DNA of 64,000 nt from NCBI GenBank assembly GCA_905234245.1, contig CAJOGN010000032.1, positions 1 to 64,000 on the forward strand, read 5' to 3'. The stretch is from an uncultured Lachnospiraceae bacterium. GTDB lineage: Bacteria; Bacillota; Clostridia; Lachnospirales; Lachnospiraceae. The notes under the pieces are model-generated. The model made no database searches and was not told where the DNA came from. It saw only the letters and a list, made by a program, of their open reading frames with translations. The position numbers and the translations under genes are program-made. Shown one piece after another: positions 1 through 64,000 of the stretch (positions within the stretch are counted from its first letter, which is position 1; each line of letters begins with the position of its first letter).

Positions 1-15
1 GTGTGCATAGAAAAA

Positions 16-45
16 ATACCTACACTTCACTCGAAATGTAGGTAT
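16..45 (-). terminator. Rho-independent terminator-like hairpin
   Basis: Minus strand atacctaca-tttcgagtgaag-tgtaggtat followed by TTTTTT. Confidence 0.7.
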
Positions 46-208
46 AATCTGTACTCATTTTTAGATATTTCGCCTGTCTACTTGACAGGGGGCATATCAT
101 TGTGGACATGGGCGGTTATTTTTGTGTCTTGGAATCATGCTTTCCATGCATGTACCCAAGACTATACAAAGTCGCACACAGTCCGAAGACTGCGATTAGG
201 TCACTTAA
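16..208 (-). ncRNA. Candidate structured RNA or riboswitch-like leader (class unknown)
   Basis: Minus strand has consecutive hairpins: CAGTC-TTCG-GACTG (UUCG tetraloop), GTCTTGG..CATGC-loop-GCATG..CCAAGAC, CTGTC-AAGTA-GACAG, then a terminator. No convincing ORF. Confidence 0.35.
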
Positions 209-209
209 A

Positions 210-233
210 AGAGCTCGGCAAATGCCGAGCTCT
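210..233 (-). terminator. Rho-independent terminator downstream of dhaKL
   Basis: GAGCTCGGCA-tt-TGCCGAGCTC hairpin followed by TTTT on the minus strand. Confidence 0.75.
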
Positions 234-272
234 TACTATTTATGTAGCTATTAAATCTAACTAGCTCTCAGA

Positions 273-2024
273 TTACTGTACTAACTCTCCAAGCTTAGTG
301 AAAATCTCACCAAGAGCGAAAGCACCTGCATCAGGATAACCAATTGATCTCTCACCAACTGTACCTGCGCGACCCATGTGAGCTACGTGCTCTGCTGTAG
401 CTGCAGCACCATCAACTGCCTTCTTAGCAGCTCTCTCGAAGGATGTCTTCATATCACAACCTTCTGAAGCACAAGCGCTCCACTCGTCTGCGCATGGAAC
501 AAGAGCATCAATTAATGTCTTATCTCCTACAACAGCTCCACGACCAAATGATCTCTCACCTGTAGCCTGAACACCCTTAACAGCAGCCTGAAGAAGGTCA
601 GCCATATCCTGAACGCCTAGTTCCTTCTTACCTTCTGTAGACTTACCAGCTGAACGGAATGCTGAACCCCAGATAGGACCTGAAGCACCACCACAGTTCT
701 CCATGATAATCATAGATAATGCACCGATGAAATCTCCGATGTCCTTATTGTTGTTAGCGTTAACTTCTTTCCACTCTCTCTTAACCTGTCTGAATCCCTT
801 GGCAACAGACTGACCGAAGTCACCATCACCAGCATGAGAATCAAGCTCACACCAAGGCTGCTCGCTCTCGATAATAATCTCAGCCATCTTATCAACTAAG
901 AATACTACTGCATCCTGGCTAATTGTTGCGCCATTAGGAACTGATGACATCTTAGATGTGTCAGCTGTAAATGATACGTTAGTGTTATCTTCAGCACCGA
1001 ATTTAATCTCAGAATATGTAGGAGCATCAACTGGTCCTGTTACTCTGAATCCAGGAGCTTCTGAAACAGCATTTAACATCTCCTTGAGCTCGTCATCCAT
1101 CTTAAGAAGTGATACAGATGCACCAAGCATATCGATTGATGTCATGAAGTTACCAACGAATACTCTAAATGTCTTAACGCCCTTGTCAGCTAATACTTTA
1201 GCTACTGCATTGTTGAACAGATATAACTCTTGAAGTGGTGTAGAACCGAATCCGTTAATAAGAACAGATACTTCCTCACCGTTAAGCTTAAGCTCATCAA
1301 GTAATGCAGGAACGATTCTCTCTGCTAACTCGTCAGCTGTAGCAATCTTCTCTCTCTTGATACCTGGCTCACCATGGATACCAACACCGAACTCCATCTC
1401 ACCTTCTGAGATGTCAAATGTAGGTTTTCCAGCTGCAGGTACTGTACATGATGAAAATGCGAATCCAAGTGAACGAACATTATCAGCAGCCTTCTGACCA
1501 ATTCTCTTAACCTCAGCTAGGTCCTTGCCCATCTCAGCAGCTGCACCAGCACATTTGTGAACGAACACTGTACCAGCAACACCACGACGACCTACTGTAT
1601 ATAAACTATCCTGAACAGCGATATCATCTTCTACCTTAACATAATCAACCTTAAGTCCGTCCTCTTCTGCTAATGCAGCGGCGTTCTTGAAGTTCATCAT
1701 ATCACCGGAATAGTTCTTGATTACCATTAATGTACCCTTATCAGAAGCGATAGCCTTAAGAGCCTGATATACCTGAACCTGTGAAGGTGAAGCAAATACA
1801 TCACCACATACAGCAGCATCAAGCATACCTTTTCCCACATAACCAGCATGTGCAGGCTCATGTCCTGAACCACCACCGGATACAAGAGATACCTTGTTCT
1901 TGTTGATGTCTTTCTTCTTAATAATCTTATACTTCTGGATGAATTCCAAATCGGGATGTGCATTAGCAATACCGTTACACATCTCCATAACAACTGTCTC
2001 AGGTCTGTTAATTATCTTTTGCAT
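273..2024 (-). CDS. dhaK: Dihydroxyacetone kinase, fused DhaK-DhaL domains
   Basis: SLVSGGGSGHEPAHAGYVGKGMLDAAVCGDVFASP (DhaK) and DSHAGDGDFGQSVAKGF (DhaL). Start chosen at MQKIINRPE, which has an AAGGAG RBS; the longer ORF begins at 2054. Confidence 0.95.
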   Translation of the reverse strand: MQKIINRPETVVMEMCNGIANAHPDLEFIQKYKIIKKKDINKNKVSLVSGGGSGHEPAHAGYVGKGMLDAAVCGDVFASPSQVQVYQALKAIASDKGTLMVIKNYSGDMMNFKNAAALAEEDGLKVDYVKVEDDIAVQDSLYTVGRRGVAGTVFVHKCAGAAAEMGKDLAEVKRIGQKAADNVRSLGFAFSSCTVPAAGKPTFDISEGEMEFGVGIHGEPGIKREKIATADELAERIVPALLDELKLNGEEVSVLINGFGSTPLQELYLFNNAVAKVLADKGVKTFRVFVGNFMTSIDMLGASVSLLKMDDELKEMLNAVSEAPGFRVTGPVDAPTYSEIKFGAEDNTNVSFTADTSKMSSVPNGATISQDAVVFLVDKMAEIIIESEQPWCELDSHAGDGDFGQSVAKGFRQVKREWKEVNANNNKDIGDFIGALSMIIMENCGGASGPIWGSAFRSAGKSTEGKKELGVQDMADLLQAAVKGVQATGERSFGRGAVVGDKTLIDALVPCADEWSACASEGCDMKTSFERAAKKAVDGAAATAEHVAHMGRAGTVGERSIGYPDAGAFALGEIFTKLGELVQ

Positions 2025-2054
2025 ATAAATCTTCTCCTTCTTTAAAAAATTCAC

Positions 2055-2090
2055 GAAAACCGAACGAATGTCACCACTCGTTCGGTTTTC
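2055..2090 (-). terminator. Intercistronic hairpin between gldA and dhaKL
   Basis: GAAAACCGAACGA-loop-TCGTTCGGTTTTC, 13-bp stem in the 80-bp gap. Confidence 0.55.
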
Positions 2091-2107
2091 AAAAAAGTCA
2101 TATTATC

Positions 2108-3253
2108 TTACCAAGTTTTGATTTCCTTCTTACGTGCAGCACCAATCTGTGAAGCAACCTTAATAGCAGATGCTGTAGCCTGTGGTGTAACAGGGAATGG
2201 CATGTTGTGAATTGACTCATCAGGGATACATGCCTTCTCAGCAACCTTAAGAAGTAATTCATCATCAACATCCTCAGACTTCATATCAGCAAGAGATACA
2301 GGAAGTCCTACTGCGATACAGAAATCGATAACTTCAAGAAGCTCTTCCTTAGGAGCATTCTCTAATACTAATTGACAGATTGTACAGAATGCAACCATCT
2401 CACCATGGAAGAAGTCATGATGTGCAGGAAGAAGTGTCATACCATCAACGATAGCATGTGCAGCTGCAAGTCCGCTGGACTCGAATCCAAGACCTGAAAG
2501 TAAGATGTTAGTCTCAACAATCTTCTCGAAGGCAGGTGTAATCTGCTCATTATCACAAGCAACCTTAGCAAGAACACCATATTTCTTAAGGTTCTCATAG
2601 CAAAGAGTAGCCAGTGCATAAGAAGCATCTGTACCATAACCTAACATTGTTCCTTCTGCTCTGTTAGCTCCGCAAGGAAGTCCTGCATTAACATTAGAGC
2701 ATGAACGAACATTAGCACGAGCCTCGAAGAATGTTGCAAGTGCATCACCCATACCACTTACCAAGAAACGTGTAGGTGCTGTAACAATAACGTTAGTATC
2801 AATCATAACTACGCTTGGATTCTGCTTGAAGTAAGCATAATCCTCAAACTCATGATCATCTGTGTATACAACGGCTGAGTGAGATGTAGGAGCATCTGTT
2901 GCAGCAATTGTAGGACAGATAATAAGGTTAGTTCCGGCAGCAACGCACTTAGATGTGTCGATAGCCTTACCACCACCAAGACCGATTGTACATGTACATC
3001 CGGCTTCTTTAGCTTGTGCCTGCAACTTAGTAATTACGCTCCTGCAGCACTCGCCTTCGAATCCTTCAGCATATACTAACTCAATGCCCCATTTCTTCTG
3101 AGTCTCTTCTAACTTATCCTTAACAAGATTAAGTGCAAATGGATCACCGATAAGTAATGCCTTGTCACCAAATGTCTTAACGAAATATCCTAAGTTCAAT
3201 AATTCGTCTTCGCCCTGTACGTACTTTGTTGGTGTAATAAACGCTTTTCTCAT
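2108..3253 (-). CDS. gldA: Glycerol dehydrogenase (iron-containing alcohol dehydrogenase family)
   Basis: GLGGGKAIDTSKCVA, PTIAATDAPTSHSAVVYT, HGEMVAFCT motifs; 381 aa. Confidence 0.92.
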   Translation of the reverse strand: MRKAFITPTKYVQGEDELLNLGYFVKTFGDKALLIGDPFALNLVKDKLEETQKKWGIELVYAEGFEGECCRSVITKLQAQAKEAGCTCTIGLGGGKAIDTSKCVAAGTNLIICPTIAATDAPTSHSAVVYTDDHEFEDYAYFKQNPSVVMIDTNVIVTAPTRFLVSGMGDALATFFEARANVRSCSNVNAGLPCGANRAEGTMLGYGTDASYALATLCYENLKKYGVLAKVACDNEQITPAFEKIVETNILLSGLGFESSGLAAAHAIVDGMTLLPAHHDFFHGEMVAFCTICQLVLENAPKEELLEVIDFCIAVGLPVSLADMKSEDVDDELLLKVAEKACIPDESIHNMPFPVTPQATASAIKVASQIGAARKKEIKTW

Positions 3254-3324
3254 ACCTAAAAATCTCCTTTACATTATATTATTTTTCTTCCCTAATAAAG
3301 GGCGCGTCTTATTCGCATACATCT

Positions 3325-3352
3325 ATTATAGCAAATCGAAAATAATATTCAA
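3325..3352 (-). promoter_or_regulatory. SigmaA-type promoter for the gldA-dhaKL operon
   Basis: Minus strand TTGAAT-16 nt-TATAAT, about 75 nt upstream of the gldA start. Confidence 0.55.
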
Positions 3353-3423
3353 TAGTCACAATTATTAAAATAAAATATTATACAATATTATATAATTTGA
3401 CGATAAAATATTTTCACGAAAAT

Positions 3424-3458
3424 AGCCCCACGCTCATACAGAAAATCGCGTTGGGGCT
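3424..3458. repeat. Conserved-core hairpin, family 1, copy 1
   Basis: agcccca-[CGCTCATACAGAAAATCGCGT]-tggggct followed by TTTTT on the plus strand. Confidence 0.8.
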
Positions 3459-3488
3459 TTTTCGTAAAAATATTTTGCCTAGTTTATA

Positions 3489-5363
3489 TTATGTTGGATT
3501 GTAAGTGTTGACCATTTTCTTTACGAATAGACGTATGTCTGCGTTCTCGCGGATGATGGTGTCGTAGCTGTCCTCGAGTTCCTTAAGGAAGGCTTCTTCG
3601 TCGAAGTCGATTGGGTGGCCGATGTGTATGAGTTCATTCTCGGTACTCTGGGTGCCCTCTTCATCCATAAGGAGCTCTTCGTATAGCTTCTCCCCTGGGC
3701 GAAGGCCGGTGTAGACAATCTCGATGTCGCGATCTGGAACATAGCCAGAGAGACGAATCAGGTTACGTGCCATATCATCAATCTTAACTGGCTCTCCCAT
3801 GTCGAGAACGAATATCTCGCCACCCTTAGCCATGGAGCCTGCCATAAGCACAAGCATAACCGCTTCAGGTATGGTCATAAAGTATCGCACAATGTCCTTG
3901 TGGGTTACTGTAACAGGTCCTCCTGCAGCAATCTGCTTCTCGAACAGAGGAATAACACTTCCGTTAGAACCAAGCACATTTCCAAAGCGAACAGCAACAA
4001 ATTCTGTCTTAGAACGGGCGTTGTATGCCTGCACAATCATCTCACACATTCTCTTGGATGCGCCCATAACATTAGTCGGATTAACAGCCTTATCCGTAGA
4101 GATAAGCACCATTCGCTTAACACCATAAGCGTCGCACATCTTAGACAGCTTCAGTGTGCCATAGACGTTGTTCTTAATAGCCTCACTAGGACTGTCCTCC
4201 ATAAGAGGCACATGCTTATGAGCCGCCGCATGGAACACAATCTCAGGCTTGTATGTACTGAATATATAATCCATCCTGTTGGTGTTACGAACAGAAGCAA
4301 TCAGCGTCACCAGGTTAAGCTCAGGATGCGTCACCTTAAGCTCCTGCTGAATATCGTAGGCATTGTTCTCGTATATCTCAACAATCACAAGCATAGATGG
4401 CTTATAATCCGCAATCTGCCTGCACAGCTCGGAGCCGATACTACCACCGCCACCAGTAACCATAACAACCTTGCCTGTTACGTACTCAGCGATTCTGTCA
4501 TTTTCCACCTCAATCTCGTCACGACCAAGAAGGTCCTCAATAGAGACATTACGAAGCTTACGGACAGATACCTCATCGTTAATAATCTGATACATTCCTG
4601 GCAGAGCCTTGATTCGGCATGACGTATCAGAGCACAGGTCAACAATTGCCTTAAGCTCTTTACGAGGAAGTGATGGGATGGCAATGAAAATGTCTGTTAT
4701 AGCGTATTTGTCAACAGCCCACGGAATATCCTCACGTGTACCAACAATCTTAACACCCTGCATATACTTCTTGACCTTAGTAGGATCATCATCAATAACG
4801 CATACAACCTTGCCATTAAGATACTGACTGCTCTTAATCTCGCGAAGGATGGCATTGCCTGCTTCTCCAGCGCCTACAAGAAGAACACGATTCTCCCTAT
4901 CCACCTTGTAGCTTCTAGACATACGCCTAATCACTCTGTATAGAAATCGGATGCCACCAACAAGAACAATTAGCGTCACAACCTCTAAGAGCCAGAAGCT
5001 TCTTGGCATAACGTAAGGACTCATAGAGAAGAACATTATATTCATTCCTACGAAATGTTCAAGTTCCGCCACAAAACACGCAATAATAATTCGCACCATT
5101 TCATTAATTGACGCGAACTCCCACAAGCTGTTATACATATGAAACAGGGAAAATATTATAAGGCAAAGCACAATATGTATAGGAAGATAGTAAAGAAAAT
5201 TGTTAAGATACCTTTCGTCTATCTGCGTAAAATGAAAATCAAAACGCAACAAGAGCGCCGCCATTCCAGCGACGCCAATACATATAATATCAAGCAATAT
5301 AAGAAAGATTCGTCTAATCCAAACCTGTTTTTTCTCTTTATTCATCTTCTTAACGCTATCCAC
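3489..5363 (-). CDS. Membrane-bound nucleoside-diphosphate-sugar epimerase/dehydratase (CapD/PglF-like)
   Basis: N-terminal TM helices, LLVGAGEAGNAI and VMVTGGGGSIGSELCRQI Rossmann motifs. Confidence 0.92.
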   Translation of the reverse strand: MDSVKKMNKEKKQVWIRRIFLILLDIICIGVAGMAALLLRFDFHFTQIDERYLNNFLYYLPIHIVLCLIIFSLFHMYNSLWEFASINEMVRIIIACFVAELEHFVGMNIMFFSMSPYVMPRSFWLLEVVTLIVLVGGIRFLYRVIRRMSRSYKVDRENRVLLVGAGEAGNAILREIKSSQYLNGKVVCVIDDDPTKVKKYMQGVKIVGTREDIPWAVDKYAITDIFIAIPSLPRKELKAIVDLCSDTSCRIKALPGMYQIINDEVSVRKLRNVSIEDLLGRDEIEVENDRIAEYVTGKVVMVTGGGGSIGSELCRQIADYKPSMLVIVEIYENNAYDIQQELKVTHPELNLVTLIASVRNTNRMDYIFSTYKPEIVFHAAAHKHVPLMEDSPSEAIKNNVYGTLKLSKMCDAYGVKRMVLISTDKAVNPTNVMGASKRMCEMIVQAYNARSKTEFVAVRFGNVLGSNGSVIPLFEKQIAAGGPVTVTHKDIVRYFMTIPEAVMLVLMAGSMAKGGEIFVLDMGEPVKIDDMARNLIRLSGYVPDRDIEIVYTGLRPGEKLYEELLMDEEGTQSTENELIHIGHPIDFDEEAFLKELEDSYDTIIRENADIRLFVKKMVNTYNPT

Positions 5364-5386
5364 TTCGTATACCTAACCTCTAACTA

Positions 5387-6874
5387 TTATTCAATAACTA
5401 CTCCACCTACTGCATCAATCTCATGTTGGTTAAATGTTGTGAATTCCTGGCAAATGTTATTAAAGGATGAAGTGCCAATTCCTTCAACAACAAGAACTGC
5501 CTTGGCCTCATCTGCCTTTACCAGTGAATTCTGATCAACGCATACGTTGTCTCCAAACTCAACTGATATGCCTTCTTTGCCCAGTCCATTAATTAGGACA
5601 TCTCTTGTGGCATTCTCAAGAGCATCCACCTTAGTTCCCGTAACATATATTCTGTCAAGTTCCTTACCTTTAAGAAGAAGACTTATATTAGTCATAAAAT
5701 GCTCTATAGATTCTTCAGCTGTATTATTCCTCTTGTTCTTATAACGCATCTTATAGAGCCATGCATCAATGCCCTTGTAATGCTTCTCTTTCCTAATGAT
5801 GTAGAGACTGCGAATACCGAACACATCCTTAAGCTCTGCTGCACTATTAAGCTTGCCACCAAGAATGTCAATAAGAGCAACAATTACTGCAACTACAAGG
5901 ATACCGATTATGAATCCAAGCACTGCATACTTAATGCTAAATGATGGCTTAGTTAAAGTCTCACTACTACTTGTGTCAGATGCAGTGCTTGTGGCATTAG
6001 CATTTGACATATTGGTAGAAGTCTCGTCTGCATCAAGAGCAACAAGATTGTTGTATGCTGTAAGCTGTGCATCCTTCAAGTTCTTCTTGTTAGTATCAAC
6101 AGCTGTCTTGGAAGTTGTAAGTCGACTCTTGGCCTCCTTCTGCTTTGTAAGTAAATCGCCATCAACGCGAGTTGTCTGATACTCACCCATTACAACAATG
6201 TTGTGAGAGCCAATATCACTGGCAATCTTATCTGAATTAGCTGCAAATGTATCTCTAACCACTCCTGCTAATCTCTCGCGAAGGGCAGCATCTGGAGCGA
6301 TAACATTAACCTTGATAGTACTCTCAACATAGTCAGCACTAATCATTTCCTGAAGCTGTGATACGGTATATGTATTGCCTTCAAGGCGAGCCGCATTCTC
6401 CGCAACAGTACCATCATTTACAAGGCTACAATAAGCTGCCAGCACAGAATTAGTGTAGCTTTCCTTGTTCACACCGTTAGCATCATTAACATATCCCGAA
6501 TCAAGATAGTAGTCGAGATTATATACCTGTTCATTATAGGCGTCTATCTGCATTACAGGTGATGTATTAAGATAATTAAATGCGTCATTATAGTCCTTGG
6601 TGGAGATAACAGCCATTTCAACTGCAGCCTTCTCATCCGCCTTAAGATTCTTAGTAAGTAAAGCCTTCTGCTCCTCCTTGGACATAGTATTCTTAACAGT
6701 CTGAACCTCTTCCTGCTTATTAAGAGACTCATTGTAAGAACTAAGGTCCTTATAATACTTTACTCCTGGCACCAAAAATGCGCACACAAGGGCTGCCACC
6801 AGACACCAGCGCCAGGCAAATGCTATCTTCCATAACAGATTGATGAGATCAATCTCACGTTCTCTATACTCCAT
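5387..6874 (-). CDS. Chain-length determinant (Wzz-like) protein
   Basis: TM helices near both ends of a coiled periplasmic-type region; start MEYREREIDLINLLWKIAFAWRW; adjacent to polysaccharide genes. Confidence 0.75.
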   Translation of the reverse strand: MEYREREIDLINLLWKIAFAWRWCLVAALVCAFLVPGVKYYKDLSSYNESLNKQEEVQTVKNTMSKEEQKALLTKNLKADEKAAVEMAVISTKDYNDAFNYLNTSPVMQIDAYNEQVYNLDYYLDSGYVNDANGVNKESYTNSVLAAYCSLVNDGTVAENAARLEGNTYTVSQLQEMISADYVESTIKVNVIAPDAALRERLAGVVRDTFAANSDKIASDIGSHNIVVMGEYQTTRVDGDLLTKQKEAKSRLTTSKTAVDTNKKNLKDAQLTAYNNLVALDADETSTNMSNANATSTASDTSSSETLTKPSFSIKYAVLGFIIGILVVAVIVALIDILGGKLNSAAELKDVFGIRSLYIIRKEKHYKGIDAWLYKMRYKNKRNNTAEESIEHFMTNISLLLKGKELDRIYVTGTKVDALENATRDVLINGLGKEGISVEFGDNVCVDQNSLVKADEAKAVLVVEGIGTSSFNNICQEFTTFNQHEIDAVGGVVIE

Positions 6875-6901
6875 CTTAACTCCTCTATCACTTAATCTAA
6901 A

Positions 6902-9025
6902 CTACGCTCTCTTCTTGCGTCTAAGTTCTGTCCATCCTGCTGCCATTCCAAGACCAAGGAATGTCCAGAAGGTTGGCGAATGAACAATCATGGAATCTCC
7001 TGGGATTCCTGCAACTAAGAATACAGTAACTGCAGCTGTACATGCGATTGCAATTCTTCTGTTGGCAGGATCAGTGATACCACCTTCCTTAACAACTAGT
7101 CCCTTGATTATCATTACATAATACAATACAAAGAACACAAGCATACATAGTAGGAATGGTAATCCTTCTTCAACCCAGTACTGCATATATAAATCATGAG
7201 GCTTAACATCATAATTAGTTGAGCCATTCATTCTCTCAATATAATTATTCTGTGGAAATGCTGTTATAAACAATCCACTACCACATCCTATGAAGAGATA
7301 ATCCTTAAGTATTGGAAGTGTCTTATTCCAGATTGTACCTCTACTCGAGAATAGTTTGTCAGGGAATACATGAGCATTTGCAATATCAGTTCCATCATTC
7401 TGAACGAATCTGCCATAAGGGTTAGTGAAGTAGTATTCGCCACTCTTATCAACCTCATTACTTACGGCAAATGTTAAACTCTCGCCCTGTTTACCAACTA
7501 GTATTCCGCGAACAGCCTTGCTACCTTCACCTTGGCTAACAGCAGTCTCATATATCTTAAGGCCATTCTTACCTATATCCTTCTTAGAATATTCAATGTA
7601 CTGTGGCTGCTTACCTTCTGCCGCATGATATGTCCCATTAATAGGACTGCCATCTGCATTCTTAAGATCAACCTTAAGAGTGTTATTGTCATAAGAATAT
7701 GCCACCGTGTATTCCTTACCATCTAAGTCAAAGTATACTCCATCTGACTTAGGTGTTATATGATGAATTCTGTAGCTTGCCTCAGCATTACTATCTGCTG
7801 CATCAATACCACTAACTACATAGTTGCGAAGCTGCGGAACTGCAAATACAGCTACAATAGCAACTACAATTACACCTGCAACAATAGCCAATCTCTTCTT
7901 ACTCTTAACAGAGACAAGAATAGCAAGAACTATAATTCCACCGATAAATCCAAGTCGTCCACCGTCAGAGCCTGCTGCAAACATATCGAACAATGTAAGG
8001 ATAAGTAATGCAGCCCTTACAATCTTCTCCTTAGGATTTTTACTCATGGTGAACATAATTAAGAATATCATTGCCCACATAGCAAAGAATGTTGATACAT
8101 AATCAATATTGTGAAGAGTTGTATATTCACCTGTTCCAACTGTTATTGATGCTCCCGGTTGTCTGTATTCACTTGATGCAAATAAAAATTTACCGAACTC
8201 AGTTTTGAATAAATCAAGATTGAACACCTGGAAGAATCCGATTATGGAGATAATCAGGAAACCAGGCAGGGATGCACGATATACAAACTGCATATCCCTG
8301 TATATTGAGTCGGATTGAGAGAATAATATGAAGGTGTATATCATAACTATAAAGTAGGATAGTGTTACAAATATACTTTCAAAATTCTCGAATCCTCCTA
8401 ATAACAGAAGTGGCTTGTTGCTTGCAAATATTCCAGATATAAGCACGAATAATACTGCTATTCCAATCACATAGAATGGAACAGACTTCATTCTCTTGAA
8501 CACATTGCGCTTACCATTAAAGAACCATATTAGCATTATAAATAACGTAAATACTGCTACAACAAGGAAGACTATAGCCTTAATCTTAAGGAATACATCA
8601 ACCTGTGTCGCATTATCAGCTGCAACCCACTCATAATCTTCTAAGAAGGTACTATATGTTAGCGTACGCATCAGAAGTGGAATATATCCAAGCACGATAA
8701 TAATAGGAATATATGTCATAAAATATTCCTTAGGCTTCCTGGCAAATTCTACATTTAAAAAGAAGGGCGTCTTCTTCTCTCGCTCTTCCTTCCTAGTTGT
8801 ATAGGTATTATTAGTTTCTGTCGTATGTTGGGAAGTATTATTCTCAACCTTGTCTTGCGAATTATTAGTTGTATTATTAGATGCATCAGCGCTGGTAGTT
8901 TCAGCTGCCTTAGCAGCCTCTTCGGCTTCATTTACCTTAGCAGTATTCTGAGCCTTGCTACTATTTTGCTGTGCGTTATTTTTCTTCTGTTGTGCCTTTT
9001 TCTTTTTTCTAGAACTCTTAGCCAT
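6902..9025 (-). CDS. O-antigen ligase/polymerase family membrane protein
   Basis: Multiple TM segments, ...SDGGRLGFIGGI..., ...VKPHDLYMQYWVEEGLPFLL... ligase signature; Lys/Ala/Asn-rich cytoplasmic N-terminus. Confidence 0.8.
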   Translation of the reverse strand: MAKSSRKKKKAQQKKNNAQQNSSKAQNTAKVNEAEEAAKAAETTSADASNNTTNNSQDKVENNTSQHTTETNNTYTTRKEEREKKTPFFLNVEFARKPKEYFMTYIPIIIVLGYIPLLMRTLTYSTFLEDYEWVAADNATQVDVFLKIKAIVFLVVAVFTLFIMLIWFFNGKRNVFKRMKSVPFYVIGIAVLFVLISGIFASNKPLLLLGGFENFESIFVTLSYFIVMIYTFILFSQSDSIYRDMQFVYRASLPGFLIISIIGFFQVFNLDLFKTEFGKFLFASSEYRQPGASITVGTGEYTTLHNIDYVSTFFAMWAMIFLIMFTMSKNPKEKIVRAALLILTLFDMFAAGSDGGRLGFIGGIIVLAILVSVKSKKRLAIVAGVIVVAIVAVFAVPQLRNYVVSGIDAADSNAEASYRIHHITPKSDGVYFDLDGKEYTVAYSYDNNTLKVDLKNADGSPINGTYHAAEGKQPQYIEYSKKDIGKNGLKIYETAVSQGEGSKAVRGILVGKQGESLTFAVSNEVDKSGEYYFTNPYGRFVQNDGTDIANAHVFPDKLFSSRGTIWNKTLPILKDYLFIGCGSGLFITAFPQNNYIERMNGSTNYDVKPHDLYMQYWVEEGLPFLLCMLVFFVLYYVMIIKGLVVKEGGITDPANRRIAIACTAAVTVFLVAGIPGDSMIVHSPTFWTFLGLGMAAGWTELRRKKRA

Positions 9026-9110
9026 TTCTACTCACCTTTCTACATACTGAAACTACATTATATCATATATTTGGCGATGTGTATGATTAATTTGAAGATT
9101 ATATAAAAAA

Positions 9111-9139
9111 ACCAGCGACTACATCAAATAGTCACTGGC
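9111..9139 (-). terminator. Rho-independent terminator
   Basis: ccagtgacta/tagtcgctgg hairpin followed by TTTTTTT on the minus strand, downstream of the phosphatase gene. Confidence 0.75.
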
Positions 9140-9169
9140 TAAATAAAACTCTTTATGTATCACCTTAAC

Positions 9170-9814
9170 TCAAAACTTAGCATATTGATCAACGGCATCA
9201 TCAAGATCATAGTAGACCTTATCGTCCGTTATCAACCTTCCAATGCCCTGCTTGCCCTCAATGATATTCACAGCACAGTTATACGGAACATGTCCATGCC
9301 AATAGTCTGATTTATCGTCATATAAAAAATTCAGCATTCCTCTAAGCGCAAACCCGTGGGTTGTAATAAGATATGTCTTGTCATCGTCTTGTAGGAGCAG
9401 CTCCCTAAGAAATCCCTGTGTCCTTTCACATACCTGAGCTATAGTTTCTCCTTTAGGACATCCCGCAAAACGGAATGGATCTGTAAAGAACATTTTTATC
9501 TCATGTTCATCCACTTCACGTTCGCCGGGACGAAACTTTTTCCTTTCCCAGTCACCCATATTAATTTCCTTGAGGCGGTCTTCAAAAAGGATAGGAATAT
9601 CATTTCCGCTCTCTTTTAATATAATCTCAGCGGTCTCTCTGGCCCTGATCAATGGGCTGGATATACAGCAATCGAACTTAATCCCCCTCATACCTTGTCC
9701 TGTTATCATAGCCAATTTTCTTCCATTCTCATTGAGCGGGTCATTCGTCCATCCCTGCAAGTACCCATTCACATTTGCATTGGTTTCACCGTGCCTTACT
9801 ACATATATCAGCAT
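9170..9814 (-). CDS. Histidine phosphatase family protein (phosphoglycerate mutase-like)
   Basis: VVRHGETNANVNGYLQGWTNDPLNENG; SSPLIRARETAE. Confidence 0.92.
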   Translation of the reverse strand: MLIYVVRHGETNANVNGYLQGWTNDPLNENGRKLAMITGQGMRGIKFDCCISSPLIRARETAEIILKESGNDIPILFEDRLKEINMGDWERKKFRPGEREVDEHEIKMFFTDPFRFAGCPKGETIAQVCERTQGFLRELLLQDDDKTYLITTHGFALRGMLNFLYDDKSDYWHGHVPYNCAVNIIEGKQGIGRLITDDKVYYDLDDAVDQYAKF

Positions 9815-9948
9815 TTCTGCCTTTGCTCCTTCATGATGCAGAATGCCTCAAATAAGTCCAGGTCATCCTGATTTGTTATCTTGATATTCAACAGTGATTC
9901 TTTTGAAAAATTTTTTAACTCGTTTAGATATTTATTCCTACTCTCCAT
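9808..9948 (-). pseudogene. C-terminal remnant resembling an IspD/TarI-type cytidylyltransferase
   Basis: 46-aa frame MESRNKYLNELKNFSKESLLNIKITNQDDLDLFEAFCIMKEQRQKC; 'IKIT..DDL.L.EA' resembles the IspD family C-terminus. Stop overlaps the downstream start (ATGCTGA). Confidence 0.5.
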
Positions 9949-10165
9949 ATTCTCTTCTTCCATCCGGATATTCTATGTACGGTTTATTGACACTCTTATC
10001 CTCATCCTTCTCTATATCTTCGAACTCGTTCTTATAATTGAAGGAATAGAACGGTAGCAAAAAATATAGCTCATTCTCAAGCCTTATCTTAATCTTATCC
10101 TGGTCCATTACCTGAGTGTACAGGACATGATACACTTTTTTACCTTCATCTCTCCCCACTAGCAT
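9938..10165 (-). CDS. Hypothetical small acidic protein
   Basis: 75-aa ORF with ATG; ends overlapping the next small frame. No family recognised. Confidence 0.4.
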   Translation of the reverse strand: MLVGRDEGKKVYHVLYTQVMDQDKIKIRLENELYFLLPFYSFNYKNEFEDIEKDEDKSVNKPYIEYPDGRREYGE

Positions 10166-10233
10166 TACTCCTTTATGGATATTTGCATACTAGGATATAA
10201 TAGCTTATAATGCTGATATTATCAACTAACAAA

Positions 10234-10300
10234 AAGCCCTACTAATAAGGTCAACTTAGCGATTTTCTCCATGAGCGAGTTGACCTTATTAGTAGGGCTT
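10234..10300 (-). repeat. Conserved-core hairpin, family 1, copy 2; likely terminator of the NlpC gene
   Basis: Minus strand aagccctactaataaggtcaact-[CGCTCATGGAGAAAATCGCTA]-agttgaccttattagtagggctt followed by T-run. Confidence 0.85.
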
Positions 10301-10313
10301 ATAATAATTGTAA

Positions 10314-11564
10314 TTAGTAGATACGTCTTACATCAGCAATGCTTCTGTAGTTAGCATTACTTACCTTGATACCATCTCTCTCGTTAGATGCGTGAACAAT
10401 CTGGCCGTCACCTACGTAGATACCTACGTGGTAGCAAACGATATCACCAGGCTGCATGTCGCCTGTTCCTACGCTGTAACCACAGTTCTGCTGACTCCAT
10501 GATGAGTGAGGTAGACTTACACCGAACTGTGCATATACACTCATTACGAATCCGGAACAGTCTGTTCCGTTAGTAAGTGATGAACCTCCATATACATATG
10601 GATTGCCGATGAACTGGCTTGCGTAAGCCGCAACAGCTGATCCACCTGCTCCACTTGGGGAAGAATATGATCTTCCTGATCCAGATGATCTGCTACTTGA
10701 GCTTGATGATGAAGACTTACTTGATGAACTCTTGCTCTGGCTAGCCTGAGCCGCCTTAAGGAACTGCTTCATCTGTGCTTCTGCTGCTGCCTGTCTCATT
10801 GCCTCTTCCTGTGCAAGTCGAGCATTTGCCTCAGCAACTGTCTCTGCCAAATTATATTTTGTAGAAAGTGTTACACCACTTCTTACAACAAATCCATCAC
10901 CGTTCTCACAAGTAACCTTAATCCAATCTGACTCCTTAATATTCTCGTCAACTACTGTAAATACTTCTCCCTGAGGGAACTTACCAATTGAGTTGGCACC
11001 ATCAGTAGGTTGGTCGAATACATCAATAGCTGCTGCACTAACTGTTGCCTGTCTCTGTGACACGCTACGGGCAAGGTCAGCATTACCAATAACAAGGAAT
11101 TCCTTCTTGATAAATCCTGTTACGTTACCAGATACAATCTTGTACCAGTCACCCTGTGTATCAATAATTGATGCTGCACAGTTGTTATATATCATACCAA
11201 CAACTTCTGAGTTCTCATCAGGAAGGGCTCTAATGTTAGCATAAGACTCAACCTGTGCAATAGCTACGTCTTCATAGCTAGCATTTGCAGTCTGAACAAG
11301 TGATGCACTATTAGCTGCAACTGTAGCTGTAGCATCATCTGCAAGAGCGTTACCCACAAGAAGTGTTACACCAGCTGTTGATGCGCCTTCGTCAACTGCC
11401 TTATCTTCGTCTGAAGAAGCTGTCGTTGTCATAGCTGTTACACCAGACAAGCCTGTTGACTTAGTTGCAGCGTTAGCAGTCATGCCTGTTGCACCTACGC
11501 TAATTGCAAGACCTGTACAAGCAACTGCTGCTATATATCTTACATGTTTTGACTCGATTATCAT
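10314..11564 (-). CDS. Secreted NlpC/P60 peptidase with SH3 domains
   Basis: Signal peptide; SH3-like ANIRALPDENSEVVGMI; catalytic GTDCSGFVMSVY and DGQIVHAS; Ser-rich linker. Confidence 0.93.
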   Translation of the reverse strand: MIIESKHVRYIAAVACTGLAISVGATGMTANAATKSTGLSGVTAMTTTASSDEDKAVDEGASTAGVTLLVGNALADDATATVAANSASLVQTANASYEDVAIAQVESYANIRALPDENSEVVGMIYNNCAASIIDTQGDWYKIVSGNVTGFIKKEFLVIGNADLARSVSQRQATVSAAAIDVFDQPTDGANSIGKFPQGEVFTVVDENIKESDWIKVTCENGDGFVVRSGVTLSTKYNLAETVAEANARLAQEEAMRQAAAEAQMKQFLKAAQASQSKSSSSKSSSSSSSSRSSGSGRSYSSPSGAGGSAVAAYASQFIGNPYVYGGSSLTNGTDCSGFVMSVYAQFGVSLPHSSWSQQNCGYSVGTGDMQPGDIVCYHVGIYVGDGQIVHASNERDGIKVSNANYRSIADVRRIY

Positions 11565-11704
11565 GTCTATATACCTCCTAAGAATGTATGTAATAATTAC
11601 ACCTTCTTACAAATTTGTTACGAATTTGTTACATTGCAATAGAAATTATAACAACGTGACTCGATTTTGTCAAATAAATGGGCTATTTTCCGTAATTTTC
11701 ATAA

Positions 11705-12622
11705 TTATTTCACATTTTCAAGGTATCTAGAAGCACTTGTTATGCAATTTGCACCATCTGAACAGGCTGTAATTACCTGGCGAAGCTGCTTGGTTCTCAC
11801 ATCTCCTGCCGCAAATACGCCTGGGATAGAGGTTACGCCGTCCTCGCCAGCCTCGATATAGCCAGCCTCGTTAGTATTAGGAAGGCCAGCAAGTCCCTCT
11901 GTATTAGGAAGGATTCCAACTGCCATAAATACGCCGTTGACGTTTATTTCAGACTTCTCACCTGTCTTCTTATTAAGAATTGCAACCTTCTCAACCATGC
12001 CGTCTCCAAGAACCTCTTCAACAACGCTATCGAGAACAAGCTCAATATTCTCTGTTGCTCTAACCTGGTTCTCTAGGACCTTGGCTCCTCTGAAGGCATC
12101 CCTTCTATGAATAAGGTATACCTTGTTACTTGTTCTCGCTAAGAATAGGGCATCCTCAAGGGCAACATCGCCACCGCCTACAACGGCAACATCCTTATTC
12201 CTAAAAAATGCTCCATCACAAGTCGCGCAATATGACACACCCATGCCTGCATGCTCAGACTCACCTGGCACACCTAAAGTTCTATGTCTTGCACCTGTTG
12301 CGATGATGACAGTCTTAGCCTCGATGTCATCCTTATTAGTATGAAGTACCTTCACATCACCCTTGTCCTCAATCTCAGTGATGTTAGATACAAGGAACTC
12401 AACCTCCTGCTCTGTGGCATGGGCCTTGAACTTGTCAGCAAGCTCCATACCAGTCACCTTAGGAAGTCCAGGATAATTGTCAACCTCATATGTGCTTGTT
12501 ACCTGACCGCCGCACATAGGGCTTCTATCCACAATAAGTGTGCTAAGTCCGGCGCGTTTTCCATAAATTCCTGCGCTAAGACCTGCAGGGCCGCTACCAA
12601 TAATTACAACGTCGTATGTCAT
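11705..12622 (-). CDS. trxB: Thioredoxin reductase
   Basis: IIGSGPAGLSAGIYGKRAG, CATCDGAFFRNKDVAVVGGGD, GVFAAGDVRTK. Confidence 0.95.
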   Translation of the reverse strand: MTYDVVIIGSGPAGLSAGIYGKRAGLSTLIVDRSPMCGGQVTSTYEVDNYPGLPKVTGMELADKFKAHATEQEVEFLVSNITEIEDKGDVKVLHTNKDDIEAKTVIIATGARHRTLGVPGESEHAGMGVSYCATCDGAFFRNKDVAVVGGGDVALEDALFLARTSNKVYLIHRRDAFRGAKVLENQVRATENIELVLDSVVEEVLGDGMVEKVAILNKKTGEKSEINVNGVFMAVGILPNTEGLAGLPNTNEAGYIEAGEDGVTSIPGVFAAGDVRTKQLRQVITACSDGANCITSASRYLENVK

Positions 12623-12718
12623 AATGTCGCTCCTTTCTTTATGCCTACTTTATTTTTTCACATTTTCATATTATAATGGTTGTACAAAGGTAAATACTAC
12701 ATGAAAGGAGGGGTTACT

Positions 12719-12919
12719 ATGGATATGCCTAGTGCATCAATGATTAACTCTAATAATGGTGTTCTACAACAATTCGGTATAGCTATGCTTGACAAGCAGC
12801 TTAATGTGCAAGAAGCTCAGGCCGCTACTGAAGTTGCAATGCTTAATTCCATGCCTTCTCCTTCATTGGAGAGTCTGGTTAATCCTGCAATCGGTGGCAA
12901 TATCGATATTGGAGTATAA
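12719..12919 (+). CDS. Putative motility protein (YjfB family)
   Basis: MDMPSASMINSNNGVLQQFGIAMLDKQLNVQEAQA...; AAGGAGG RBS upstream of this ATG. Confidence 0.7.
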   Translation: MDMPSASMINSNNGVLQQFGIAMLDKQLNVQEAQAATEVAMLNSMPSPSLESLVNPAIGGNIDIGV

Positions 12920-12943
12920 CCCCAACACAGTACTTACTGATGT

Positions 12944-12976
12944 ATGTAGCATATTGTCTTCGACAATATGCTACAT
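12944..12976 (+). terminator. Bidirectional terminator-like hairpin between convergent yjfB-like and ridA genes
   Basis: atgtagcatattgtc-ttc-gacaatatgctacat then CTATTTTTC. Confidence 0.8.
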
Positions 12977-13351
12977 CTATTTTTCTACGATGGCTTCAAT
13001 CTCAAGCATTACATCCTTAGGAAGTCTTGCAACCTCCACACAGCTTCTTGCTGGGTAAGGCTCTACAAAATACTTGGCATACACTTCGTTAATTGCCGCG
13101 AAGTCATTCATTTCCTTAATAAACACAGTTGTCTTAATAACCTTGTCCATTGATGAGCCTGCTGCCTCAATTAAGTTCTTAAGGTTGGAAAATGCCTGCT
13201 CTGCCTGCGCCACTGAGCCCTCAGGAATATTTCCTGTGGCTGGGTCTACTGGAATGACGCCTGATGTGTATACAACATTTCCCATGTCAATTGCTTGTGA
13301 GTAAGGGCCGATTGCTGCTGGCGCCTTGTCTGTGCTAACTACTTGTTTCAT
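12977..13351 (-). CDS. ridA: RidA family reactive intermediate/imine deaminase
   Basis: APAAIGPYSQAI and ARSCVEVARLPKDVMLEIEAIV. Confidence 0.95.
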   Translation of the reverse strand: MKQVVSTDKAPAAIGPYSQAIDMGNVVYTSGVIPVDPATGNIPEGSVAQAEQAFSNLKNLIEAAGSSMDKVIKTTVFIKEMNDFAAINEVYAKYFVEPYPARSCVEVARLPKDVMLEIEAIVEK

Positions 13352-13427
13352 TGTTTTGTCCTCCTATTAGTTGTTAAATGTATGCTAGGAATTGCTAATA
13401 GCAATTCGTCTTAACTATTATATTAAA

Positions 13428-14267
13428 CTATGCCTTGCGAATCTTGCCGTCGTTAAGAGTAATGAGTCGCTCCTTGTATAGATGGCCGATGGCGCGCTTA
13501 AATGCGTTCTTGCTTAGGCCGGTTTCGCGCTTTATGACCTCAGGGCTGGCCTTCTCTGTAAATGGAAGCACCCCAGCGTAGCTGTCAATTAAGTCAAGAA
13601 GCATGGCCGCATCCTCATCCATCTGAATGTAGGACTTATCCCTGATGGAAATGTCCAACTTGCCATCTTCCTTCACATTAGTAACTCTGGCATCTATTAC
13701 ATCGCCAATGCGATATCGGCTAACATCTTCGTGCTTCGGTATCATTGCCGAATACATATCATCTATGGCAACATAGGTTCCGAAGTCGTGACCGAATTCA
13801 TAGATTCTACCCTGCACCTCATCCTCTGGCTGGTATGCACATTTACAAGATAGGAGATGGTAAATGCCCTTCATGCTGCCACATAACCTGTTACTCTTGT
13901 CAGCATACAGTCTGATTAGAATCTCGTCACCTTCTTCGACCCGTCCAATCATCTCCTTATATGGAAGGAACAGATCCTTCTCGAGGCCCCAGTCAAGAAA
14001 TGCACCAATCTTGGTTACTTCCTTAACTGTAAGGGGTGCGAAGCCTCCCATTGTAAGTGGAGGTGTTGTGGTGGTGGCAATGAGCCTGTCCTTGGAATCC
14101 CTGTATATAAAGACTTCGATTTCGTCACCTGTGTTGCAGCCCTCTGGCACCTGCTTTCTAGGCAGGAGAACCCGCTCTTCGTTGCCCTTGTTGCTGCTGG
14201 CAAGATAAACACCGAAATCTACTTTTTTTACTACTATTAATTTCTGAATTTCACCTAATTTAATCAT
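13428..14267 (-). CDS. S1 RNA-binding domain protein, CvfB/YitL family
   Basis: Repeated S1-like domains (TKIGAFLDWGLEKDLFLPYKEM) with C-terminal winged helix. Confidence 0.9.
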   Translation of the reverse strand: MIKLGEIQKLIVVKKVDFGVYLASSNKGNEERVLLPRKQVPEGCNTGDEIEVFIYRDSKDRLIATTTTPPLTMGGFAPLTVKEVTKIGAFLDWGLEKDLFLPYKEMIGRVEEGDEILIRLYADKSNRLCGSMKGIYHLLSCKCAYQPEDEVQGRIYEFGHDFGTYVAIDDMYSAMIPKHEDVSRYRIGDVIDARVTNVKEDGKLDISIRDKSYIQMDEDAAMLLDLIDSYAGVLPFTEKASPEVIKRETGLSKNAFKRAIGHLYKERLITLNDGKIRKA

Positions 14268-14282
14268 GTTGTTCCGTCCCTT

Positions 14283-14323
14283 GTCGTAAGGAGGGACCCA
14301 CTTGTGGGAGGATTCCTTACGAC
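14283..14323. repeat. Palindromic repeat, family 2, copy 1
   Basis: GTCGTAAGGAGGGACCCACTTGTGGGAGGATTCCTTACGAC; same core at 49765 and 52270-52360. Confidence 0.85.
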
Positions 14324-15057
14324 ACGCTGTCTAAACTATATAGCATCTCCACCACGGCGAATTGGGTTTCGTCGTTATAAAGTGCCATCTGTACACCGTC
14401 GTCAATTGGTGCAGAGCTTACGCTTATTACATCATCCTTGTATGCCACGTTCTGGTAGCTGGCTCTTATGTATGATACATCTAAATCATCGTCTAAGCAT
14501 TCAGTGGCTGCTTCGATGTATCTTGAGTTGTTCATGTGATGGTTAGTGTCGATGTGCATTTGCCGTACCTTGAACTTGTAGTCAGCTTCGGCGGTGTCTA
14601 TCTTGGACTGGAGCTCGTCACATACAGGTATCTTTCTTGATAACCATTTCCTATGAACCTCTGTCTCGCATGTGAAGTCATCAGCCATCTTCTGTGGTAC
14701 ATTAGTTGGCTTTAGCTTCTTAAGATTCATAAGGATCCACATGGAGTCGGCTTCCACTAGTCGCTCACCATCTGTTGTCTCTATTGTGAAATTACGAAAT
14801 CCCATCATGGACCTGAACTTATAAGGCCATGTCTTAATTACAATCTCCTGACCTAATACAGGGCGCTTGTTGATTCTAATCTGCCACTCTGTTATGTACC
14901 AGCCCAAGTCCTGTTCGTTAAGTGTATCTAAGTCATAATCTATCGCTATAGAGTGGAACATGGAACAGTCTGTCATATACTTCATAATAGAAGATAGGGA
15001 CATGAATCCCTGCTCCCCCACCTCGCTATATCTAACTCTTGATGTAAATTGATGCAT
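14317..15057 (-). CDS. Acyl-ACP thioesterase
   Basis: Hotdog thioesterase pattern: ..GWYITEWQIRINKRPVLGQEIVIKTWPYKFRSMMGFRNF.., DTNHHMNNSRYIE. Start at MHQFTSRVRYSEVGEQG (RBS GAGGAG). Confidence 0.88.
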   Translation of the reverse strand: MHQFTSRVRYSEVGEQGFMSLSSIMKYMTDCSMFHSIAIDYDLDTLNEQDLGWYITEWQIRINKRPVLGQEIVIKTWPYKFRSMMGFRNFTIETTDGERLVEADSMWILMNLKKLKPTNVPQKMADDFTCETEVHRKWLSRKIPVCDELQSKIDTAEADYKFKVRQMHIDTNHHMNNSRYIEAATECLDDDLDVSYIRASYQNVAYKDDVISVSSAPIDDGVQMALYNDETQFAVVEMLYSLDSVS

Positions 15058-15151
15058 TACATTACTCCTCACCTGTTTATTTACATAGTAGATTTTAACA
15101 CATTTCGCAGGAAATAACATTATTACACAATTATTTCACAAAATAAAAAAA

Positions 15152-15171
15152 GCAACCTCTGATGAGGTTGC
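15152..15171 (-). terminator. Rho-independent terminator of tRNA-Gln
   Basis: GCAACCTC-atca-GAGGTTGC followed by TTTTTTT on the minus strand. Confidence 0.9.
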
Positions 15172-15175
15172 CTAG

Positions 15176-15247
15176 CTGGCCCACAAGGATTCGAACCTTG
15201 AAATGACGGAGTCAGAGTCCGTTGCCTTACCATTTGGCGATGGGCCA
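15176..15247 (-). tRNA. tRNA-Gln (anticodon CTG)
   Basis: Minus strand TGGCCCATCGCCAAATGGTAAGGCAACGGACTCTGACTCCGTCATTTCAAGGTTCGAATCCTTGTGGGCCAG; cloverleaf intact, CCA not encoded. Confidence 0.95.
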
Positions 15248-15267
15248 CTAATCATTTGCACTAGAAG

Positions 15268-15297
15268 ATTATACACACTTCTTAGTGCAAATGTCAA
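15268..15297 (-). promoter_or_regulatory. Consensus sigmaA promoter for tRNA-Gln
   Basis: Minus strand TTGACA-18 nt-TATAAT, just upstream of the tRNA. Confidence 0.85.
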
Positions 15298-15326
15298 CAA
15301 TTTTATTTAAGCATCTCTTCTTCGAT

Positions 15327-16535
15327 TTATACTTCCAACAACTTCTCTATAAGCTTATAGCCGTTCTCTTCGTAAATGCCTGTCTCTTTGGCGTTCTTCT
15401 CGCAGTACGTACAATGTGGTTCTTCACCCAGAGTCTTAGTGCTGTCGAAGAGCATATATGGGATTGGCTCATCAGTATGAGTTCTTATCTTAATTGGTGT
15501 TGGGTGGTCTGGCATGATTAGCATGCGGATATCTTCACCTGCAGCTGTTACACCCTCATAAACTCTCTTGATGATTCGTGAATCAAGATTCTCTATGGCC
15601 TTAATCTTGCGCTCTACACTGCCCTGGTGGCCCATCTCGTCTGGAGCCTCTACATGAACATATACAAACTCTATGTTGTGGTTGATTAACGCATCAACCG
15701 CAGCATCTGCCTTTCCTTCATAGTTGGTGTTAAGTCCACCATTAGCTCCTTCTACGCTAATTACCTTCATATCGGCACCAACAGCTATTCCCTTAAGCAG
15801 GTCAACTGCTGATATCATAGCACCGCTCTTGCCAACCTTGCCCTGGAATGAAGTAAGTGCCGGCTTAGTGCCAGCTCCCCAGAACCATAGTGAGTTAGCA
15901 GGGTTAAGACCCTTCTTCTTTCTCTCAACATTAATTGGATGATTAACTAATATGTCATAGCTTCTAATCATCATATCTCTTAGAACATCATCCTTCGGCA
16001 GCTTATCACCTACAACCTGTCCTAATACATCGTGAGGCTGTACTAGTGGCATAACTGTTCCCTTATCAATTATAAGAAGATGTCTATAGCTTGTTCCCAC
16101 ATAGAATGTATATCCATCTCTCTCCAACTCAGACTTTACAGCGTCAATTAATACTGCTGCATCCTCTGTTGAGATCTCTGAAGAGCTATGGTCAATAATT
16201 GTTCTATCCTCATATCTGTCTTCATCCTCAGACAATGTAACGATATTACATCTAAGTGCCACATCAGTATTCTTCATATCAACACCAATGCTAAGTGCTT
16301 CAAGTGGGCTTCTGCCAGAATAGTACTTCTTAGGATTGTAGCCAAGCACTGACAGATTCGCTGTATCAGAGCCTGGGCTCATACCCTCTGGCACTGTGCG
16401 AACCATTCCCAGCTCTGCACTCTCACTTAATTTATCCATAAAAGGAGTGTTGGCATACTCAAGTGGAGTCTTATTATCTAACTCCTCAATTGGCCAGTCA
16501 GCCATGCCATCCCCTAGTATAACTACGTACTTCAT
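15327..16535 (-). CDS. Archaeal-type cofactor-independent phosphoglycerate mutase family (ApgM-like); possible homoserine kinase
   Basis: MKYVVILGDGMADWPIEELDNKTPLEYANTPFMD; MSPGSDTANLSVLGYNP. Confidence 0.88.
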   Translation of the reverse strand: MKYVVILGDGMADWPIEELDNKTPLEYANTPFMDKLSESAELGMVRTVPEGMSPGSDTANLSVLGYNPKKYYSGRSPLEALSIGVDMKNTDVALRCNIVTLSEDEDRYEDRTIIDHSSSEISTEDAAVLIDAVKSELERDGYTFYVGTSYRHLLIIDKGTVMPLVQPHDVLGQVVGDKLPKDDVLRDMMIRSYDILVNHPINVERKKKGLNPANSLWFWGAGTKPALTSFQGKVGKSGAMISAVDLLKGIAVGADMKVISVEGANGGLNTNYEGKADAAVDALINHNIEFVYVHVEAPDEMGHQGSVERKIKAIENLDSRIIKRVYEGVTAAGEDIRMLIMPDHPTPIKIRTHTDEPIPYMLFDSTKTLGEEPHCTYCEKNAKETGIYEENGYKLIEKLLEV

Positions 16536-16602
16536 GTGTCTCTCCTTAATCTACCTTGTTAAGTATGCAAAGCATGCTAGCTAGTAATTCCGTCTAAGTA
16601 TA

Positions 16603-17796
16603 CTACCTTACTCGTATCATCTTAACGATATCTAATGCTGCAGCCTTGCTATCATAGTCAGCTTCTGTCATTACATCTGTAACGAATCCAACCTCTCCAT
16701 CTACAATGCCCTCAACAAATTCCACCTTGCCAAACGCACCCTCAACATCACTCTTAGACGACTTAGTTCTTACGAAGTACGCACTCTCAACAACAGATGC
16801 ATCTGCAAGAACCTTTTTTTCTGGTTTCCACTCTAGGAATATATTCTCATCCTTGTGACGAGCCATCTCTACAATATCACCAACAACTGCTGATGCTGTT
16901 GGAAGTGAGCCGGCACCTGAACCGTAGAACATTCCGTCCCCTAGCATATTACCATGTACGAATATTGCGTTGAATACATCATTTACAGCGAATAATGGAT
17001 GCTCTGGTGCAAGCAAATATGGTGCAACTCTTGCAACATAAGTATCTCCTGTAGCTTTTGATGTAGCAAGCAGCTTAATATTTCTTCCAATTGCCTTAGC
17101 ATACTTAATATCATTAGAAGATATATTGCTGATACCCTCTGTTGGGATGTCAGTATATTCAACCTGCTGACCGCAGATAAGTGATGTAAGAATAGCAATC
17201 TTACGCTGTGCGTCGTGTCCTTCAATATCAGCAGTTGGATCCTTCTCAGCATATCCAAGCTCTTGAGCCTCCTTAAGCACATCCTCGAACTCGCTTCCAT
17301 CCTCTGTCATCTTAGTCATGATGTAGTTAGTTGTACCATTTACAATACCAGAGATTTCCTCAATCACATCACCAGTTAAGCACTCTAGAATTGGACGAAT
17401 AATTGGGATTCCGCCACCAACAGAAGCCTCGAATAAGAAGTTAACATTGTTGTCTCTTGCAGTCTTAATCAGGTCGGCGCCCTTGTCAGCCACAAGCGCT
17501 TTGTTACTTGTAGTTACATGCTTGCCATGCTCTAGCATTGCCTTAACAAATGTGTAAGCTGGCTCAACACCACCCATTGTCTCAACTACAATATCAACGC
17601 TAGGGTCGTTAGCAATAATGTTGTAGTCATCAACAACTAACTTCTCCCATGGCTCTCCAGGGAATTGTCTTCTGTCTAATACATACGCTACCTCTATCTT
17701 CTCTCCAACTCTCTTAGCGATTACATCCTCGTTAGTTGTAAGAACCTTATATACTCCTGAACCTATAGTTCCAAATCCCATTATTGCTACTTTCAT
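16603..17796 (-). CDS. hom: Homoserine dehydrogenase
   Basis: MKVAIMGFGTIGSGVYKVL; GIVNGTTNYIMTKM; AQELGYAEKDPTADIEGHDAQRKIAIL. Confidence 0.96.
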   Translation of the reverse strand: MKVAIMGFGTIGSGVYKVLTTNEDVIAKRVGEKIEVAYVLDRRQFPGEPWEKLVVDDYNIIANDPSVDIVVETMGGVEPAYTFVKAMLEHGKHVTTSNKALVADKGADLIKTARDNNVNFLFEASVGGGIPIIRPILECLTGDVIEEISGIVNGTTNYIMTKMTEDGSEFEDVLKEAQELGYAEKDPTADIEGHDAQRKIAILTSLICGQQVEYTDIPTEGISNISSNDIKYAKAIGRNIKLLATSKATGDTYVARVAPYLLAPEHPLFAVNDVFNAIFVHGNMLGDGMFYGSGAGSLPTASAVVGDIVEMARHKDENIFLEWKPEKKVLADASVVESAYFVRTKSSKSDVEGAFGKVEFVEGIVDGEVGFVTDVMTEADYDSKAAALDIVKMIRVR

Positions 17797-17828
17797 TTTC
17801 TACTCCTTTTTACTTTCCTTATTTTTAT

Positions 17829-18830
17829 TTATGCTCCATATACTTTCTTCAAGAATTCTAATACCATCTTCTCATATCCCTCTGGGTCAGAGTCAATTGA
17901 CAGTCCATGTGCTGCCCCAGGGAATTCATGATACTCACTATATCCTGAGTAGGCCTCATTCATTCTCTGACTATTAACTGGCAAGATAAAATCATCTGCT
18001 CCACCATGGGCAAAACAAATTGGCACCTTGCCGCTGCCCATATGTTCAATTGGTGCAATCTTCATATAGTTATATCCGAATAGTATTCGAGATATTACAC
18101 CTCCAAGACTTCCTAAGAAGCTAGGTAAATGGAACTTAACAGCCATTCCTTCCTTAACAACATTTTCAAGGTCGGCGTAGCCGCAGTCAGCCACAATAAA
18201 GTCAATATCTGGCTCATATTGCAACGCCGTAATACTTAGGCCGGTTCCCATAGACTCGCCATGGCAGCCAAGTGCTATGTTCCCTCCAAATCTTCGCCTT
18301 GTATCCTTAATTACCGCCATCAAATCCTTGGACTCTTCTCTGCCAAATGTGGTGAGGGTCTTAACATTTTCACCATGACGACGGTCATCATAGATAACAC
18401 AGTTATAGCCATGCCTACGGAATATAGTAGCATATTTCATAGAGCCATGTCTATTATATGTATATCCGTGGCTAATGATTATGAATCGCTGGCCGTTGCA
18501 GTTGTCTGGTCCACCTTCAGCTCTATATTCCTCTCTCGCCTTAGGCCCCTCTGACAAATGCGTCTTAGGATTCTTGTAATCATACTCGTCTATTCTACCA
18601 TATTCATCCATATAATCATATGCTGGAAGAAACGAAGCATGAAGAACATAACCTTCATCTGTAGTGATGGTATAAACTGAGGAAGGATTCATATCACATT
18701 TCTTAACCTCATTGTTCCACGCATCCTCCATTGACGTCTTCTTAGGATGGGTTGTTACGGCTGCCGTATACACGCCAAAGCCTAAGATAAATATAACTAT
18801 TGCCCCACAAATTATTAACGCTATCCACAT
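17829..18830 (-). CDS. Alpha/beta hydrolase
   Basis: IISHGYTYNRHGSMKYA, GCHGESMGTGLS nucleophile elbow, C-terminal AAHGLS His. Confidence 0.88.
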   Translation of the reverse strand: MWIALIICGAIVIFILGFGVYTAAVTTHPKKTSMEDAWNNEVKKCDMNPSSVYTITTDEGYVLHASFLPAYDYMDEYGRIDEYDYKNPKTHLSEGPKAREEYRAEGGPDNCNGQRFIIISHGYTYNRHGSMKYATIFRRHGYNCVIYDDRRHGENVKTLTTFGREESKDLMAVIKDTRRRFGGNIALGCHGESMGTGLSITALQYEPDIDFIVADCGYADLENVVKEGMAVKFHLPSFLGSLGGVISRILFGYNYMKIAPIEHMGSGKVPICFAHGGADDFILPVNSQRMNEAYSGYSEYHEFPGAAHGLSIDSDPEGYEKMVLEFLKKVYGA

Positions 18831-18888
18831 ATCGGTCTCCTTCTTATGTAAACTTCTCCCAGAGAACTCATACTACGTAATTCTCTAA

Positions 18889-19335
18889 TTATGGCACCTT
18901 ATATATTGTATATCCTTCAACTGTATCAATCTTAAGCAGATTGTAAGCATCCAGATTCTTGTCGCTTAATATATAGTTCACACCCAGCTTAGACAAGTCG
19001 CCACGATTGACATTGATAATGACCATATCAGGCGGGTCCTTCTCTACTAACTCAAATGATGTATTATCATTTGTTACATTCATTAGAATGTGAGCATATC
19101 TATTGTAAATGTCCTTATGAGCGCCACCTTCATCAATCTTCTCCCACAACTCAAGGTTAGGGTAGGTGTTGGTTGAATTAATTGTTCTAGCCCCCACCAT
19201 AATTGGCACGTTGTTAATGACATAATTATCACTTACCACCATCCATATTGCATTGTGATTAGTGTAGCTAATATTTCCTATAGCATTAACCGACTGCCCT
19301 GGCATCCCTCTGTAATGGATTAACGCTAAGTCCAC
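18889..19335 (-). pseudogene. C-terminal fragment of a frameshifted GT-C-like polytopic membrane protein
   Basis: Matches the C-terminus of the intact homologue at 43706-45835 (NTYPN.ELW.K.D..G.H...YNRYAH..; LGVNYILS.K...). Confidence 0.8.
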
Positions 19336-20869
19336 TCAATGCAATTATACATATAATAACAATAGATATCTTCTCTATTCGAGAAGCAGTTACAACCTTG
19401 CTGCTCCTATTATCTTCCCCAAGGAATCTAATAATTAACAGTATATCAATAAAGCCAACTATCTCCATTATTCTCATGGATAGGGAGTGACTAAGTAGCG
19501 TAATCTTAGCAAGTATCTCAGGAAATCCTACTAAGCAAAACGCAAGCAAAATCCCCTCAACAACTATTAATAATATATATAACAGGTCAGCCTTCCTCTT
19601 CCTAATCATGCTATATATAGCACATATTATTCCAAGAGGGAACAGTGAGAAAAATACTGCCGAGTCGCAAACATTACTGTCTGCAGGCACTATGTTAACA
19701 TCATCTATTGGAGTGAAGATACTAGCTATATAGAAGAACAAATCCTTAACAGATGATTCTCCACCAGTATCAACTCTGGCGCCAGGATAGACAGTTCCCA
19801 TTGCCGCCTTAAAGGTGTCCAAAGAATGGTACACCACTAATGCACCCACAATTGCGAACACCACTACACTTGCTATAAGAAGCAGTACATCTAATTTCTT
19901 AAATAGCTTACGGGAATCAACAATTACATATATTGCCAACACCCCGAATATATAGGCTAGTGGAATCTGCTGCGCCGGGTAATATGCTAAGAGATAACCC
20001 ATGGCACTGTATGCAATTCCCAATGCAATTACTACCTTAAGCCAGGTCTTATCAACTCTTACAAGATAGTATAACAGTACTAATGCGAGCTGTCCGAATA
20101 TGAACATTTCCACGAGTCCATTGGTACTATACCACCACTGAACGGTCTGGGAAAATGTTATTAGTACGCCGTAAGCGCAAGCTAACACCTTCTTCTTATT
20201 AGTAAGCAGCTTGCCGAATTCGTAGGATACAAGGAACAATACAACTGTTCTTGATGTCCAATAGAAGGCAAGTCCCATTGTGTTGCCAAGCAGCATATAG
20301 CCCCACAAGAATGGGCGAAACAGTGTGGCTAACGAAAAACTAGGAGCGGCATATAATGTAGTTACATCTGTTGCCGTTCCCCTTATAATATCAGATACAG
20401 ACTTGAAATCATTATAATCCTGTGAGAAATTCATAGGGGTAAGTACTGCGAATTCATCTCCTCGAATCCTTCGAGGAACGCCGAATAGTGTACCGCTACT
20501 CATAAGCTCCGATGTGGTTGTATGAGCCTTGCCGAAGAACACATCATACATACCAATTGAGGAGCCGCTTAGCTCGAATAATGTACATCCTAGTATAATC
20601 ACTGCTCCTATGACAAATCTGAATCTATCAATATAAATAAATATATACTTAAACTTCTCGAACAGGAGAAATACAATTAGGGCTACTGCGAAGAATAACA
20701 GCAGCTTAACTAACAGCTTTCCTCCAATATCACCAGCCAGCAGGCCTACTCGCTGGTCAGTAAGAAATTGATGACGCATTTCCAATATCAAGTCAAAATA
20801 TACAGCTATAAATGCGGAAAGAAATATATATATTCCATATCTTCCCAGTATATTCTTAACCTTCATCAA
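19286..20869 (-). pseudogene. N-terminal and TM part of the same frameshifted polytopic membrane protein
   Basis: Long similarity to 43706-45835 (PSFSLATLFRPFLWGY.LLG...GLAFYW.SR, TFSQT.QWWY.TNGLVEMFIFG), ends abruptly at NPLQRDARAVG. Confidence 0.8.
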
Positions 20870-20887
20870 TCAACTCCATCTAACTAA

Positions 20888-21829
20888 TTATTTGCCAATC
20901 TTGCTCTTGAGCTTATCCGCAATCTCCACAAGCTTCATCTCGAAGTCCTGTCTGTTCTTCCATGTAATTGTATGAAGAATCATACCCGAGAAGAAGGATA
21001 CAATTCCAATTAGAATTGAGATACAGCTTACAATCAATGTCGGAATCTTAGGCACAAGTCCAGTCTTAACGAACTCCACAATTATAGGAATCATAAAGCC
21101 TACTCCAAGAGCGATAAATATTAGGGCAATCATTCCGAAGAAAAACATTGGCTTGTATGTTCTAAGCAGCTTAATTATGGTAAATATTACTTTGAATCCA
21201 TCAGAATATGTGTTGAGCTTAGACTCACTTCCTTCTGGTCTGTCTCTATATTCTATAACAACATTTTCCAGATACATATTCTTGTCAACTGCGTGAATCG
21301 ACATCTCAGTCTCAATCTCGAAGCCCTGTGACAACACTGGGAAGGACTTGACGAACTGATATGAGAATGCTCTGTATCCTGTCATAATATCCTTGATGTT
21401 AGAGTGGAACAACGTATTAATTGACCATCTTACAATGGAGTTACCGAAGTTGTGAAATGGTCTCTTGTTCTCTTGGAAATATGTAGAGGAAAGTCTATCT
21501 CCTACAACCATATCCACATTCTTATTAAGGACAGCATCAGCCATCTCTCTGGCATTATCTGCTGGATATGTGTCATCACCATCTGTCATAAGATAGCATT
21601 TGGCATCGATATCGCGAAACATTCTTCGAATAACATTTCCCTTACCCTGCTGGTACTCATGACGAACTACAGCCCCAGCCTTAGCTGCAATCTGCGCTGT
21701 GTCATCGCTAGAATTGTTGTCGTATACATAGATTACGGCTTCAGGAAGTACTGCCTTGAAATCCTTAACAACCTTCTCTATTGTCTGGGACTCGTTGTAA
21801 CATGGAATTAGTACTGCAATTTCATCCAT
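20888..21829 (-). CDS. Glycosyltransferase family 2 (polyprenyl-phosphate glycosyltransferase-like, two C-terminal TMs)
   Basis: AVLIPCYNESQTIEKVV; MTDGDDTYPAD. Confidence 0.9.
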   Translation of the reverse strand: MDEIAVLIPCYNESQTIEKVVKDFKAVLPEAVIYVYDNNSSDDTAQIAAKAGAVVRHEYQQGKGNVIRRMFRDIDAKCYLMTDGDDTYPADNAREMADAVLNKNVDMVVGDRLSSTYFQENKRPFHNFGNSIVRWSINTLFHSNIKDIMTGYRAFSYQFVKSFPVLSQGFEIETEMSIHAVDKNMYLENVVIEYRDRPEGSESKLNTYSDGFKVIFTIIKLLRTYKPMFFFGMIALIFIALGVGFMIPIIVEFVKTGLVPKIPTLIVSCISILIGIVSFFSGMILHTITWKNRQDFEMKLVEIADKLKSKIGK

Positions 21830-22251
21830 TATTCTTCTCCTTTTGTTTTCTCTTTCTTGTCTTCATCTTCTTCAAGCATTACGCCTTCGCCGCTTGGTGT
21901 TCCAGCGGCAATCATATCATCTATCCTCTTATTGAGTATTCCAACCTCCTGGGTAAGTCTCTTGACTCGCCTTGTAAGATTGGATATTACAATTGTCTGA
22001 GAAAATATTATCATTAGCACGAATAGGAAGCCTACGAAAAAAAGCATATTAATCGGAAGCTCGATTCCTAATAGCTTCGACAAGCCCTGGAGCCATTCCT
22101 TGTTGGCAGCAAATATAATCACCAAAACGCCGACTAAGAACCATACTAGGGCATACTTTAGCTCAAGTCGTCTGACTCGTACCAGATTGCCTATATACAG
22201 AATCCCCAATCCTGCCAATATTATAATTATAACTTGTATTTCTGTTGTCAT
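21829..22251 (-). CDS. DUF2304 family membrane protein
   Basis: Small 3-TM protein with VRRLELKYALVWFLVG; located between two GT2 genes, the usual context. Confidence 0.75.
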   Translation of the reverse strand: MTTEIQVIIIILAGLGILYIGNLVRVRRLELKYALVWFLVGVLVIIFAANKEWLQGLSKLLGIELPINMLFFVGFLFVLMIIFSQTIVISNLTRRVKRLTQEVGILNKRIDDMIAAGTPSGEGVMLEEDEDKKEKTKGEE

Positions 22252-22271
22252 ACTTTCTACCTTATTTCTGA

Positions 22272-22339
22272 AGATGATTTCACAAAAGTCTGTCCGCTCA
22301 TACAGAAAATCGCTTGCCAGACTTTTGCTGAAATCATCT
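22272..22339. repeat. Conserved-core hairpin, family 1, copy 3
   Basis: agatgattt..caaaagtctg-[tc CGCTCATACAGAAAATCGCTT gc]-cagacttttg..aaatcatct; core 22295-22315. Confidence 0.85.
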
Positions 22340-22345
22340 GCTTTA

Positions 22346-23038
22346 CTATGCCGAAATGGCTGCCATTACGCATGCCAAGGATACTTTAATCATATAATAG
22401 ACGGAGCGTTTCGGCGAGATGGATGAGGTTCCAGCCTGCCTCTCTTTCATTACTACAGGTATCTCCTCTACGCTCCAGCCCTTCTTAACAATAGTTACTG
22501 CCGTCTCCGGCTCAGGATAATCCTTAGGATATTCCTCTGCAAAATATTCTATAATATCTCTTCCAACCATTCTCATACCAGAGGTTGGGTCAGTTATCCT
22601 CTTGCCTGTTAATATCTTGATTAATACAGTAAAATACTTGATGCCAAATCGTCTTAGTCCAGAGGACTGAAAGCCCTGCTTCTCAATGTATCTTGATCCA
22701 ATTAACATTCCTGTTCCATGCTCTTCCATATATCTTGCCATAGTTCCAAGAAATGCTGCATCATGCTGACCATCACCATCAACCTGAATGGCATAGTTAT
22801 AGCCATATCTCTTAGCATAGAGATAGCCCGTCTGAACAGCCGCTCCAATACCACTGTTAATTGGAAGATTAACCACATTGAAGCCATGCTCTAGGCACAG
22901 CTTGTAGGTGTCATCCCTTGAGCAGTCGTTGATTACAACGTAGTCAAATTCAGGCGCATTTTCTATTATATCATTCACTGTATTAACAATACAACCGGCC
23001 TCGTTAAAGGCCGGTATTATAACTAATTTATCTTTCAT
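22346..23038 (-). CDS. Glycosyltransferase family 2 (dolichyl-phosphate mannose synthase-like)
   Basis: VIIPAFNEAGCIVNTV; QVDGDGQHDAAF. Confidence 0.92.
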   Translation of the reverse strand: MKDKLVIIPAFNEAGCIVNTVNDIIENAPEFDYVVINDCSRDDTYKLCLEHGFNVVNLPINSGIGAAVQTGYLYAKRYGYNYAIQVDGDGQHDAAFLGTMARYMEEHGTGMLIGSRYIEKQGFQSSGLRRFGIKYFTVLIKILTGKRITDPTSGMRMVGRDIIEYFAEEYPKDYPEPETAVTIVKKGWSVEEIPVVMKERQAGTSSISPKRSVYYMIKVSLACVMAAISA

Positions 23039-23041
23039 AGA

Positions 23042-24559
23042 TTATACAGCTATTCTCCCCTCATTCATTCCATCCCTAAGATTCCATCCAAAGGCATTTC
23101 TTAAGTCCTCATAATTACTAACATAAGTCCATAAGTCGAAGTTCGCGCTGGCTCTTCTACCTTCATTCATTCCATTCTGTAGGAAATGTCTAAATACTGC
23201 CATATCATCATTACCTAAGGCTGCCGCCACATCAGGATTATGCTCTAAGTAATAATAATAGTCATATACTGGTGCGAAATCTGTATCCAAGAAGTAGTGC
23301 TCAGGCTCTACATAGTGGTCTATATAACTTGCATCTCTTCCCTCGCTCTTACCCGAGAACTGATAGTGGAAGTAATAATTACGCAAATCATTGCCAAAAG
23401 CTCTTCTAAGGTCAAGATATCTGTTTCTATATCCCTCAAAGTTGAATTCTCCTTTACCCTGACGACCTTCATACATTCCGTAATTAACAAAATGATACAA
23501 CATTCCAATATCATCATCTCCATATGCCGCCTTAACATCTGGATAGTGCTGCGTATAATAGTTATAATCATACACATTAGTAAAATCAATACCATACAAA
23601 GCTGTAACCTTGTCAGTAGAACCATTAGGAACCCAGCCCTGACGGTTATCCTCCTTGCAGCCATAGAATACAAAATGTCTTGTATAATTGCCAATTGTAT
23701 AACCATAGGCATTACGAAGGTCAACATAATTATTCTTATATACGTAAGGATTAAAGTACTCCATCGCCTGACGTCCCTCATCGATACCATTATTAACATA
23801 GTGTGCAATCAAGGCATATCCGTCGTTGGCAAAGGCATTTCTCACATCATCATAGTGCTCAAGGTAGAAATTAGGGTCATAAACCATGTTGTATTCAACA
23901 CCATTATACATAGTTGTAAATCCGTTAAATGTCCCTAGTTTATCCATATACTGGTGGCGAATCTTATATCCGTAATCAGCTCCTGATGCCCATCTGCCAC
24001 CTAAGTCCTCAACATAAGGCGCACATCCCCTTGATACATAGTTGAATCTAGGGTCAACACACCAGTTGTTTAGTGGGTCACGACTGGCATAAGCCTTAAG
24101 ATGCTGCACCTGAGCTCTAACACCAGTTCTTACATCAGGGAACCAGTTGAACTGACCAGGGTTAGAATCAACCGCTCCAATTCCCGCAAAGTTATAGGCA
24201 GCAATATCAACAGCCCCACCAAATCTTAAGAAGCCTGTCTCATTCATTGCCTGACAAAATGCTACCTCAACACGAACATTTTCGGCAGCACACTCTTCAA
24301 TATAAATTCTACAGAAATCGTCAAGTGTTGGTGCGTCTGAACCAGCATCTCTATAGAAGCTAGGGTATCTGGCATTGTTGTTATAATAGTTCATTAACTG
24401 TCCAATGGTTACATTAGACGGTCCCATTATTGGATATTTGTCTTCTGCAGCCACCTTGTTCATTGGCATCACAATTCCAGCAGCCAATGCTGTGCATAAG
24501 ACAAATACTATTATTGCTACCGATATTATCTTCTTACTAATTCTCTTACCAATCTTCAT
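23042..24559 (-). CDS. Secreted glucosaminidase-domain protein with C-terminal EGR-repeat module
   Basis: Signal peptide; VEVAFCQAMNETGFLRFGGAV..YNFAGIGA...; repeats such as YYTQHYPDVKAAYGDDDIGMLYHFVNYGMYEGRQG. Confidence 0.85.
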   Translation of the reverse strand: MKIGKRISKKIISVAIIVFVLCTALAAGIVMPMNKVAAEDKYPIMGPSNVTIGQLMNYYNNNARYPSFYRDAGSDAPTLDDFCRIYIEECAAENVRVEVAFCQAMNETGFLRFGGAVDIAAYNFAGIGAVDSNPGQFNWFPDVRTGVRAQVQHLKAYASRDPLNNWCVDPRFNYVSRGCAPYVEDLGGRWASGADYGYKIRHQYMDKLGTFNGFTTMYNGVEYNMVYDPNFYLEHYDDVRNAFANDGYALIAHYVNNGIDEGRQAMEYFNPYVYKNNYVDLRNAYGYTIGNYTRHFVFYGCKEDNRQGWVPNGSTDKVTALYGIDFTNVYDYNYYTQHYPDVKAAYGDDDIGMLYHFVNYGMYEGRQGKGEFNFEGYRNRYLDLRRAFGNDLRNYYFHYQFSGKSEGRDASYIDHYVEPEHYFLDTDFAPVYDYYYYLEHNPDVAAALGNDDMAVFRHFLQNGMNEGRRASANFDLWTYVSNYEDLRNAFGWNLRDGMNEGRIAV

Positions 24560-24576
24560 TCTTATATCCTCAATAT

Positions 24577-26931
24577 CTATACCGCTACTCTTCCTTCAGC
24601 CTTACCAAATTCTATGTAATGTATATAGTATTTAGAAAGATTCCAACCAAATGCATTGCGAAGGTCCTCGTAATTACGAACATAAGTCCATAGGTCGAAA
24701 TCAGCGCTTGCTCTTCTTCCCTCATTCATTCCATTGGTAAGGAAGTGTCCAAATGTAGCCATATCGTCATATCCAAATGCTGCAGCAACATCAGGATTAT
24801 TCTGCTGATAGAAATCGTAATCATATACAGGTGAAAAATCTGTTCCCATAAAATTTGTCTCTGGATCAATTACCTCTGGACAAAAGCTTGCGTCTCTACC
24901 TTCTGCTTTACCACATAGCTCATAATGGAAGGCATAGGATATCATATTATTACCGTATTGTCTTCTTAAATCAAGATATCTATTCTTATATCCAATTACA
25001 TTGAAGTCATCAATGGCCTGTCTTCCCTCGTATATTCCTGTATTAGCGAAATGTTCAAGAGTAGATATGTCATCCTCTCCAAAGGCCATCTTAATATCAG
25101 CATAAGCATTTGTATAGAAATCATAATCGAATACTCCACCAAAATCAAAATTATGAAGCTTCGTAACCTTACCTACACGCTGATTATCATAGCCTAATGC
25201 CTCTCTGCCTTCAAACCATCCAGTATTCTCATAATGCATATAATAGCTTCTTAAATCCTTACCGAAATCGTTGCGAAGGTCTGCATATCTATTCTTATAT
25301 GATTGAACGCTGAAGTTGTCACAGGACTTACGTCCTTCACTCATACCATTCTGGCTAAAATGCCTTGCATAGCCTCTAAAGTCCCATCCGAAGGCATCAA
25401 TAAGGTCAGGATTATTGATTATATAATCATACATGTTAAAGACAAGTGAACCACTTCTATCCTCTGCTATTCCGTGCTCAATCCAGTGCTTAAAGCATTG
25501 CTGGTCAGTATAACCCCACAAATCCTCATTGAAGAATCTATATGTATTAACATCAAAGGCTCCTTCATACTGAGACAAATCCTCTTGTCCAAGCTTAAAA
25601 TACTCTGCAATAGCATCAGCCTCTCCAAGCTGTCTTAGGAAATTCTCATCACATAGTCTCTCGTAGTCTCCATCTATGAAGGCATGTTCAACAATTATTC
25701 CAGCAAAGCCTCTTGACTTGGCATTACGAATAATTGAATAATAATCAGTTCCATCTCCGTCAGAAGAATTCCTAATCTTGACGCCACGTTCAGCCATACC
25801 AAGAGCAACAATATTATTGTATATACAATATGATAAGCCTCTTCCAATATCACTTACTGTAGGATTGAAATTAGCATTAGGATAGTATACCTCGACACCT
25901 TGGCCACCACCTGAGTTCATATGAATACTTACAATAGCATTGGCGCCTACACTCTGCGCAAAATTAACTCTATTGATTAAGTCTTCTCCAACAGGATAGC
26001 CTGGTGCTGTATCATCATATCTTGTCATATATACAGTAACATCACCATATTGCTCAAGAACATTTTTACAATAGGTCGCAACACTTAAGTTAAGGTTCTT
26101 CTCAAGAAGTCCGCCGTAGGTTGCACCTGAATCATATCCACCATGACCTGGATCAAGTACTATAACAGTGTTGCCAGCCCCTGTATTAATTACATCATTA
26201 GAGCTTGCAGTCAATCCTGAAGAAGATAATAGCTTCTCGTCACTAGCCTCATTGTAAGACGCCTTGGTATTAACTACACCATTGCTCTCAACACTAAGTG
26301 TGCCATTAGCCTTCTCTAAGGCTTCTGATACAGTTGCCGCTGCAGCTGTTTTTCCATCTTCTGTAGTTACGTCGAAGCCTACCTCAGCAATGCTTTCATC
26401 AGTATCTTCATTGCCGCTTTCAATTGCAATAACATCATCAGGATTAGAATTATATTCAACTCCTACACCCCATGACACGTTAAGGTCAGCGTCAGATAGC
26501 GCTATGTTATTCTTCTCATTATCAATTATATATTCAAGCCCAACTAACTGGTATACACCCTCAGCCTTGCCTTCATATGATATGTCAAATGATAATGCCT
26601 CAGCCGACTTCTCATTACATCTTACCTGATATATATCTCCCGTAGAGGTGTTCTTATAAGTTAATACTCCTTCTACAAGCTTCTTATTACCATTACCAAT
26701 TCCCACAACTACCTGCTGGGCATCCGTAAGCTGCTGCTTAGATGATGCGATGGCAATATAGTTAATTAGATTATCTGATAATTTCTCACTAACTTCTGCC
26801 TCAAGTTCTTCTGGCTTATTAGCTGTACTAAATGCTGGTTCTGCTGCCGTAACAGGAAGTGCCATTCCAACAACCATAACCAAAGCCATTACTGCTGATA
26901 TTATTCTCCCCTTCAGCTTCTTGTTCATCAA
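24577..26931 (-). CDS. N-acetylmuramoyl-L-alanine amidase (Amidase_3) with C-terminal EGR-repeat module
   Basis: IVLDPGHGGYDSGATYGGLLEKNLNL; SIHMNSGG; VEHAFIDG; about seven EGR repeats. Confidence 0.92.
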   Translation of the reverse strand: MMNKKLKGRIISAVMALVMVVGMALPVTAAEPAFSTANKPEELEAEVSEKLSDNLINYIAIASSKQQLTDAQQVVVGIGNGNKKLVEGVLTYKNTSTGDIYQVRCNEKSAEALSFDISYEGKAEGVYQLVGLEYIIDNEKNNIALSDADLNVSWGVGVEYNSNPDDVIAIESGNEDTDESIAEVGFDVTTEDGKTAAAATVSEALEKANGTLSVESNGVVNTKASYNEASDEKLLSSSGLTASSNDVINTGAGNTVIVLDPGHGGYDSGATYGGLLEKNLNLSVATYCKNVLEQYGDVTVYMTRYDDTAPGYPVGEDLINRVNFAQSVGANAIVSIHMNSGGGQGVEVYYPNANFNPTVSDIGRGLSYCIYNNIVALGMAERGVKIRNSSDGDGTDYYSIIRNAKSRGFAGIIVEHAFIDGDYERLCDENFLRQLGEADAIAEYFKLGQEDLSQYEGAFDVNTYRFFNEDLWGYTDQQCFKHWIEHGIAEDRSGSLVFNMYDYIINNPDLIDAFGWDFRGYARHFSQNGMSEGRKSCDNFSVQSYKNRYADLRNDFGKDLRSYYMHYENTGWFEGREALGYDNQRVGKVTKLHNFDFGGVFDYDFYTNAYADIKMAFGEDDISTLEHFANTGIYEGRQAIDDFNVIGYKNRYLDLRRQYGNNMISYAFHYELCGKAEGRDASFCPEVIDPETNFMGTDFSPVYDYDFYQQNNPDVAAAFGYDDMATFGHFLTNGMNEGRRASADFDLWTYVRNYEDLRNAFGWNLSKYYIHYIEFGKAEGRVAV

Positions 26932-27018
26932 ATGTCTCCTTGCTTCTACATCTTTTCTGAATTATTCTGTCGTAATAAGCCTATTTTCACAGACTACGTC
27001 TAAATATTGTACCACATT

Positions 27019-30000
27019 TTAGTCCAAAACACCACATATAGATTCAATATTAGTGACCTCTTTATAAAAAGACTTATTAGTTTTCATATCGGTAATTACA
27101 ATATACATATTAACCATATCTTCTAATTTGTATGGTATTTCTGCCCCAAATCCACACATATACACGTTGTTATTAGGCATAGCTCTTGCCACATCATATC
27201 TCGGCTCTCTATTAGTATCATACAAAGTCATCTCGTCATCACTAGTCTTAACACCAATCTCCACTCTACAGTCAACACTCTTCGTTCCAATAAGATATGC
27301 CCATCCTCTAAGTCTTGTTAAGTCATTAAAGGCACCGTATCTAGTTGACACCAGCTCATCAGCAAAGCCTCCGTCAAAGCTATATTGTATATCCTCTCTA
27401 TTGGACATTTCACCTATAGAGACAGTTCTAGAATAATATATATATGGAATCTCTTCTATTCCATCATGAGGCAATACGCTATTAGTCCATACATAATCAA
27501 CGGAACCGTCAGCATTCTCCTGCAATACGCCCATCTCATAATCATACATATTAGTTGCAAGAAGCTTCCTATCAATGTTACAGGTAAATCCTTCTGTAAG
27601 ATTAGGTATGCTAAATTGCAATGACAAATCCTCTCTGCAGCATCTTTCTACAGGGAATTTGTATACCTGATTAGCCTTGTTGCGAAGCAATATGTACCTC
27701 TTAGAAGACAAATCCTTCATATAATCATCAGTAAATGCCCAGCCCTTGATTTTCGCCATATCTTCCTTATAGATACCATCAAACTGAGCACACATCTTAG
27801 TAGGAACAGATGGATATATGTTGTCCGTAAGAACAACGTCATAATTATGAACACCTACATCGTACATATTAATGTCATAATCAATCTTATCTACTCCGTA
27901 GTTGAGGCTGTGGAACGGGTCTATTCCAAATAGCTCTCTATGCTTATTGTATAAGATGTCCCGCTCACTCTTAAGTCTTGCTTTCTTCTCATCTGTAACA
28001 TCATCATAGCCACGGGAATACGACTCATGATGATATAGCTTGGCATCCATACGAGCAGCATTGTAATATCCCGCCTCGTATAGCTTGAAGCAAAGATCTA
28101 CATCATTATAAGCAACAGTAAGGTCTTCGTCTAAGCCTCCTACTTCGTTATACTTATTCTTGGACACCATTAAGCAGGCTCCTGTAACAGCAAGCCAGTT
28201 ATATGTAACAAGATTCCTTCCAAAATAGTGAACCACATCATCCTTGAATCTCATGAACATATGACATGGTCCTACAGGCAGATTTGTTATACCTATATGC
28301 TGTATCTTAATACTGTTAGGATATAATAGCTTAGCGCCAACAGCACCAATATGTGGCTGCATAGCCTGGCCTAACATCCTTGATAACCACTCACTCTTAA
28401 TTGCTTCAACGTCATCATTAAGAAGCAATATATATTCGCCCTTAGCAGCCTCAACACCCATGTTACACATTTTAGAGAAATTGAATTCCATTCTCTTGTA
28501 AATGTATGTTGCATTATATTCTGCTAATAGACTAGCGATAATATTCTTATTACCTGGAGCACTTCCATTATCTACTACGATAATCTCGTAGTTCCTGTAG
28601 TCTGTGTATTTATCAAGAGATGTAATACACTGCTTAAGCATATCAGGATTATCCTTAGATGGAATAATAATACTAACAAGCGGATTATTCCTTGTACCAT
28701 AATTAATACGATACTGACATACTCCCTCTAAATATTCCAACTCAGCATCTATATCATTCCTCTTAATATAATCTTCCTTAAGCCTTCTCATGGCATCAAT
28801 GGCATAAGGCTTTGCATCCATAGAACTTGCTACTGACTCTGGTCTTGCTCTCCAATGATATAACACGATTGGCACATGACCTACTCTCTTATTGTCAGAC
28901 TTCTCCATAAATCGAAGTGTAAAGTCATAATCCTGAGCGCCGTTATATTCTGTTCTTAATCCACCTACTTCACACACTAATTCTCTTCTGTATATAGCAA
29001 GGTGATTAGTGTACATCACAGACAGAATTGTATCTGGTGACCAATCAGGCTTGAAGAAAGGACTATGAACATCTCTTCCATACTCAGACACCTTGTCCTC
29101 ATCAGAATAGACAAAGTCAGTCTCAGGATGCTTATTAAGGTAATATACCATCTCTGCAAATGCACGAGATTCAATATAGTCATCACAGTCTATAAATGCG
29201 ATGAACTCTCCCTTAGCTGCAAAGATACCATCATTAGTTGCCTTAGAGATATGACCGTTCTCCTGTCTGTATATAACATTAATCTGAGGATTGTCCTCGT
29301 AAGTTCTTAGAACATCACGAACTGACTCCCAGCTGGAGTTATCATCTACAAGATACAACTCCCAATTAGGATAGGTCTGTTCAATAATAGAATCAATACA
29401 TTCTCTTAACTGATATTCCACAACATTATATACAGGAATAACAACTGAAATTAAGGGCTCGTACTCCTGCTTTACATAAGGCTTAGTTACGGTGTAGTAC
29501 TTCTTATACCACTGAGTATAAAGCTTATTCTCATACTCAACTCTCTGAACATCTTCATCGTATATCTTCTCTTCCTCAGTAAGTTCTTGCTTCTCTTCTA
29601 TCACTTCCTGCGGCATATAATCTCTTATATCCCATCCGTTGTTATAGCACAGTAGCTTCTTAAGCTTAATATCTATATCATCCCTCTTGAAGAAGCCCTG
29701 AGTCCAGAGCATGTCAAGGTTGACACCTGCATCATACTGCTCACGAGTGAATGACGCAATCTTAAGATTGGTTTCTCCTCTTTTGGCAAATGCGTCATCA
29801 TAAGGCAAATCGCCTATCATAACAGCCTCTTCATTAGTAGGCTGTTCAACGAATCTTAGAAGCTCTGATATAGCATTTTCCCTGGTAACTTCTATGCCAT
29901 ACTTGTTGACGAAGTCATAGGTATACTTCATAAACAACCTTATACCTTCTAAGAGTTCCTTCTTGAAAGAGCACTCCTCATCAGTCTCGCTGAACACAAT

Positions 30001-31518
30001 ACCAGTGTCCGAATAATTGTACACACTTCTCTCTGGAGAACTGAAGAATAATTCTAACAAGACAATATTGTTACGAATCCTATTCTGCACAATATGGTTG
30101 TCATCATAGCTAAACAAATATGCCTTGAAATCACGGTCCTGAATCTGGAATCTACTCTTCTCATTATCTAAGATACCTGTATATAGGAACCTGTTCTTCT
30201 TATCATATCCTGTCGCTTCTAAGAATCTATCAAGAAGGTACTGAGAAGAACCATTCCAGCCACAGTCAAATATAATACTATCTACATCATAGAATCCAAT
30301 CTCTTCAAAATGCTTCTTAGCATTCTCTCTCTCCTTGGCACATCTAGCCAGGAATTCTTCTTCGTGATACTGATATATATCCTTAAACCATCCGTGTGCA
30401 ATATCATCATCTGAGATTGTATCATCTAAACTGCTATATCCCACCTTGTCAATACAGTCACTATATAGGTCCGTCATCTCAATAATATCAAGGGCATCCC
30501 TTACAGTCTGACCAAACGAAAATGGTGGCAGACTTCTAAGTGTCTCCTCATCAAGCCTAGTAATATTAGCAAGTAAAAGTGCACGTCTTGAAGTATATAA
30601 ATACTCTACTGGAAGGTCTGTAAATTCCTTGAACAGATGATATAGATTGTAGCCATCACGAGCAAGAAAATATATCTTCTCGTAGCTCTCTTTTTCAATC
30701 TGCTTAAGGAACCATTGCATAAGACCAAGATAAAGTGGGCCTCCAACTCTGGCACCAAATCTAGACCAGAAACCCACACCTTCTTTATATACAACGTTAG
30801 CCGCACCATATCCTACACAGACATTGCGCGGCGTCTTATTCTCCATTGTTATCTCACTCTTATAATGGTATGACACGATTCCATATTTTGCTGCATTCTC
30901 ATAATCAGAGGACTCGTTGTCTCCAATATGAAGCATATGTGGCCCAGAAATTCCCTCAGTAGATAGGACATGCTCATATAAGTCTCCTACCCACTTAGTC
31001 TTGTGGACATTAGCAGAGTCATATATAGCAGAGAACTTGTAGCCATTAGCTTCTAGTACCCCCCTTAGAAAATCCTCTTCAAGATACATATCACTAACAG
31101 CAACAACCTTCTTGCCCTGACTTATAGCATAGTCATAATAAACCTTAATCTCAGGGTTAACCTTGAGGACATCTCTTTCCATCTGAAGCTCTGCTTCTCT
31201 TACCTTATCCCAATCAATATTAAGCTCGTCATAAGGAGTAGAATCAAGAGTCTTGATATGATCATATATCTGGTCAAATGTAGGATGTGGCCAGCCTAAT
31301 TCATTCTCTGCCTTAGTACTTGCCTCAATTTGCATCTTAACTCTATAGGCTTCGAAATCCTTCATTCCAAAGTAGTCTCCTAGACATGAGAATACAGTCT
31401 CTGGCGTATTGACAATTCTTAGAAGTAACGTGTCGAATACGTCAAAAGAGACCAACTCTGCAGAGTCAATCATCTTCACTAATTCTTTATCTCTTAAGGA
31501 ATCTCTTAAGTCTTCCAT
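27019..31518 (-). CDS. Multidomain HAD-like hydrolase + two GT2 glycosyltransferase domains
   Basis: VSFDVFDTLLLR and HIGDNESSDYENA (HAD-like); two GT-A domains (PLISVVIPVYNV..., PLVSIIIPSKDN...). Confidence 0.9.
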   Translation of the reverse strand: MEDLRDSLRDKELVKMIDSAELVSFDVFDTLLLRIVNTPETVFSCLGDYFGMKDFEAYRVKMQIEASTKAENELGWPHPTFDQIYDHIKTLDSTPYDELNIDWDKVREAELQMERDVLKVNPEIKVYYDYAISQGKKVVAVSDMYLEEDFLRGVLEANGYKFSAIYDSANVHKTKWVGDLYEHVLSTEGISGPHMLHIGDNESSDYENAAKYGIVSYHYKSEITMENKTPRNVCVGYGAANVVYKEGVGFWSRFGARVGGPLYLGLMQWFLKQIEKESYEKIYFLARDGYNLYHLFKEFTDLPVEYLYTSRRALLLANITRLDEETLRSLPPFSFGQTVRDALDIIEMTDLYSDCIDKVGYSSLDDTISDDDIAHGWFKDIYQYHEEEFLARCAKERENAKKHFEEIGFYDVDSIIFDCGWNGSSQYLLDRFLEATGYDKKNRFLYTGILDNEKSRFQIQDRDFKAYLFSYDDNHIVQNRIRNNIVLLELFFSSPERSVYNYSDTGIVFSETDEECSFKKELLEGIRLFMKYTYDFVNKYGIEVTRENAISELLRFVEQPTNEEAVMIGDLPYDDAFAKRGETNLKIASFTREQYDAGVNLDMLWTQGFFKRDDIDIKLKKLLCYNNGWDIRDYMPQEVIEEKQELTEEEKIYDEDVQRVEYENKLYTQWYKKYYTVTKPYVKQEYEPLISVVIPVYNVVEYQLRECIDSIIEQTYPNWELYLVDDNSSWESVRDVLRTYEDNPQINVIYRQENGHISKATNDGIFAAKGEFIAFIDCDDYIESRAFAEMVYYLNKHPETDFVYSDEDKVSEYGRDVHSPFFKPDWSPDTILSVMYTNHLAIYRRELVCEVGGLRTEYNGAQDYDFTLRFMEKSDNKRVGHVPIVLYHWRARPESVASSMDAKPYAIDAMRRLKEDYIKRNDIDAELEYLEGVCQYRINYGTRNNPLVSIIIPSKDNPDMLKQCITSLDKYTDYRNYEIIVVDNGSAPGNKNIIASLLAEYNATYIYKRMEFNFSKMCNMGVEAAKGEYILLLNDDVEAIKSEWLSRMLGQAMQPHIGAVGAKLLYPNSIKIQHIGITNLPVGPCHMFMRFKDDVVHYFGRNLVTYNWLAVTGACLMVSKNKYNEVGGLDEDLTVAYNDVDLCFKLYEAGYYNAARMDAKLYHHESYSRGYDDVTDEKKARLKSERDILYNKHRELFGIDPFHSLNYGVDKIDYDINMYDVGVHNYDVVLTDNIYPSVPTKMCAQFDGIYKEDMAKIKGWAFTDDYMKDLSSKRYILLRNKANQVYKFPVERCCREDLSLQFSIPNLTEGFTCNIDRKLLATNMYDYEMGVLQENADGSVDYVWTNSVLPHDGIEEIPYIYYSRTVSIGEMSNREDIQYSFDGGFADELVSTRYGAFNDLTRLRGWAYLIGTKSVDCRVEIGVKTSDDEMTLYDTNREPRYDVARAMPNNNVYMCGFGAEIPYKLEDMVNMYIVITDMKTNKSFYKEVTNIESICGVLD

Positions 31519-32524
31519 ACTTACTCGCCTCTCTATGTATATCTAACTCAACCTGCTGCATTACATACGCGTCTTTTAGTGTATTGTAATCAGTACTGTT
31601 CTTCTCAGCCACACTCTTATAATGATTGAATTTATCAACCGTCATATTGTACTCTCTTGCAAGAGCATTATAGTGAACGTGCATATCTCCAACTTCTTTT
31701 CTTGCCATTGCATATTCACTTGTGTCTCCATTAACCATGTTATACGCATGAGCCATGGTGCTAATAGGAATGAAAGCTATGTTATTGTCATTAATGTAGC
31801 CTTCAACAGATAACCTGTTCTTAGTAATATATTCCTGAAAATGTCTTTCCATTTTGCCAAATGTATCTTCGAGCCCCTTGCTTATTCCTGCCCACTCTAA
31901 TGCATCATTCCAGTCTAGTACATAACCAATCTTCGAATTAACATATAGATACATCAGCGTTCTGTATAATACATACTCTCTTGGAATAGGGAAATCATAA
32001 GTCCACTCATAATCGATTAACTGCCATGTTCCATCATCAGCTACTATTATATTCTCAAGAATCATGTCTATATCAGTAACCTCTGCTGCAAGAAGACCTT
32101 GTCCTTCCAAGCTGTCATAGTCACCGAATACTTCCTTGAATTCAGATGTTAGAACGAAGTCCTTCTCTCCATTGTCAGAATAATATATTATGTCCCTATA
32201 ATCGGACAGGATTGCTTTTACAGCCTCCTTATCTCCTTCCTCTAATGTCTCTTCAAAAGAATTATAGAAAGGCTCCCCTGTAACAAATTCATTAGTTAAG
32301 ACTTTGCCATTAAGAGTACTTGCTGCAATCTTAATCTTATCAGAGTATCTATCCTGCAGTTTCTTAGCCATTAAGACCATATGCTCTAAATGACTTACGC
32401 CCTCATCATATAAAGCAACCTTATTAATTATCTCTTCGCCATTATCAGAACGCAGCCTGTCTGTTCTAATTGCGAAGCTCTTATCTCTATCAGTTGAGTA
32501 CTTAGTATATATCAGCTTATCCAA
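31487..32524 (-). CDS. Kinase-like/methyltransferase-associated domain protein in the glycan locus (TTG start; may be split from 32542-33222)
   Basis: DIDMILENIIVADDGTWQLIDYEWTYDFPIPREYVLYRTLMYLY. Confidence 0.6.
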   Translation of the reverse strand: MDKLIYTKYSTDRDKSFAIRTDRLRSDNGEEIINKVALYDEGVSHLEHMVLMAKKLQDRYSDKIKIAASTLNGKVLTNEFVTGEPFYNSFEETLEEGDKEAVKAILSDYRDIIYYSDNGEKDFVLTSEFKEVFGDYDSLEGQGLLAAEVTDIDMILENIIVADDGTWQLIDYEWTYDFPIPREYVLYRTLMYLYVNSKIGYVLDWNDALEWAGISKGLEDTFGKMERHFQEYITKNRLSVEGYINDNNIAFIPISTMAHAYNMVNGDTSEYAMARKEVGDMHVHYNALAREYNMTVDKFNHYKSVAEKNSTDYNTLKDAYVMQQVELDIHREASKYGRLKRFLKR

Positions 32525-32541
32525 ATCAAAACCTCTCTTAT

Positions 32542-33222
32542 CTACACTATGCTTATTAGATAGGAATTAGAAAACTCAGGAAACAGTCCTGCTTTAATTA
32601 CGCTATCATACGCTCTTCTCTCATCAAATATAACATATCTTTCTCTATCAACATTTCGTATATTCCTATATAGCTCCCCTTCCTTAGGAAGACAATCGTC
32701 AGAATAAATGATTGTTGGATATTTATAGTCAGGATATGGATAGTAGAATTCGTAGTTAACGTCAGAAAATGTACTTAATACATCCTCTAGCTCCTTCTTA
32801 GACAAAGGCTCAATGTCACCTTCCCATGTGCTATAGTCCTCAACGCTTACGAAATATCCACCCTTCTGCTCTTCCTGGCAGCCTGCCCAGTATTTCATGC
32901 CAAGCTTATTCTCAAGAGCAAGGAATAATCTACCTTCCTTAGCCTTAAGGGATAACACCATTGCAATCAAATCCCTAACACCTATATTCTCTCTAATGCA
33001 AAAGCCGTAGAGGTCGTAGACAAGTATAAGTTCATACTTCTCTGAGACCTTCTTTCTGCCAATAATTGATGCCATGCTATCGTCACAGGTAAGCTTACAT
33101 CTACTCTCCATAAGCTCATCAATAGCACTATCCTGGCCATTAATCAGAAGCATCTTGTCCTCAGGCTTTATAGGATACCACTCAATCAGACTTTGTCTAA
33201 TTATCTTGAAATCATTTACCAT
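32542..33222 (-). CDS. SAM-dependent methyltransferase-like protein (possibly the 5' part of a split gene)
   Basis: RLFLALENKLGMKYWAGCQEEQKGGYFVSVEDY resembles glycan-cluster methyltransferases. Confidence 0.6.
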   Translation of the reverse strand: MVNDFKIIRQSLIEWYPIKPEDKMLLINGQDSAIDELMESRCKLTCDDSMASIIGRKKVSEKYELILVYDLYGFCIRENIGVRDLIAMVLSLKAKEGRLFLALENKLGMKYWAGCQEEQKGGYFVSVEDYSTWEGDIEPLSKKELEDVLSTFSDVNYEFYYPYPDYKYPTIIYSDDCLPKEGELYRNIRNVDRERYVIFDERRAYDSVIKAGLFPEFSNSYLISIV

Positions 33223-33223
33223 A

Positions 33224-34576
33224 TTAGTTTACCTTCTCAACCTTAACCTTAGAATTCATATCGTAGAAACCAACTGTGTTCTTGTCAGATACAACAGTTA
33301 TATTAAGTAAATCATATAATCTATGATAAGCCACAAGCTCTCCCTTGTCATCATAGCCTGTGCAGCTAATAGACAATAGATATTCTCCACCCTGGAGATT
33401 CATCTTCTGGGTAAAGCTTGCCACATATTCTTCTCCTGCCTTGGCAAGCTCCACATATTCCTTCTCATACATAGTGTTAGTACCTGTTATATCAACACCC
33501 TTAACATTTCTAAAGGTATATGTGAATATTGGATTCTTAACATCCTCATTAAAATGTATCTTAGACTTAATAGTAAAATAAGCATTCTTAACAATGGAAT
33601 TAGTTAGAAGACCATCGTCATCAACTACAGCAAAATCAACTATCTCAGCCTGCTTATTGCCATATTCATTAAGGTCTGGATTGATAGCGAAATTGTTCTT
33701 CCATGGAATACCGCTATTATCTGTAATTGATACAGGCTCTCTTGGTACATCCTCTACCTTAGACTTAGATGAAGACTTGGAAGCATTGACAATGTCATCA
33801 ACATCATTCTCCCCTACTACAGCAAGAGCATCCTCAACAGCAGTACCTGTCATTAACTTCTTGTATATATTAATCATGTCCTTAGGACTTCCTTCAGACA
33901 GCTTCTTACCATGATCTAGAAGCACAACCCTGTCACAGTATTTAGATATACTTCCCAGGTCGTGACTTACGAAGAGAATTGTCTTACCAAGCTTCTTAAA
34001 GTCTTCGAACTTCTTATAACATTTATTCTGGAAGAATACGTCACCTACAGAAAGAGCTTCGTCTACAATAAGAATCTCTGGATCAATATTGATAGCAACT
34101 GCAAATGCAAGTCTTACGAACATACCAGATGAATATGTCTTAACTGGCTGATATACAAAGTCTCCGATATCGGCAAAGCTTAATATATCATCCATCTTCT
34201 TATCAATCTCTTCTCTGGTAAATCCCATCATTGTACCGTTGAGATATACATTTTCAATACCAGTATATTCCTGGTTAAATCCAGCTCCAAGCTCCAGAAG
34301 AGCCGAGATTCTTCCATCAATCTCAACATCTCCACTTGTGGCATTAAGAACACCTGTAATTATCTTAAGAATTGTGGACTTACCCGCACCGTTAGTTCCA
34401 ATAATTCCCACAGTCTCGCCGCGCTTAACATCGAAGGATAAACCATGAAGTGCGTAATGCTCTCTATATCTTGGTGTCTTAGAGAGGCCAAAGGCATCAA
34501 CAATTCTATCTCTGTTACGACTATATAATTTGTACATCTTGCTTACATCGCATACGCGAATTGCATAATCTGACAT
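33224..34576 (-). CDS. Polysaccharide ABC transporter ATP-binding protein with C-terminal carbohydrate-binding extension (Wzt/TagH-like)
   Basis: GIIGTNGAGKSTILKIITGVL; TYSSGMFVRLAFAVA; Wzt-type C-terminal beta domain. Confidence 0.94.
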   Translation of the reverse strand: MSDYAIRVCDVSKMYKLYSRNRDRIVDAFGLSKTPRYREHYALHGLSFDVKRGETVGIIGTNGAGKSTILKIITGVLNATSGDVEIDGRISALLELGAGFNQEYTGIENVYLNGTMMGFTREEIDKKMDDILSFADIGDFVYQPVKTYSSGMFVRLAFAVAINIDPEILIVDEALSVGDVFFQNKCYKKFEDFKKLGKTILFVSHDLGSISKYCDRVVLLDHGKKLSEGSPKDMINIYKKLMTGTAVEDALAVVGENDVDDIVNASKSSSKSKVEDVPREPVSITDNSGIPWKNNFAINPDLNEYGNKQAEIVDFAVVDDDGLLTNSIVKNAYFTIKSKIHFNEDVKNPIFTYTFRNVKGVDITGTNTMYEKEYVELAKAGEEYVASFTQKMNLQGGEYLLSISCTGYDDKGELVAYHRLYDLLNITVVSDKNTVGFYDMNSKVKVEKVN

Positions 34577-34590
34577 ATATTCACTCCTCA

Positions 34591-35958
34591 TTAAAGAACA
34601 TCTGCAAAATGTTGTTGTAGCTTTCTAAATATTGCCATTCCACCTAAGAGAATGATTGCTGTTATAATCCAAAAATAGGCTGTCATTCCAGCTCTCTCCC
34701 AGAACCAGACATTGTTGTAAAGCGCGTCCCTGTATCCGTTAACAATATAGTACATTGGATTGAGCTTAAGGATTGTCATTGCCCATCCTGGAATTCTGTT
34801 AGCCATGGCATCCATATTCCACATAATCGGTGTCATCCACATACCGATTTGTAAAAGCACATTTACAATCTGGGACAAATCTCTGAAGAATACCATAATT
34901 GCTGAAAAAGCGTATATTAACCCCAGACTCAACACAAACATACAGAAGGAATAGTATATTAACTGCAGGGTGTAAAGAGTCGGCAGGTAATGATAGAAGC
35001 TATATATAATTATTGTAAATACAATGAAAAATGCATGTACGAAAAGGCTTGATATTGCCTTAACTACAGGAAGGGTGCTTATCTTGAATACAACCTTCTT
35101 AACAAGATAGTTGTACTCAATCAGACAGTTAGTACCACTTGATAATACTTCTGAGAAGAAGAACCAAGGAACAAGACCTGCAATTAGCCATAGTACGAAT
35201 GGTATGCCGATTCCCGCCTTAGTGGACTGAGTACCCACATTCAAGGCTTTCTCGAATACAAACCAATATACTAATACAGTAACAATAGGCTGAACAAAGG
35301 CCCATACTGTTCCAAGGTAAGAACCTGCGAATTTTTGTTTGAAATCATTCTTAGCAAGGGAACCAATAAGCTTGCGATTCGACACAATATCCTTAGGGAT
35401 AATTGCAATCTTATCAAGCTTAACCCATGTGATTATAAGAAGTAAATCAATAATAAGACATACTAGTATTTTCATAATAAGATTGCGAAGATATCTTGCA
35501 TCTGTAACAACCTTAGCCGACTTATCGAAATCAACATTCCATGAATAATAGCGATCAGCAGCATTGTAATGCTCATCGCTTAAACTATATTCCTCAATTA
35601 CGTCATCTTTATATGATAAGTAAACCTTCTCGAAGGCTATCTCATCTGAGATAGCATTAGAAGGATTAATCCTAATAGCTGCTGTGTCACCTGGAATATT
35701 AATCTCGTAGTCCTTCTTGCCATCTTCCTTCGTAACAGCCATATTAACTAAGTGATTAGCGCTGAAGTCCTCGTCCTTATAATTAATCTGCTTATAATAT
35801 GCCTGAATATTAGTATCATTCTTAGGGGTAGCTATAACATGCAGGGTTATTCCTATGTCCTGTATGTTCTCGCCATGCATAAATGTTAGAATGTTTGTTA
35901 CTGCCATTACAACAAGAAACAGTATTCCAACTAATATCTTTTTCTTATTCATCTTCAT
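34591..35958 (-). CDS. Polysaccharide ABC transporter permease (Wzm/TagG-like) with N-terminal extracytoplasmic extension
   Basis: KNDFKQKFAGSYLGTVWAFVQPIVTVLVYWFVFEKAL; about 190-residue N-terminal region flanked by TM helices. Confidence 0.9.
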   Translation of the reverse strand: MKMNKKKILVGILFLVVMAVTNILTFMHGENIQDIGITLHVIATPKNDTNIQAYYKQINYKDEDFSANHLVNMAVTKEDGKKDYEINIPGDTAAIRINPSNAISDEIAFEKVYLSYKDDVIEEYSLSDEHYNAADRYYSWNVDFDKSAKVVTDARYLRNLIMKILVCLIIDLLLIITWVKLDKIAIIPKDIVSNRKLIGSLAKNDFKQKFAGSYLGTVWAFVQPIVTVLVYWFVFEKALNVGTQSTKAGIGIPFVLWLIAGLVPWFFFSEVLSSGTNCLIEYNYLVKKVVFKISTLPVVKAISSLFVHAFFIVFTIIIYSFYHYLPTLYTLQLIYYSFCMFVLSLGLIYAFSAIMVFFRDLSQIVNVLLQIGMWMTPIMWNMDAMANRIPGWAMTILKLNPMYYIVNGYRDALYNNVWFWERAGMTAYFWIITAIILLGGMAIFRKLQQHFADVL

Positions 35959-36113
35959 TATAATTATCTCCCGAACCTACTAAGTAAGTTTTCCTCACAT
36001 ATTATATATACAAATCAACAATAATACTATCAGAAATACTGTCAGAATATTACCTCAAAGGCGTCAATTATGTGTTAATATGGCACAAATCCCGACACTA
36101 TCCATAGGCAACA

Positions 36114-38597
36114 CTAGCTCTGTCTTATGGCAAAATCTGCTCTATCAAGAGCAAGGTTAACATTGTAATATGGATCTCCATCTCTTAAGATGTCGGCCCA
36201 CCTCTCCTGGAACATCCTAATCTCATCAGCAAATCTCTGCTTCTTCTCAGGGGTGTCCTCTGCACCTCTAGACTTAGATTCGTAGTGAGTCAGAGCCGCA
36301 AAGGAATTATATACAACCTTCTTATCAAGCTCTCTGACTCTTAGACAGTAATCAATATCGTTAAATGCAACCTTGAATTCTTCATCAAAGCCACCAACCT
36401 TATCGAATATCTCCTTCTTAGTTAGAAGGCAGGCAGCGGTAACAGCACTGTAATCCTGAGTTAGCATAGCTCTGCCAAATGCCTTGCACTCATCAGGATG
36501 CAGTCCTACAAATGCGTGACCTGCAATCTCGCCAAAGCCTATTATAACACCAGCGTGTTGAATGATTCCATCTGGATATAGAAGCTGCGCTCCAACAATA
36601 CCAACGTCTTCTCTCTGGCAAAAGCCTAACATTCTGTCAAGCCAGTCATTATTAATAGCCTCAATATCGTTATTTAAGAATAAGAGATATTCACCCTTAG
36701 CCTCCTTAACGCCGAAATTATTAATGCTGGAGAAATTAAACTCTGCAGGCCATCTTATTACCTTCGCCTTAGGACATACATTAGTAATATTCTTATAATA
36801 TTCCTCTGTCTCAGGCTCAGTAGAATTATTCTCAACAACAATTACTTCGTAATTATCATAAGTATTACGAACAATTGACTTAAGGCACATATCAAGGTCT
36901 CTTGTGTGGTCCTTGTTAGGAATTATAATTGAGACAAGCGGCTTACCCTGAACAATATGTCTTGCATGGTATTGACCGAACTGCAAGCCGTCCTCCATCT
37001 CAACCTCAATACCCTTATTGTCAAAATATTTCTTAACAGCCTTCTTACCATTCTTGAAAGCATACAGCTTGCTCTCAGGATTCTCGGCTGTGGAATTCTT
37101 GTGCATTCTCCAGTGATAGAGAATCTTAGGTATGTGATATACCTTGTCAACCTCACTTACGCATTTTAGAATGAAGTCATGGTCCTGGGCTCCGTCGAAT
37201 CTTGAATCGAAACCGCCCACCTTGTCTGCAATCTCCTTCTTAACGCAGAATAAGTGACATATATAGTTGTTAGAGCAAAGCAAATCAATATTGAAATCCG
37301 ACTTAAAGTATGGCTCATATCTGTCGTTGCCCTTAATATCAATCTTATCCTCGTCAGAATATATAACCTCGGCGCCATGCTTATCAATCTGAACCATCAT
37401 CTCATATAAAGCATCAGGCGATAACATATCATCATGGTCAACCAAGATTATGTACTCGCCTACTGCCAGCTTAAGAGCTTCGTTAGTATTCTCAGCAATT
37501 CCTCCATTGTCAACAAGATGCTTATATGTAATTCTTCCCTGATAGCTTCCGTCATCAATGTGGCTCATTACATGCTCGCCAACCTTGTTGTTATTGCTTC
37601 CATCTGCAAGACAAAGCTGCCAGTTAGAATAGGTCTGAGCCATCACTGACTTAACAAGCTCGTCAAGGAAGTTAAGAGGTGTGTTATATAATGGAACAAT
37701 TATTGAGAACTTAACACCATTCTCGAATACCTGATTACGCTGGAATTCTAGCTGCTCCTCTGTTACATCATTAAGCTTCATCCAGTTCTCATATCTACTG
37801 TCATTACTACCCATTGTCATCTCGAATAGCTTCTTAAGACCATGGTTAATGAATGACTTAAGTCCATTGTTATTATAATAGCGAAGGGCTCTGTGCCATC
37901 TGTTAGTTGGGTCAAAAGACAACGCCTTGTCAAGGTCTACAATCTCAATGCATTCCTTACCATCTCGGATAATGTGTACCGTCACCTTTTTACCTGTTCT
38001 GGTGAAAGTTGAAAGAAAGCCCAACTTATCACTTCTATCACTAGCAGGTATGTTATTAAGCTCTGGGAACTGTGTCTCTACATCCTTACGAATAACATAC
38101 TCTGTATTGGCATCAATTCTCTGTCCTGACTCGTCTACTAAGAATACTTCAAGACTCTCAGTATTAACACCCCAACCACGAATAGCCACATCATTGCTGT
38201 CACCATTGACGTTAACAGAATCCACCTTTACCATTCCTGTTGATAAGGAATTCATAATCTTGTTAACGCTAATATCGAAGCATTTATTAATAACATTGCC
38301 ATCCTCATCGGTAATTGCAACAGCAACCTTACCTCTAGAATCTATTAGAAGCTTAGGCACATTGATAAAGACCTCAGCCACAGGATTGTGACCAGGCACA
38401 TCATACTTATCCCATATAAACCTGTCTTCCCGTACAAGTATATCTACACCCTCGTAGGTGTATTTCTCGTTATCAATAAACAAGACAACGCACTCCCTTG
38501 GAGTGCGTACATCTACCTGTACAGCTTCGATAGTGATGAACTTATCACTACAAGCATTTTCTCTTACCTTGTGAAATACAATGTTAGCTTTAGACAA
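36114..38597 (-). CDS. Glycosyltransferase with two GT2 domains
   Basis: VKFSIIVPLYNTPLNFLDELVKSVMAQTY...; PLVSIIIPNKDHTRDLD...; FLNNDIEAI. Confidence 0.93.
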   Translation of the reverse strand: MSKANIVFHKVRENACSDKFITIEAVQVDVRTPRECVVLFIDNEKYTYEGVDILVREDRFIWDKYDVPGHNPVAEVFINVPKLLIDSRGKVAVAITDEDGNVINKCFDISVNKIMNSLSTGMVKVDSVNVNGDSNDVAIRGWGVNTESLEVFLVDESGQRIDANTEYVIRKDVETQFPELNNIPASDRSDKLGFLSTFTRTGKKVTVHIIRDGKECIEIVDLDKALSFDPTNRWHRALRYYNNNGLKSFINHGLKKLFEMTMGSNDSRYENWMKLNDVTEEQLEFQRNQVFENGVKFSIIVPLYNTPLNFLDELVKSVMAQTYSNWQLCLADGSNNNKVGEHVMSHIDDGSYQGRITYKHLVDNGGIAENTNEALKLAVGEYIILVDHDDMLSPDALYEMMVQIDKHGAEVIYSDEDKIDIKGNDRYEPYFKSDFNIDLLCSNNYICHLFCVKKEIADKVGGFDSRFDGAQDHDFILKCVSEVDKVYHIPKILYHWRMHKNSTAENPESKLYAFKNGKKAVKKYFDNKGIEVEMEDGLQFGQYHARHIVQGKPLVSIIIPNKDHTRDLDMCLKSIVRNTYDNYEVIVVENNSTEPETEEYYKNITNVCPKAKVIRWPAEFNFSSINNFGVKEAKGEYLLFLNNDIEAINNDWLDRMLGFCQREDVGIVGAQLLYPDGIIQHAGVIIGFGEIAGHAFVGLHPDECKAFGRAMLTQDYSAVTAACLLTKKEIFDKVGGFDEEFKVAFNDIDYCLRVRELDKKVVYNSFAALTHYESKSRGAEDTPEKKQRFADEIRMFQERWADILRDGDPYYNVNLALDRADFAIRQS

Positions 38598-40178
38598 TTA
38601 TTTTTCTCCTCGTTTTACATTAAGTATTATCCCTAGGAAAACCGGGATTATTATAAGAATTGGAAATACATATCTTATTCCAATAACAGGTCCTATCAAC
38701 AATGTTCCAAAATAACCAAAGGGAAGCAATATCAGGACCAATTCCTTGTAGCGTCTTCTAACTAGCGAAACATACATACCTATCATCATCAGAATAAAAG
38801 GAAGCGCTTGGCTTACCATAGGTATACCTTTGTAATTACCATCCGCTGCAACATCTTCAAGATACTTCTCATATAGCGGAAGCTTTGAGTCAGTTAGAAC
38901 AATCATCCCTTCATTATCTTCATCATTCATTAATAGGAATGTCTCATAGTAAGCCGTGTCTAACAAATAATAATAACCGTAGTTCAACGCCACAAATGCT
39001 GTTGCATAGGAAGAGAGATTACCCATTCCTATTCTGCCCCAAATCTTGAAAAAATCAACAGGATTATTAGAAAACTCCTCAGGGTTAAAGCCTGCCTTCA
39101 CAGGATCTGCTATCTCAATATTGTATAATTGTATATAATTCGCAGGTATATATCGATAAAGGACCTCATATTCGTCTCCCTCAATTCTGTCTGAATGCTG
39201 AGTCGCCACATAAGCCATCTGTTGAATAGGCATTGAAAGGGCTTCTCTCGGATTAACTTTGGCTATATTAGCTGCATCATATATTGGTCCTGTTACAACC
39301 TTGGTTATAATAATTGGTATTAATAATATTAGCGCCATCTTAAGTCTATAGCGCTTCCACGCAATCACTGCAAATGGCAATAACAATACCAACATATATA
39401 TTCCCTGATTGCGAAACATGCACATCAAGAACGCAAATAGCGACAGGGCTACCATCTTAAGCTTTGAGCGAAAGAATTCCTCACTATAAATAGCACTATC
39501 CACAAGTAGTACTGTCATTACCAAAAGCATTCCGCCAAATATAATATCATATGTTGTAGTAAAGATTAGCATCTGAATTACTGGATTCGCACCTATTACT
39601 ATAAGGCATATTAGCGACAACCATCTGCAATTCATCTTCTTGTATATATAGGATAGGGCATAGGCTATACAAAGTGCAACTATAACAGCTTGTATAATAC
39701 TGTATAGAAGAATTCCTCCTTCAAAGCCAGCTCCTAAAACGTCACATAGCTCTATACACCCTTGCATCAAAAGTGTATGTAATACTGGATAATGGGCAAC
39801 TAGTTCTTTTCTCCAAAAGAGCTGTTCTAATCTCTTAGGCGCATCATAGGTACACAAGCCTGGCCACAATGCCAGAAGCGCGATTAGCCACATTATTAAC
39901 AGCGCTATTAAGAATATTCCAAATGCTCTGTCATTAATTACATTTAGAAATTTATAATCATTTACTATCTTGCCATCTAACAATACCACTAATCTGTTAA
40001 TAGCTACTAATAGTATCATTGTAACTAGCGTCAGAGCAATTATTGCGATATACATAGATGGATTCTTAAGGTTAATATAACCATCATTAGTAAATACATA
40101 AGCTATAACCTGACACACAGAAATAATCAGGGCCGGCAGAATAGATATCAGTATTTCTCTTTTATACTTTGCTACCAT
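38598..40178 (-). CDS. Polytopic membrane protein, GT-C/DUF6020-like
   Basis: Multiple TM helices; LWPGLCTYDAPKRLEQ...AHYPVLHTLLMQG motif region. Confidence 0.65.
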   Translation of the reverse strand: MVAKYKREILISILPALIISVCQVIAYVFTNDGYINLKNPSMYIAIIALTLVTMILLVAINRLVVLLDGKIVNDYKFLNVINDRAFGIFLIALLIMWLIALLALWPGLCTYDAPKRLEQLFWRKELVAHYPVLHTLLMQGCIELCDVLGAGFEGGILLYSIIQAVIVALCIAYALSYIYKKMNCRWLSLICLIVIGANPVIQMLIFTTTYDIIFGGMLLVMTVLLVDSAIYSEEFFRSKLKMVALSLFAFLMCMFRNQGIYMLVLLLPFAVIAWKRYRLKMALILLIPIIITKVVTGPIYDAANIAKVNPREALSMPIQQMAYVATQHSDRIEGDEYEVLYRYIPANYIQLYNIEIADPVKAGFNPEEFSNNPVDFFKIWGRIGMGNLSSYATAFVALNYGYYYLLDTAYYETFLLMNDEDNEGMIVLTDSKLPLYEKYLEDVAADGNYKGIPMVSQALPFILMMIGMYVSLVRRRYKELVLILLPFGYFGTLLIGPVIGIRYVFPILIIIPVFLGIILNVKRGEK

Positions 40179-41304
40179 TATTATTTTTTCCTAATCTATG
40201 ATATGTATTAACAATCAACATCTTAAGATAATGCACCACCATACTCAAAATGAGAGACATAATCAAAACCAACAGCGCATTAGCAAAAACGCTGCATAAA
40301 TATTGTATAACAGTTCCCTCCTTAGCATCAAAGTAATTATTGATTGTATATTGAATAGAATCTGTATAATTATGCAAAGTACAAATAATCACGTAGTGGA
40401 ACAGATATATAGGAAATGTAAACTGTGCCAGGTAAACTACAGCTTTGCCAAACCAATTGTCTTTCACTTTAAACGATATAACAAAAACAACCAGGGCAGT
40501 GGAGCATATAATTCCGTATATGCTATCCCATCTATCAACAGTATCTGCATTAGTTAGTTCATATTCATAGAGCTGGTCATAAGTTCTAATAACATTACAT
40601 ACTACAAAAATTACAATACTTGCTACTCTTGCAATCCAGTTGCCCTTAATTCTATCAACATTACGATATATCTCATCTCCTATCAACACGAGAAGTACCG
40701 CTGCTGGAATCACCTTATATTGTCCCACGTTAGCTAATTGAAGCCACTCTAATCTATCGCTCCATGTATTGAATATGACATAGACTACACCAATAAGCAT
40801 TATTGCCCATTTCTCATATCGAATCTTCTTCTCATCAGACTGAAATCTCTTCAAAAGCGGGAACCACAATAGCACAAACATATGCATAAACACATACCAA
40901 AGGTGTCCACAGTTCGTTACTACACTAGCATCTCCGCTAATCCACGCCTTGAGAATATTAAGAAAATCCTCCGCTTTAACTTGCATCAAAGACTCAACTA
41001 TAGTTGTCTTTCCCTGGAGCCATCCTGATAATAGAACGCACACAACCATTAGTAATGTTGCTGGCAGCGCCACCTTAACAGCTCCTTTTTTCATAACATT
41101 TGCAAAGCTATTACTCTTAAGGAAGAAAAATCCTGTAATTATTAGGAAGATTGACACACCATCAGCAACAAGGCATGAAAACAATACTCTTCCAAATGAG
41201 TATCCCATAGAAGTATAAGAAAAAGGTCTGCTGTGAACCAAAACAACTATTATACACGCAATAACTCTTATTAATTGTACAGAGGCATCTCTTTTCTTAC
41301 TCAT
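40162..41304 (-). CDS. Acyltransferase family 3 (O-acetyltransferase-like)
   Basis: RDASVQLIRVIACIIVVLVHSRPF; GHLWYVFMHMFVLL. Confidence 0.88.
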   Translation of the reverse strand: MSKKRDASVQLIRVIACIIVVLVHSRPFSYTSMGYSFGRVLFSCLVADGVSIFLIITGFFFLKSNSFANVMKKGAVKVALPATLLMVVCVLLSGWLQGKTTIVESLMQVKAEDFLNILKAWISGDASVVTNCGHLWYVFMHMFVLLWFPLLKRFQSDEKKIRYEKWAIMLIGVVYVIFNTWSDRLEWLQLANVGQYKVIPAAVLLVLIGDEIYRNVDRIKGNWIARVASIVIFVVCNVIRTYDQLYEYELTNADTVDRWDSIYGIICSTALVVFVISFKVKDNWFGKAVVYLAQFTFPIYLFHYVIICTLHNYTDSIQYTINNYFDAKEGTVIQYLCSVFANALLVLIMSLILSMVVHYLKMLIVNTYHRLGKNNNGSKV

Positions 41305-43522
41305 TAGCTCTCTCTATCTCCTCGACTATAAGAAACCTCTCCACATTTCTTCTTGGGGAGCAATCCCCATATAATAATGTCAGATTAGGGCTGTAATATG
41401 GGTCACCCTCTCTAAGCATCTTGGCCCACTTATCTCTAAATCTCTTAATCTCACCCTTGAATCGATTCTGCTTCTCTTTGGATTCTTCATATCCTCTGGA
41501 CTTAGACTCATAGTGATGCATCATAACATTAGGGTCAAGCATTATCTTCTTGCCTGCCTCTCTTATCTTAAGACACAGGTCCACATCATTAAGAGCCACA
41601 GTAAATTCTTCGTCAAATCCACCTACCTCATTAAACACCTTGGCATCTACCATCATGCATGCTGCTGTTACAGCAGATATTTCCTGTTGCACCTGCAGTC
41701 TTCCAAAGTATCCCACATCCTCAACGTCCTGCTCAGTTAGAATATGACCAGCAAAACCGCCAACACCAATTACAACTCCACAGTGTTGGATCGTATCGTC
41801 TTCGAATAGGAGCTTGGCGCCTACAGCACCAACCTCGTCATCCTGACAGTATGCAAGCATTCTTGTAATCCAGTCAGGACTAATCACTTCAATATCATTA
41901 TTAAGAAGGATGTAATAATCACCCTTGGCATATTTCGCACCGAAATTGTTAATCTTGGAATAATTAAAGCCCTCTTCCCATCGTACCACCTTGATAAAAT
42001 CATGCTCGGCAGTAATCTTGTCATAATAATCGAAGGTCTCTTTAGACTTGGAATTATTCTCAATTACAATTATCTCGTAATTCTTATATGTGGTCTTATC
42101 TATAATACTGCTAATACATTTATCAAGGTCATCTATATGCTCCATAGTCGGAATAAGAATAGACACAAGAGGTTCCCCTTGCAAATGTCTTGTGGACTTA
42201 AGCATAATGAATATGTCCGTAGCCTCCACCTCAGCCTCTATTCCCACTCTCTCATAGTGAGCTTCAAGGGCCCTTACGCTGGCATCTATAGCATATTCTT
42301 TAGAATCCGCATTTCCGGCAGTGGAATCTTCATGGGCTCTCCAGTGATAAAGCACCTTAGGTATATGATGAATCCTGTCTGATTTCTCAACACAGCGAAG
42401 TATCATATCGAAGTCCTGTGCACCATCGTATTCTTCTCTGAATCCACCAACCTGATCCATGATAGTTCTGCGAACGAAGAAAATGTGACATATATAATTA
42501 AGATGGCGAAGCATCTCAAGATTAAAGTCAGGCTTGAAGCGATAATTGCTATAGTACTTACCACTAGCGTCCACTAAGTCTTCATCTGTGTAAATAATAT
42601 CAATGCTCTTATCTTCATTTAGCACCTTGACAATCTCGTATAGGGCACTAATCTCAAGCAAATCGTCGTGGTCAGTAAGCATTACATACTCGCCACTGGC
42701 CATCTCTAGCGCTTTGTTAGTATTGCCCGCAATTCCAAGATTCTCCTCAAGATGAACATAGTTAATCCTATTTTCATTAGGATAACGTTCATTAATAAAT
42801 TCTTCTAGCTTGTTGTTATCACTACCATCAGCAAGACATAACTCGAAGTTGGTATATGTCTGATTGATGATGGACTCCATCAACGGCTCAAAGAATTCAA
42901 ATGGAGTATTATACAGTGGTATTGATATACTAACAAGAGGATTATAGTCGAACTTCTCGCCTCGCTGCCTATTGAAATCCTCGTCAGTTGGCATATTGTT
43001 CTCACGCCACACAGTGTAATCGTCCTTGTCATTCCTAATCTTGGCCATAACCCTATTAAATAACTGTTTTGGATTATTCTTAATAAACCTTGCAGTACGT
43101 CTAATTGGCTGATTAGTCATAAATTCTGAGACCTTACCCCAGGTGGTAAATGACTCATCAAGTCCTGCCATATTAACACTTACATACATATCCTTACCAT
43201 CTTCCTGGGTAAAATGTATATAAATTTCCTGGCAGGTAATGCTTTCTCTCTCGAATTTGATTAGGAATTCACTCTTATAATCCTTGTCTAGTTCGAACTT
43301 TTTCTTAACGTCTTTTCTAGACTTACGCCACATCTTAACGTCCGTAATTACGTCCCTTTTACTATCTAGAAGTTCAACGCTTACTGGACAATTATCATTA
43401 GAGTATACCCATCCACGAAATACAATATCATCATCCTCTTTATCTATTAATTCAATGTAATAAATAAAGGTAGATTCTGTTTCATTTAAGTTGTCTTTTT
43501 GTATAAATTTTGACTTAGACAT
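41297..43522 (-). CDS. Glycosyltransferase with two GT2 domains
   Basis: PLVSISIPLYNTPFEFFEPLMESIINQTY; PLVSILIPTMEHIDDLDKC; LLNNDIEVI. Confidence 0.93.
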   Translation of the reverse strand: MSKSKFIQKDNLNETESTFIYYIELIDKEDDDIVFRGWVYSNDNCPVSVELLDSKRDVITDVKMWRKSRKDVKKKFELDKDYKSEFLIKFERESITCQEIYIHFTQEDGKDMYVSVNMAGLDESFTTWGKVSEFMTNQPIRRTARFIKNNPKQLFNRVMAKIRNDKDDYTVWRENNMPTDEDFNRQRGEKFDYNPLVSISIPLYNTPFEFFEPLMESIINQTYTNFELCLADGSDNNKLEEFINERYPNENRINYVHLEENLGIAGNTNKALEMASGEYVMLTDHDDLLEISALYEIVKVLNEDKSIDIIYTDEDLVDASGKYYSNYRFKPDFNLEMLRHLNYICHIFFVRRTIMDQVGGFREEYDGAQDFDMILRCVEKSDRIHHIPKVLYHWRAHEDSTAGNADSKEYAIDASVRALEAHYERVGIEAEVEATDIFIMLKSTRHLQGEPLVSILIPTMEHIDDLDKCISSIIDKTTYKNYEIIVIENNSKSKETFDYYDKITAEHDFIKVVRWEEGFNYSKINNFGAKYAKGDYYILLNNDIEVISPDWITRMLAYCQDDEVGAVGAKLLFEDDTIQHCGVVIGVGGFAGHILTEQDVEDVGYFGRLQVQQEISAVTAACMMVDAKVFNEVGGFDEEFTVALNDVDLCLKIREAGKKIMLDPNVMMHHYESKSRGYEESKEKQNRFKGEIKRFRDKWAKMLREGDPYYSPNLTLLYGDCSPRRNVERFLIVEEIERANE

Positions 43523-43705
43523 AATTTTCCCCTAACTACTAAATTATATCTATTATTCGGCTATTCTGTCAATCGAAACTGAATATAGTTAGCGCATTTT
43601 TGATGAACTTTTATAAGAAATAAGTTATAATAATCTCGTATGAGACTAACAATGCTAACAGGCTTGAGAAAGCTTAGTTATTCGTGATAAAAAGGGAGAC
43701 TGATA

Positions 43706-45835
43706 ATGAAGAATATAGCCAAGCGTTACGGCGTATATGTGTTAATATCCTTATTTATAGCAATCTATTATGAATTATTCAGAGAAGCTCGTAATTACTT
43801 TGTCTTAGGGGCTTATTATGGACTGTTAGATGAAGAATATACTCCTAAGCTTTTCTTGAAGCTGTTACTATTCTTCGCAGCATCACTTGTAGTTCTATTA
43901 CTACTTAACCGCTATAAGCACATTTTCATCTACATAGACAAATACAGATATTTTATTGGAATTGGAATAATTCTTATATGCACTATATTCGAGCTTAGTG
44001 GTTCTTCTATTGCCAGCTTCTACGAATATACCGGGTATAACTATGGAACCAAGGAAGAACTATACTCCCAGGGGGTTATATGGGGATTTCCAAGGATGAT
44101 TCGAACTGACGAATGGGCCACTCTGACACCACTTAATTTTGCTCAGGAATACAATGATTACGGGGCAACTACAGAGATATTAAGAGGGACCACAACCGAT
44201 GTAACTACCTTCTATGCTAATCCAAGCTTCTCTCTGGCAACACTGTTTCGTCCATTTCTGTGGGGATATCTGCTATTAGGAAGCGCTAAGGGACTTGCTT
44301 TCTATTGGAGCAGTCGTATGGTTTGTCTGTTCCTTGTTACATACGAATTCGGCAAGATTCTTATGAACAACAAGAAGATATTAAGCACTGCTCTAGCGTG
44401 TCTCGTTACATTTTCTCAGACTATACAGTGGTGGTATGCTACTAATGGTCTTGTGGAAATGTTCATATTTGGCGAACTTGCTATAGTACTACTATACTAT
44501 CTGTTGAAAAACAATGTCTTATGGCAAAAGGCCCTTATTTGCCTGGGGCTAATTGAGTGTGCCGGCGGTTATCTGTTATGCTATTATCCTGCACAGCAGG
44601 TGCCTCTTGCCTATGTATTCGGAGCAATTGCACTATATGTCCTAATACATAATCGAGAGCTAATTAAAGGAAGAGATATTCTGCTTCTTATTGGAAGTGT
44701 TATTATCTTCGGCGGACTGATTGCACTTGTTCTATACAATTCAATAGATACAATTATGGCGACTATGAATACAGTATATCCTGGAAAGCGTGTTAACTTA
44801 GGTGGTAACTCAAGACTTCCAGAACTGTTTACATATATTGTAAGTCTGTTTACACCAATTAATGACAAGATGGTGCTTCGTGATAATGTATGTGAAATGT
44901 CTGTCTTCTACTCCATGTTCCCAATAGGACTTGGACTTTCTATCTATACTATGATTAGGAATAAGAAGGCTGACCTACTGTACATATTTCTTATAATAGT
45001 TGAGGTATTCTTCCTATTATTCTGCGTAGTTGGTCTGCCACCAATCATAGCTAAGATAACATTCCTTAGCTATTCATTTAACAATCGTGTGGCTAGCATT
45101 ATAGGATTTATCGATATTGTTTTGCTCATTCGTAGTTTGTCAGAAAAACGCACAAAGAAAAATGCGAATGACAAGCCTGCCATAATTATAGTTAAGCTAA
45201 TAATTGCAATCGCGGCTGGAATTCTTATGTCTTATTTCCTAAGTGTAGGTGGGCTTAAAGCACCTATGATTATATGGGTTCCATCAACAGTACTAATAAT
45301 ATGGATTATCTATCTTGTACTTAGGGATACTACTGATTGCAAGGAACAGCTTGCCATCACACTAATATGCGTAATTAGTCTGACTGGACTGTGTGTCAAT
45401 CCTGTCCAAAAGGGAATTGATAATGTTACCAATAATGAGATTACGTCTGAGGTAAGAGAAATTGTTGAAGATGAGCCAGATGCAAAATGGATTGTTATTA
45501 ATCCAGAGCATACCCCTAATAACCTTCCTGTTACAGTAGGCGCCAAGCTAATTAATTCAGTCAACACATATCCTAACATGGAATTGTGGAAGAAGCTTGA
45601 CCCTACCGGACAGCATGAGAATTTATATAACAGATATGCTCACGTTGATTTTGATGTGGTTGATACTGAGACCCAATTCAAGGAAATGCATGCGGATAAT
45701 ATCAAAGTTGATACAAACTACAATGACCTTTACAAACTAGGGGTCAACTACATACTAAGTCATAAGGAATTAACTGCTCCTAATCTAGACTTCAAAAAGA
45801 GGGCTGGAATGTACTATATATACAAGGTTAAATAG
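43706..45835 (+). CDS. Intact GT-C-like polytopic membrane protein (paralogue of 18889-20869)
   Basis: About 12 TM helices plus C-terminal soluble region; full-length match to the split paralogue. Confidence 0.75.
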   Translation: MKNIAKRYGVYVLISLFIAIYYELFREARNYFVLGAYYGLLDEEYTPKLFLKLLLFFAASLVVLLLLNRYKHIFIYIDKYRYFIGIGIILICTIFELSGSSIASFYEYTGYNYGTKEELYSQGVIWGFPRMIRTDEWATLTPLNFAQEYNDYGATTEILRGTTTDVTTFYANPSFSLATLFRPFLWGYLLLGSAKGLAFYWSSRMVCLFLVTYEFGKILMNNKKILSTALACLVTFSQTIQWWYATNGLVEMFIFGELAIVLLYYLLKNNVLWQKALICLGLIECAGGYLLCYYPAQQVPLAYVFGAIALYVLIHNRELIKGRDILLLIGSVIIFGGLIALVLYNSIDTIMATMNTVYPGKRVNLGGNSRLPELFTYIVSLFTPINDKMVLRDNVCEMSVFYSMFPIGLGLSIYTMIRNKKADLLYIFLIIVEVFFLLFCVVGLPPIIAKITFLSYSFNNRVASIIGFIDIVLLIRSLSEKRTKKNANDKPAIIIVKLIIAIAAGILMSYFLSVGGLKAPMIIWVPSTVLIIWIIYLVLRDTTDCKEQLAITLICVISLTGLCVNPVQKGIDNVTNNEITSEVREIVEDEPDAKWIVINPEHTPNNLPVTVGAKLINSVNTYPNMELWKKLDPTGQHENLYNRYAHVDFDVVDTETQFKEMHADNIKVDTNYNDLYKLGVNYILSHKELTAPNLDFKKRAGMYYIYKVK

Positions 45836-47447
45836 CTATTCTGCCTTCATACTGTCCATAGTTAATATAATGGATGACGTAGGCTGCAAGGTCCCAGCCA
45901 AATGCATTGCGAAGGTCCTCATAGTTATAAATATACGTCCATAAATTGAAGTTGGCTGACGCCTGGCGTCCTTCATATAAGCCATTGGTTAGGTAGTGGC
46001 TAAATAGAGCCACATCATCGCCACCAAAAGCATTCTCAAGGTCAGGGTAGTGACCATTGTAATAATAGTAGTCATATACAGGTGAGAAGTCTACATTGAA
46101 GAACGAATGAACCGGGTTCTGCAATGTGTTGCAGCCTGTTCCCTGTCTTCCTTCCGCTTGTCCATTGAATAAATAATGATAATAATATGCAGGATAGTTA
46201 TCCATGCCGAAGGCTGCTCTAAGGTCAGCATACTGATTTCTGTATGATGTTACATCGAAGTTCTCACTTGCCTGCCTTAACTCCTTCATACCGAAATTAA
46301 TAAAATGTTCTATGGCTCCATTAGTGTCATTTCTAAATAACATGTAGATATCATCATAACCTTCTACATAGGTATTAAAGTCATATACAGCACTATAATC
46401 TATACCATTATAGATAGTCTCCCCCTGCCTCTTGGTTAAAAGGTCAGCGAATTCTTTCTCCCTTGTGGCTTCAGCATTTCCATCATTATTATTATCTATT
46501 TCTGCGAAAGCAACATAAGTTGCATTAGGATCGACTTCATCTAAGATAAAGCAATTATCCTTCTGCCAGTCAGTATTATATATATTCTCTCCCGTTGATG
46601 AATTAATCAAACTGAACTTGAAGCGTAGATTCTCGTAATCAGAGTCGTATGCATTAATCTTAATTATATAGTGATCGTAATCTAACTGTGCTCTTATATC
46701 CGCAATGCCTGTCTTTCCCATTGCATCTTCTACAGCCGATGTTATCTTATTCATCCCACTTTCATTAGGATGTAATAGAAAGAAATCGCACATATCCGTT
46801 GTGTAGTCAAGCTTCCCTCTCAAATCAACATAATAATCTCCGTATTTCTGTGATGCCTGTTGAATTGTCTTCGCAAAAGAATCAATATTCTCCATTTCGA
46901 CCTCACCAAACATCGCACAAGCATACGGTGCAATCAGAATTAATCTCACATCATCATAATAATTATGAATTCTCTTAATTAACTGATTATATCTTATCTG
47001 AAATAGTCCACGTGTCACATCTGGATCATAAGCATCATTAACTCCACCATATACGGCAATTACATCAGGACTCTTTTTCTTGCCAAGTATCTGATATCTG
47101 CCACTATTGTTAAATGAAGTAACATCACTATCAGGAGTGGCTACTCCGGAGCCACCAACTGCATTAATCATGTCCAAATCATAGCCTGCATTATCTGCAT
47201 ACTGATAACACCATATATTAGTTTCAGGCATCTCATAGCTCTGATGACTGCCATAAGGGCCATAATACGTGTTCCAAGAGGTGCCTTGTGTAATATAGGA
47301 AGAAATAGAATCACCTAATACAGATAATGATGGACGTTCTGAATATGAAAATGTAGTTCTAGCTTCGCTAATCATAGGAAAGGTAGCGATAGTTGCAAAC
47401 GCAAAAATCGCTACCATCAAAGTTATTATCTTATATTTATTACTCAT
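45828..47447 (-). CDS. Secreted SGNH/GDSL hydrolase with C-terminal EGR-repeat module
   Basis: PSLSVLGDSISSY, IAVYGGVNDAYDPD, LLHPNESG; C-terminal EGR repeats. Confidence 0.88.
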   Translation of the reverse strand: MSNKYKIITLMVAIFAFATIATFPMISEARTTFSYSERPSLSVLGDSISSYITQGTSWNTYYGPYGSHQSYEMPETNIWCYQYADNAGYDLDMINAVGGSGVATPDSDVTSFNNSGRYQILGKKKSPDVIAVYGGVNDAYDPDVTRGLFQIRYNQLIKRIHNYYDDVRLILIAPYACAMFGEVEMENIDSFAKTIQQASQKYGDYYVDLRGKLDYTTDMCDFFLLHPNESGMNKITSAVEDAMGKTGIADIRAQLDYDHYIIKINAYDSDYENLRFKFSLINSSTGENIYNTDWQKDNCFILDEVDPNATYVAFAEIDNNNDGNAEATREKEFADLLTKRQGETIYNGIDYSAVYDFNTYVEGYDDIYMLFRNDTNGAIEHFINFGMKELRQASENFDVTSYRNQYADLRAAFGMDNYPAYYYHYLFNGQAEGRQGTGCNTLQNPVHSFFNVDFSPVYDYYYYNGHYPDLENAFGGDDVALFSHYLTNGLYEGRQASANFNLWTYIYNYEDLRNAFGWDLAAYVIHYINYGQYEGRIAI

Positions 47448-48655
47448 ACTGCTACTCTTCCCTCATACTGTCCATAGTTAATATAGTGGAGGACATAGGC
47501 TGCGAGGTCCCAGCCAAATGCATTGCGTAAGTCTTCATAGTTATAGATATATGTCCATAGGTTGAAGTTGGCTGATGCCTGTCTTCCTTCATATAAGCCA
47601 TTAGTTAGGTAGTGGCTAAATAGAGCCACATCATCTCCACCAAAAGCATTCTCAAGGTCAGGATAGTGACCATTGTAATAATAGTAGTCATATACAGGTG
47701 AGAAGTCTACATTGAAGAATGAATGAACCGGGTTCTGCAATGTGTTGCAGCCTGTTCCATGTCTTCCTTCTCTTACTCCATGGAAGAGATAGTGATTATA
47801 ATATGCTGGCAGATTATTATAGCCAAATGCCACTCTCAAATCAGCATATTCATTACGATATGACTGCACACTGAAGGTTGACTTGCCTTGTCTTCCTTCT
47901 GGTATTCCATAATTAACAAAATGCTCTAAGGCTTTATTAGCATTACTTCCATAAGCCTTCTTAACGTCAGCATACGCATTTACATAATATTCAAAATCAT
48001 ATACATCAGCATAATCTATTCCCTTGTATACTGTTGGATATACAGGCGCTGGAGCATAACCATAATCATATGGGCATGAATCTCTACCTATCTTGTCCCA
48101 GAAGCTTTCTAATGTGTGAGCTTCCCTACCTAACCTTAGCAAGGTCTTATCACTTATATCGAAGTAATCATAGGCAATCTCAGATTCTCTGTCCGCATCA
48201 TCATCATCCCATGTCACATCAACGTTATACCAATAGCCATCTATCTTAGCCTGATTCCACTCATGTGAATCACTTGTTACTGAATATGCAGGAATTCCAC
48301 TGGCATAGCAAAGCAGGGCAAATGCCTCTGAATAACCAGCACATACTGTTGCCCCACGTGAATTAAGGAATACTGAAGCACAGCTCTGAGAATAGTTTGC
48401 ATATCCATCATAAGAGCAATTAATAACCATTAGGTCGTGAATCTTCTTCTCTCTATCATAAGCACTATCATTAGGATTTACCTGATCAAGATACCAGTTA
48501 ATCTTATTCTTAATCTTACTTGCTGCAGCGGCACGGTCACTTCCCATGGCGAAGTCGTCAAATACTTCTAGACGAACTGTACCAGACTGCTTACCAGAAA
48601 CAGTAGATATATTAATAAGAGTATCTAAGAAATAAAACTCAGGAGTATCATACAA
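47444..48655 (-). pseudogene. Transglutaminase-like domain + EGR-repeat module, 3' part of a frameshifted secreted protein
   Basis: RGATVCAGYSEAFALLCYASGIPAYSVTSDSHEWNQAKIDGYWYNVDVTWDD; no signal peptide on this frame. Confidence 0.75.
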
Positions 48656-48657
48656 TA

Positions 48658-49101
48658 TTAGATGACATACTTCTTCATATTAGAATAGCTTACTCTAGAT
48701 GTCAGATAAGGGTCATATCCGCCAACGCGCTCCCATTGACAATCAGCCCCACCTTCAATCATTGGGTACAACATAGCATATAAATCATCATATAGCTTCT
48801 TCTGATTGTCAGTTAACTTATCATTATATGTATAGAAAGGCTGCGAAAAAGATTTCCAATAATCGCTTGTTCCTTTCTTAGAATATAAGAAATACTCAGA
48901 CTGATTTTCCCCATTATCAGCAAGTACCTTGTTATATTCTTCTTCACTAATCTCATCTTCTACTACAACAGATTCTTTCAAACCACCTGTTGGCTTGTTG
49001 GTTGCTGCTACGGTTGTAATGTTAGTCATACCCACAATGCCTAATAGCATAGTTAGCGATAATGCTATGGATAATATGATTCTCGTCTTCTTATGCTTCA
49101 T
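48658..49101 (-). pseudogene. 5' part (signal peptide + N-terminal region) of the transglutaminase-like protein
   Basis: MKHKKTRIILSIALSLTMLLGIVGMTNITTVAA; stop immediately before the next frame. Confidence 0.7.
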
Positions 49102-49123
49102 ATTCCTTCTCCCTATGGAAAAA

Positions 49124-49711
49124 CTAGTCTAATTTCATGCCCTTACCAGCACAGTAGTCCTTGAAGCTTTGGTTGACCTTATCCTTATCTGATAGGATGA
49201 CGTCATCTGGTGTAAGGTCGTTGTCAAATGGCCAGTCTACTCCTATGTCAGGGTCGTTCCACATTAGGCCACCCTCATCATTAGGATGATAGAAGTCAGT
49301 TACCTTGTAGCAGAACTCTGCATAGTCTGACATAACTAAGAAACCATGTGCGAATCCCTTCGGTACGAAGAACTGCTTCTTATTCTCAGCGGATAGTACT
49401 ATTCCATAACATTTGCCAAATGTAGGTGAACCATTACGAAGGTCAACTGCCACATCATACACCTTACCATTAATAACTCTTACAAGCTTATCCTGTGGAT
49501 GATTGAGCTGGAAGTGGAGGCCACGAAGCACGCCCTTCTTAGATGCAGACTGATTGTCCTGAACGAACTTATGATCAATTCCTTCTGCTGCAAAATCATT
49601 ATAGTTGTAAGTCTCCATAAAGTAACCACGTTCATCACCAAAAGCTGTTGGCGTTATTACGTGAAGTCCTTCTATACCATTAACATTATGTTCTACTGTT
49701 ATCTTTCCCAT
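49124..49711 (-). CDS. rfbC: dTDP-4-dehydrorhamnose 3,5-epimerase
   Basis: FVQDNQSASKKGVLRGLHFQ; FFVPKGFAHGFLVMSD. Confidence 0.96.
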   Translation of the reverse strand: MGKITVEHNVNGIEGLHVITPTAFGDERGYFMETYNYNDFAAEGIDHKFVQDNQSASKKGVLRGLHFQLNHPQDKLVRVINGKVYDVAVDLRNGSPTFGKCYGIVLSAENKKQFFVPKGFAHGFLVMSDYAEFCYKVTDFYHPNDEGGLMWNDPDIGVDWPFDNDLTPDDVILSDKDKVNQSFKDYCAGKGMKLD

Positions 49712-49738
49712 GATTTCCTCCTAATTGTTATATATTAC

Positions 49739-49847
49739 ATATCAGTAGCAAACACCCACCTGGCCGTAAGGAATCCTCCCACAAGTGGGTCCCTCCTTAC
49801 GACATACCTCATAAAGAAAATCGCTCTGTGGGTTTTGCTACTGATAT
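49739..49847. repeat. Family-1 hairpin (copy 6) carrying a family-2 palindrome in its loop
   Basis: Outer stem atatcagtagcaaa..cccac / gtggg..tttgctactgatat; core remnant CTCATAAAGAAAATCGCT at 49808-49825; inner palindrome 49765-49801. Confidence 0.85.
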
Positions 49848-49852
49848 GGCTT

Positions 49853-50731
49853 CTATAATCCTTCGGCAACATCTATTAGATATTTACCATAGTCAGTTTT
49901 CATAAGTGGCTCTGCAAGCTTACGAAGCTGATTAGCATCAATAAAGCCTCTCTTATATGCAATCTCTTCAATACAAGATACATATAATCCCTGTCTCTTC
50001 TGGAAAGTCTCAACGAAGTTGGCTGCCTGAAGAAGCATCTCGTGATTACCAGTATCAAGCCAAGCAAATCCACGACCAAGCGTCTCAACATGAAGATTGC
50101 CGCGGCTGAGATATTCGTTATTAACAGAAGTAATCTCAAGCTCGCCCCTTGCTGATGGCTTAACATTCTTAGCAATGTCAACTACATCATTGTCATAGAA
50201 ATATAGTCCTGGCACAGCGTAGTTAGACTTAGGCTTCTCTGGCTTCTCCTCAATGGAAATGGCAATTCCTGATTCGTCGAATTCTACAACACCATACTCT
50301 CTTGGGTTGCGAACATAATATCCGAAAATTGTTGCCCCAGCTTCTGACTCAGTCCTGTCCGCTGTCTCACGAAGCACCTTAGAGAAGCTCTGGCCATAGA
50401 ATATGTTGTCGCCTAGCACTAACGCCACAGCGTCATTGCCTATGAATTCATCTCCTATGATAAATGCTTCAGCAAGTCCGTTAGGTGCCTCCTGAATTCT
50501 ATACTCAATATTCATTCCTAACTGACTTCCATCGCCTAATAATTCCTGGAATACTGGAAGATCTCTCGGTGTGGAGATTATTAGAACCTCTCTTATTCCT
50601 GACAACATCAATGTAGATAATGGATAGTAAATCATTGGCTTGTCATAGATTGGCATTATCTGCTTTGATATTGCTTTAGTTAGGGGATATAATCTCGTTC
50701 CAGACCCTCCCGCCAGAATTATTCCTTTCAT
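49853..50731 (-). CDS. rfbA: Glucose-1-phosphate thymidylyltransferase
   Basis: [46 protein letters not shown]; start chosen at this Met (longer ORF to 50839). Confidence 0.97.
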
Positions 50732-50762
50732 TATATCTGTCCTCCTTGTTATTATATTCTTA

Positions 50763-50995
50763 TGCACGAAGTATACAATAGTATGACTTCGCTGATATTT
50801 CTTCGCTAAGAGTATACTTATGATTAAGGTATTCTCCACTTAGAAACTCTGACCAAGACCGCTCCTCAATCCGACATCGTGTCGGCTCGTCGCTAATCGC
50901 GTCATCCCTGACGCGAGTTCTTGTCACTGAATTAATCATATGTATCCTCTAAGCTCGAACTAAGGCTTCAGTCATACATTGTATACTTCTTAGCA
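50763..50995. repeat. Spaced imperfect palindrome with internal hairpins
   Basis: Left GAAGTATACAATaGTATGACT..AGAGtATACtTATGATTAA matches the reverse complement of the right side GAAGTATACAATGTATGACT..AGAGgATACaTATGATTAA; internal CCGACatcgtGTCGG and CGCGTCatccctGACGCG. Confidence 0.7.
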
Positions 50996-51042
50996 TATTC
51001 CTTACAACAATATTGCATCTATAATGATGCGTCATCCATAGC

Positions 51043-52215
51043 TTATAGTAGAAGTGTCTTGTCTTCACCCATGCCAAGGCAACCTGTGAGGTCATACTTC
51101 TTGCCGGCTTCGTCACGGATGTAGCCTTCAAGTTCGCCGAAGGTGATGTAGTAGTCGATGTTGACTACGCCAGTGTGAAGTATCATTGGGTTAAGGCTGT
51201 AAACCTTCTGCTTCAAGTTAACCATATCGTATTGATCACGGATTAGAACCTCTGCATAATCCTTGAAATCCTTGGTTGCTGGTTCTCTTGTAAATGTTAC
51301 TGGTGGAAGAAGACTTGATGTACCTTCTAGCCACAAAATGTTCTCATTATATTTTGCCTGATTAATCGACTGGTTACGAGTCAGGTTGAAGGCAAGATAC
51401 ATATCTTCACCATCGATATTGTATCTGCCAAGAGTTGTAACCCAGTCATAGTGAGCATGTCTTGGATAATAGCCTCTGTGGTCATCAATGATTGCTGTTG
51501 TAAATTCATTGGCAACCATCTTCTCGCCATTGATTGTCAGCTCGCCCTCTGCCTTGAAGAAATCCTTCTGAGAATAAAGTGGCCTTGGCCTCTTCTTGTC
51601 AAATGGAATACTTGCAACACAAGGATCTGATATTCTCTCAAGGTTGATATCATACTCAATGGTAGCCTCTCCCATATTCTCCTTCATTGCCTGCACCGCC
51701 GTCTTGTCCTTACGAGGAACGGTGATTAGGCATGGACCCTTATGAGAGCCAGTTAGATGTGCTCTTCCTTCATCAAAGTAATTCTCATACTTTACGAAGC
51801 TCACATCCGTCTGGGCAAATGCAACAGCACCTCTAATCAGATTAGGTGCAATCTGAGTATCCTTGCTCTTAAGATCAGTATCCCAACAGTAAGTGGTCTT
51901 AGTCCTCTTATCGTAGAATACGTTCAAGGTCTTGCCGAAGATTCCCATGTCGCACACAACCGCAAGAAGCACACCATTGTCAAAATGTACCTCAGTAGCC
52001 TCCCACAAGGTCAGCTTCAATCTGTTAAATGCATTAGGAAGAGCTGTCGGTCCCTTTAATCGGACAAGGTCCATCTCTTCAAACTCCTTGTCAAACGTAC
52101 CAAATTCGCAGCTTCCATCTGCCCTAACCATACTCTTAGGCGTTGGCACTGCACGTCTAGTCTCATTAATATACTTACTGTATTCACCCCTAATTGGTTC
52201 CTTCTTCTTAACCAT
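51043..52215 (-). CDS. DUF2804 family protein
   Basis: 390 aa; FDNGVLLAVVCDMGIFGKTLNVFYD.., ITVPRKDKTAVQAMKENMGEATIEYD.., DDHRGYYPRHAHYDWVTTLGRY. Confidence 0.7.
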   Translation of the reverse strand: MVKKKEPIRGEYSKYINETRRAVPTPKSMVRADGSCEFGTFDKEFEEMDLVRLKGPTALPNAFNRLKLTLWEATEVHFDNGVLLAVVCDMGIFGKTLNVFYDKRTKTTYCWDTDLKSKDTQIAPNLIRGAVAFAQTDVSFVKYENYFDEGRAHLTGSHKGPCLITVPRKDKTAVQAMKENMGEATIEYDINLERISDPCVASIPFDKKRPRPLYSQKDFFKAEGELTINGEKMVANEFTTAIIDDHRGYYPRHAHYDWVTTLGRYNIDGEDMYLAFNLTRNQSINQAKYNENILWLEGTSSLLPPVTFTREPATKDFKDYAEVLIRDQYDMVNLKQKVYSLNPMILHTGVVNIDYYITFGELEGYIRDEAGKKYDLTGCLGMGEDKTLLL

Positions 52216-52250
52216 AAGCTCCCCCTTTCTGTAAATGCGCGCGCATTAAC

Positions 52251-52366
52251 TCCTTATGATATATTACCGATCACAAGGAATCCTCCCACACGTGGGTCCC
52301 TCCTTATGATATATTACCGATCACAAGGAATCCTCCCACAAGCGGGTCCCTCCTTATGATATATTA
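52251..52366. repeat. 50-bp tandem repeat (about 2.3 units), each unit carrying a family-2 palindrome
   Basis: Units tccttatgatatattaccgatcacaaggaatcctcccacacgtgggtccc at 52251, 52301, partial 52351. Confidence 0.9.
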
Positions 52367-52387
52367 TAACACATTTACAAGGGTTAA

Positions 52388-52618
52388 CTACTCATCAAAT
52401 TCAACTATTACATAATATCCTCTTGGAGTCTCACGAATGTCGGTAACCTTGCCCTCTTTCGATGCAATTCGTTCCGTTATCTTGTAGTTGCCTGACATGG
52501 CGTAACTCCTGCCCAAGGTATAGTAATAAGAGTTAGGGAGCTTACCCTCTGATACAGGAAGAACGTCACCGACCTCTACCAAGCCAGGACGCTCCATTTT
52601 GAATTCCTCTTGTCTCAT
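52388..52618 (-). CDS. Hypothetical protein
   Basis: 76-aa ORF, good RBS context, conserved-looking KEGKVTDIRETPRGYYVIVEFDE; family not recognised. Confidence 0.6.
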   Translation of the reverse strand: MRQEEFKMERPGLVEVGDVLPVSEGKLPNSYYYTLGRSYAMSGNYKITERIASKEGKVTDIRETPRGYYVIVEFDE

Positions 52619-52640
52619 AAGTCACCTCGTCAACATCAAA

Positions 52641-52691
52641 GCAAAAAGTTCCACCGCTCATACAGAAAATCGCTTGTGGAACTTTTCTTGC
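52641..52691. repeat. Conserved-core hairpin, family 1, copy 4
   Basis: gcaaaaagttccac-[CGCTCATACAGAAAATCGCTT]-gtggaacttttcttgc; T-run on the minus strand. Confidence 0.85.
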
Positions 52692-52700
52692 AAATATTAT

Positions 52701-53318
52701 CTAATTCTTATCGTCTTCAACAACCTTAGATTCAACATCCTTAGCTGGAGCTGGGTTCTCTGGTACTGGATTCACCTGGGCCATATTCTTAAGAGCAATT
52801 GAACTTCTAATTGTAACAACAATAGTTATGATTGAATCTACTATCATCATTATACCCATGATAATTGCTGATACCTGAAGTACTCCAAATGCGAAGAATA
52901 CACAGATTAATCCGAAGATCACACTTATAATACCACCGAAGAATGCAAGCCACCAAAGTGAACGACCATAATTCTTGAAATTGAATGCTGATACAATACT
53001 CTGAACACCATGTATTACAAGCATTACTCCAACTGCAATTGGCATAATGGTTGCGAACATTACTGGATTGTAGATAATCCAGCCTCCAAGTGCTCCTAAG
53101 AGAATTGCAATTAGGATACATGGAATTGCTGTTCCGACGCCTCCCATGATGCCGCCAATAAGAACTGTCACTGCAATAATTATAATGAAAATTCCAATTA
53201 TAATTGATACTGCTGCTGATGTTCCTATTGGAAATATTACATACATTAATCCAATAATTAGTGACAATATAGATGAAATATATATTTGCCACCTTGCTGC
53301 CTTTAACCTATTTTTCAT
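52701..53318 (-). CDS. HdeD/DUF308 family membrane protein
   Basis: Six short TM segments; IYISSILSLIIGLMYVIFP, GVMLVIHGVQSIVSAF. Confidence 0.8.
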   Translation of the reverse strand: MKNRLKAARWQIYISSILSLIIGLMYVIFPIGTSAAVSIIIGIFIIIIAVTVLIGGIMGGVGTAIPCILIAILLGALGGWIIYNPVMFATIMPIAVGVMLVIHGVQSIVSAFNFKNYGRSLWWLAFFGGIISVIFGLICVFFAFGVLQVSAIIMGIMMIVDSIITIVVTIRSSIALKNMAQVNPVPENPAPAKDVESKVVEDDKN

Positions 53319-53350
53319 TATTTACCTCCTAAGTATTGTAGTACTATAAA

Positions 53351-53420
53351 GAATTCTGTGACACAAGGTCTGCCCGCTCATACAGAAAATCGCTAAGCAG
53401 ACCTTGTGCTCCCAGAATTC
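53351..53420. repeat. Conserved-core hairpin, family 1, copy 5
   Basis: gaattctg..cacaaggtctgc-[c CGCTCATACAGAAAATCGCTA a]-gcagaccttgtg..cagaattc. Confidence 0.85.
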
Positions 53421-53432
53421 ATTCTACTATTA

Positions 53433-55082
53433 TCAAACATACGATAAAACACTAATACAAGTTAAGTAACTTGTCAATGTAATTCCCATAGCGAATAAAT
53501 TATCTATATTAGGGATGCGAAGCTTCTTCCATCTTCCAATAGATAGCATAATGATTGCAAGAGTTGGGATGATGTATCGTCCCTGGAATCCCATGATTAC
53601 ATTGTCAGTTGGAAGGGTCCAATAGAGAAGCATTGCAAATGCTGTTATGAGAATTGGAATAATACCAACTATAAATGTAAGAATTCTATTGCCAACCTTA
53701 TATTCATCATCCTCTGTATTGTATCTTACCATAGATACAAGGAGCATCATCAGATTAATTATATATACACCCTTGAATACAAATATTCTGCTGTAGCCTA
53801 GAGCGGTGCCACCAATCTGTGCTATATAATGACCTAAGTCTTCCTTCAGGGTATTGAAGATGAGTCCCATAAAACGGACAGGGTTAGTCAAGTATTCCAT
53901 TGGTGCAACACCCATTTGTCCATAAATCTCACGAACATTAACAGGGACTGCGTGAAGGAATGTATAGACCATCTCGTATCCTCTTAAGTATACGAATACA
54001 CCAGTTCCAATCACCAACACCACAATAATTGGAATGCTAATCTTCTTAGCATTTCCCACAAACCAAGCCTTCTTAATACTAAGAACAAATGGCAATAATA
54101 AAACCACAAGGAACACTCCTGACTTAACGCTGCTTAGAAGCAGTCCGCAGACGATATACATTGCAAGCTCTGTTAAGGTTGTCCTTATAAATGGAATCTC
54201 CACATTCCAGCTCCAGCTACGCCTTGTGGATGTATCACCACATTTTAGGAAAAATGCCTGAGCCACAACCACCATAATACATGCCATAACAGCGCAGTCA
54301 TAAGAGTAGGACGACACTTGCTGCAATGTTATAGGAAGAAGGGATACCATGAACAGTATCCTCTTACCTACCGGAATCTTCCTTATGGCATAAGTGGTCA
54401 TAAGCACGTAGAAGAGCATATTAAGAATTGCTCCGAATATATATTCAAATCCGAATCCCAGATTAAGGAATCTGGCAAATGCTATTCCAAGTGCTGGCAG
54501 ATAATAAAGGGTCATCTTGGAATTAGAGGAGTAATCAACAGCAACTACCTTAGTCGCTTCTCCTTCGCCAATAATTCTAAGATTATCGAGCAATGACTCA
54601 TAATTCGTGGTATTAATTCGAGATTTAATATTGGCTTCACCTATAGAAGCATCCTGGGCTCTCATGTATCTGTAGGGCGTAAAGCCTGCTGGCGCAGCAT
54701 TATCATCATAAGGACTACCGTAATCAAGATACACATTAGACTGATTGTAGGCGCTGCCGAAATGGTCCTGCTCATCAGGCGTCTCGAATGCTGGCACAAG
54801 AAATACGAATATAAGCCCAAGGGTTATTGCAATAATTGGATATATCTTCCCCAGCTCTGTTTGCTTATATATCTCTAGGAAACCGACAACAAGCACCAAC
54901 AAAAAGCATGCTACAAGCACGATTCCTGCAAAAACCTTAAAGCTTGTCCCAGCATTTTCGTTATTATTGAAGGTCCTAACAAAGCCAATAATAAGCAAAG
55001 AAATGGCGACAATAACCACTGCCACCATTCTTAATAATTTAATTTTATCTGAATACTTGTATTTTGCGTAAGTATACTTCAT
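53433..55082 (-). CDS. DUF2142 family polytopic membrane protein
   Basis: VFLVPAFETPDEQDHFGSAYNQSNV; ISLLPITLQQVSSYSYD; FQGRYIIPTL. Confidence 0.85.
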   Translation of the reverse strand: MKYTYAKYKYSDKIKLLRMVAVVIVAISLLIIGFVRTFNNNENAGTSFKVFAGIVLVACFLLVLVVGFLEIYKQTELGKIYPIIAITLGLIFVFLVPAFETPDEQDHFGSAYNQSNVYLDYGSPYDDNAAPAGFTPYRYMRAQDASIGEANIKSRINTTNYESLLDNLRIIGEGEATKVVAVDYSSNSKMTLYYLPALGIAFARFLNLGFGFEYIFGAILNMLFYVLMTTYAIRKIPVGKRILFMVSLLPITLQQVSSYSYDCAVMACIMVVVAQAFFLKCGDTSTRRSWSWNVEIPFIRTTLTELAMYIVCGLLLSSVKSGVFLVVLLLPFVLSIKKAWFVGNAKKISIPIIVVLVIGTGVFVYLRGYEMVYTFLHAVPVNVREIYGQMGVAPMEYLTNPVRFMGLIFNTLKEDLGHYIAQIGGTALGYSRIFVFKGVYIINLMMLLVSMVRYNTEDDEYKVGNRILTFIVGIIPILITAFAMLLYWTLPTDNVIMGFQGRYIIPTLAIIMLSIGRWKKLRIPNIDNLFAMGITLTSYLTCISVLSYV

Positions 55083-56203
55083 TATTTACCAAACTCTTCA
55101 TCTACACACTCAAGTGCTGCCATAAGTACCTTGTCCATATCGTAGTATTTGTACTGTCCAAGACGACCGCCGAATATTACATTGCCTTCCTTGGCTGCCT
55201 CAGCTGCATACTTCTCATAGAGGGCATTATTCTTGTCATTGTTAACAGGATAATAAGGCTCAACTCCAGGCTTCCACTCAGATGAGTACTCCCTTGAGAT
55301 GATAGTCTTAGGCTGCTTGCCGAATTCAAAATGCTTATGCTCAATAATACGAGTATAAGGCACCTCGCGCTCTGTGTAGTTCACAACAGCATTTCCCTGA
55401 TAATTGTCAGTGTCAAGCTCCTCTGTCTCGAAGCGAACAGAACGATACTCTAATGGTCCGAACTTAGAATCGAAATACTCATCAATCTGACCTGTGAAGA
55501 GAATCCTATCGTACTCAACCTTGGTACCATCAGATAATGCACCTGTCTTCTTAAGGTCGAAGAAATCCTCACCAGTCTTAGTATCAATTCCATCAAGCAT
55601 CTTCTCAACAATCTTAGTATATCCGCCCATTGGGATACCCTGGAATCTATCGTTGAAATAGTTATTATCATAAGTAAATCTCATAGGAAGGCGCTTGATA
55701 ATGAATGCAGGAAGCTCTGTACATTTTCTACCCCACTGCTTCTCTGTATAGCCCTTAATCAGCTTCTCGTACACATCCTTGCCGGCAAGGGAAAGTGCCT
55801 GCTCCTCAAGATTCTGAGGCTCGTCAATCTTGTACTCAGCCTTCTGCTTCTCAATAATCTCCTTAGCCTCGTCAGGAGTTCTAATATTCCACATCTTGCT
55901 GAAGGTGTTCATATTGAAAGGAAGGTTATATAACTCATCCTTGTATACAGCAATTGGGGAATTCACGTAGTTATTAAATTCTGCGAACTGATTGATGTAC
56001 TCCCAGATTTTCTTATCGGAGGTATGGAAAATGTGGGCTCCGTAGACGTGAACGTTAATGCCCGCCTGCTCCTTAGTATATACATTGCCGGCAATGTGAT
56101 CTCTCTTGTCAATTACTAAGCATGACTTGCCTCTCTTTTTGGCTTCATACGCAAAGGTAGCTCCAAACAATCCTGCTCCTACAACTAGGTAATCGTACTT
56201 CAT
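55082..56203 (-). CDS. glf: UDP-galactopyranose mutase
   Basis: YDYLVVGAGLFGATFAYEAKKRGKSCLVIDKRDHIAGNVYT; YTEKQWGR. Confidence 0.97.
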   Translation of the reverse strand: MKYDYLVVGAGLFGATFAYEAKKRGKSCLVIDKRDHIAGNVYTKEQAGINVHVYGAHIFHTSDKKIWEYINQFAEFNNYVNSPIAVYKDELYNLPFNMNTFSKMWNIRTPDEAKEIIEKQKAEYKIDEPQNLEEQALSLAGKDVYEKLIKGYTEKQWGRKCTELPAFIIKRLPMRFTYDNNYFNDRFQGIPMGGYTKIVEKMLDGIDTKTGEDFFDLKKTGALSDGTKVEYDRILFTGQIDEYFDSKFGPLEYRSVRFETEELDTDNYQGNAVVNYTEREVPYTRIIEHKHFEFGKQPKTIISREYSSEWKPGVEPYYPVNNDKNNALYEKYAAEAAKEGNVIFGGRLGQYKYYDMDKVLMAALECVDEEFGK

Positions 56204-56232
56204 TTCATCTCTCCTTTTTCTCAGGTATTACG

Positions 56233-57198
56233 TTAATGTCTTTTTGTAGTTCCGGCTACGACATAGCGCTTAAGCTTGTTGTATAAGTATAGTTCTTTCT
56301 CGCTATGGGGGCGGTAGCCAAACTTCAGGCTGCGCTTGACGTAGCTTCTAAAATCAGAATCCTTGTATTCCTTATAGTTCACACTATCAAGCATACGGTC
56401 GAGCAGCTTCATCTCCAGCTCTATAATAGTATTCTCTATAGTTTTAGTCATTTCCTTGTCATCGTATTCCTTAGCAAGCTCAAGTATGTCGAAATAGCCA
56501 GGAATTGCTGTAAGGGCTCGCTTAGTTGGCTTGCCATCCTCGTACAACAGCTTGTCAGCCTCTGAGCCACCCTTGTTAAATGTATAATGAATATCTGGAA
56601 CCTGTCTTATCTTGTCACAATGCTTTAGGTATTCCATCAGAAACAGAATATCCTCGAAATAGTGAATGCCCTCCTTAAATCGGATATTGTATTTGTCAAT
56701 AATATCCTTACGAAACATCTTGTTCCATATATAACGAAGGCTTAGGTCTCCTGCAAATATGCCCTTTGCCACAGACTTACTATTCATAAGCCTTGTCATG
56801 CAATCAGGTGTGGAATATATCTCCTGCCCTCTTTCTCTAATCAGGCAGCCGCATATGGACATGTCAACACCATCTATTGCATTGAATAGACACCTTGTAA
56901 TCTCGTCGCTTTGCTCGTCATCATCATCCATGAAGATAATGTATTCACCCTTAGCCTTCTCAATGCCAAGATTCCTGGCTGCTGAGACTCCTGGTGTGAA
57001 TTCTTTGTAAAAGCGTATCTGTCTGTATTTGTTAGCCTGCATACCTGCAAGTGAAGATGAATCGTCTGAAGAATCATTCTCCACATATAGAATCTCTATA
57101 TCGTCGAGAGTCTGGCTTACAAGATTCTCTGACGTCTCGATAATTCGCTCACTGGCATTATATACAGGAATTATGATTGATACCTTAGGACTTCTCAT
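56233..57198 (-). CDS. Glycosyltransferase family 2
   Basis: VSIIIPVYNASERIIETSENLVSQTLDDIEILYVENDSSDDS. Confidence 0.93.
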   Translation of the reverse strand: MRSPKVSIIIPVYNASERIIETSENLVSQTLDDIEILYVENDSSDDSSSLAGMQANKYRQIRFYKEFTPGVSAARNLGIEKAKGEYIIFMDDDDEQSDEITRCLFNAIDGVDMSICGCLIRERGQEIYSTPDCMTRLMNSKSVAKGIFAGDLSLRYIWNKMFRKDIIDKYNIRFKEGIHYFEDILFLMEYLKHCDKIRQVPDIHYTFNKGGSEADKLLYEDGKPTKRALTAIPGYFDILELAKEYDDKEMTKTIENTIIELEMKLLDRMLDSVNYKEYKDSDFRSYVKRSLKFGYRPHSEKELYLYNKLKRYVVAGTTKRH

Positions 57199-57306
57199 AC
57201 CCCTAGACCGCTTCCTTTCCTCATAGTATTATTAAAATTCTATCACAATAGTTAGTTTTAATCAAACCGAACACCATCTAAACCTAGTATATGTGCATTA
57301 TTATCA

Positions 57307-57335
57307 TTGACTAACAATTATAATTAAACTACAAT
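57307..57335 (+). promoter_or_regulatory. SigmaA-type promoter upstream of trkH
   Basis: TTGACT-17 nt-TACAAT, RBS AAAGGAG before the ATG at 57360. Confidence 0.65.
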
Positions 57336-57359
57336 TTTCTTTAGTTAAAGGAGCATGCT

Positions 57360-58812
57360 ATGAACTTCAAGATGATTGTCTACATTGTTGGACATATTAT
57401 CAAAATAGAATCACTATTACTACTTGTTCCTGTTATTACGTCACTTTTCTATGGCGAATGGCAGGGGGCTGTATATGGAATCCTCGCAATCGTATTATAT
57501 TTCCTAGGATTGACCATAACATTACTCAAGCCTAAGAACAATGTCTTCTATATTAAGGAAGGCTGCGTGGCAACTGCTTTATGCTGGATATGCCTATCAC
57601 TTGCAGGTTCTATTCCTCTTGTAATCACAGGAGAAATTCCTTCATTTACAGATGCAATGTTCGAGATTGTATCAGGATTTACAACAACTGGTTCAAGTAT
57701 ACTAACTGATGTGGAACGCCTCACTTATATGGCGAAGCTTTACCCACTGGGTTGGAGGTATGGGAATCCTTATCTTCCTCCTTGCTCTTATTCCGCTAAC
57801 AGGCGGCTCTAACGTGAACCTTATGAAGGCGGAATCTCCAGGTCCACAGGTGGATAAATCTATGCCACATGTTAAGACTACGGCAAAGCTTCTATATATA
57901 ATCTATACTGTTATGACAGTGTTAGAATTCGTGGCCTTATTGCTTACAGGTCTTCCTGTATTCGACTCTGTATGTATGGCATTTGGAACAGCAGGTACAG
58001 GTGGTTTCGGAATACTTAATACCTCAGTTGCCAGCTACCCTATTGCATCACAATGGGTTATTGCTGTATTCATGCTATTATTCGGTGTCAACTTCAATGT
58101 ATATGTCTGTCTCATATTCAGGCGTTTCAAGAACGCCCTGAAGAACGACGAGATTAAGGTATATCTGTCGATGGTAATTTGCTCAATAGTTGTTATTACT
58201 ATTAACATTTACGAGAGCTGCCAAGGGTTATTCGATGCGCTGACGAAGTCAACCTTCCAGGTGGCGTCAATTGTTACAACTACTGGATTCTCAACTACTG
58301 ACTTCGACGCATGGCCAACTCTTAGCAAAATTATACTGCTACTTCTTATGATATCAGGTGCCTGCGCAGGAAGTACTGCGGGTGGTCTGAAAATCTCGAG
58401 AATATGCATTGCCTACAAGGCAATGAAGATGGAGATTAATTCCATTCTTCATCCTAGAGAAGTGAAGGCAATTAAGATGGACGGACATAACCTTGATACC
58501 AAGACACTTCGCGGAACAATTATTTATATTGTAATATACGCATTTATCCTGATTAGCTCAGTACTGCTAATATCCTTCAACGGTTATGATATTGTAACGA
58601 CATTTACATCGGTGCTTGCCACCTTCAACAACATTGGTCCTGGTCTGTCCATGGTTGGCCCAACGGCGAACTTCGGCTTCTTTAGCGACTTCAGCAAATG
58701 GGTTCTAATCTTCGACATGCTTGCCGGAAGACTTGAGATATTCCCAATCATCATGCTATTTAGACCAAGTATCTGGCGCGGAACCGTGTTCAAGCACAGA
58801 AAGACTTATTAA
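57360..58812 (+). pseudogene. trkH: TrkH-family K+ uptake protein split by a frameshift (frames 57360-57812 and 57709-58812)
   Basis: IVSGFTTTGSSILTDVE in frame 1; WRSFTHWVGGMGILIF...ACAGSTAGGLK in frame 2. Confidence 0.85.
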
Positions 58813-58813
58813 T

Positions 58814-59461
58814 ATGAGAAATACCAAGCGTCGAACTAAGGAGATTCTAGACATCTTAGATGAGACCTACGGAACTGAATATATATGCTATCTCAATCAC
58901 GAGGAGCCCTATCAGCTGCTAATTGCGGTAATATTAAGCGCCCAGTGCACTGATGAACGTGTTAATACGGTAACGGCTGATTTGTTCGTGAAATACCCTA
59001 GTCTTGAGGCATTTGCAAATGCTGATGTTAAGGAGTTAGAAAAGGACATCTACTCAATTGGCTTTCACCGTGCTAAGTCTAAGAACATAATAGCCTGTGC
59101 TAACAAGTTAATTAATAATTATGGTGGCAGGGTTCCTGACACTATGGATGAATTGCTGACGCTAGACGGCGTGGGGCGTAAGACTGCCAACGTAATCCTT
59201 GGAAATGTGTATAACATCCCAAGCATCGTTGTGGATACCCATGTAAAAAGGATATCCAACAGGCTGAATTTCACTAAGAATTCGGACCCTACACTTATTG
59301 AAGAAGATTTAATGAAGGTACTCCCTAAGGAGCACTGGATATTATATAATATACAGATTATAACATTTGGCAGAAACATCTGCTTCGCACGTAATCCTAA
59401 GTGCGATGAATGTCCTCTAAATCACCTGTGCGATGCTAAGGACAAGAGGGCTGCAAAATAA
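58814..59461 (+). CDS. nth: Endonuclease III
   Basis: LIAVILSAQCTDERVN; LDGVGRKTANVILGN; C-terminal Fe-S Cys cluster. Start MRNTKRRTKEIL. Confidence 0.96.
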   Translation: MRNTKRRTKEILDILDETYGTEYICYLNHEEPYQLLIAVILSAQCTDERVNTVTADLFVKYPSLEAFANADVKELEKDIYSIGFHRAKSKNIIACANKLINNYGGRVPDTMDELLTLDGVGRKTANVILGNVYNIPSIVVDTHVKRISNRLNFTKNSDPTLIEEDLMKVLPKEHWILYNIQIITFGRNICFARNPKCDECPLNHLCDAKDKRAAK

Positions 59462-59520
59462 AATCGTGTTAGAATAATTGCTAACTGCGGTGATAATAAA
59501 GAAAATAAAAGGAAAATATA

Positions 59521-60096
59521 ATGAAGATTTATCTTACAAGACATGGTCAAACCAACTTAAACAAGCAGGAATTGATGCAGGGAAGAACTGACGAGCCTCT
59601 CAATGATACAGGAAGAGAGCAGGCTAGAAAAGCCAGGGAATTCGTTAAGGACATTAAGTTCGATGCAGTTTATTCCAGCCCTCTTATTCGTGCTAAGGAG
59701 ACAGCTTCAATCATCGCTGATATTCCAATGGATGAGGTAATAACTGACCCTAGAATAATCGAGGCGGATTTTGGAGATTATGAGTTAAGAAGCTATCATA
59801 AGTTAGGAATCAAGCTTACTTCTTATTGGCTTTTGCCAGAGGTCTTCCACGCTCCACCTTCAGTTGAAACTGTTGAAGAGATGATGGATAGAAGTCATTC
59901 ATTTCTTAAGGAATTAGAAGGTAAAGACTACGACAACGTGCTTGTTGTATGCCATGGAGGAATCATGCGACCAATGTGTGGATACTTGCAGAATGTTAAA
60001 CGAGGCTTCATCTGGCGTCCAAAACCAGTTAACTGCGAGGTTCGTGTATTCGAGTCAGTAATGGGCAAGCACCGACTTGTAGACAGATATTTATAG
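59521..60096 (+). CDS. Histidine phosphatase family protein
   Basis: MKIYLTRHGQTNLNKQELMQGRTDEPLND; SSPLIRAKETAS. Confidence 0.93.
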   Translation: MKIYLTRHGQTNLNKQELMQGRTDEPLNDTGREQARKAREFVKDIKFDAVYSSPLIRAKETASIIADIPMDEVITDPRIIEADFGDYELRSYHKLGIKLTSYWLLPEVFHAPPSVETVEEMMDRSHSFLKELEGKDYDNVLVVCHGGIMRPMCGYLQNVKRGFIWRPKPVNCEVRVFESVMGKHRLVDRYL

Positions 60097-60125
60097 TATA
60101 TAGATATTTATAAAGGAACAATAAT

Positions 60126-61187
60126 ATGAGTAAAAGTATCAGATTCTCAATCGTAATACCTGTATACAACAGAGTTAACATTCTAACAAGATGTCTCGAG
60201 AATGTATTAGCGCAGGACTATCTCGATTTCGAAATAATTCTTGTGGATGATAATTCTACTGATAAAAGCGGGAAAATGTGCGACGATTACGCAAGCCGAT
60301 ACGACAATATCAGTGCATTTCATAATACGAAGAACCTAGGCCCTGGTCCTACAAGAAATGTTGGTATTAAGAAGGCTACTGGGGATTATCTAATATTCCT
60401 CGATTGTGATGATAAGTATGACTATGATTTGCTTAGCAAGGTTGCTAAGGGAATCGATGGCGTTAATCCTGACATCTTAGTATATTCTCTGTGGGAAGAA
60501 TACTATAACGAGAACGGTGACATAATCTATAAATACCCACACTCTCTTCCAACCTCTGTGATAGATAAGGAAGCTGATATACATGAAATGGTTATGATTC
60601 TTGAGGAAGAGACGATGTTAGGTTATCCTTGGAATAAGGCTTATAACCATGAATATATTAAAAAAACCGGGGTAGAATTCCCGGATATAGCCCATGTGGA
60701 GGATATACTGTTCAATATAGCTGCATTTGAAAATGTAACTTCGATGGTTATATTAGAAGATCAGCTATATCACTATTGCAACGAAGCACATAACAGGCTT
60801 ACTGATAAGTATCTTCCTAATTATTTCGAATTGCAGAAGAAAAGAATTGTTAAGCTTATGGAATTACAGGAACGTTGGAATTCTCTTAACGAGTATGGCT
60901 ACTTTGTATTGGCTGGAGAATACTTCAGATGGCTGCTATCAGCTGTAGAAAGAAGAGTTAATCAGGGTGAGAATACTAATACAATTCGCGCCTTTCTTGC
61001 CAAAGAATATAATAGTCGCCTATATATAAGATTACGTGGTCACCTTAGAGTTAGTCCTAAGTTGGAGCTCTTATATAAGCCAATGCTAGAGAAAGATACT
61101 AAGAATACTGTAAGAATTGCAAAATTCGTATCAACAGTAAAGCATTCTCTGCCAGGGTTGTTCTCCATACTAAAGCAAAATAGATAG
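60126..61187 (+). CDS. Glycosyltransferase family 2
   Basis: FSIVIPVYNRVNILTRCLENVLAQDYLDFEIILVDDNSTDKS. Confidence 0.93.
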   Translation: MSKSIRFSIVIPVYNRVNILTRCLENVLAQDYLDFEIILVDDNSTDKSGKMCDDYASRYDNISAFHNTKNLGPGPTRNVGIKKATGDYLIFLDCDDKYDYDLLSKVAKGIDGVNPDILVYSLWEEYYNENGDIIYKYPHSLPTSVIDKEADIHEMVMILEEETMLGYPWNKAYNHEYIKKTGVEFPDIAHVEDILFNIAAFENVTSMVILEDQLYHYCNEAHNRLTDKYLPNYFELQKKRIVKLMELQERWNSLNEYGYFVLAGEYFRWLLSAVERRVNQGENTNTIRAFLAKEYNSRLYIRLRGHLRVSPKLELLYKPMLEKDTKNTVRIAKFVSTVKHSLPGLFSILKQNR

Positions 61188-61212
61188 GTTGACAGGGGAA
61201 CCCCTGTCAACC
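61187..61212. terminator. 12-bp perfect hairpin between convergent genes
   Basis: GGTTGACAGGGG-aa-CCCCTGTCAACC. Confidence 0.6.
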
Positions 61213-61220
61213 CGTGTCAA

Positions 61221-62414
61221 TTAGTTAGCTCCACCTAGAACTACATCAACCTTAGTTGTCTGATATCCATTATTTGCTTTCGCAATTGTTATCTTAACTG
61301 GATCCCCATTATTATGAGTTGCTAATATATTCTGAATCTGAGACATGCTTGTTACAACAGCTCCATCGAAGCCTGTAATAACATCTCCCTTGCTAATTCC
61401 TGCTTTTTCAGCAGAGCTTCCTTCATAAACCTTCGCAACATATACGCCTGTAGGGATACCATATTGTCTTGCTGTTGACTGTGATATATCCATTCCGGCT
61501 ATACCAAGATATGCTCCCTTAGCATTAGCCTCCTTCTCCTGGGTGTCGTCCTTCTTAGCTCCCATAATCTCATCAATAATCTGAGAAACAGAAGAACTTG
61601 GGATTGCATAGCCCATACCCTCTACGCCCGTAGACGCATACTTTGCGGACACTATACCAACAACCTCGCCCTTCATATTAAGAAGAGGACCGCCTGAATT
61701 ACCAGGATTAACTGCTGCATCTGTCTGAATCAGCTTATTAGCTATATTCCTGCCATAAGCATCCTGCATTGTGATTTCACGATTCAATGCTGATATAACA
61801 CCTGTTGTTACTGATTGTCCATATCCTAGGGCATTACCTACAACAATGGCTCCATCTCCTACAACAAGCTCTTCTGAATTACCAATTACAGCAACCTTAA
61901 TAACAGCAAGAGTTGCCTGATCTATATCAGATACCTTGGCACTAATTACAGCGATGTCGGCTGAATTAGATTTGCCAACAATACTTGCTGGAACTGCCGC
62001 TCCATCTGAGAATGTTACAGTAAGCGAATCAGAGTTATCTACCACATGGTTATTAGTTACCATATATAAATTATCGTTATCCTGGGCGAATATTACACCT
62101 GTACCTGCACTAGGCGTCTCCTGAACACCTACGCCGTAGAGCGTACGGTATTGGGTTAGTGATACATTCGTAACTGAAACTACGCTAGGCAATACATTGC
62201 CAGTAATATCAGACACATCTGATACAGTACTGGCAGTAGATACAGCTGTTCCCTGAATCACACTTCCATTAGCCTTACTCTCGCTTGTTGTGCCTGTCAA
62301 CTTGTTAGTAAGTACTACAATTCCTGAGAAGATACATCCTGCCACAAGACCGAATACAAGAGCTACGAGAGCTACCTTACCTAATTTCTTACCAAATCCG
62401 TTATTAGAGTTCAT
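61221..62414 (-). CDS. Membrane-anchored trypsin-like serine protease with PDZ domain (HtrA/DegP family)
   Basis: NNHVVDNS, NSADIAVI, QTDAAVNPGNSGGPLLN; C-terminal PDZ. Confidence 0.95.
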   Translation of the reverse strand: MNSNNGFGKKLGKVALVALVFGLVAGCIFSGIVVLTNKLTGTTSESKANGSVIQGTAVSTASTVSDVSDITGNVLPSVVSVTNVSLTQYRTLYGVGVQETPSAGTGVIFAQDNDNLYMVTNNHVVDNSDSLTVTFSDGAAVPASIVGKSNSADIAVISAKVSDIDQATLAVIKVAVIGNSEELVVGDGAIVVGNALGYGQSVTTGVISALNREITMQDAYGRNIANKLIQTDAAVNPGNSGGPLLNMKGEVVGIVSAKYASTGVEGMGYAIPSSSVSQIIDEIMGAKKDDTQEKEANAKGAYLGIAGMDISQSTARQYGIPTGVYVAKVYEGSSAEKAGISKGDVITGFDGAVVTSMSQIQNILATHNNGDPVKITIAKANNGYQTTKVDVVLGGAN

Positions 62415-62447
62415 AAGCTATCCCTCTTTTCTTAAAGTATAGTAATT

Positions 62448-62527
62448 GGTTGACAAAAGGACCTTCCCCGTGTCAACCTTAAGTGTTGCCAAAAGGTTGA
62501 CAAAAGGACTGTCCCCCTGTCAACCTT
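62448..62527. repeat. Two related GGTTGACA...TGTCAACC inverted repeats in tandem
   Basis: GGTTGACAAAAGGACCTTCCCCGTGTCAACC (62448) and GGTTGACAAAAGGACTGTCCCCCTGTCAACC (62495). Confidence 0.8.
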
Positions 62528-62592
62528 AAAATTAAGTTTAATTATAATATGTGAAAAAAATGTGTTAAAAATAAGAAAAAATTTTTAAAAAA

Positions 62593-62623
62593 TAAGGGAC
62601 AATTCATTAAGAATTGTCCCTTA
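62593..62623 (-). terminator. Rho-independent terminator of the LCP gene
   Basis: TAAGGGACAATTC-loop-GAATTGTCCCTTA followed by a T-rich tract on the minus strand. Confidence 0.85.
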
Positions 62624-62650
62624 ATTATTACACTAGTAATCTTAATAGTC

Positions 62651-63760
62651 TTAGTCTGGCTCTGCGTCCTTCTCTTTCTTGCCAGTAAGATTGATAATAT
62701 CATTACTAATCTTACGAACAGTTTCTGAAGGAACGTAATTCTCCTTATTAAAGAAGAAATAATATAATTTAGATACGTTAGACTCCAATGTACATGGTAC
62801 CAACAAATACCCTTTTGATGAACCACCATCATAGCCAGCCTTATCAAATGGGAAGCCTGATGTTGCTCCAAGATTATAATCTCTCATATATGTTGCAAGT
62901 GCAGCTATCTCTGTAGGAGAGAGACTTGTGGAAATCTCCTTCAATACATTGTCATCTGTTGCTAGCTTAAGAGCTTGAGATGCACTCATATTCTTAATCT
63001 TATTAACCATCTGAGACATAACAGTTCTCTGTCTCTCAGCTCGCTTGAAGTCTCCTCCGGCCGTAGAACGAATTCTACAATATGCTGTTGCCTCTACACC
63101 GTTAAGTGTCTGAAGGCCAGGCGCAACACCATCAGAACTCTTGCCTGTAACGCTGGCAACCTCACCAATATAGCCACCGTAATCACCAACAACATTATTC
63201 ATATACTTACACTCTTCAGGTGTAAGATTAATCTCTATTCCACCAAGGTCATCAATTACGTCAACTAACGCATTAAAATCAACAGCGACGTATTCTTGGA
63301 TATTCAAGTCAAGATTCCTATTAAGCATCTCTAATGCGGCTTCAGGACCACCATTCTGATATGCCGAATTACATTTCAAAATCAAATCCTTATTCTTGAT
63401 ATTCATCTTAAGGGATGTGTCTCGATATAAAGAAATTACCCTGACTTCTTTGGTGTCATTGTTGATACAAGCAATCATTATACTATCTGAGTGTCCTGTA
63501 TCGTAGTCACCATTAGATCTGTTGTCTACGCCAAACAACGCTATGCATTGATAGCCTTGAAGCAAAGCAATTGTATCTTTATCTAAATCATTCTTGCCGA
63601 TATCCTTAAGCTTGTTAAAATCAATCAATCCGAATTTTAACCATAACACCAAGAAAGCAATTACGAGAACTAGGATTATTACTTCTACAATAATAAGTAT
63701 CTTCCTTCTCTTCCTTCTCTTCTGCTTCTTAGTTAATGGCTGTTTTATTTTCTTAGACAT
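62651..63760 (-). CDS. LytR-CpsA-Psr (LCP) family protein
   Basis: GHSDSIMIACINNDTKEVRVISLYRDT; YVAVDFNALVDVIDDLGGI; RIRSTAGGDFKRAERQRTVM. Confidence 0.95.
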   Translation of the reverse strand: MSKKIKQPLTKKQKRRKRRKILIIVEVIILVLVIAFLVLWLKFGLIDFNKLKDIGKNDLDKDTIALLQGYQCIALFGVDNRSNGDYDTGHSDSIMIACINNDTKEVRVISLYRDTSLKMNIKNKDLILKCNSAYQNGGPEAALEMLNRNLDLNIQEYVAVDFNALVDVIDDLGGIEINLTPEECKYMNNVVGDYGGYIGEVASVTGKSSDGVAPGLQTLNGVEATAYCRIRSTAGGDFKRAERQRTVMSQMVNKIKNMSASQALKLATDDNVLKEISTSLSPTEIAALATYMRDYNLGATSGFPFDKAGYDGGSSKGYLLVPCTLESNVSKLYYFFFNKENYVPSETVRKISNDIINLTGKKEKDAEPD

Positions 63761-63782
63761 ATTCTATACCTATAGAAGCTAA

Positions 63783-64000
63783 CTAACAAAGCTTCATTCT
63801 AATATCCTTAGTAATAATATCAGTGTAGCTAAATGAAAGCAACTGCGCTGGTTTATCATCATCCTTGTCTTCCACTAATATTGTAAACACACTTGGGTAC
63901 GCCCCTTGAATCACTCCTTCTTGTATATCAATCTTGTTGCGGCCCTTATCTAGTTGAATTATTACCTTGCTGCCGCATTGCTGCTTCACTGAAGCACGTA
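63783..64000 (-). CDS. Veg-like family protein, truncated by the window edge
   Basis: RASVKQQCGSKVIIQLDKGRNKIDIQEGVIQGAYPSVFTILVED...LSFSYTDIITK; frame is open to the window end. Confidence 0.75.
   Translation of the reverse strand, partial: RASVKQQCGSKVIIQLDKGRNKIDIQEGVIQGAYPSVFTILVEDKDDDKPAQLLSFSYTDIITKDIRMKLC

What the first reader, a model, noticed from the sequence alone, without database searches (positions are those of the whole stretch)
49739..49847. One repeat family inserted into the loop of the other
Between rfbC and rfbA the outer stem (atatcagtagcaaa.../...tttgctactgatat) and the right part of the family-1 core (CTCATAAAGAAAATCGCT) are present, but the loop is interrupted by a complete family-2 palindrome (CGTAAGGAATCCTCCCACAAGTGGGTCCCTCCTTACG). 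This suggests family 2 is, or was, mobile and may target hairpin loops or single-stranded DNA.
Basis: partly seen in the sequence, partly recalled or inferred. Interest (0 to 1): 0.75.

Follow-up and report, generated by a model that had tools for sequence, protein, structure and literature searches.

The report
Hairpin repeat nested in another hairpin
Between two sugar-synthesis genes of a rumen bacterium lies a short folded DNA repeat with a second, separately mobile folded repeat inside its loop, and relatives show that such repeats really do insert into each other's hairpin loops.

Summary
Window 49739-49847 is a long hairpin with a family-1 loop core (F1), interrupted on the 5' side by a complete 47-nt family-2 module (M2, 49760-49806).

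The insertion did not happen here: the F1+M2 compound, with the same junctions, recurs at two other places in this genome, at two in the sister genome G005, and in diverged form in G002. At rfbC-rfbA, G005 (about 95% identical) and two other species lack the whole compound, so it most likely arrived pre-formed.

The mobility idea is supported elsewhere:
- In G002, M2 sits in the loop of a third hairpin family (H3) flanked by a 4-nt direct repeat GGAC. The orthologous G001 hairpin is uninterrupted.
- A different module, M4, sits in the F1 loop at two G000 sites where G005 has an uninterrupted hairpin; one of these is otherwise unchanged.
- M2 also lies inside TwoAYGGAY RNA elements (RF01731).

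Limits: about 60 of 82 M2 copies are not inside a recognised host hairpin. Insertions into F1 show no target duplication. No mobilising enzyme is identified.

Best reading: a genus-restricted mosaic of small mobile hairpins that nest in one another's loops. It is a new variant of the known BOX/RUP/BIME-type composite repeats.

The parts
49739..49759 (+). 5' arm of the outer F1 stem (ATATCAGTAGCAAACACCCAC); this stem is not shared with any other fetched locus
49760..49806 (+). inserted family-2 module M2 (47 nt, CTGG-CCGTAAGG..hairpin..CCTTACGACATA) in the 5' side of the F1 loop
   Evidence: element limits taken from the filled/empty pair G002/G001 and from 82 aligned copies
49808..49823 (+). 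conserved 16-nt F1 loop core CTCATAAAGAAAATCG
49828..49847 (+). 3' arm of the outer F1 stem (GTGGGTTTTGCTACTGATAT)
49727..49853 (.). stretch present here but absent from the rfbC-rfbA junction of sister genome G005 (empty site CCTCCTAAT|TATAATCC)
49853..50725 (-). rfbA-like gene (glucose-1-phosphate thymidylyltransferase type; translation from [11 protein letters not shown]), whose stop faces the compound
   Evidence: ORF listed as 49853-50839, start chosen by inspection
14282..14321 (-). second M2 copy, 100% identical over 40 nt to the one in the compound; also present in G005
52250..52359 (+). two tandem M2 copies (50-nt period), lacking in G005
3420..3469 (+). simple F1 hairpin
22284..22333 (+). 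simple F1 hairpin, also present in G005
52644..52693 (+). simple F1 hairpin, also present in G005
53354..53417 (+). simple F1 hairpin, absent from G005 (insertion/deletion polymorphism)
10247..10287 (-). simple F1 hairpin; G005 keeps only the 3' arm

Best explanation
The feature is a compound of two small non-autonomous mobile hairpins. The host, F1, is a 20-30 bp stem whose sequence differs from copy to copy, topped by a conserved 16-nt loop (CTCATANAGAAAATCG), with about 60-75 copies in this genome. The guest, M2, is a 47-nt palindrome that moves by itself and can insert into hairpin loops of unrelated families. The F1+M2 combination was formed once or a few times, then multiplied, and was placed between rfbC and rfbA in this lineage as a ready-made unit. 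Shown: copy number, recurrence of the compound, presence/absence between sister genomes, and one exact filled/empty site for M2 in a hairpin loop. Inferred: movement at the DNA level, with the extruded hairpin or lagging-strand loop offering a single-stranded target, by a transposase acting in trans (an HUH/Y1 enzyme is the first candidate).
For: F1: 76 core hits, stems of about 20-25 bp differing between copies. The pair closing the 16-nt loop covaries (GC 57, CG 5, AT 3 of 70; 65 Watson-Crick against at most 57 in 2000 shuffles). F1 is abundant only in this genus, and one stem subfamily (CCTAAGCACCAAA) sits at seven or more loci. The compound recurs with the same junctions in G000 (three), G005 (two) and, diverged, G002 (one). 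It is absent as a whole at rfbC-rfbA in G005, G006 and G003. M2 mobility into a loop: G001 GACACGGGGAC|GGTTC against G002 GACACGGGGAC-[M2]-GGAC-GGTTC; the same arrangement at two other loci, L083 and L084. M2 in TwoAYGGAY loops. Parallel case: the M4 module lies in the F1 loop in G000 while the orthologous G005 hairpin is uninterrupted; L048 is otherwise unchanged, L008:502 also has stem changes. M2 in the compound is 42/42 identical to M2 in other species. F1 orientation is not biased towards gene sense (33 antisense, 21 sense), which favours DNA over RNA.
Against: F1+M2 compounds show no target duplication; relative to simple F1 the two loop bases AC are replaced. TSD-like repeats are not general among M2 copies: 5 of 74 at 4 nt (shuffle mean 0.5, maximum 4), three of them the H3 cases. 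Boundaries of whole-F1 presence/absence are ragged, and at least one empty site is a deletion remnant (L074/L306). M2 at a constant position could be an optional stem of one structured element. No transposase tracks copy number: RAYT-type Y1 genes occur in G001, G002 and G007, which are poor in F1; IS200-type genes occur in most genomes.
Confidence: 0.62

Rival explanations
1. Optional-domain model: F1 is one structured element (RNA or ssDNA) and M2 and M4 are peripheral stem-loops that it may or may not carry, as riboswitches and ribozymes do. No insertion into loops took place in recent time.
For: M2 always enters at the same 5' position and M4 at the same 3' position of the F1 loop. M4 in a G006 F1 has a different stem that still pairs (L106). 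In TwoAYGGAY, M2 can fill the model's variable internal loop without lengthening it (L192). No target duplication in F1.
Against: M2 and M4 occur alone and in other hosts; M2 has an exact filled/empty site in an unrelated hairpin; M4 is present/absent between sister genomes in the same F1 copy; orientation is not tied to transcription.
Confidence: 0.2
2. Replication-error model: palindromes grow, nest and shrink by template switching and slippage at hairpins, with no dedicated transposase; similar modules spread by gene conversion between copies.
For: Concentric self-nesting of an F1 hairpin with one level more in G000 than in G005, gained on both arms (L017). Partial arm deletions (window 10259, L069, L074). 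Compensatory multi-base stem differences between orthologues (L008:502).
Against: Identical 40-42-nt M2 modules at unrelated loci and in different species, a 4-nt direct repeat at the H3 insertion, and the same F1 stem at seven or more unrelated loci need copying to new places.
Confidence: 0.15
3. Chance overlap of two unrelated repeats in one intergenic region.
For: None beyond the single locus as first seen.
Against: The compound recurs with the same spacing at five other loci in three genomes. My rough estimate is 0.01-0.1 M2 copies expected inside F1 loops of G000 against 3 seen.
Confidence: 0.01

Closest known systems
BOX / RUP / SPRITE repeats of Streptococcus pneumoniae
   Different: BOX and RUP have terminal inverted repeats and target duplications. 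F1 is conserved in its loop and variable in its stem, and the guests here sit at fixed positions in the loop.
REP/BIME/REPIN elements with RAYT (Y1 HUH) transposases
   Same: Short intergenic palindromes; H3 hairpins flank RAYT genes in this genus; Y1 enzymes act on single-stranded hairpins (PMC6006769).
   Different: F1 and M2 are not found next to a RAYT gene. F1 copy number does not follow RAYT presence. I saw no GTAG-type guide but did not test it formally.
TwoAYGGAY RNA motif (RF01731)
   Same: Hosts M2 in its variable loop in this genus; high copy number, 5-40 per genome.
   Different: F1 and M2 alone do not match it. It was described as a candidate RNA in human gut, gamma-proteobacteria and Clostridiales (PMC2864571), not as a mobile repeat host.
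ERIC, Correia/NEMIS and other bacterial MITEs
   Same: About 100-bp non-autonomous intergenic hairpins; Correia elements exist with and without a 50-bp internal sequence (PMC2229807).
   Different: MITEs are conserved at their ends; F1 is conserved only at its loop.

Membership tests
MITE (miniature inverted-repeat transposable element) | Conserved terminal inverted repeats | tested here: not met
   F1 stems and ends differ from copy to copy; only the loop is conserved. M2 does have imperfect ends NTGGTC...GACATA.
MITE (miniature inverted-repeat transposable element) | Target-site duplication | tested here: inconclusive
   GGAC direct repeat for M2 in H3; none for F1+M2, none general across 74 M2 copies.
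MITE (miniature inverted-repeat transposable element) | Dispersed in many copies with presence/absence polymorphism | tested here: met
   76 F1 hits in G000 and 82 M2 copies with usable flanks in the loci fetched across the genus; presence/absence between G000 and G005.
REP/RAYT system | Palindromes next to a Y1 transposase gene | tested here: not met
   H3 hairpins flank the RAYT genes; F1, M2, M3 and M4 do not.
REP/RAYT system | 5' GTAG-type guide tetranucleotide at the hairpin foot | not tested
   Not seen by eye in F1 or M2; no formal scan done.
BOX-type composite repeat | Modular composite of distinct hairpin subunits in variable combinations | tested here: met
   F1, M2, M3, M4, H3 and TwoAYGGAY occur alone and in several combinations.
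BOX-type composite repeat | Sequence homology to boxA/boxB/boxC | not tested
   No BOX model on hand. DNA search of the compound in phages and plasmids gave nothing.
TwoAYGGAY RNA (RF01731) | Covariance-model score above gathering | tested here: not met
   The compound itself gives no hit; TwoAYGGAY is a separate element at 50795-50964.

The most novel reading that the evidence does not exclude
A family of mobile DNA hairpins that uses the loops of other mobile hairpins as its main landing sites, so that palindromes grow by nesting, through a single-strand-specific enzyme that recognises a conserved loop on an arbitrary stem.
Probability: 0.25. Interest if true: 0.8.

Novelty: new variant of a known kind. 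Interest (0 to 1): 0.52.

Why it matters
Most bacterial repeats are recognised by conserved ends or stems. Here the loop is conserved and the stem is free to change, and unrelated hairpins sit inside each other's loops, with exact empty sites available in sister genomes. That makes it possible to test directly whether some elements target extruded or single-stranded hairpin loops, and it warns that parts of an RNA family such as TwoAYGGAY can be repeat insertions rather than regulatory structure.

Tried and rejected
- Rfam match for F1 or M2: none; hits were tRNA and TwoAYGGAY only.
- RAYT (Y1) transposase as the obvious mobiliser of F1: copy number does not follow it. RAYT genes are flanked by H3, not F1 or M2.
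- Stem created from the target by inverted duplication: G005 empty sites do not contain one arm, except at window 10259 where a deletion explains it equally well.
- Compensatory evolution keeping old stems perfect: in 18 shared orthologues 11 of 14 classified stem changes break a pair, so shared copies mostly decay.
- Statistical test for a helix spanning each M2 junction: 3 of 82 beyond the 1% null. It reaches only 35 nt, so it misses F1 and TwoAYGGAY hosts; reported as weak.
- Genome-wide target-duplication test for M2: positive only for the H3 cases.
- Phage and plasmid searches: nothing; the viral-contig scan failed. Other taxa in the genome-contig scan look like chance 17-base matches.

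Full report
WHAT IS THERE. The window is contig C32 of a 2.66-Mb assembly. Between rfbC (49124-49711, minus) and rfbA (minus, stop at 49853) lies a 109-nt palindrome: 5' arm 49739-49759, M2 49760-49806, F1 core 49808-49823, 3' arm 49828-49847. Its predicted DNA fold is one long stem with M2 as an inner hairpin.

THE HOST, F1. The core CTCATANAGAAAATCG occurs 76 times in this genome at up to two mismatches. Around it the stem is 20-25 bp or longer and differs in sequence from copy to copy, while the loop stays the same. The pair closing the 16-nt loop covaries (57 GC, 5 CG, 3 AT of 70; 65 Watson-Crick against at most 57 in 2000 shuffles), so the hairpin is real. F1 is common in G000, G005 and G006, rare in the other members of the genus, and absent beyond chance elsewhere in the family and order. 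One stem type (CCTAAGCACCAAA...) is found at seven or more loci, which shows that whole hairpins are copied. Copies show no orientation bias towards genes (33 antisense, 21 sense).

THE GUEST, M2. An HMM search found 82 M2 copies with flanks in the loci fetched from the eight genomes. Hosts I could recognise: F1 (6), H3 hairpins (3), TwoAYGGAY elements (13, of which 10 are confirmed by the covariance model). The others are alone, in tandem, or next to other small hairpins (M3 AACATTTTGC..GCAAAATGT, M5 GCACCGAGC..GCTCGGAATGC).

THE DECISIVE COMPARISONS. (1) At rfbC-rfbA, G005 reads CCTCCTAAT|TATAATCC: the whole compound and a few flanking bases are missing. G006 and G003 also have a bare junction; G004 and G002 carry other palindromes there. 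The compound therefore most likely arrived in this lineage complete. (2) In G002, M2 lies in the loop of an H3 hairpin: GACACGGGGAC-[47-nt M2]-GGAC-GGTTCTTTTGTC. The orthologous G001 locus reads GACACGGGGACGGTTCTTTTGTC. This is a clean filled/empty pair with a 4-nt direct repeat. (3) Another module, M4 (TATGCGATACC..GGTATCGCCGGTAA, 32 nt), lies in the 3' side of the F1 loop at two G000 loci whose G005 orthologues are uninterrupted F1. At L048 the rest of the hairpin is unchanged; at L008:502 the stem also differs by compensatory changes. M4 is also in F1 loops in G002 and, with a different but still pairing stem, in G006. (4) An F1 hairpin is nested in its own loop at L017, one level deeper in G000 than in G005.

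WHAT COUNTS AGAINST. F1+M2 has no target duplication, and most M2 copies are not in loops. Whole-F1 presence/absence has ragged edges and some empty sites are deletions (L074/L306). At L008:502 loss of M4 in G005 is possible. Shared F1 copies decay rather than coevolve. No enzyme is identified: Y1 transposases are present in the genus, but RAYT genes are flanked by H3, not by F1 or M2.

KNOWN RELATIVES. Pneumococcal BOX, RUP and SPRITE repeats are reported to insert into one another (PMC3049150), so nesting of small repeats is known. Not found in what I could read: repeats conserved in the loop with freely varying stems, or fixed insertion points inside such loops. My literature search covered open-access papers only.

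VERDICT. The claim that family 2 is mobile and enters hairpin loops is supported by an independent locus; the claim that it did so here is not, because the compound recurs and came as a unit. Mechanism at the enzyme level is inference.

Noticed in passing
window 50795-50964 (-): TwoAYGGAY (RF01731) is present 5-40 times per genome in this genus. In the listing, 20 pairs lie within 300 bp of each other and all 20 have the same arrangement, minus copy then plus copy, 77-275 bp apart. This resembles REPIN doublets and suggests a mobile or paired element rather than a single cis-regulator.
   Followed up: partly
L017 (G000:C18:45623) and L144 (G005:C27): Concentric self-nesting of an F1 hairpin inside its own loop, one level deeper in G000 than in G005.
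   Followed up: partly
L050:1033 (G000:C34) vs L159 (G005:C63): In G005 an F1 hairpin lies inside what looks like an intrinsic terminator loop; in G000 terminator and F1 are separate.
   Followed up: no
window 62448-62529: Two H3 hairpins (GGTTGACAAAAGGAC..GTCAACC), absent in G005; the same type flanks RAYT genes in G002 (L166), with a GCGACA variant in G007 (L165).
   Followed up: partly
L016 (G000:C18:42170): F1+M2 compound without an intact outer stem, flanked by a 22-nt near-direct repeat (TTACTACAGTRTCTATATGAGA), possibly a large duplication.
   Followed up: no
L170 and L192: TwoAYGGAY copies without M2 in the same pair already contain ACATATGAC or ATATGACA at the M2 junction, so the ACATA end of M2 may derive from TwoAYGGAY; this would make TwoAYGGAY the source of M2.
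   Followed up: no
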